A stretch of DNA of 32,285 nt from a bacterium (GTDB taxonomy: Bacteria; Patescibacteriota; Minisyncoccia; UBA6257; GWB1-50-10), in assembly GCA_002686365.1 (NCBI GenBank), contig NZBZ01000018.1, forward strand, positions 1 to 32,285. The letters are read 5' to 3'. The position numbers and the translations under genes are program-made. Below are positions 1 through 32,285 of this stretch, one piece after another. Each line of letters begins with the position of its first letter. Positions within the stretch are counted from its first letter, which is position 1. The notes beneath the pieces are model-generated. The model did no database searches. It was given only the letters and a program-made list of their open reading frames with translations, and was not told where the DNA came from.

Positions 1-331
1 CTCCCAGAATTTTGAAGTTTTCCTCGTTTTCTTTTCCAAACCTATATACTGTCTGGGATGTCTCTGTTAAATCTTTTGGAGAGAAAACAACTCCTATTTG
101 CCCCTCTATTTCTTTAGGGTCAATATCTATTTTTCCTCCCTTAAAGACGAGCTTTAGAAGACGTTTTTTTACTACTTTATATGATGCCCCAATTTCCTTT
201 AGGGACTTTCTAAGCGTGTTTGCCTCACTTACTGGAAGTCCTGTGAAATCTGTAAGTAATACAGTCTCACTTTCCTGCAATCGCTTTATTTCTTCTTCTA
301 CGAGTTGTTCTTTTTGTCTTTTTGTTAGCAC
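1..331 (-). CDS. rplJ: Ribosomal protein L10, N-terminal part (runs off the window edge)
   Basis: Minus-strand translation reads VLTKRQKEQLVEEEIKRLQESETVLLTDFTGLPVSEANTLRKSLKEIGASYKVVKKRLLKLVFKGGKIDIDPKEIEGQIGVVFSPKDLTETSQTVYRFGKENEENFKILG, which matches the L10 N-terminus. Start probably GTG at 331..329; in-frame GTG/TTG codons exist up to 361. Not listed in the ORF track. Confidence 0.88.
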   Translation of the reverse strand, partial: MLTKRQKEQLVEEEIKRLQESETVLLTDFTGLPVSEANTLRKSLKEIGASYKVVKKRLLKLVFKGGKIDIDPKEIEGQIGVVFSPKDLTETSQTVYRFGKENEENFKILG

Positions 332-406
332 ACTAATTGCACTAATGTACACCAATTGCACGAATACGTTTGTGTCATTCGTGTCTCATTCGTGTCATTA
401 GTGAGC
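329..406. repeat. Degenerate short-word repeat tract (ATTCGTGTC / ATTAGTGCA type)
   Basis: Plus strand reads cactaattgcactaatgtacaccaattgcacgaatacgtttgtgtcattcgtgtctcattcgtgtcattagtg, with repeated ATTCGTGTC and ATTAGTG words and their complements. Confidence 0.6.
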
Positions 407-426
407 AAAAAACGACCTTTCGGCCG
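407..426 (-). terminator. Intrinsic terminator-like hairpin in the rplJ leader (candidate attenuator)
   Basis: Minus strand CGGCCGAAAGGTCGTTTTTT: 5-bp stem (one G-U), GAAA loop, six T. Confidence 0.55.
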
Positions 427-433
427 CAGAACG

Positions 434-468
434 TAGCTTATAGCTTTTAGCTTCATTAGCTTCTAGCT
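434..468 (-). repeat. AAGCTAT-type heptad repeat, degenerate copy
   Basis: Minus strand agctagaagctaatgaagctaaaagctataagcta; shares GCTAATGAAGCTA and the AAGCTAT/AAGCTAA units with the two uvrC copies. Confidence 0.7.
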
Positions 469-569
469 TTCGCTTTTCCTCAATAGGACTTATTGTTCGC
501 CTATTATCTGCGGATTTTGTCTCGCCATAGACTAGACTTTGTCTAGCCGAAGGCGGATTTGTATTATCT

Positions 570-597
570 ATATTACTTTATTTTGTTTTTTTGTCAA
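570..597 (-). promoter_or_regulatory. Sigma70-type promoter upstream of rplJ
   Basis: Minus strand TTGACA (597..592), 16-nt spacer, TAATAT (575..570), just after the stop codon of the giant gene. Confidence 0.6.
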
Positions 598-605
598 TAT
601 GGCTT

Positions 606-3600
606 CTAGGCTGCCTTTTCTGCTATTTTCATTGCTTCATCTACATTTCTAAATACATGTATTCCTCTTCTATTTTCAAATCTAGCCATTTCCTCTCCAA
701 ACAACTGCAGAAGCTGTCTTGCTGCTGCTTGGTTCTTCTCTCCAATTCCTGCTATGACCTTAGGAAGAGCTGCAAGTTGCTCTGCCTTTTTCTCTACCCC
801 TCCTCCTCCTTTTACTGCTTCTTCCCAGCCGTCCCGCAGGATAGCCTTTATATCTGGTCTATATCCTGGACCAAAATTCAATGCTATGCGTGGCAGATCC
901 TTGCTTCCTTTAAACTCCACTATCCCGCTTACGCCTCCTTTTGTGAAAGACATAGGTCCTTTTGGTATGTCTCCAAATGGCGAACGAACTACATGTTCTG
1001 CTGCTCTTTCATTTGTAACTGTTTTTATCTCGCCTATATTAGCTGGAGCTTCTTCTTGTACTGATTTATCTGCCTGCACTACTCTATCTGCATCTGGGTA
1101 TACTATTTCTTCTTTTCGTAGTTGTTCTGATGCTCTTGCTGGCTCAGTTTTGCCACCCTCTGATGATGCTTCTTCTGCTGCCTGATCTGCCACACCTCCG
1201 GGGGTGGGGGCCTTCTCTTCGTATACATCATCTATCTCTACGCCTCCTGGCGCCATGCCTCCACCTTCTTCTGGAAACCACTCTTTGACGCCAAGTTCTC
1301 CGTTTGACCCTTTTTCAAGTGTATATGATGGCATATTGTCTCCCAGAAGTACCTGTGTTTCCATTCCGGTTTCTGGATCAATATATCCACCGGGCTTTAT
1401 TAAAAGTTCTCCTGTTATTTTATTTGCCCAATCGTGAACCTCTGTGGATTTTGGGTCTATATTTTCTACGCCCTCCCATCTGTCTGGGTCCCAATATCTT
1501 GGATTGTCCTTAAGGACCTCACGCACTGCCTGCCACACTCCCTCGCCCGGCTTAACCTTTCCGACTTGTATCATGTGTTCTCGCGTAGGGGCTTCTTCGG
1601 ATACTGATTCTACGGAAGCTTCGCTCTGTTCTATTATTTCTGGTGCTTCTGCTCCCCTGTCTGCTTGTTCAACAGCCTGTCCTATTCTTGTATCAGCTCT
1701 TCCTGAATCTTCTGCTGACATGGGGGCGCTTGTTCTCATTTCCGAATGTGCTATTTCTAACAAATTTCCATGTGATGTGTTTCCTTTCTGAATTGCCATC
1801 AGAGTTTCCTTCAATTCTGCTGGTGTATATTCTCCACCCTTGTAAAGACCATACACCTGCCGTGTTACTAAGTCTGGGTTTTCTAAATCAATTCCAAAAT
1901 TTTCCTGCAGTGTTTTTGCTGTAACCTGTCCTGGCGGCACACTTCTTGCTTCTGCGACCATATCCATAAATCCACGCGCCTCCCTACTTACTTCTATTGG
2001 GTGGTCAGCTCCTGGCCAAAGATCCCGCAGCCATGTGCTCACCCCGACTACAGCTCCCGCTCCAACTAAAGCTCCTGCAGCTGCTCCATTTTTTATCTTT
2101 TTTCGTATCTCCTTTTTCTGCGCATCTGAAATTCTTGCCTCTCTAATATTCAAAACTCGCTCCAACCTATCTTCAATTCCAGACTTCTCTTTTTTCAATT
2201 CTCTGTCTGCAAGCATTATTTCTGCTTTTAGGAGCGTTTGTAGAAACTCATATTTATTTTTTGCCTGCTCTCCTGACTTTCCAAAGTTTATCAGTCCCTC
2301 CCCAAACTTCCGTTTTGTATATTCAACTCTAGCTCTTAGAGCCTCTTCCTCTGTTGGATATCTTGCCTTTACCCTTCTCCATATGTCTCCTTCGTGACGA
2401 GGAAGAAATCTTTCTCCGCCTTCTTCCATTTCATCTCTCTTTCTATTTATCCATTCTTTTCCTGCCTGCTTTCGCTTCTCTCGTATCTCTTCATCTGTTG
2501 GGAAGTCTCCGCTTTCAATTTTCTGCATGAGGGATTCGAGTTTTTCTGTCACTCCAACCTCTCTTTCTGTGGTTCGTTCACCATATTTTACTTTTATTGT
2601 TTTTTTCGCATCAACAAAATTGCTTGAGGTATTTTCAATTTTAAATAACTGCTCCTCGAGCTTCCTTATCTTCTTGCGTTTTCCTGCCCTTGTTCGACTA
2701 TCTTTTGCATTTTTCAATTCCTCAAAAGCACTCGCGAGTGCTTCCTTCTTGTTTCTTACTTTTTCTCCAGCCTCTCCTCTCCGTCCTGACTTTTCTTCTT
2801 CTCGTATTGCCTTCTCTGCCCTCCACTTTCCCATATATCCTCCTCCGATTGCCAAACCAACAGGCATAGCCAGTGGCGCAGCTACAGCAAGGGCCTGTAT
2901 GCCTAATGCTGCTCCCACCGGACTGAGCGCCATTGTTGCTCCACGAGCTCCTTGCCGTACTGCCATCCCCTTCCATCTATCTAGAACTGCCTGCTTTGCT
3001 ATCCTCTGCCAAGCAGGGAGTAATTCAATGTCCTGCAGCAATCCTTCTGCGTCCTTATTCGTATTTAGTATTTGCTGCAGCTCAATGTCTTTGCTGACAC
3101 TTGCCACCCACATTGCCGCGTCCCTATCTCCTATCCTGCCCGCCTCTACTTCAAGCATTTCTCCTTTTGCCTTTTCATATGCCTCTTTTGTTTCCTGAAG
3201 TTTCTTCTGTTCTTTTCCCTTCGCAGTTCTTGAGGTCCAATCATACATTATCTCGCTGTATGCTGATGCAGCCTCATTAAATGTCCTTACCACCTTCTTT
3301 TCTCTTGCCCTATAGTCTTCAGGATTTATGTATTGAGTTTCGAGTGATCCGTCTTTTCTTATTTTTATATCCCCCTCGCTCTCCCCCACCACTTTTGTGA
3401 AAAATCTTATGGTTTCTTCATGCGCCTCCATGCCTCCATACCGCAATTCTCCTGCGGTTCGCTTTTCTTCCTCTAAAACGCGCGCTGGCCTTAGTACATA
3501 TTTTAAGGCCCTTTGAACTCTTCCCACATCTCTCGTATCTTCTGCCAGCTTTGTGTCTGCGCTTTCTTTTGCCTCCTCTTGGACGCGCGCCAATACAACC

Positions 3601-6600
3601 TGCCTTAGGTTTTCTAATACTAGAGCCTGCTTTCCTACGGACAACTCCTTGAATCCCTGGATTCTTCTTAACTCTTCATTCGTGATATTGAATCCCTCAA
3701 ATCCTTTTTGTATAGCTTCATATTGAGTTCTTTCTTGTTTCGCTCGAATTCCTCCCGGAGCTTCATTCTTCCGCTCTATGGCGTTATCGATTCTTTCAAT
3801 TGCGCCATCGTAGTCGTCCTCTAGTTTTTCGTTTTTTCCAACGCTATATATTTTTCGCAATGCTCCTGCGACTGCGCGCTTACGCTCGAGCATGCCAATA
3901 GTATCTGCGCGCAAATTGTCATCAACACTCTCATTTGGAAAATAAAACAGTTCTGCCATTCCCTCATCAGATAGAGAATTTAGACGAGTTACATTTTCTG
4001 TATCGTTTCTTTTGTTCAGCGCTATTTCAAGTGCTCGTACTGCAATTTGATTCCGTGTATTTAAGAGCGCTGCTTCGTATTCTTCCTGCTCTTGCTGTGT
4101 CATGCCTGCAACATTCATATCTTCCTCAAGTCCAATGTATAAATTACATTTTCTACTGACTTGACTTTCACCTTCTACTTTCTCATTTTGCTCCTGTTTA
4201 TATCGTAGTGCTCTTAATGCTCTTTTGTATCGCGCTTGCACTGATTCTTTAAGTTCCTCATCTTCTTTTTTCAGATGGATTTGATACTCTGCTTTTGCAA
4301 GCGCCACTTCTTTTTGAAGTATGTTTATATCTTTTGTGATGGGTGCTTCTGTAGATGCTGTTGAGAGTCCGGTAAATAAAGCGTCTTTTTCTGACTGCGG
4401 CAGTGCTCGAAGTTCTTTGGCCTGCTCAGGATCTTCTTTTTCTAACATATCCTCTAATTCTAGAAATGCGAGTTCATTTCTCCTTTCCTGCAAATCTTCA
4501 TAATATCCAGCTATTTTTTCGTTGTCGGTTTCTTCTCGTATATATGCAAGTAGTTCTTCGTGATTCTTTGCCCTCCTTCCCTTACGCATGATATCTTCTT
4601 CAGCATCTCTTTCAAGGACAACATATGCCTTATATCTTTCTTTTAAGTATCCTCTTCTCTCTTTTGTCTGTTCTCGGAGCTGTTCTTTTTCTTCCTCGGA
4701 TGGCTGACCTTCGGAACGCGCCTCCGCCTCACTCATTTTCTGCTCTGCTTCCCATACTTCTCTTTTCTCTGAATCCTCAAAACGGGCAAGTAAGGCAGAG
4801 AGAGTTTGTACGCCTTGAATTTCTAAATCAATTACTTCTACAGATCTTGTTATTTCTTTTTGCTCCCCATCCTCTCCTTCTATTTCACTCGAGATAGTTG
4901 CTGTCTTGCTTTCTTTGTGAACCTCTTTCACTCTCCACACTTCCCCATCTTTTGTTCCATCTCCGTTACGAATTTTTACGCGATCCCCCTCAAAAAGCCC
5001 TAGCCCTGTTCCTTGTTTTTGCTCTAACTCTCCCGACCCCTCTTCTATATCCCCTTCTGCATATTCAGGCAAATCTTCTTGCTCTTCATGCCTTTTTATA
5101 TTGCCTTCTACTTTTTCCCTTCTTCCTTTTTCTTGTATCATTTCTGCCACTTCTTTTGCTTTTTCAAGGTCTGGATTTGGATATTTTTTATATATGAGAA
5201 AATTGGCAATTGTTTCAAGCCTCATATCCCGATTCCTTGGGTTCATTTTTTCCGCTAACTCTACTGCCCAGTCAGCATCTCCATCTTGCAAAACTTCATC
5301 TGAGCTAGTTCTTAGCTGATCGTCTATTCGTTCTAAAAATCCTCTTGTTTCTTCTATTGCTTTTTCCGCGCTTCCCTTAAAGCTTATCTGTTTAATTTCC
5401 CGCGCTGCTTCCCGCGCTTGCCTTAATGCCTCCTGCACGCCCTCTCCTCTCCCTTGATACTTTTCTTCTTCAGCAATATCCACTAAGGCGCGCACTTTGC
5501 TGACTGGACTTTTCATCTCTTCGACTACTGCTTTTGCCCCCTCCATATTTCCTTCTCTTAAATCTTCTTTTAATCTCTTCAAATTTTCTAAATCTGTGCC
5601 TTCCATTCCCTCCTCTAGTTTTCTTTCTCTGTTTTTAGGCCCTTCATCTTCTGAGGTCGGCGGCAGTGTTTCGTCTGGATGCTCTACGCCATGACTAAAC
5701 GCTTCTCTGTCTTCTTGAGTTATGTCTGATATAATATCAACCTCTTTGGGTTCCTCGTCGTGCTCTGGAATGCCCTGATATGCTCTTTCGGCGCGTCCCG
5801 TTGAAATATGGGGGCCTGTTCCGGGCATTCTCTGGTCTTCTTCAACTACACGTCCCTCAGAATCTCCTTGATCTGGTTCTGGCGCTGTTTCCTGTGCAGT
5901 CGCGCCTGCTCCTGCAGATTCTTCTCGCGCATCAATAGCCATTTGCGCAACTCTTCTTTTCCCATCGTCAGAAATTTTATCTGCAGTTACGCGAGCTCCT
6001 TCGAAATTTCTTTCTTTATCTACCTGAGCTATGGCTATCTCAAGAAAACGCTTGTCTCGCGTAGCTGGATCGCTGATGCTTTCTGCCTCTTCAGCTGCCT
6101 TTTCTAGCGCTCCATTTTGGTCTGATTCAGGCGCTGCTGTCTCATCTTCTTCTTCAGGGCCTGGCTCTGTGTCCGTTCTTCCTTCTACTGAGTCACGCTC
6201 TGGTGCAGCTTCTGCCTCTTCATGATTGTGTCCACTCACAAGATCTTCTAGTCCGGGCGCTTTGGTTTGAGCAGTTGTAATATAACTCACTCCGGTTCTA
6301 TCTGGATCTTTTTCTAGAACCCCCTCTTCTTCACGTCTTTCTAGAATCCTCTGGACCTCGTTCAAAATTCTCGTTGTTTCTCTTTTCGGAATCCCCCCCT
6401 GCCTCATAACGTACTCATGCGCTTCTCGTAAAGATACGCGTCCATCTCCTCTTGTTTGTTGCGTGATGTACTCTCCTATATACGTTCTTACTTCGCCTCC
6501 TGCCCTCTCTTTTTCTTTTCTTCTGCCTTCTCTTTGTTTTTCCTGCCTTGTTAAATCTACTCCCTTCTCGCTTAATTTCGCTTTTACGTTTTGTATTTTT

Positions 6601-8270
6601 TCTTCTTCTATTTCTGCCTCTTCACGCATCTTGCTAAACTCTCTTTCGTGCCCCACCCTTTCTTCTGCCGCTTCTTTCCATCCTTTAAGTGCTGCAATGA
6701 CTTGCTCTCTGTTTACCCTTGGATTTTTATTCAGAAAGTCATCTGGGTCTTGAGACTCCAATTCTTCAATATGCGCCTCTAACTCACTCTCGTCTGTTGG
6801 AGGTGAATTATATTTTGTTCTTTGAAGTTCTCTGTGGGCATTTGAAATCCTTTCTTTTGCCCGCACAATTCTTGCGTCTGACTCAACTGCCCTTGATTTT
6901 ATTTCTAGCTGTCTTTCTGCCAGCCTATCCCACTCTTCTTTCAGTCTTTGTATTTCTGGATCTTCCTGAGACCTCTCTTCTGTGGAATATGCTTCATAAT
7001 CTCCTACTCCTCCTCGCACTGCTGAATCTACTGGAGGCACGGGTTCTCCTTCAAACGGCTTCCCTCCTTTTGGATATGCAACTGGTTTTGGCAATTCTGC
7101 TTCTGCTGGCCTCTGGCTTACGTCTGGAGTTGGTGTTTGAGTGTGCGCTGACTCTTGTTCTGGCAATACCCCTGTCTCTCCTGGGCCTTCTTCTGCTATT
7201 ACTGTTTTATAACGGTTTCTTTTTCCTTCTACTGCCTGTAATGCCCCTGTTTTTTCAAGCTCTGCAATGACCTCCTGAACTGGCGTTACAAGCCCCACTT
7301 TTTTGTTTTGTGGTGTATTTGTTTCTTTTGCAACGCTTTCTACTACTTCTCCTAGTGACACGTCTTTCCCCTCACGAGCCATCTGTTCTACATAGCTTTT
7401 TACGGCATTATGTATGGGGTTTTCGTCTGCTTTTTCTTGTCCTGCTCCTTCTTCTCCATCTGCTCCATTTTCAGAGCCATCGTCTTCTGGGGGAGGTGGG
7501 GGCGCTTCGAGAGCTGATCCTCCAGCTGGTCCTGCTTCTGCTGTATCTAATGGTTCTTGCGTGGATTCTTCTCTTTCTCCCGCTGCCTGGGCTGGCTCCG
7601 CAGAAGACCCTTTCTCGATTTCTTCAATTCCCCTGAGAGCTATTTCTTTCCATCCTTCACTGGAAATCTGTCCTGCTGCCTCTCGAGCCCCCTCAATATC
7701 TTTTCTTGCCTGTTCAATAGCTATATGAGAAAGCGTTCTATCCGGATATCTCATCGCTGCTGTTGCCTGTGTTCGTGCCTCTTCCCATTTTTCTGCTTCC
7801 ACCAATCTGTCAACTTCTCTTGAGGCTCGCGCTAATGCTCTCCGTTCTGGGCCTTCCTCTTTTATCCGCTCATCTTCTCCCTCTGTCATTTCCCTTGCCC
7901 TTCTTGTTCGTTCTTCAAAACTTGTCTTCCCTTCTGTTGCTTCAGTCGATCTTTCCGGAGCCTTCTCCACATCAGCTGGCAAGACAGAACGCTGACTTAT
8001 TATCTCCCCCGATTCTGGATCTTTCTTTACAATAAGCGCCTGATCATCGAAAACTCCTTTCACTTCCCAGCCACCTTCTGCGCTTTCGCCTCGTACGCGC
8101 ACCAAATCTCCCCTCTTAAAGCGCGGGAGGTCTTTTGCTTCTTCTGGCCTTCTTTTTCGGTCCCTTCTTTTCTCTTCTTTTTCTTTTCTTTTTTCTCCTC
8201 TCTTTCGTTCTCTTTCTTCTTTCGGGGTTTCTCCTGAGACGTTAATTGGAATTGGGAATTTTTCAGACAT
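606..8270 (-). CDS. Giant (2554 aa) Glu/Lys/Arg-rich, largely helical protein with TPR-like repeats, two SH3/KOW-like modules and two hydrophobic segments; function unknown
   Basis: Single uninterrupted ORF. Repeated A..A..I....R...L..IA segments; hydrophobic stretches ATMALSPVGAALGIQALAVAAPLAMPVGLAIGGGYMG and AAAGALVGAGAVVGVSTWL. Confidence 0.93.
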   Translation of the reverse strand: MSEKFPIPINVSGETPKEERERKRGEKRKEKEEKRRDRKRRPEEAKDLPRFKRGDLVRVRGESAEGGWEVKGVFDDQALIVKKDPESGEIISQRSVLPADVEKAPERSTEATEGKTSFEERTRRAREMTEGEDERIKEEGPERRALARASREVDRLVEAEKWEEARTQATAAMRYPDRTLSHIAIEQARKDIEGAREAAGQISSEGWKEIALRGIEEIEKGSSAEPAQAAGEREESTQEPLDTAEAGPAGGSALEAPPPPPEDDGSENGADGEEGAGQEKADENPIHNAVKSYVEQMAREGKDVSLGEVVESVAKETNTPQNKKVGLVTPVQEVIAELEKTGALQAVEGKRNRYKTVIAEEGPGETGVLPEQESAHTQTPTPDVSQRPAEAELPKPVAYPKGGKPFEGEPVPPVDSAVRGGVGDYEAYSTEERSQEDPEIQRLKEEWDRLAERQLEIKSRAVESDARIVRAKERISNAHRELQRTKYNSPPTDESELEAHIEELESQDPDDFLNKNPRVNREQVIAALKGWKEAAEERVGHEREFSKMREEAEIEEEKIQNVKAKLSEKGVDLTRQEKQREGRRKEKERAGGEVRTYIGEYITQQTRGDGRVSLREAHEYVMRQGGIPKRETTRILNEVQRILERREEEGVLEKDPDRTGVSYITTAQTKAPGLEDLVSGHNHEEAEAAPERDSVEGRTDTEPGPEEEDETAAPESDQNGALEKAAEEAESISDPATRDKRFLEIAIAQVDKERNFEGARVTADKISDDGKRRVAQMAIDAREESAGAGATAQETAPEPDQGDSEGRVVEEDQRMPGTGPHISTGRAERAYQGIPEHDEEPKEVDIISDITQEDREAFSHGVEHPDETLPPTSEDEGPKNRERKLEEGMEGTDLENLKRLKEDLREGNMEGAKAVVEEMKSPVSKVRALVDIAEEEKYQGRGEGVQEALRQAREAAREIKQISFKGSAEKAIEETRGFLERIDDQLRTSSDEVLQDGDADWAVELAEKMNPRNRDMRLETIANFLIYKKYPNPDLEKAKEVAEMIQEKGRREKVEGNIKRHEEQEDLPEYAEGDIEEGSGELEQKQGTGLGLFEGDRVKIRNGDGTKDGEVWRVKEVHKESKTATISSEIEGEDGEQKEITRSVEVIDLEIQGVQTLSALLARFEDSEKREVWEAEQKMSEAEARSEGQPSEEEKEQLREQTKERRGYLKERYKAYVVLERDAEEDIMRKGRRAKNHEELLAYIREETDNEKIAGYYEDLQERRNELAFLELEDMLEKEDPEQAKELRALPQSEKDALFTGLSTASTEAPITKDINILQKEVALAKAEYQIHLKKEDEELKESVQARYKRALRALRYKQEQNEKVEGESQVSRKCNLYIGLEEDMNVAGMTQQEQEEYEAALLNTRNQIAVRALEIALNKRNDTENVTRLNSLSDEGMAELFYFPNESVDDNLRADTIGMLERKRAVAGALRKIYSVGKNEKLEDDYDGAIERIDNAIERKNEAPGGIRAKQERTQYEAIQKGFEGFNITNEELRRIQGFKELSVGKQALVLENLRQVVLARVQEEAKESADTKLAEDTRDVGRVQRALKYVLRPARVLEEEKRTAGELRYGGMEAHEETIRFFTKVVGESEGDIKIRKDGSLETQYINPEDYRAREKKVVRTFNEAASAYSEIMYDWTSRTAKGKEQKKLQETKEAYEKAKGEMLEVEAGRIGDRDAAMWVASVSKDIELQQILNTNKDAEGLLQDIELLPAWQRIAKQAVLDRWKGMAVRQGARGATMALSPVGAALGIQALAVAAPLAMPVGLAIGGGYMGKWRAEKAIREEEKSGRRGEAGEKVRNKKEALASAFEELKNAKDSRTRAGKRKKIRKLEEQLFKIENTSSNFVDAKKTIKVKYGERTTEREVGVTEKLESLMQKIESGDFPTDEEIREKRKQAGKEWINRKRDEMEEGGERFLPRHEGDIWRRVKARYPTEEEALRARVEYTKRKFGEGLINFGKSGEQAKNKYEFLQTLLKAEIMLADRELKKEKSGIEDRLERVLNIREARISDAQKKEIRKKIKNGAAAGALVGAGAVVGVSTWLRDLWPGADHPIEVSREARGFMDMVAEARSVPPGQVTAKTLQENFGIDLENPDLVTRQVYGLYKGGEYTPAELKETLMAIQKGNTSHGNLLEIAHSEMRTSAPMSAEDSGRADTRIGQAVEQADRGAEAPEIIEQSEASVESVSEEAPTREHMIQVGKVKPGEGVWQAVREVLKDNPRYWDPDRWEGVENIDPKSTEVHDWANKITGELLIKPGGYIDPETGMETQVLLGDNMPSYTLEKGSNGELGVKEWFPEEGGGMAPGGVEIDDVYEEKAPTPGGVADQAAEEASSEGGKTEPARASEQLRKEEIVYPDADRVVQADKSVQEEAPANIGEIKTVTNERAAEHVVRSPFGDIPKGPMSFTKGGVSGIVEFKGSKDLPRIALNFGPGYRPDIKAILRDGWEEAVKGGGGVEKKAEQLAALPKVIAGIGEKNQAAARQLLQLFGEEMARFENRRGIHVFRNVDEAMKIAEKAA

Positions 8271-8312
8271 ATTCCTATCTATTTTAACATTTCATATGTC
8301 TGCTATCCAATC

Positions 8313-8342
8313 AAAAACCCGCCATTTCATATGAAATGGCGG
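8313..8342 (-). terminator. Intrinsic terminator after dnaJ
   Basis: 24-nt perfect palindrome CCGCCATTTCATATGAAATGGCGG followed on the minus strand by GTTTTTGA. Confidence 0.8.
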
Positions 8343-8357
8343 ACTCTCTTCTTCTCT

Positions 8358-9434
8358 CTACAATTCTTCTCCTAATTCATCCAAAAGCTTACGAGCTTTT
8401 TTAGAAATTCGTTTTGGAAGCTTAAGATTTAAAGATATAAACAAATCTCCTCTTCGGCTCGGCGCGCCGAATACGGGCATTCCCTTATTTGGGATTTTTA
8501 TATTCTGCCTAATGTCTGCTCCGGATGGAATACGCGTTTTTATGCTTTCTCCATCTATACCCTCGATTTCTAAATCTTTTTCTGCAAGAAGATCCGTGAT
8601 TTGGATTTCTTTTTCAATAAGGAGATCCGTCTTTACCCGCTTAAATTGCGGATGCGGTTTGATTCTTACGATTACGTATAGATCTCCGCTCTCTCCGCCC
8701 CGCTCTCCTGCCTCGCCTCCATTTTGGACCTTGATAAGCTGACCATCGTTAATCCCGGAAGATAGGTCAAGGTCTACGGTTTTTTCTCCGGGAACCCTGC
8801 CCTCCCCTTTACATGCTTTACACGCATCTTTTGGTATCTCTCCTCTTCCGTGACAGGCAGGACATTCTTTTACTTGCGCGAAATTTCCAAAAAAGCTTTT
8901 TCGTTCTTCGCGTACCTCTCCCTGTCCACTGCAGGTAGAACATGAGTCAAATCCCTTTGAAGCATCATGCCCCTTGCCATTGCAGTCTTTGCACGCAGTA
9001 AGTGTTTTAAACTTTATTTTTCTACTCACTCCCTTGAAGGCTTCTTCAAGAGAGAGCTCTTGAATAATCTCTATATCTGATCCGTGCTTGTAGGTGCGCC
9101 TTCTTGCTCCAAATCCAAAGCCGTCAAATATGCCCTCAAAGATATCATTTAAATCTCCTTGGTCTACATTCCCCGCATTCCACTGAAATCCTCCTGGAAA
9201 GCCCTCAAAGCCTCCTGGTCCTCCTTGAGCAGAAGAGACGCGGCCGAACTGGTCATACTGCGCTCGCTTTTCTTTATTTGAGAGTATCTGATATGCCTCG
9301 TTTATTTCTTTGAACTTCTTTTCATCGCCGCTTGGCTTATCTGGATGAAATTTATGTGCAAGCTTCCTGTATGCTTTTTTAATTTCTTCTTCGGAGGCGG
9401 CTTTTGCCACCCCAAGAACTTGGTAATAATCCAT
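8358..9434 (-). CDS. dnaJ: Chaperone DnaJ
   Basis: J-domain with HPD (KLAHKFHPDKPSGDEKKFKEINEAYQILSNKEKRAQYDQFG), Gly-rich linker, four CxxCxGxG-type zinc motifs, C-terminal substrate-binding domain. Confidence 0.97.
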   Translation of the reverse strand: MDYYQVLGVAKAASEEEIKKAYRKLAHKFHPDKPSGDEKKFKEINEAYQILSNKEKRAQYDQFGRVSSAQGGPGGFEGFPGGFQWNAGNVDQGDLNDIFEGIFDGFGFGARRRTYKHGSDIEIIQELSLEEAFKGVSRKIKFKTLTACKDCNGKGHDASKGFDSCSTCSGQGEVREERKSFFGNFAQVKECPACHGRGEIPKDACKACKGEGRVPGEKTVDLDLSSGINDGQLIKVQNGGEAGERGGESGDLYVIVRIKPHPQFKRVKTDLLIEKEIQITDLLAEKDLEIEGIDGESIKTRIPSGADIRQNIKIPNKGMPVFGAPSRRGDLFISLNLKLPKRISKKARKLLDELGEEL

Positions 9435-9450
9435 GGGTTTGTCTTACTAG

Positions 9451-10509
9451 CTAAATTGATATTGTTTCTTGAGTTGTGCTCTTGAAGGAGACGTTCGCAA
9501 ATCCTGTCACTATGAGTATTTGGAATATTACGAATGCGAAAAGCTCTATTAACCACGAGAAGAGGAATGCAAGAGACTTTAAGAATCCAAAAAGAAGGAT
9601 TGCAGCTCCTGCTCCAAGCAGGGCTCCTACCTTCGATGCGTTTTGCAGTCTTTGAAACTGCTCCTTGATAATTCTATATGTCGCGTCTTTTAATAGTTCT
9701 TCATTGCTTATAGGGCCTACTATTCCTTCAAGATTCTTCCTTACCTCTTCAGCAATTCTCTCTGTTGCAAACTTTCTTTGCTCTGGAGCAAGAAGGTCAA
9801 AGTCAAGCTCGAGCACTCCTTTTTCTGCTGATTCTGTTTTCATCTTTCGTATTTGTACTTCTGTTGCTGTTTCAATAAATGCTCCTACAGTCTGATCGGC
9901 TGAAACTCCCGGAAACCAAATTTGCGCAATAGGCTCTGCTGTTTCAATAAACTGATCACTTACCTTCTTTCCCAAAGTATCATTGAATGAGCCCCATTCA
10001 ATGTAGGTGAGATAGAAAACTAAAACTAGAAAAATGAGCAGTCCTGTAACTACTTTGGGAACTGCCGGCTTTGTAATTCCGAAGAATTTTATCTTAACTC
10101 CATTCTCTAAAGCCACCTGTCCTCTTCGTATGCCAACATAATGAAAAGCAAAAAAGACAAGCGCTCCTGCCAAAAGCACGGAAGCGGATGCAACGTCCTG
10201 AAAAATTTTTCCTGTAAACAGCGTAAGTGGTGCAATGCCTTGCAGCAGAGCAATAAGTCCTCCCATCCACATACCCCGCACAAAGAGAGTTTCCAAAGCA
10301 ACAATAGTAAGGAATAACACTCCAAAAATAATTCCCAGAACAAGATCTACGGTTTGTGTAGTTTGCAGGAAACTCTCCAAATATCCCACTGTAGCAATGC
10401 TCGCTGCCACCCCTAACACTCCTAATACAGCAATCTTTATGATTGAGAATCTGCCTGCTGCTTCCCCCTCTTTTTTATTTACTGTTGTCGTCTGAATCGG
10501 ACTTACCAT
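9451..10509 (-). CDS. Polytopic membrane protein encoded between dnaK and dnaJ
   Basis: ORF 9451..10533 with several hydrophobic segments; likely start is the internal Met ([15 protein letters not shown]) at 10509. Overlaps the dnaK 3' end by 35 nt. Confidence 0.8.
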
Positions 10510-12397
10510 TTTTTTCTTCCTTATTGCCCTCATCTTCCTTTACCTCATCTGCTTCTGTCTGCTTTCTTTCCCCCTCTTTTTCTTTAGTATTGGAAGTATT
10601 ATACAATGCTTCTCCCACTTTTTGCATCTCTTTTACGAGTTCCTCGGTTGCGCTTTTGATTTCTTCCTGATTATCTTTTTCCTTTACCTCTTGAACCTTT
10701 TTTACCTTTTCTTCAATTGAGGTTTTAACATTTGCTTCGATTTTATCTCCATTTTCGCGCAGTGCTTTTTCTGCAGTATATACTGCTCCCTCTGCCTGAT
10801 TTTTTATTTCTATAAGCTCCTTTTTCTTTGTATCTTCTTCAGCGTGAGTTTCTGCTTCTTTTTTAAGACGCTCTACCTCGTCTTTATTAAGACTTGTTGC
10901 CGCCTCAATGCGTACTGACTGCTCCTTTCCTGTTGCCTTGTCCTTTGCGTTCACATTTAAAATGCCGTTTGCGTCAATATCGAATACTACCTCAACCTGC
11001 GGCGTGCCTCTTGGAGCCGGAGGGATTCCGTCCAGAATAAACTGTGCAAGAGTCTTATTGTCTGCTGCCATTGGACGCTCCCCCTGCAGAATATGAACTT
11101 CTACAGATGGCTGATTGTCTGCTGCCGTAGAAAAGACCTGCGTTTTTGATGTTGGAACTGTGGTGTTCTTTTCAATCATTGGAGTTGCGACACTTCCCAA
11201 TGTTTCAATGCTTAGTGTAAGCGGTGTAACGTCTAAAAGAAGAACGTCTTTTACATCGCCCTGAAGAATTCCCGCCTGAATTGCGGCGCCGAGCGCTACT
11301 ACCTCATCAGGATTTATGTCTTTGTGCGCCTCTTTTCCGAAAAGGCCCTTCACTGCGCTTTGAACTGCCGGCATTCTTGTCTGTCCTCCTACAAGAATAA
11401 TCTCGTTTATATCTTCTACCTTTAACTTTGCTCCCCCTGTTACTGTTTCCTTTACAAGGTCAATGGACTTCTTAATGAATTCATCTGCAAGCTCTTCAAG
11501 CTTTGCTCGCGTTAGCTTCATAACAAAATGCTTTGGACCTGAATCGTCTGAAGTTACGTACGGAAGATTTATTTCTGTTTCCATAGAGCTTGATAGCTCT
11601 ATCTTCGCCTTTTCCGCAGCCTCCTTGAGCCGCTGCAGCGCAAGCGGATCTTTTGACAGGTCTGTTCCTTCGGTCTTTTTATACTCCTCGAGAAGGTGGC
11701 CTAAGATTTTCTGGTCAAGGTCATCTCCGCCAAGGTGAGTATCTCCTCCGGTCGCTTTTACTTCTACTGTATTGTCTCCGACTTCCAGCACGGAGATATC
11801 AAACGTGCCTCCCCCAAAGTCATATACTACTATTTTTTCGTTTTTCTCTTTGTTTAATCCATATGCAAGAGCTGCTGCTGTTGGTTCGTTTATGATTCTT
11901 TTCACTTTGAGCCCTGCTATTTCTCCGGCCTGCTTTGTTGCCTGACGCTGACTATCATCAAAATATGCCGGTACAGTAATCACTGCTTCCTCAATTTTTT
12001 CTCCGAGGCGCGCCTCTGCATCACTCTTCATTTTCTGTAGAATCATTGCGGATATTTCTTCCGGTGTATACCACCTATCTCCCATTTTTACCTCTACGCC
12101 TCCCTTATCAGATTTTTTCATTTCGTATGGAAGAAGGTCTTTATCTTTTTGCACCTCTTCATCCTCAAACCGGCGTCCAATGAGACGTTTTAAAGAAAAT
12201 AGTGTGTCTTTTGGATTTACTACTGCCTGCCTTCTTGCCAGCGTTCCCACGAGACGCTCGCTGCTTTTGTTTATTGCAACAACTGATGGGGTTGTACGAT
12301 TCCCCTCATGATTTTCGACAATACGAGGCTCTCCGCCCTCTACAACAGCCATTGCTGAATTCGTTGTTCCTAAATCGATTCCTAATATTTTTGTCAT
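10475..12397 (-). CDS. dnaK: Chaperone DnaK (Hsp70)
   Basis: [22 protein letters not shown]...; [30 protein letters not shown]; acidic Gly-poor C-tail. Confidence 0.99.
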
Positions 12398-12418
12398 AAT
12401 TTTGTTTTTTTCTTTAAT

Positions 12419-12886
12419 TTATTTTGCGACTTTGACCTTTGCTGGCCGTACGACTTTTTTATGCATTGTGTATCCTGCCTCTACTTCTTCGATAATCGTT
12501 CCTTTTGGTTTTTTTGATTCTAATACCTCAAGGCACTCTTGCGTATTTGGATCGAATTCTTCTCCTACTTCTATTTGAATTTTTTCTACTCCATATTTTT
12601 TTAATGCATCTTCTAGCTGTGTTCTGATAAGTTCCATTCCTTTCTTTTCAGGCGTCTCTTCTCTGCATGAGACAAGCCCAAGATTCAAACTGTCTAATAC
12701 TCGTATCATGTCTTCTATTACTGCTCCTTCTGCTGACGTAACTACATTTGCTAATCGTTCTCCCTCTTCTTTTTTATAATTTATGAAATCCGCTTTTGCC
12801 CTCTTCCATCCCTCTAGATACTCATCTCTTTGTTTTTCTGCTTCTTTTAGTTTGTTTTTTAATTCTTTGTCGTTTTCTTTTTTCAT
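12419..12886 (-). CDS. grpE: Nucleotide exchange factor GrpE
   Basis: Coiled coil then RVLDSLNLGL...GMELIRTQLEDALKKYGVEKIQIEVGEEFDPNTQECLEVLESKKPKGTIIEEVEAGYTMHKKVVRPAKVKVAK, the GrpE C-terminus. Start taken as the internal Met (MKKENDKEL). Confidence 0.95.
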   Translation of the reverse strand: MKKENDKELKNKLKEAEKQRDEYLEGWKRAKADFINYKKEEGERLANVVTSAEGAVIEDMIRVLDSLNLGLVSCREETPEKKGMELIRTQLEDALKKYGVEKIQIEVGEEFDPNTQECLEVLESKKPKGTIIEEVEAGYTMHKKVVRPAKVKVAK

Positions 12887-12890
12887 GTGC

Positions 12891-12925
12891 CAATATTCTC
12901 CGAGCAAAGCGAGGCTAGAATATTG
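12891..12925. repeat. 9-bp-stem hairpin directly upstream of the grpE start codon
   Basis: CAATATTCT (12891..12899) and AGAATATTG (12917..12925) enclose a 17-nt loop containing CGAGCAAAGCGAG. Confidence 0.65.
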
Positions 12926-12930
12926 AGCAT

Positions 12931-13028
12931 CCAGCCCTCTATACTCGGAGATAGTGATTATTATTTTAATTCTTTTTATATAACCTTTTTAATGTTTTTT
13001 TGCATAATTTTCTTGCTTAGAGGGCTGG
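12931..13028. repeat. 98-bp AT-rich segment bounded by an 11-bp perfect inverted repeat
   Basis: CCAGCCCTCTA (12931..12941) and TAGAGGGCTGG (13018..13028) in the hrcA-grpE intergenic region. Confidence 0.7.
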
Positions 13029-13070
13029 GTACGATCTTTCTCCCCGTCAAGGCGGAGAGAAAGCCCTTAT

Positions 13071-13763
13071 TTATTCTATAAGGCGTAACAAATTCTTAAA
13101 CGTACGCAATGACTGTTCGTAATTCATTCTTTTCGGCCCTACTGCCAGTATAAGAATATCTCCCCTGCCTCCTCTATTCATTTTTCCGGCAATTACTGAA
13201 AGGTGACTGCTTGATGTTATTGGATTTTTACCAACGAATACCTGAGGCCAGCTTGATTCTTTTTCCCACCAGCTTTTTTGCTCACAAAGCCTCTCAGGAA
13301 TCATCTCAAAATCTCTTAAGACGTTTAGTATGTTAGCTCTTTCGCCTATGCTTTCAATGAGATCTTTGAATCCGCTGTTATGCATTACCTCCTCTTTTGC
13401 GTCATAACATATTCCAAGAAGCCTTAATTCTTCTGCCAGTGTTTTCACGAATTTTCTTCTTTCTCCCTCAAGAAGAAGTTCAATGAGATTTTCTGCTTCT
13501 CTTGTTTCTTCTTCTTTTTCTATCTCATTCCAAACTTCTTCTACGAAGAATCTATACGCCCTGTCAGAAGGAATTCTTCCTCCTGATGGATGTTTCTGGC
13601 TTAAAAAATTTTTCTTTGCCAAATCGTGCAGTTCCCATCGAATCATCGCTGGTTTAATGCCGAATTTGTACTTTTTGTACAAACGTTCAGAAGTCACCGG
13701 ATTACCGGTTTCTATGAAATCCCGCACACTTGCTTCTAAAATTGATCTTGTTCTCTCCTTCAT
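13071..13763 (-). CDS. hrcA: Heat-inducible transcription repressor HrcA (short form)
   Basis: MKERTRSILEASVRDFIETGNPVTSERLYKKYKFGIKPAMIRWELHDLAKKNFLSQKHPSGGRIPSDRAYRFFVEEV matches the HrcA winged-helix N-terminus; CIRCE element upstream; genomic context. The ORF-track start (TTG at 13805) lies inside CIRCE and the promoter. Confidence 0.93.
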   Translation of the reverse strand: MKERTRSILEASVRDFIETGNPVTSERLYKKYKFGIKPAMIRWELHDLAKKNFLSQKHPSGGRIPSDRAYRFFVEEVWNEIEKEEETREAENLIELLLEGERRKFVKTLAEELRLLGICYDAKEEVMHNSGFKDLIESIGERANILNVLRDFEMIPERLCEQKSWWEKESSWPQVFVGKNPITSSSHLSVIAGKMNRGGRGDILILAVGPKRMNYEQSLRTFKNLLRLIE

Positions 13764-13776
13764 TTCTTTGGATTCC

Positions 13777-13805
13777 AGTATAAAATTAGCACTCAAGTGT
13801 GTCAA
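13777..13805 (-). promoter_or_regulatory. Sigma70-type promoter of the hrcA operon
   Basis: Minus strand TTGACA (13805..13800), exactly 17 nt, TATACT (13782..13777). Confidence 0.85.
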
Positions 13806-13812
13806 GTGCTAA
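13786..13812. promoter_or_regulatory. CIRCE operator (HrcA binding site)
   Basis: TTAGCACTC-AAGTGTGTC-AAGTGCTAA versus consensus TTAGCACTC-N9-GAGTGCTAA (one mismatch); overlaps the -35 and spacer of the hrcA promoter. Confidence 0.95.
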
Positions 13813-13866
13813 AACGCTAATGCAAATATCTCCTACACGCTGTATCTACCGCACGCTAGGCGGGCA

Positions 13867-14643
13867 TTACCCTCCACACAACGTTGTCACTATGGCTCCT
13901 TCTTCGCTTACTGTGAGCTTATAACACGCTCCCAACGGAGATTGGAGAATAATTCCATCTCCGGCGTTTGGAAGATCGATATCTCCAGTTACCCGCAATT
14001 TTGGTCCGTCACTTGGCGCATTTGTTCCAATGCCTACTGCCCCGGAAAAGTATCCGTCTTTCCATTTGTTAGATGAGTTTCCTATGCTCCTAACTCCTAT
14101 TGGTATGAGGTCAGAGTCAAAGCTTGCTGCTGAAATTCTAGTTATTGCTGTTTCAATTACTCGTGAAAACTTCTCTTTTGGGTTGTCTGTATCATAACTT
14201 AACGCAATGTTTGCATGTACAATTGCTCCCCCTCCCGGATTTTCAAACTTTGTTATTTCAAAGTTATCAACTCGTACATTTGTATCAGTTAGTGCTGTCT
14301 CCAAACCTCCTGCCCCCTGCTGAATGAACAATCTGTTGTCTTTTACGGATACTATTGTTGGATCAAGTTCTCCCTGAGACATCCTAAGTAGAAGAGAAGG
14401 CGATGAAATTCCCGCTTCCATATCAATTAAGCTTGATCCCTGAACTATTCTTTGAATCGTCTGCGTTACGAATGTAATCTGCTCATTTACCGTGTTAGTA
14501 GATTTTTGCCGCACTTGAACTTTTGTAACAGAAGTAAGAATTGCTACCAGGAAAATTGAGCTTACTACAAAGATAGAAATATAGATAAGGAGCTCAACGA
14601 GAGAAAAACCACGCCTATCTTGTTTTATTTTCTTGGTTGGCAT
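13867..14643 (-). CDS. Type IV pilin-like / prepilin-type N-terminal methylation motif protein
   Basis: RRGFSLVELLIYISIFVVSSIFLVAILTSV prepilin motif; C-terminal half contains GYFSGAVGIGTNAPSDGPKLRVTGDI. Start taken at MPTKKIKQDRRGFS. Confidence 0.85.
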   Translation of the reverse strand: MPTKKIKQDRRGFSLVELLIYISIFVVSSIFLVAILTSVTKVQVRQKSTNTVNEQITFVTQTIQRIVQGSSLIDMEAGISSPSLLLRMSQGELDPTIVSVKDNRLFIQQGAGGLETALTDTNVRVDNFEITKFENPGGGAIVHANIALSYDTDNPKEKFSRVIETAITRISAASFDSDLIPIGVRSIGNSSNKWKDGYFSGAVGIGTNAPSDGPKLRVTGDIDLPNAGDGIILQSPLGACYKLTVSEEGAIVTTLCGG

Positions 14644-14666
14644 TATTTTGATTATAGCACATGACG

Positions 14667-14774
14667 AAATTTCCAATTCCCAATTCCCAATTTCTAATAC
14701 ATATTCAAGCGCTCAGATTTACTATTTTCTCTTCATTCGTTTTTTGGAAATTGAATATTGAAAATTGGAAATTT
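14667..14774. repeat. Short-word repeat (CCAATTC / GGAAATT type) with inverted arms
   Basis: AAATTTCCAATT (14667..14678) and AATTGGAAATTT (14763..14774), with tandem CCAATTCCCAATTCCCAATTTC and GGAAATTGAATATTGAAAATTGG inside. Confidence 0.6.
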
Positions 14775-15570
14775 ATCTTACGTATATCTTGTCCGGCACC
14801 CTAAAATCTAAGACATTAAACTTCGCAAGTTCGTCTTTTTCTTTGAATTCTCTTATTATCTCCTGCAAATCCTTCGGAACAAAGTCGAGTCCAAGAAGAA
14901 TTTTTGTTCCTTTTGCTGTCATTATCTCCCACTCCTTTTTTTCTTCGCTTTGTATTCTAATTGTTCTTGGAAGTACCCCTGCTTTTTTTATCTCTTCTTT
15001 TGTTTCCATTATATTCTTAAACCAGTCGTCGTTTTTGAGAGTTTTTTCTCCGATCGCTACTGGGATTTCTTCTGCGCTTCCTATTTTTGTAATAAGATAT
15101 CCGCTTACGTTTGGCGCCTCTGCAAATACTATTCCCCTTTCATCAAATGCATAACACTCTTTCTCTTTTGTGCACCATACTCCTTTCGCGCTTTTTTCCT
15201 TTACTATAATATCTATTTTTCTTTCAATAAGATTCCTTTTAATTTCTATGTCTTCTACTATTGGAAGCTTTGCAGACGGCTTTATATCTTTTTCAGATTT
15301 CCAAAATAGAACTCTCTCCGGACCAATCCATGATTTCCACCTGCTTTTCCTTGTATTTCTCTCGCTTACAGCCTTTTGTACTGCCTCCTTAGACACAAGC
15401 ATGTTCCCCTGCACATATATACCCTCTACCTTTCCTATATCTGAATACACGCCCAAATATACAAATCCTCCAATAAGAAGAATGAGAATCACTCCTCCTC
15501 CATATACAAAGATTCTCTTTCTGATTGCTCTTCTTGTTTTAGAAGAAATATGAAAACGTTTTTTTGGCAT
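14773..15570 (-). CDS. ftsQ: Cell division protein FtsQ-like (POTRA domain)
   Basis: Basic N-terminus, one TM segment, then IGKVEGIYVQGNMLVSKEAVQKAV (POTRA-like). Confidence 0.7.
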   Translation of the reverse strand: MPKKRFHISSKTRRAIRKRIFVYGGGVILILLIGGFVYLGVYSDIGKVEGIYVQGNMLVSKEAVQKAVSERNTRKSRWKSWIGPERVLFWKSEKDIKPSAKLPIVEDIEIKRNLIERKIDIIVKEKSAKGVWCTKEKECYAFDERGIVFAEAPNVSGYLITKIGSAEEIPVAIGEKTLKNDDWFKNIMETKEEIKKAGVLPRTIRIQSEEKKEWEIMTAKGTKILLGLDFVPKDLQEIIREFKEKDELAKFNVLDFRVPDKIYVR

Positions 15571-15571
15571 A

Positions 15572-16426
15572 CTACCTAAAGCAGGATTTTATAATATCTA
15601 TGTTCTTTTTGTCCGGACCTTGATTTTTAAATCCTGGAACTTCTAATATCCAATCCTTATTCTGCAATCGCGGCTCTTTTGCGAGCGCCCTAAATCCCTG
15701 TATTCCAATATACCCCTCTCCAATATTTTCATGGCGATCGTGATGAGATTCATAAACAGTCTTGGAGTCGTTTATGTGGAGTACTGGAATATTTTTCAGC
15801 CCTACTGCTCCATCCCATTCATCTATAAATTTTTTGATTTTGGCTTTGGTATACTTCTCTATCATTCCCTCTTCAAATGCGTGCGCTGTATCAATGCAGA
15901 TTTTTACTCTCTCTGACTCTATTTTTTTATATAGATATTTTATATCCTCTATGGTCCCAATCTTTTCTCCTCCTCCGGCTGTATTTTCTATAATGAGCCT
16001 TGTTCTTCCTGGGACGCTCTTTAGTATTTTTTGTATTGCTCGTGCCTCCTGATTGAGTCCGGATACGCGCGACTTCATTCCCTTACTTGAGCCGGGATGA
16101 AAGATAAGTCCCTCTGCCCCTATCATTTCTGCGATTTTTAAATGTTCACTAAGGTTTTGTATTGATTTCCCTAAAAGCTCCCTGTTTGGAGTTGCAAGAT
16201 TTACAAGATAGGCAGCATGAAGATAAACCGGACCAATCTTTTTCTTTTTTAACTCGCTTCTAAATTTTTCAACATCTTCACTAGATGGTATTTTTGCATA
16301 CCACTGCCTTGGAGACGCGCCAAAAATCTGAAAACAGACCGCTCCAATACTCTTTGCATTATCTATTGCAGTCCATAAACCTCCTGCAGCCCTTACGTGT
16401 GCGCCGATGTTTGGCGTTTTTGACAT
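15572..16426 (-). CDS. nfo: Endonuclease IV (AP endonuclease)
   Basis: IGAHVRAAGGLWTAIDNAKSIGAVCFQIFGASPRQW; EGLIFHPGSSKG; LIIENTAGGG; ICIDTAHAFEEG; VLHINDSKTVYESHHDRHENIGEGYIG. Confidence 0.97.
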   Translation of the reverse strand: MSKTPNIGAHVRAAGGLWTAIDNAKSIGAVCFQIFGASPRQWYAKIPSSEDVEKFRSELKKKKIGPVYLHAAYLVNLATPNRELLGKSIQNLSEHLKIAEMIGAEGLIFHPGSSKGMKSRVSGLNQEARAIQKILKSVPGRTRLIIENTAGGGEKIGTIEDIKYLYKKIESERVKICIDTAHAFEEGMIEKYTKAKIKKFIDEWDGAVGLKNIPVLHINDSKTVYESHHDRHENIGEGYIGIQGFRALAKEPRLQNKDWILEVPGFKNQGPDKKNIDIIKSCFR

Positions 16427-16429
16427 GCT

Positions 16430-16759
16430 TTATCTATTGTCTCCGCCCCCCTTTAAGACTCCGCGCTCTTTGCGGGACTTTAGTTTTTCGATGTTCTCCT
16501 CTGCGATATCGTCAAACGAAATATCCAGCTGCGTTGCCAGCTCTGCAAGATACCAGAGAGCATCTCCAAGTTCTTTTTTGAGATCTTCCCTTGTCTCATC
16601 TGTAATCTTTCCGTGCTTATCCCGAAATATTTTCTTTACTTTGTTTGCAATCTCTCCTGTTTCCCCTGCAAACCCAAGCATGGGATAAACAATCTTCCCT
16701 TCAACCTCTACCTCGAATGCGGTTGTGTGCGCCTTTTTTTGGTATTCACTTAAATCCAT
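16430..16759 (-). CDS. MazG-like nucleotide pyrophosphohydrolase
   Basis: GFAGETGEIANKVKKIFRDKHGK...DLKKELGDALWYLAELATQLDISFDDIAEENIEKLKSRKERG, MazG-type EExxE/ExxD helices. Confidence 0.92.
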   Translation of the reverse strand: MDLSEYQKKAHTTAFEVEVEGKIVYPMLGFAGETGEIANKVKKIFRDKHGKITDETREDLKKELGDALWYLAELATQLDISFDDIAEENIEKLKSRKERGVLKGGGDNR

Positions 16760-17044
16760 CCCTCACATAACTTGCGCTAAGGTATACCTTAGTCGCTCCT
16801 TCAAGCGACGCAGACCTTGCGCGTTATATTTTAGAGCATGCTCTCGACTATATGCATCTTCTTTTGATATAAATGCTTCATAATAGATTAATTGCCATGG
16901 GATATATTTTTTAGTATAGCTTGATTTCCCTGCATTGTGTCCTTCTATTCTTTTCTTCAAATCATTGGTACAGCCTATATATAACCCCCCATCCTTCTTT
17001 GATTTTAAGACATACACATAGAACATGCGTAAGTTATGTGAGGG
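16760..17044 (-). mobile_element. Candidate mini-transposon: TIR-bounded element carrying one GIY-YIG ORF
   Basis: Minus strand ends CCCTCACATAACTTACGC ... GCGCAAGTTATGTGAGGG (17/18 complementary); flanked on both sides by ATGGAT, the second copy being the mazG start. Subterminal palindromes TAAGGTATACCTTA (16778..16791) and GTCGCT/AGCGAC (16792..16809). Confidence 0.7.
16763..17026 (-). CDS. GIY-YIG nuclease-family small protein
   Basis: MFYVYVLKSKKDGGLYIGCTNDLKKRIEGHNAGKSSYTKKYIPWQLIYYEAFISKEDAYSREHALK. YVYVLKS...LYIGCTND is the GIY-YIG core. Confidence 0.9.
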   Translation of the reverse strand: MFYVYVLKSKKDGGLYIGCTNDLKKRIEGHNAGKSSYTKKYIPWQLIYYEAFISKEDAYSREHALKYNAQGLRRLKERLRYTLAQVM

Positions 17045-17073
17045 ATCCATGAGTTTATTATATCTTTATTCTT

Positions 17074-18309
17074 CTACTTCGTCATAGACCTTTTTGCTCT
17101 TAATTTTTTGTGAAATGCAATGGCAAAACGATGCGCCTCGTTTCGAACGCGGATTAGGGTGTTTTCAGATACCCAATTAGGTATTTTGCCAAAGAATTCG
17201 TTTTTCTTTCGTTTTGGGCCCTTTGCAATGCCTATTACTGGGATTTTCATGCCATGTTCGGATAAGACGCTTTTTACAGCGCTTATTTGTCCCCTGCCTC
17301 CATCAATAAGCATAAGGTCTGGGAATTTCCACTCTTTATGCCTGAGACGCCTCTCTAAAACTTCTTTTATCATGCCTGTGTCACTCTGACCCTTGATGCT
17401 GTAAATCTTAAACTTTCTGTATTCGTTCTTATTTGGCCTGTCTCCGTAAAACACTATCATTGATCCAACTGCTGATGTGCCGGAGATATTTGAAATATCA
17501 TATCCTTCGATACGTCTAGCTTTTAGCTTATAGCTTATAGCTTCATTAGCTTTTTGTTCTCCTAACACTGCAACGTCTTGAATGTGATTTAAAGCAAAGA
17601 TTTGGCGCTTGATCTTTGCAGCGCGTTCAAATTCAAGATTCTTGCCTGCAGTTTTCATTTCGCGTTCGAGCTCTCGAATAATCTGTTTTTTTCTGCCCTG
17701 AAAAAAGAGTTTTATTTTTCTTATTATTTTCTTGTAATCAGTTTTTGTTATCTCTCCTACACATGTTCCTGGGCATAATCCAACTTGCGCATCAAAGCAT
17801 GGACGAGCTTGTGCTCCTACCTTCTCTTGTGAATGAAGGCTCCATGAGAAGATTCTACGAAGTATGCGCAGGCCTTCTCGAATTGCATGAGCATAGATAA
17901 ATGGACCAAATATTTTTCTAGCTTTTAGCTTATAGCTTATAGCTTCATTAGCCTTCTCTTTGCCACGGACGAGAAGGACGCGCGGGAACTCTTCATTTGT
18001 TATCTCTACATATAAAAATGTCTTGTCATCTTTTTGCAGAACATTGTACTGGGGCTGATGCTTTTTAATAAGTTCTGCTTCAAGTATAAGAGCTTCGAGT
18101 GCAGAGTCGGTTTTTTTATGATTTACGGTTTTTATCTCTCCTGCCATTTTTTGAATACGAGAGCCGTGCGGACGAGTAAAGTAGCTTGAAACACGCCGTT
18201 TTAGATTCGCAGCCTTACCAATATATAAAATCTTCTTATTTTTATCTTTGAAAATATACACTCCCGGAGTTTGGGGTAGGTTTTCAAAGGGTTTTTTAAT
18301 TATTGACAT
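17074..18309 (-). CDS. uvrC: Excinuclease ABC subunit C (short form, with two internal repeat peptides)
   Basis: LPQTPGVYIFKDKNKKILYIGKAANLKRRVSSYF; RPCFDAQVGLCPGTCVGEI; UVR-like KNLEFERAAKIKRQI; RIEGYDISNISGTSAVGSMIVFYGDRPNKNEYRKFKI. Ends before any C-terminal HhH region. Confidence 0.96.
   Translation of the reverse strand: MSIIKKPFENLPQTPGVYIFKDKNKKILYIGKAANLKRRVSSYFTRPHGSRIQKMAGEIKTVNHKKTDSALEALILEAELIKKHQPQYNVLQKDDKTFLYVEITNEEFPRVLLVRGKEKANEAISYKLKARKIFGPFIYAHAIREGLRILRRIFSWSLHSQEKVGAQARPCFDAQVGLCPGTCVGEITKTDYKKIIRKIKLFFQGRKKQIIRELEREMKTAGKNLEFERAAKIKRQIFALNHIQDVAVLGEQKANEAISYKLKARRIEGYDISNISGTSAVGSMIVFYGDRPNKNEYRKFKIYSIKGQSDTGMIKEVLERRLRHKEWKFPDLMLIDGGRGQISAVKSVLSEHGMKIPVIGIAKGPKRKKNEFFGKIPNWVSENTLIRVRNEAHRFAIAFHKKLRAKRSMTK
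17516..17550 (-). repeat. AAGCTAT-type heptad repeat within uvrC, copy 1
   Basis: ctagcttttagcttatagcttatagcttcattagc; identical to 17918..17952; encodes ANEAISYKLKA in frame. Confidence 0.95.
17918..17952 (-). repeat. AAGCTAT-type heptad repeat within uvrC, copy 2
   Basis: 35 nt identical to 17516..17550, same reading frame, just before the conserved FGPF of UvrC. Confidence 0.95.
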
Positions 18310-18330
18310 TTTTTTTAAGAGTTATACACT
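18303..18330 (+). promoter_or_regulatory. Possible sigma70-type promoter for the first plus-strand orphan gene
   Basis: TTGACA (18303..18308), 16 nt, TACACT (18325..18330); overlaps the divergent uvrC start. Confidence 0.4.
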
Positions 18331-18404
18331 CTTTCTTTAGTCGTACGCATCACCTAGCCAAGCGTACGTATCATCCAGCCATAAGAAGGACTAGGATCAT
18401 CGCG

Positions 18405-18683
18405 ATGGAACCTCTGGTCTTCAGTTTCGTGATGAATGAACTTGTCACGGTTGAGACTATGTCTGTGGAGGAGGGCTCTTCCCCTCACAAAGTAGTCCAG
18501 TTGGGCGTTATACGCGACCTCACGGACAAGTATGTGATTGTCGCAGTCTACATACCCGGATATCGACGCATTCATGTTGTTCGATACCATGTCGGCGATA
18601 TCCCCTCCCAACATGTCGGCGATATCCCCCCTCAATTTGAAGGGATCGAGCATGCACATTGTCCTCCTGAATCGGCTTCCTAA
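18405..18683 (+). CDS. Orphan small protein (MEPLVFSFVMNELV...)
   Basis: ORF with AGGA 8 nt before ATG at 18405 and an intrinsic terminator at its stop codon. Confidence 0.65.
   Translation: MEPLVFSFVMNELVTVETMSVEEGSSPHKVVQLGVIRDLTDKYVIVAVYIPGYRRIHVVRYHVGDIPSQHVGDIPPQFEGIEHAHCPPESAS
18588..18635 (+). repeat. 24-nt tandem duplication in the orphan ORF
   Basis: CATGTCGGCGATATCCCCTCCCAA / CATGTCGGCGATATCCCCCCTCAA, encoding HVGDIPSQ HVGDIPPQ. Confidence 0.9.
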
Positions 18684-18699
18684 CAAGGAAGCCTTTTTT
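18674..18699 (+). terminator. Intrinsic terminator of first plus-strand gene
   Basis: GGCTTCC-TAACAA-GGAAGCC-TTTTTT; the stop codon TAA lies in the loop. Confidence 0.85.
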
Positions 18700-18759
18700 C
18701 TTACTTATTTTGCCTTATTTTAGAATATCACAGTTGTATCTAGACAAGGAAATCCCTCT

Positions 18760-18773
18760 CCGCCAGCTGGCGG
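18760..18773. repeat. Perfect 14-bp palindrome CCGCCAGCTGGCGG
   Basis: Read directly; shares CCGCCA...TGGCGG ends with the dnaJ terminator palindrome. Confidence 0.8.
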
Positions 18774-18838
18774 ATCACAGTTTTGTGGGGTTTTGAGGCT
18801 TTTTTTGAGGGAAACCCTTCGCTTTTGCTCAGGGCCTT

Positions 18839-18873
18839 CACAAAACTATGCTCGCTTTGCTCGCAGTTTTGTG
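18839..18873. repeat. 9-bp-stem hairpin with CTCGCTTTGCTCG loop
   Basis: CACAAAACT (18839..18847) and AGTTTTGTG (18865..18873), 17-nt loop atgctcgctttgctcgc. Confidence 0.75.
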
Positions 18874-18892
18874 GGGTGTTGATAACTCGATT

Positions 18893-18921
18893 TTGACAAG
18901 TTCTGATTTGAGTTCTATACT
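18893..18921 (+). promoter_or_regulatory. Sigma70-type promoter of second plus-strand gene
   Basis: TTGACA (18893..18898), exactly 17 nt, TATACT (18916..18921). Confidence 0.8.
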
Positions 18922-19010
18922 TCGTGCGGAGCCTGAAACAGTCCTATATTTCTGGTTGCCATCTTTGACAACTGCACACGGCAATAAAACTACAATATGG
19001 GAGGCAAAAG

Positions 19011-19397
19011 ATGTCTAAAAACAACACGTTTGTGGATCCTAGGAGACGCACGCCTAGCCATTTCCGGCACGGCATGCCTGTCCGCTTCGCTATCGTTGAT
19101 GAAGCTCTTTATTCCTCCATCGTGGAGATGGAAGATGAAGATGATGCCATGGAAAAGGATCCTCCTGCGTCACTGCTTGCGCTTGATGGAGAGGTGATCG
19201 ATGTCGTCCAGCAAAACGGCTCCTCTCACATCATAGTCTCCTTCCATGATCCCTCCAAGGACAATGATTCTACCAGTACCGTCGAGTTCTCCATTGACAG
19301 TCCATACGTCGTTCTAGAGGACGAACTCGATGGCGCTGCCGGTATACGGGCATGGGAATACGCAATGAAACAAGAGGACGCCCAGCAGGATACCTAA
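19011..19397 (+). CDS. Orphan acidic small protein (MSKNNTFVDPRRRTPSHF...)
   Basis: ORF preceded by GGGAGG Shine-Dalgarno and a consensus promoter, followed by a terminator. Confidence 0.75.
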   Translation: MSKNNTFVDPRRRTPSHFRHGMPVRFAIVDEALYSSIVEMEDEDDAMEKDPPASLLALDGEVIDVVQQNGSSHIIVSFHDPSKDNDSTSTVEFSIDSPYVVLEDELDGAAGIRAWEYAMKQEDAQQDT

Positions 19398-19434
19398 TCG
19401 ACAGAATGCTCATAAGCATTTCTCACACGACTAC

Positions 19435-19470
19435 GACTCGGAGCTGAGCTCTCCGAGTCATTTATTTTTT
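19435..19470 (+). terminator. Intrinsic terminator of second plus-strand gene, overlapping the uvrA 3' end
   Basis: GACTCGGAG-ctgagct-CTCCGAGTC followed by ATTTATTTTTT. Confidence 0.75.
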
Positions 19471-21984
19471 CAAAATCTTTCGTAAATACTCACCGGTAAA
19501 ACTGCCGGCTCTTTTTGAGACTTCTTCCGGAGTGCCTGTTGCAATTATTTTTCCCCCTTTTTCTCCCCCCTCAGGCCCAAGGTCGATTATCCAGTCGGCT
19601 GATTTTATTACATCTGGATTATGCTCAATAACCACAACCGTATTTCCACGGTCTACAAGGCGCTGGAGCACATCCAGAAGCTTCTTAATATCGTCAAAAT
19701 GGAGTCCTGTGGTTGGTTCGTCCAAAAGGTAAAGTGTTCTTCGTGTATCCCGTTTTCCTAGCTCTGACGCAAGTTTCACGCGCTGAGCTTCTCCTCCGGA
19801 TAATGTTGGCGCAGACTGACCAATCTCAAGATATCCAAGACCTACCTCATTTAATATAAGAAGCTTGTCGTGTATCCATGGAATGTCCTTAAAGAACTCT
19901 GCGGCTTCCTCGATTGTCATTAGGAGTACGTCATGGATATTCTTTTTTTTGTACTTAATTTCCAAAGTTTCTCTGTTAAAACGCCTGCCCTTGCACACAT
20001 CGCAGGTAATGTGAACTGTTGGGAGAAAATGCATTTCAATTGCAATCGTGCCGTGTCCTTCACAATTTTCACACCTTCCTCCCCGTACGTTAAAGCTGAA
20101 TCTTCCCGGCTTATAACCCCGCACACGCGCATCCTCTGTAGAAGTAAAGAGTTCTCGAATCGGAGTCCAGACACCCACATAAGTTGCCGGATTTGAACGC
20201 GGTGTGCGGCCAATTGGCGACTGATCAATGTTTATAATTCTATTTATATACTCAAGTCCCATAATAGACTTTACCTGCCCTGCCTTATAACTTGCATTAT
20301 TAAACTTGTTTGCAATAGCTTTGTAGAGCACGTCGTAGACTAGAGTGCTCTTTCCTGAGCCGGACACTCCTGTTACTGCTACAAATCTACGGAGCGGGAT
20401 GTCTATTTTAATGTTTTGGAGATTATTCTCAGTTGCTCCTCTAATTTTTATAAAATCTCCTCGTTTTATATTTACCTTCCTCCTCTCTCCGGGGATTTCT
20501 ATTTGTCTTTCTCCTCGAAGATACTCCAAAGTAAGAGAGTCTTTTTTCTTGTTTTTTATAATTTCCGGTATCTTTCCTTTTGCCACGATTTCTCCGCCAT
20601 GTGTACCTGCTCCGGGACCAATGTCTACGAGATAGTCAGAGGCCCGAATAGTTTCCTCGTCATGCTCTACTACTATAATTGTATTCCCCAGCTCTTTTAG
20701 CTCTAAAAGCGTATGTATGAGCTTCTCATTATCTTTTTGGTGGAGACCGATTGTTGGTTCATCTAGAACGTAGAGTGTTCCTGTAAGTCCGGAGCCGATT
20801 TGTGAGGCTAGACGAATACGCTGTGCCTCCCCGCCAGCCAAGGTTCCTGCTTTTCTGTCTAACGTTAAATAACCAAGACCAACATCCAGAAGAAATCTTA
20901 ATCTGCTTTGTATCTCACGAAGAGGAGCTTTTGTTACTTCTCTGAAAGTCTCATCCTTTAAAGATTTTAGCCCTGTAAAGAAGTCCTGCGCCTCTTCGAT
21001 TGCTTTTGCTGAGACTTGGACGATATTTTTTCCGTCAATAAGTATGCTTAACGCCTCCTTACGCAATCTCTGCCCATTGCATGCTTCACATATCTCTTCT
21101 GTCCAGAGCTCTTTTGTTCCTAGGCCATGACATGCTTCACATGCTCCGTATGGGCTGTTAAAAGAGAAAATGCGGGGCTCTATCTCTGGGAATGAGAAAC
21201 TGTCGTATGGGCAGGTAAATTTTGCAGAAAGATTTATTTCTTCTTCTGTAATTAGAGTTACAACGTTATTTCCATACTTCAATGCTGTCTCAATTGCTTC
21301 TGTTATTCTGGTGCGGTTATCCTTATCTTTTAAATCTGTACCAAATGGAATTTTATCTACTACGAGATCTATATCATGTTTTTTATACCGCTTTAGTTCT
21401 ATTTTCTCTCTTAGGGATGTAAATTCTCCGTCTATACGCGCCTCAAAAAATCCTGCTCCTAAAAAGTCATAAAGCATCTGGTAGTACTCCCCCTTCCTCC
21501 CTCGCACGACTGGCGCCAGAATAGTAAGCCCTTTTCCGGTTTTTGTTTTCTTTGCAATTTGTATTGCAATATCAACTATTTCATCCAAAGTAAGCTTTTG
21601 GATTTTCTTCCCGCATACTGGACAGTGCGGTACGCCTGCGCGCGCGAAAAGCACGCGTAAGTAGTCATATATCTCTGTGATAGTTGCAACTGTTGAGCGC
21701 GGGTTTGCAGAATGCCTTTTCTGATCAATTGAGATTGCTGGTGAGAGACCTTCAATTTCATCTACGTCCGGCTTTGCTAGCTGGCCTAAAAATTGACGCG
21801 CGTAGGCAGACAAAGATTCTATGTATCGTCTCTGTCCCTCTGCGAAGATAGTATCAAAGGCAAGAGAAGACTTCCCAGAACCGGACACACCCGTAAACAC
21901 CACCATCTTGTTGCGTGGGATTTCTAAGTTTATGTTTTGGAGGTTGTGCTCTCTTGCTCCTTTTATTTTAATTGAGTCTTTCAT
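19462..21984 (-). CDS. uvrA: Excinuclease ABC subunit A (compact form)
   Basis: Two ABC modules ([59 protein letters not shown]) and zinc-binding Cys motifs. Confidence 0.98.
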
Positions 21985-22107
21985 CCCTCACTCTTGGCGC
22001 ATTGAGACGCCAAATTAATATTTATTCTTTCGACTTGTGTATTTCTCTGATTCATTACTTTGTTTTAATCCCTTCTCTTTACATAGTTATGCGCCAAGGG
22101 TGTAGGG
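21985..22107 (-). mobile_element. Candidate non-coding relative of the GIY-YIG element
   Basis: Minus strand arms ATCCCTACACCCTTGGCGCAT and ATGCGCCAAGAGTGAGGGAT (one mismatch, one gap); flanks ATGAAT and ATGAAA; same position relative to the downstream start codon as at mazG. Confidence 0.55.
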
Positions 22108-22114
22108 ATTCATA

Positions 22115-24100
22115 TTATTTTTTTGGTTTTCGCTTTGTGGTTTTTAATAATGCCTTTACCTCATCACGGAGCACGGCAGCTAGTTCAAAGTCTAGGGCGC
22201 GCGCTGCGCGTTTCATCTCTGCCTCCTTCTGCTTTATAAGTTTTTCTATGGCGGATTTTGATTTAGGCAAAGGTTTTGTTTCCAGATCAAGAATATCTTT
22301 GATTGGGATAATGTCAGAGATTTCTCTCACAATAGTTTTCGGAGTTATATTATGACGCTTGTTATAATCAAGCTGTTTTTTGCGACGTCGTTCAGTTTCT
22401 CTGATTGCTCTCTTCATAGAGCCGGTTTTAAAGTCTCCATATAGCATGACCTCTCCTCGCACATTTCTTGCGGCTCGTCCCATTGTTTGGATAAGAGCTG
22501 TTTCACTTCGCAGAAAGCCCTCTTTGTCAGCATCCAAAATCGCGACAAGAGATACCTCTGGAAGATCAAGGCCCTCTCTTAATAGATTTACGCCAACAAG
22601 CACATCAAAGCTGCCCTTTCGCAAACTTGTTAAAATCTTTATTCTATCAAGAGTTTTTACATCACTATGCAGATAAGTTACTTTTATTCCCTCGTCATGA
22701 AGATACTGGCTTAAATCTTCTGCCATACGCTTTGTAAGAGTTGTTACAAGTACTCTTTCTTTCTTCTCTACCCTTTCTTTGATGCGGGGAATTAGATCGT
22801 CAACCTGTCCGCGCGCTGGGCGAACAGTAATCTTTGGATCTACGAGGCCTGTAGGACGAATAATCTGTTCAACAATCTGTTCACTGTGCTTTTTTTCGTA
22901 TGGCCCCGGAGTTGCTGATGTATAGATTCTTTGCCCAATTCTTTTCTCGAATTCTGGGAATTTCAGTGGGCGGTTGTCTTTAGCTGACGGGAGCCGGAAT
23001 CCAAACTCTATTAAAGTTTTCTTTCTTGATGCGTCTCCCTCATACATGCCGCGAATCTGCGGAACAGTAACGTGGGACTCATCTATAACTGTTAAAAAGT
23101 CTTCTGGAAAGTAATCAAGCAGTGTTGCTGGCGGTTCTCCTTCTTTTCGACCGGATAAATGACGGGAATAGTTTTCAATGCCATTGCAGTAGCCAATCTC
23201 TCTAATCATGGCTATGTCTGCTTTTGTTTTTCGTTCCAGACGTTCAGCCTCAAGAAGTCTTCCGTTTTTTTCAAAAAACTTTAAACGTTCCTCAAGTTCT
23301 TTTTTTATTATTTTTAGAGCGTTTTTCTTTTGGTCTCCCAGAGTGATGAAGTGACGGGCTGGCGAGATAATAATTTCGTTTACAGTGGGAGTCTTTTCCG
23401 GCTGAAAGCCTTTAACCGGATCTATAACAAAGATTTTTTTGATTTTTACATTTTCCAGCTGAAAATTGTAAATAGTTTCCTCGTATGGAGGCATTATTTC
23501 CCAGTTGTCACCTCGTATACGAAATGTTCCTCGTTTCAAGTCTGCGTTTGTCCTTGTAAAGTGCATTCGCACTAGTTGTCTTATAAGCTCTTTTCTTTGA
23601 ATAATGTCTCCTACTTTGTAGTAAAGAATGTTCTCACTGTAGGCCTCTGGAGCGCCAAGTCCATATATACATGATACAGACGCAACTATTACAACATCCT
23701 TCCTCGTAAGCAGAGCTGTTGTTGCTGCGTGGCGCAGCTTGTCTATCTCGTCGTTTATCATTGCCTCCTTATCAATATATGTATCAGTTACTGGAAGATA
23801 GGCTTCTGGTTGGTAGTAGTCGTAGTATGATACGAAATAGTGAACCTCATTATCCGGAAAAAGCTCTCGAAACTCATTGCAGAGCTGAGCAGCGAGAGTT
23901 TTGTTATGCGCGATTACTAGTGTTGGCTTTTGGATTTTTTCTATTACATTTGCGATAGAAAAGGTTTTCCCTGTTCCTGTTGCGCCCAAAAGAGTCTGAT
24001 GCATATGGCCCTTATTTAGTCCCTGCACCAGCTCTTTTATTGCCTTTGGCTGATCGCCTGCCGGCTTCTTTTTTGATTTTATTTTTAGAATTTGCTCCAT
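22115..24100 (-). CDS. uvrB: Excinuclease ABC subunit B
   Basis: GDQPKAIKELVQGLNKG; LLGATGTGKTFSIANVI; YYDYYQPEAYLP; TVPQIRGMYEGD; GLDLPEVSLVAILDADKEGFLRSETALIQTMGRAARN; C-terminal UVR motif. Confidence 0.99.
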   Translation of the reverse strand: MEQILKIKSKKKPAGDQPKAIKELVQGLNKGHMHQTLLGATGTGKTFSIANVIEKIQKPTLVIAHNKTLAAQLCNEFRELFPDNEVHYFVSYYDYYQPEAYLPVTDTYIDKEAMINDEIDKLRHAATTALLTRKDVVIVASVSCIYGLGAPEAYSENILYYKVGDIIQRKELIRQLVRMHFTRTNADLKRGTFRIRGDNWEIMPPYEETIYNFQLENVKIKKIFVIDPVKGFQPEKTPTVNEIIISPARHFITLGDQKKNALKIIKKELEERLKFFEKNGRLLEAERLERKTKADIAMIREIGYCNGIENYSRHLSGRKEGEPPATLLDYFPEDFLTVIDESHVTVPQIRGMYEGDASRKKTLIEFGFRLPSAKDNRPLKFPEFEKRIGQRIYTSATPGPYEKKHSEQIVEQIIRPTGLVDPKITVRPARGQVDDLIPRIKERVEKKERVLVTTLTKRMAEDLSQYLHDEGIKVTYLHSDVKTLDRIKILTSLRKGSFDVLVGVNLLREGLDLPEVSLVAILDADKEGFLRSETALIQTMGRAARNVRGEVMLYGDFKTGSMKRAIRETERRRKKQLDYNKRHNITPKTIVREISDIIPIKDILDLETKPLPKSKSAIEKLIKQKEAEMKRAARALDFELAAVLRDEVKALLKTTKRKPKK

Positions 24101-24181
24101 GTATATACAGAATCTCCCTACGTTTTGCCTCGTAGGGGTGTGTATGACCTACTCTACCCTACTTTTAGCCTCTTTTCAACC

Positions 24182-24215
24182 AAAAACCCTCCGACGTTAC
24201 GTCGGAGGGTTTTTT
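24182..24215 (-). terminator. Intrinsic terminator between the 85-aa gene and uvrB
   Basis: AACCCTCCGACG-TTA-CGTCGGAGGGTT with A/T tracts on both sides. Confidence 0.85.
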
Positions 24216-24233
24216 GTAGACGGATTTTTGATA

Positions 24234-24491
24234 TTAGAGCCCCTCTAAGTCTTCATCAATTGCCTGCAGCTCGCTTTCAATATCTCCAAGATCTATTCCT
24301 TCCAACTCTGTATCAACTGCTGCTGGTTCAGTATTTTCTTCAGTCGGAGTTTCAGTCGGTAATTCTCCCGCTGGAGTTCCATCTTCACTAATTTCATCCA
24401 CAGGAGCCGGAGACTCTGCCGGAGTTCTTAATAGGACAACTGCAATAGCAACTATGATAATAATTATGAGAATTCCTATGATTTTTTTCAT
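24234..24491 (-). CDS. Small membrane-anchored acidic protein
   Basis: MKKIIGILIIIIIVAIAVVLLRTPAES then Pro/Glu/Asp-rich tail. Confidence 0.75.
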   Translation of the reverse strand: MKKIIGILIIIIIVAIAVVLLRTPAESPAPVDEISEDGTPAGELPTETPTEENTEPAAVDTELEGIDLGDIESELQAIDEDLEGL

Positions 24492-24523
24492 GTATCTCTT
24501 TTCTTACTTGTTTCGACCCTTGA

Positions 24524-25447
24524 TTAGTCTTCTTGTTCTTCTTGATCATCCTGCCCCTCCTGTTCTTCGTCTGAATCTGACGGCTTTGGAACTTGATGCA
24601 GCGCCTCTGCTGCGCTTCTTACTGCTTCCTTCACCTCTGTAAGCTTTTCTTTTACTCCTCCCAGATCATCTCGCAGTGTCTGACGCAATGTTCCAATATC
24701 CTGCTTTGCTGTTTCTTCATCTGTAATTATATCTGATACTGCGTATACTTTTCCAGCCTGTTCCCCTATTGCAACGCGGGCTTCTTCTGCCGCAGCAAAA
24801 ATATTTGCAACTGCTTCTTTAACGCTGGATACATCAGCTCCATTTTCCTCCAGCGCAGCCGCCCTGTTTTCAATTCTCCTCCCAATGCTCTCAAGCCTGT
24901 CTACTGCTTTTGAGAATTTCGCTGTAATACGATCATTTATCGCATCAAACTTCTCTGCAACTTTTTCTATAACCTGCCTTTTTCGTTCGTCTTTAATTAT
25001 CTGCAATTTTTCTTTTAGAGACTCTCTTTTTTCCTGAATTAGCTTGCGGGCCTCCTCTTTTTTCTCTATAGCGGATTTTCTTAATTCTCTAGACTTTTCT
25101 ATAAAGAGTTCCTGTGCTTCTGTCCGCTTTATTTTTATCTCCTTTCGCACCTCTGTCTTCTTCTCAATTGCATCTCCCCTTGCTCCATCTCTTTTCTCTT
25201 TTATTTCTTCTCGAGTTCTTGTTTTTACTTCTTCAGTGTCTGTTTTCAACTCCACTCTTTTCTCTTGAATAGTTTTTCTTGTTTCTTCTTTTATTTCTTT
25301 TACAGAATCTTGTGTTTCTTTTCTTTCTTCTTGAAGCTCTGCGCGTACTGGAGTTGGAGTCGGCTCTTCATCTGCCTCTTCTGCCCTTACTGCTCCTGCG
25401 GACGTGATAAAGAGCATAAGCGCAAATATTGTGGTATATTTTTTCAT
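24524..25447 (-). CDS. Secreted coiled-coil Glu/Lys-rich protein
   Basis: Signal peptide MKKYTTIFALMLFITSAGAVRAEEA followed by long KEE/EKR helix; Met at 25447 is a better start than 25471. Confidence 0.8.
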   Translation of the reverse strand: MKKYTTIFALMLFITSAGAVRAEEADEEPTPTPVRAELQEERKETQDSVKEIKEETRKTIQEKRVELKTDTEEVKTRTREEIKEKRDGARGDAIEKKTEVRKEIKIKRTEAQELFIEKSRELRKSAIEKKEEARKLIQEKRESLKEKLQIIKDERKRQVIEKVAEKFDAINDRITAKFSKAVDRLESIGRRIENRAAALEENGADVSSVKEAVANIFAAAEEARVAIGEQAGKVYAVSDIITDEETAKQDIGTLRQTLRDDLGGVKEKLTEVKEAVRSAAEALHQVPKPSDSDEEQEGQDDQEEQED

Positions 25448-25528
25448 TGATTTTATTTGAGTTATTTTCATTTTTTTGGTCTTTTTTCCGACCTTGATTA
25501 TGTATCAGTCTACCAAACACTTCCTGCT

Positions 25529-26500
25529 TTATGCAAATTTGTTTTTCCCCAGAAATCTTTTTATCTCTATCTCCACTTCGTCTGCGCTTTTCGTTTTCAT
25601 AAGCTCCATTCTTAATTCTTTTGCCCCCTTAAAATCTGACGCGTATGCCTTGAAATGCTTTTTCATGATAGAGAAGTTTTTCTTTCTCTTGAACATCCTC
25701 TCAAATATTCTTGTATGCCAGCACATTACTTTTAGACGCGTCTCAACACCAATATCTTGAAGTTCTTTTCCCTTGAAAAACCATGGATTTCCAAATGCTC
25801 CCCTGCCAATCATTATTCCATCACACCCTGTTTCCTGCGCTCTTTCTTTTGCTTCTTTCAAAGACGCTATATCTCCGTTTCCTATGATAAGGGTTTTACT
25901 TTTTTTCTTATCTCGCACTTTGACTGCTCTTTTTATTGTACTCCAGTCTGCCGGAACTTTTGACATCTCTTTCCTTGTTCTTGCGTGAATTGTGATTGCG
26001 ACGGGTTCTTCTTCTAAAAGTTCGGCAATCCACTCTTCTGTTTGGTCCTTACTATATCCTGTTCTTGTTTTTACTGACACTGGAATCTCTACTGCTTCTT
26101 TAACCTTTTTAATAGCTTCTTTTGCAAGCTCTGGATTTTTTATAAGCGCTGCTCCTGCGCCCTGACGTTCTACACTTCTGTCTGGACAGCCCATGTTTAT
26201 ATCTATTCCGTCAAACTTTAGTTTCTGTATCATCTTCGCTGCTCTTGCAAGAGTCTCTGGACTGCTTCCAAATATCTGAGCAATAATTGGTCTTTCTTTT
26301 TCAGAATACTTTAAGTCCACTAGAAGATTTTTCTTCCCTTTAGAGCACAGTCCTTCAGCAGACACAAACTCTGTCCATATTACATCTGGTTTTCCATACT
26401 TAGCGAAAAGCTCGCGAAACGCAGCATCTGTTACGTTTGCCATTGGAGCAAGAATAATTATTGGTTTTTTTAGAGTGCTCCAGAAGTTTTTCTTTTTCAT
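25529..26500 (-). CDS. dus: tRNA-dihydrouridine synthase
   Basis: IILAPMANVTDAAFRELFAKYGKPDVIWTEFVSAEGL; FDGIDINMGCPDRSVERQGAGAALIKNPELA; VSVKTRTGY; ITIHARTRKEMSKVPADW; GCDGIMIGRGAFGNPWFF. Confidence 0.97.
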   Translation of the reverse strand: MKKKNFWSTLKKPIIILAPMANVTDAAFRELFAKYGKPDVIWTEFVSAEGLCSKGKKNLLVDLKYSEKERPIIAQIFGSSPETLARAAKMIQKLKFDGIDINMGCPDRSVERQGAGAALIKNPELAKEAIKKVKEAVEIPVSVKTRTGYSKDQTEEWIAELLEEEPVAITIHARTRKEMSKVPADWSTIKRAVKVRDKKKSKTLIIGNGDIASLKEAKERAQETGCDGIMIGRGAFGNPWFFKGKELQDIGVETRLKVMCWHTRIFERMFKRKKNFSIMKKHFKAYASDFKGAKELRMELMKTKSADEVEIEIKRFLGKNKFA

Positions 26501-26537
26501 ATCACTAACCTACTAGAATAGGTGAGGCATTGCAATC

Positions 26538-26566
26538 AAAAACCCCCCGATAAGCGGGGGGTTTTT
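26538..26566 (-). terminator. Intrinsic terminator after the Cys-rich gene
   Basis: CCCCCCG-ATAAG-CGGGGGG with A/T tracts. Confidence 0.88.
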
Positions 26567-26577
26567 CTTGCTGTATT

Positions 26578-29500
26578 CTAGTTCGGAAATGCCCAGAATA
26601 TCTGTTTTGCTGTCTTTGCAAATGCGCTGATTATAGATGAGAGGAGAGATGACCTTCCACACTCATACGCTCCTCTATCCCAGTCTCCCCCTCCTTTTAC
26701 GCATGCCCATGCAAGCTGAGTCTCTGTCATTTGCATATATGCTCCTCCTAAGTTTGGATCATTGCAGCCAGAGGTAGTTGAACTATCTCCTTCTTTTGCT
26801 GACATGGTCATTGGTCCGTCACAGTAAATTGACTGACCCGAAGAATCACTCCACATGTAGTGACATCCATCTCCTAGGAGATTTATAAGGGTTTCTGTGC
26901 AGGATGAATATCCTCCATCAGGCGGTGGGTAGTAGTCTCCACCACCGCTGCCGCCACTGCATCCAGAGGTAGTTGAAGTATCTCCTTCTTTTGCTGATAT
27001 TGTCATTGGGCCATCACAGTAGAATGTCTGTCCATCAGAATCTGTATACATATCATGGCAACCATCTCCCAAGAGCGAGACAAGGGCTGGAGAGCAGGAT
27101 GAATATCCTCCACCACCGTCATAGTAGCAGTACGAAGTTGTAGGGTCTGAATACCAAGAACAATTTGGTTGTGTAGTACAGGTGTCTTGTGTGGAGCTGT
27201 CTTCGCAATATACATAGTCACCTCCGCCTCCTCCTGTGCTACCGCAGTCACTTGCGCAGCTCCAACTATCTTCTGGCTGTTCGCATATATTATCGTAGTC
27301 GCAGTAGTCGTTACAGTCTTCGCAGTATCCAGTCTCACCATCATTTGGTTCACATACATTGTCATAGTCGCAAGTATCTCCTGTTGGCGCACTTCCGCAA
27401 TCGCCTGGGCAGGATGCGGAAGTTTCCCCATTGTTACACGAACTATCCCCGCAGTATCCACTTGATGCAGGAGCATCAACACATCCTGTAGCACAACTCT
27501 GGCTATCAAATGTACATCCATATCCGCAGTATGAACCACATGCGCTTTGAGCACTTGAATTCCCATTGTATGTATTCGGACTGCATGTCACTACTGTACT
27601 GCACTCTGAACTATTCCATACGCACATGCCGTCAGAACAGATAGTCATACCATTTGGACAACACCATCCATTGGCAAGGTCTGCGCACCAATCACCCGGC
27701 GCACAAGTTGATGAGCCGCAAGTGCCTCCTCCTACATTTGGATCATTACACCCAGAAGTAGTTGAGCTATCCCCCTCTCTTGCTGATATTGTCATTGGAC
27801 CATCACAGTATATTTGCTGTCCCGAATAATCAGTGTACATCTGGTGACAACCATCTCCCAGAAGCGCTACCAAAGGCGCAGAGCAGGATGAGGTTGGCAG
27901 AGTATATGTTGATTCTGGACAGGTAATTACACTTGATCCGTCTGAGCCATAACAGGTGCCACTGTAATCTTCTTGATCATTTATGCAGTATCCGCCTGAC
28001 TCGCTATGGTAATGGAAGTTTGGTGGGCAGGAATCTCCTCCGACTACACCTCCGCAGTCGCTTGCACAGCTCCAAGTATCTTCTGGCGGCTCGCATATAC
28101 CATCATTATCGCAGTAATTGTTACAGTCTGGGCAATCGCCTGTTTCTCCATATTCTGTCTCACAAATATAGTCATTGTCACAGGACCCTCCATATGTAGA
28201 TGATGATGGACAGGTAATTACACTTGATCCGTCTGAGCCATAACAGGTGCCATTAACATCTTCCTGGTCATTTATGCAGTATCCGCCTGACTCGCCATGA
28301 TAATGGAAGTTTGGTGGGCAGGAACTGCCAGCGCCGTAATCTGGATCGCAGTCGCTTGGGCAGGATCCACTGCTTTCACCAGGATCACATTCACTGTTGA
28401 AGTTACATGCATAGTTTTCTCCAGGTGGTGGCGGGGAGTAGCTATCTCCCTGACAGTAAGTTCCAAACCATGCACACCCTGGCTGAGCATAGCATGATCC
28501 CGAATTTGTATTTACTGCACAGTCTCCATAAACCGGACCTTGGAATGGACAGTTCTCTGGTCTGTAATTTGACTCTGTAATATATGCTGGATATCCATAC
28601 TGACAGGACTCCTGATTATTAAGTCTGCAGTATCGCACTCCACCACTATCAAACGCGCTACCTGCGAATCCAGGACAGGAATTTACATCGCCCGGATACA
28701 TAGTAGGCGCAACTATTATAGAACTCGTTGACGGAGTTGGAGCTGTTACGCTTGATGAACATCCCGGAGCAGATACACCTGATGGAATACCGCTGCATGA
28801 GTATAGGTTTCCGTTTGATGTCCTGAATACCGGCGAGTAAGCATCATAACAGTTTCCTGTGGTTCTTTCTTTGCTAATCCATCCTGGGCCATACTTGTCT
28901 GTACATGAATCTGATACATCTGTTGACGTACAATCAGGGATTCCAAAGTTTTGCCAGTTTGTTGGATTCGCGTCTTGAGCATTTGGCTTCCACCTGAACT
29001 TGTATTGAGGAATTGACGAACACTCTCTTTCTGTCTGCTGAATATAGTTAAGATATTCTGCATCTGCCCTGTCAAATATATATGAGGTTTGCATTGAGCC
29101 ATCGCTGAATTTCCACTCATGACTTATCCATGTTGGATACTCTGGCTGTTCTGGAGGTACGTATCCAAAGTCCTCTTTACATTTATTCTCAACATATATA
29201 TTCACGTCTCCAACAGTCTCGAAGCAGTATCTTCTTCCTTCTTCATAGTATTGTACTGTTACCCCATTAGGGAATTTGTATGGGAAGGTAAGGGCTTGAT
29301 ATGGAGGTTCTGGATATGGTTCTGGGTATAGAGGATCTGGATATGGATATGTCGGATATGGCTCAGGTCCTGTGCGGCATTCTCCAATAATCTGACAACC
29401 TCTTTCATCTCTATACTCTTCCCTATGCTGACCTTCTGGACATGGTCCATAGTATGCGGCGGAGTAATCAGGGCAGTAGTCTGGATCCGGATACGGATAC

Positions 29501-30522
29501 GGTTCTGGGCCTCCTTCGCATTTTCCTCCATAGACTGAGCATTGTCCGTCAGGACAGATAAATTCTCCTCCTATACAGCACAATCCGCGACTTGGATCTG
29601 CGCAGTAATCGCCTGGTGCGCACTTGTTGTTATAGCCGCATTGCTGATAATCATCATCTGGATACGGATATGGATATGGTGATACTATCTCTGAGCACTT
29701 ACCCGCAGCTTCTTTTGTTGCCTCATCCTTTGGTCCCTCTCCTCTCCGGTACATTTCTATTGCATCTTCTGTTACTCCATTTTCTCTTAGACATTTCTCT
29801 AGCTCTGGTGTTAGCCCGCCACTGCCTGTTCCTGGGTATGGAGGATACGGTTCTGGATACGGATATGGATATGGTTCTGGGCCTGGTGGGTATGGTTCTG
29901 GATATAGTCCCTTTCCGCACTGTTCTGGATCAGAAACACACCTGCTTTCTGCGTGACAGAAACTCATAGAATCTAGACAACACATACTAAGCTCTGGACT
30001 TCCACAATAACCACCTGGTCCGCAGAATGTTTCTCCGCAGAATTCTCCCTGCGGTTCTGGTCCCATTGGAATTGGAGGAGGTCCTACAGGATTTTCAAGC
30101 CACTTTTGAAATTGCTGCAAAGCCTCTTCTTTATTAAATTCTCCATAGCCTGGTCCATAAGGATCTGGGCCATAAGGTCCTGGTCCGTAAGGATCTGGGC
30201 CATAAGGTCCTGGTCCGTATGGGCCTGGGCCAAATCCAAATCCAAAGTTCTCCCCATATGGAGGTGGGCCGTAAGGATCAAAAGGTCCTGGTCCGTATGG
30301 ATCAAAAGGTCCTGGTCCGTATGGGTCTGGGCCATATGGTCTTGGACCATAATACTGCGCGTCAAATGACCTCTCAAACTTCTCAGCTGCGAAATCTCCT
30401 TCAATAAAGCCTTTCTTTGCTGCCTCTGCAAGACATAGAGAGCCATTTACACTGCAGTACGCATCTATCTCTTCAAAGGAATTGAACTCTTTATCTCCGA
30501 TGGTAAGCTTGCCTCCCTTCCT
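26578..30522 (-). CDS. Very large Cys-rich, Pro/Tyr/Gly-rich repeat protein, probably extracellular; 5' end uncertain
   Basis: ORF-track entry starts at an internal TTG (30120), but the same frame is open and protein-like up to 30534 (...GGKLTIGDKEFNSFEEIDAYCSVNGSLCLAEAAKKGFIEGDFAAEKFERSFDAQYYGPRPYGPDPYGPGPFDPYGP...). No ATG/GTG/TTG is in frame there. Internal repeats: three copies of LLGDGCHxMxxDxxGQxxYCDGPMTxSAxEGDxSTTSGC and others. Confidence 0.85.
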   Translation of the reverse strand, partial: RKGGKLTIGDKEFNSFEEIDAYCSVNGSLCLAEAAKKGFIEGDFAAEKFERSFDAQYYGPRPYGPDPYGPGPFDPYGPGPFDPYGPPPYGENFGFGFGPGPYGPGPYGPDPYGPGPYGPDPYGPGYGEFNKEEALQQFQKWLENPVGPPPIPMGPEPQGEFCGETFCGPGGYCGSPELSMCCLDSMSFCHAESRCVSDPEQCGKGLYPEPYPPGPEPYPYPYPEPYPPYPGTGSGGLTPELEKCLRENGVTEDAIEMYRRGEGPKDEATKEAAGKCSEIVSPYPYPYPDDDYQQCGYNNKCAPGDYCADPSRGLCCIGGEFICPDGQCSVYGGKCEGGPEPYPYPDPDYCPDYSAAYYGPCPEGQHREEYRDERGCQIIGECRTGPEPYPTYPYPDPLYPEPYPEPPYQALTFPYKFPNGVTVQYYEEGRRYCFETVGDVNIYVENKCKEDFGYVPPEQPEYPTWISHEWKFSDGSMQTSYIFDRADAEYLNYIQQTERECSSIPQYKFRWKPNAQDANPTNWQNFGIPDCTSTDVSDSCTDKYGPGWISKERTTGNCYDAYSPVFRTSNGNLYSCSGIPSGVSAPGCSSSVTAPTPSTSSIIVAPTMYPGDVNSCPGFAGSAFDSGGVRYCRLNNQESCQYGYPAYITESNYRPENCPFQGPVYGDCAVNTNSGSCYAQPGCAWFGTYCQGDSYSPPPPGENYACNFNSECDPGESSGSCPSDCDPDYGAGSSCPPNFHYHGESGGYCINDQEDVNGTCYGSDGSSVITCPSSSTYGGSCDNDYICETEYGETGDCPDCNNYCDNDGICEPPEDTWSCASDCGGVVGGDSCPPNFHYHSESGGYCINDQEDYSGTCYGSDGSSVITCPESTYTLPTSSCSAPLVALLGDGCHQMYTDYSGQQIYCDGPMTISAREGDSSTTSGCNDPNVGGGTCGSSTCAPGDWCADLANGWCCPNGMTICSDGMCVWNSSECSTVVTCSPNTYNGNSSAQSACGSYCGYGCTFDSQSCATGCVDAPASSGYCGDSSCNNGETSASCPGDCGSAPTGDTCDYDNVCEPNDGETGYCEDCNDYCDYDNICEQPEDSWSCASDCGSTGGGGGDYVYCEDSSTQDTCTTQPNCSWYSDPTTSYCYYDGGGGYSSCSPALVSLLGDGCHDMYTDSDGQTFYCDGPMTISAKEGDTSTTSGCSGGSGGGDYYPPPDGGYSSCTETLINLLGDGCHYMWSDSSGQSIYCDGPMTMSAKEGDSSTTSGCNDPNLGGAYMQMTETQLAWACVKGGGDWDRGAYECGRSSLLSSIISAFAKTAKQIFWAFPN
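30125..30360 (-). repeat. Low-complexity tandem GPYGPDPYGPGPFDPYGP-coding repeat
   Basis: Repeated ggtcctggtccgtatgg / aaggatctgggccataaggt units. Confidence 0.85.
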
Positions 30523-30554
30523 CTTTCTCCCTCCTCAAGGTGAAACTTAATTTC

Positions 30555-31925
30555 TTAAATAAGCGCCAGAGCTGGCGGAAAATCGCCGGCAATTTCTTCA
30601 ATTTGAGGAAGAGCTCTCTTTCCTGCTGCCAAGCATCCCTGCCCATACCTTGGATCATCACAGAAGTCAGGATTAGGTACTCCTTCTTTCTGCATCTCAG
30701 TCATTACAATAGTATGAATCTTATCCATTACTTCAAACTCCTCCCTAAAATCTTCAGGCACAAAATCCTGGCATGCCCTTGGATCCACCTCACATCTGTC
30801 AAAGTCTACTTCTATTCCTCTTTCTTTAATCTTTTTTATCATTTCCAGGGCAAACTCTTTTTCTTTGGTAGTAACAAAACCGTTTAGAACTAAGAAGTCC
30901 ATGCCTTTTTCAACTGCCTCTACGTTTCCCTTCCTTCCCTCTATTTCCAGATATCGTCCAATTTCCTCAGGTCTAAATAGTTTTCTTCCATCATGAGTTT
31001 CAAACACAAGATTATCCGTCTGTTGTTTTAAATAGTCCTCAACCTGACCTACATGTTCATAGGCAGCTTCAAGCTGTCTTATCCCTTCATCACCAAAAAA
31101 TCTTTCTGCTATATGCCGGCATATCTCCGGAATACCCTCTACGCCTCCCTCACGAGCTTCTGGACCTGGGTTAAGACAAAACTGCCCGCATCCTTCCAGA
31201 GTTCCATCACCGCACTGAAGCTTCTGCTCTCGCAGATCCACCAACACTTCTACTGACTCGTCTATTTTTTCTATTCTTTCCAGCTCTTCTTCAGGAATAA
31301 ATTCTTTTACACGATCGTCTTTTGCAAGACGCGCACATGCCCGCAAAAGATCTACGGGAGCTGTGTCTGGATCCATTACTCGACAATCACTAAAGCTCAC
31401 TCCCAGCTCTTCAGCGGCCTCTATTATCCTTTCCTTCTCCTCCATCTTCTCTTCAGTAAAATCATAGAGCTCAGCAAGTTCCGGCTTGTTCTCCCGTATA
31501 CGCTCTGCCAGCTTTGCTGCTGCGTCTAACAGACATCTTTCATCTGTACAGTTTTGAAGATCGTTAATAATGGTTTCTTTTGCCTCTTCTAAAAATTCAT
31601 CAATCTGCTCTAGCTCTTCCGGTTCATAAAGTTCATACTTTTTACCTATTTCAATACAGGTATTTAAATATCGTTCCTGATCACAAACAGCTCGGGCCTC
31701 TTCTACGCTGTCTATCTCCTGGCCTACAGCTTGCGCTAGATCTCTTAATGCTTCCGCCTCTTTCTCCAGTATAGCTGCTGGATCAACTTCATCTATTCCC
31801 GCTGCCTCCTCTGTTTGTGCGTATGTGAATACAAAAAGCGCCGACCACAAAGTCGCCACTATTATTGTAAGTAGGAGCACCCTTATTGCTCTTTCACATA
31901 CACAAGAAATATTGTGTATAAACAT
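30555..31925 (-). CDS. Secreted Cys-containing helical protein; possible N-terminal half of the Cys-rich protein
   Basis: Signal-peptide-like AIRVLLLTIIVATLWSALFVFTYAQ, followed by Glu-rich helical repeats with paired Cys. Confidence 0.85.
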   Translation of the reverse strand: MFIHNISCVCERAIRVLLLTIIVATLWSALFVFTYAQTEEAAGIDEVDPAAILEKEAEALRDLAQAVGQEIDSVEEARAVCDQERYLNTCIEIGKKYELYEPEELEQIDEFLEEAKETIINDLQNCTDERCLLDAAAKLAERIRENKPELAELYDFTEEKMEEKERIIEAAEELGVSFSDCRVMDPDTAPVDLLRACARLAKDDRVKEFIPEEELERIEKIDESVEVLVDLREQKLQCGDGTLEGCGQFCLNPGPEAREGGVEGIPEICRHIAERFFGDEGIRQLEAAYEHVGQVEDYLKQQTDNLVFETHDGRKLFRPEEIGRYLEIEGRKGNVEAVEKGMDFLVLNGFVTTKEKEFALEMIKKIKERGIEVDFDRCEVDPRACQDFVPEDFREEFEVMDKIHTIVMTEMQKEGVPNPDFCDDPRYGQGCLAAGKRALPQIEEIAGDFPPALALI

Positions 31926-31988
31926 ACGTTGTACTTTTTACAACTCGCGCCTTTTAATTTATTAAATTGTTGACTTTTTTAATCGCGG

Positions 31989-32276
31989 CTATTCGAAAGG
32001 ATTCAAAACTTCTTTTACCTTCTCGAATGGATTTGCCTCCACGTTCTCCAGCGGGTTCTCTATCTCGAACGGATTTGCTGCCTTTGCCGCCTCTTCTGTT
32101 GTTCGCCTTGCTGCTTCTTCCTGAACCTTTACTAAGTCCTCTTCGGCTTCAGTATATCCTGTATCATATCCAGCAGTCTGTCCGGCGCTCTTCCCATACA
32201 GATATCCTCCGACTCCGCCTACAATGAGTGCAATCACAACCGCGACCACGATTGTACTTGTTGAACTTTGTCCCAT
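31989..32276 (-). CDS. Small single-TM protein with NPFE/NPLE motifs
   Basis: MGQSSTSTIVVAVVIALIVGGVGGYLYGKSAG...AANPFEIENPLENVEANPFEKVKEVLNPFE. Confidence 0.78.
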   Translation of the reverse strand: MGQSSTSTIVVAVVIALIVGGVGGYLYGKSAGQTAGYDTGYTEAEEDLVKVQEEAARRTTEEAAKAANPFEIENPLENVEANPFEKVKEVLNPFE

Positions 32277-32285
32277 ATTTTTTAA

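Follow-up and report, generated by a model that had tools for sequence, protein, structure and literature searches.

A 285-bp element with terminal inverted repeats and a lone GIY-YIG nuclease gene at the start codon of a mazG-like gene in a patescibacterial genome

The window analyzed here comprises 32,285 nucleotides (positions 1 to 32,285 of contig NZBZ01000018.1, assembly GCA_002686365.1) of a member of the Patescibacteriota, and all of its features discussed here are read on the minus strand. A uvrC-like gene (17074-18309) provides the upstream context and is followed by a TATAAT box resembling a -10 box (17057-17062), located 6 nt upstream of the first ATG, by an open reading frame for a GIY-YIG nuclease (16763-17050) and by a mazG-like gene (16430-16759). 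A mobile element of 285 bp (16760-17044) lies at the mazG start codon, so that the order on the minus strand is ATGGAT, CCCTCACATAACTTACGC ... GCGCAAGTTATGTGAGGG and then ATGGATTTAAG of mazG; in longer quotation, the mazG-side sequence is ATGGATTTAAGTG. The first and last 18 bp are terminal inverted repeats (TIRs) complementary at 17 of 18 positions. The left TIR, 5' relative to the reading frame, occupies 17027-17044 and includes a 12-bp core (17033-17044) common to all copies in the genome, and the right TIR occupies 16760-16777 with its core at 16760-16771. ATGGAT is found directly outside both ends: the copy at 17045-17050 is the former mazG start and now a usable in-frame start for the nuclease (MDPSHN...), and the copy at 16754-16759 is the regenerated mazG start. 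Translation from the former yields 95 amino acids, and from an internal ATG at 17026 it yields 87. The TGA stop codon lies within the right TIR, 3 nt ahead of the mazG ATG. Next to this TIR are hairpins (16778-16809) formed by the nested palindromes TAAGGTATACCTTA (16778-16791) and GTCGCT (16792-16797) with AGCGAC (16804-16809), and shortened copies keep a hairpin at the same place. The codons of the catalytic S-R-E motif contain AGTCGA (16844-16849). No other open reading frame is present, and the element encodes neither a DDE transposase nor a reverse transcriptase. Every part of the preliminary description of this sequence, namely the TIRs, the ATGGAT at both ends, the palindromes and the stop codon within a TIR, was found again.

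The neighboring uvrC gene carries a 44-nt direct repeat (17515-17558 and 17917-17960, 93% identical) which adds the peptide KANEAISYKLKAR twice, in frame. Its core pattern has two further matches in the genome (C1:113819 and C4:73879), and this looks like a separate family of in-frame repeat insertions.

Searching the genome with the TIR 18-mer at up to three mismatches returned 14 matches against none for the reversed control, and the 12-bp core CCCTCACATAAC at up to one mismatch returned 48 against 4 for the control. The core matches make up pairs spaced by 93-102 bp, the 285-bp element itself and palindromes of about 25-33 bp. Given the 18-mer counts and the recurrence of the core in pairs 93-102 bp apart, the TIR in the window is not a product of chance. 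Fifteen shortened copies of 93-102 bp share this TIR, and each occupies the start codon of a further gene; judging from the translations, we take the genes downstream to include those for ribosomal protein L9, enolase, YidC and L29. All fifteen follow the layout ATGNNT, CCC...GGG, ATGNN, NN being the same in the two flanks. An alignment that includes 14 other copies shows that in 13 of them the 12 bp at either end are unchanged or almost so, and most columns of the interior agree in only about 45% of pairs. The sole interior stretch that is nearly invariant is a central GTCG, which in the full-length copy falls within the codons for the catalytic S-R-E motif.

A second family, with the TIR CCCGTTAGAGAC, is represented in the same genome by a full-length copy of 275 bp with a GIY-YIG gene and by four copies of 119 bp; each sits at a start codon, as ATGAAT..ATGAAn. 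The shortened copies of 93-119 bp thus meet the criterion for MITEs, given that there are two families, each having one full-length partner with the same TIR. ATGNN is duplicated in every start-codon copy of both families, which makes the duplication 5 bp long, or 4 bp (TGNN) when the T and A next to the TIRs are taken as their outermost pair. The preliminary description also offered a parse with a 2-bp duplication, GG, and TIRs that begin with AT. The other copies rule this out, as in them the ATG is always followed by the same two bases in both flanks (ATGAGT/ATGAGG, ATGATT/ATGATA, ATGAAT/ATGAAA). The proposal in that description, that a tiny mobile element with TIRs and a target duplication encodes a GIY-YIG nuclease as its sole protein and no transposase, is supported, also by the fifteen shortened copies at start codons, and has withstood the sequence checks suggested there.

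The palindromes of 25-33 bp consist of two TIR cores almost abutting. They are found in genome G000 at C4:56774-56799, C16:10332-10356, C18:49518-49543 and C20:45405-45430, and at C1:76654, C4:190535 and C15:24429 (loci L011, L043, L014, L029, L035, L045 and L047). The one at C18:49518 retains ATGAAT/ATGAAA flanks at a gene start; the others are intergenic and their flanks differ. It is unclear whether they are the smallest mobile form, deletion remnants or terminators. Another GIY-YIG gene (L038, G000:C18:97726-100941) is located between partial and complete copies of a tRNA 5' half, and no clear TIR of the kind seen in the window was found there.

Empty sites are known from relatives. The mazG orthologs of two other genera of the family (L173 and L174) have no element at their start, as the preliminary description would have it, and the element-free L174 keeps the order uvrC-mazG-nfo. 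In another genome (G314), three copies (L111, L279 and L280) are 97-98% identical, and the pairs L111/L279 and L280/L279 match essentially from TIR to TIR only, their flanks, which are tRNA 3' ends, being different; the duplications at L280 and L279 are CGGCA and CCGA, respectively. Since the left flanks of L111 and L280 are also similar, these two may be part of a larger duplication. Tandem re-insertion into the regenerated site was observed at three loci (L195, L216 and L078). With copies in dozens of unrelated sites, short target duplications and diagnostic TIRs, mobility of the element is well supported, although movement is read from the sequence and no transposition has been observed.

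Relatives of the GIY-YIG protein are present, often several at a time, in 90 of the 121 genomes of the order. A TIR score of at least 12 around the reading frame was obtained for 80 of 112 GIY-YIG loci in the order, as compared to 3% of 400 cross-paired controls. The TIR sequence varies by subfamily and usually starts with CCC. Direct repeats at the element ends are also in excess order-wide (15 of 74, against a null mean of 2.7 and a maximum of 6). The cross-phylum scan was based not on the subfamily of the window element but on the CCCGTTAGAGA subfamily (A2), with a search pattern in the protein, and it revealed 350 relatives in named genomes. There, 78 of 83 testable loci reached a TIR score of at least 12, 79 of the 83 being viral or genomic loci beyond the query set; given that A2 was picked by its TIR type, this is not an unbiased rate, for which 80/112 should be taken. 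According to record titles the hosts include Patescibacteria, Omnitrophota, Planctomycetota, Desulfobacteraceae, Syntrophaceae, Thermodesulfovibrionia, Schekmanbacteria, Stahlbacteria, Ratteibacteria and a Woesearchaeota archaeon. As these records are metagenome bins, an isolated unexpected host could reflect misbinning. Among phages, only two records of one Vibrio phage (37%) were matched; viral contigs contributed four loci, one of them with a TIR pair; no relatives of the protein were found on plasmids, and a search of a defence-system library gave no match. The family is widespread: relatives and reduced copies number in the hundreds and are scattered over many poorly known microbes. The preliminary description had suggested checking whether most relatives of the protein sit inside similar TIRs, and by both counts most sit inside a TIR pair of their own; it had considered its proposal refutable by orthologous uvrC-mazG junctions all carrying the gene without variation or by the lack of other genomes with the frame bounded by this TIR. 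Neither applies. The MITE-like copies, the inferred use of the host start codon by the GIY-YIG frame, the asymmetric hairpin and the multi-phylum spread go beyond that description.

The elements insert in one common orientation relative to the target gene. The right end lies within -8 to +15 nt of a same-strand ATG (frame of at least 60 codons) in 84 of 139 unique elements, and exactly at 0 in 49 of them; the left end is at a gene start on the opposite strand in only 3 of 133, random positions giving 7%. Targets other than start codons are tRNA 5' ends (5), 5' parts of RNase P RNA (2) and TTGAC(A) boxes (9), five of the nine boxes being followed by a -10-like box. Eight loci (L071, L073, L076, L078, L083, L101, L109 and L262) of one TIR subfamily, whose TIR is mostly CCCCGCACC, duplicate TTGA at TTGAC(A), in many cases ahead of a -10-like box, as if this subfamily targeted and rebuilt -35 promoter boxes.

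Among 44 non-redundant start-codon copies, the GIY-YIG frame is in frame with the host ATG in 27 (p=1.3e-4, chance being 1/3), and the 17 out-of-frame copies carry their own ATG. Eight copies lack their own ATG ahead of the core, and in every one of these the frame is open and in phase with the host ATG. The stop codon TGA overlaps the regenerated ATG as ATGA in 43 of 50 cases. Mini-ORFs begin at the duplicated ATG in several shortened copies. At the window locus, the TATAAT box probably marks the original promoter of mazG, with leaderless initiation, because a TATAAT-like box is similarly placed before mazG in both element-free relatives; this is consistent with the element having taken over a leaderless mazG start.

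When 18 short copies from both families were folded singly, a hairpin appeared immediately internal to the right TIR (mean z of -3.1 relative to dinucleotide shuffles, as opposed to +0.3 at the left end), and the stem sequences differ among copies. In 75 full-length elements the right region shows a mild but consistent effect (mean z -0.75; left -0.02, middle +0.02). RNAalifold applied to the MITE alignment recovered the TIR stem only, without covarying pairs, because a sequence alignment does not register these hairpins. Covariation is therefore not formally demonstrated, and the hairpin rests on per-sequence folding. No convincing covarying hairpin was found in the coding 3' end of the CCCGTTAGAGA subfamily.

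The window protein matches the Pfam GIY-YIG family (E=2.6e-16), and all of the residues invariant in 37 TIR-bound relatives (G18, R26, H30, E50, R61, E62 and K66) are present in it. Its model has a pLDDT of 90.9, its nearest solved structures are UPF0213 1zg2 (E=1e-13) and SLX1 7cq2 (E=7e-7), and both profile and model favor UPF0213 and SLX1 over I-TevI, to which, as to phage homing endonucleases, only weak matches were obtained. This affinity suits, without proving, an enzyme acting on hairpin, cruciform or branched DNA. At locus L096, two GIY-YIG domains share one continuous frame with tRNA-like sequence between them, possibly a nested insertion at a tRNA gene.

We consider the best explanation, with a probability of roughly two in three, to be an autonomous TIR element of about 285 bp whose sole gene encodes an Slx1/UPF0213-like GIY-YIG nuclease, which has MITE-like derivatives and which re-creates the gene starts that it enters. 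The sequences show that copies enter the 5' edges of genes, mostly at start codons but also at tRNA ends, RNase P RNA and TTGACA boxes, with a duplication of 4-5 bp; that the host start codon is duplicated, one copy lying before the reading frame of the element and the other still starting the host gene; and that shortened copies sharing the TIR have spread to further start codons. The steps that follow are inferred. The upstream ATG and the host promoter would express the nuclease, and at its stop codon, in the TIR or in the ATGA overlap, the ribosome would restart at the regenerated host ATG, because of which insertion into essential genes may be tolerated. The nuclease is presumed to act on single-stranded or cruciform DNA, in which it would recognise the right-end hairpin as well as the stem formed by the TIRs, and to cut there and at the target with a stagger of 4-5 nt, host repair then completing integration and leaving the duplication; MITEs would be mobilised in trans by the same enzyme. 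A role of the GIY-YIG protein as the recombinase is likely but unproven.

An unlikely but not negligible alternative is that the element is mobile, but that a conventional transposase acts on its TIRs in trans, as with ordinary MITEs, and the GIY-YIG protein only assists or is carried along. GIY-YIG enzymes are known as hydrolytic nucleases, and to our knowledge no strand-transfer chemistry has been established for them, whereas TIRs with short duplications are generally the usual signature of DDE transposition and one rve (DDE) transposase is encoded in the genome, on contig C2. The TIR core is, however, absent from this contig and occurs in the genome only singly or in pairs 25-33, about 57, 93-102 and 285 bp apart, and neither Y1_Tnp (PF01797) nor DDE_Tnp_1 was found in the genome. 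No larger element with the window TIR was detected either, which, given that the genome is 91.5% complete and in 21 contigs, could have been missed. Also, many TIR types all enclose a GIY-YIG gene, and the type tracks the GIY-YIG subfamily: on a tree of 109 proteins (72 columns, poorly resolved), TIR presence clusters with 15 changes against 29.8 in shuffled data (0/500), and for 34 elements of five common TIR types only 8 changes are needed, as for a TIR and gene inherited as one unit. Furthermore, the reading frame is intact in almost all copies, broken ones being limited to two among the TIR-bearing frames.

Much less can be said for a classical free-standing homing endonuclease gene, which cuts one allelic site and is copied by homologous repair. 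The fold is that of homing nucleases and the weak phage endonuclease and I-TevI matches point in this direction, but the dozens of non-homologous sites with their short duplications and diagnostic TIRs, together with near-identical copies at unrelated loci within one genome, do not. Homing was rejected on the grounds of insertion at multiple sites instead of one allelic recognition site. It is similarly improbable that the short copies are cis-regulatory leaders of the host, acting through an RNA hairpin, a leader peptide or translational control, and that the GIY-YIG copy is a chance fusion. Constant position and orientation at gene starts, the conserved right-end hairpin and the mini-ORFs would all agree with such leaders. 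They would not account for the target duplications, the orthologous loci without the element, the shared design of two unrelated TIR families or the full-length relatives in several phyla; no Rfam family corresponds to them, and identical TIRs enclose an interior with only about 45% identity in most columns. A self-splicing intron, or another insert removed at the RNA level, is scarcely conceivable despite the insertions in tRNA and RNase P RNA genes and the commonness of GIY-YIG in group I introns, as no Rfam match, and hence no conserved group I/II intron RNA structure, was obtained at the element or the MITE loci, and splicing is not needed because the duplication re-creates start codons and tRNA 5' sequences at the DNA level.

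The autonomous element that we favor shares with insertion sequences and MITEs the TIRs, short target duplications, a single gene and shortened, TIR-bounded non-autonomous copies in the genome. It differs from DDE insertion sequences in that its only protein is a GIY-YIG nuclease of 87-95 aa instead of a DDE transposase, and from insertion sequences also in its oriented insertion at gene starts, their regeneration and the right-end hairpin. REPIN-RAYT systems likewise pair a gene for a small protein with short non-autonomous repeats (about 100 bp), which are structured, end in palindromes and have hairpin features; in contrast to these (TnpA-REP, Y1 HUH), the window genome has no Y1_Tnp, the nuclease fold is different, and the copies have target duplications, lie at start codons and not outside genes, and include many autonomous ones across phyla. 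The catalytic fold and selfish spread are shared with GIY-YIG homing endonucleases (I-TevI type and free-standing Seg/Mob), from which the element is distinguished by a single-domain protein without a DNA-binding module, by TIRs and by multi-site insertion with duplications. Penelope-like retroelements are also transposable elements using a GIY-YIG nuclease, yet the element described here lacks a reverse transcriptase, is 285 bp long and TIR-bounded, and is bacterial and archaeal. The UPF0213/YhbQ-like proteins and SLX1, similar in fold and sequence, are host structure-specific or uncharacterised enzymes and not TIR-bounded elements.

Inserts with GIY-YIG reading frames that belong to neither intron type and appear to be outside homing have been reported in CPR rRNA genes (PMC11270868). 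No TIRs, duplications or MITEs were reported in that work, and the term 'inverted repeat' is absent from its text; these inserts may be the same elements. Searches of open-access papers, which did not extend to preprints and most subscription journals, brought up no account of GIY-YIG elements bounded by TIRs. A prior description cannot be excluded, since preprints were not covered, but the element type is apparently undescribed.

The classification of transposable elements follows the enzyme responsible for their movement, be it DDE, HUH, tyrosine, serine or Cas1. We lean, if only slightly, towards regarding these elements as a new class whose transposase is a structure-specific GIY-YIG nuclease of a single domain. 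On this reading, it recognises TIR and hairpin ends and inserts in a fixed orientation at the 5' edge of genes, start codons and promoters of the host are borrowed and the starts rebuilt, so that even essential genes tolerate insertion, and MITEs are served in trans; the class would extend over Patescibacteria, further bacterial phyla and, in one assembly or more, archaea. A TIR family moved by a GIY-YIG nuclease of about 90 aa alone would add an enzyme class to the transposable elements, and the element would rank among the smallest autonomous ones known. The parts are small and testable: an 87-aa protein, TIRs of 12-18 bp and a defined target. The element family explains the many small GIY-YIG genes annotated in CPR bacteria and may also account for the rRNA-gene inserts that the published survey could attribute neither to introns nor to homing. 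Entry at the start codon combined with its re-creation would constitute a new solution to the problem of inserting into gene-dense genomes.
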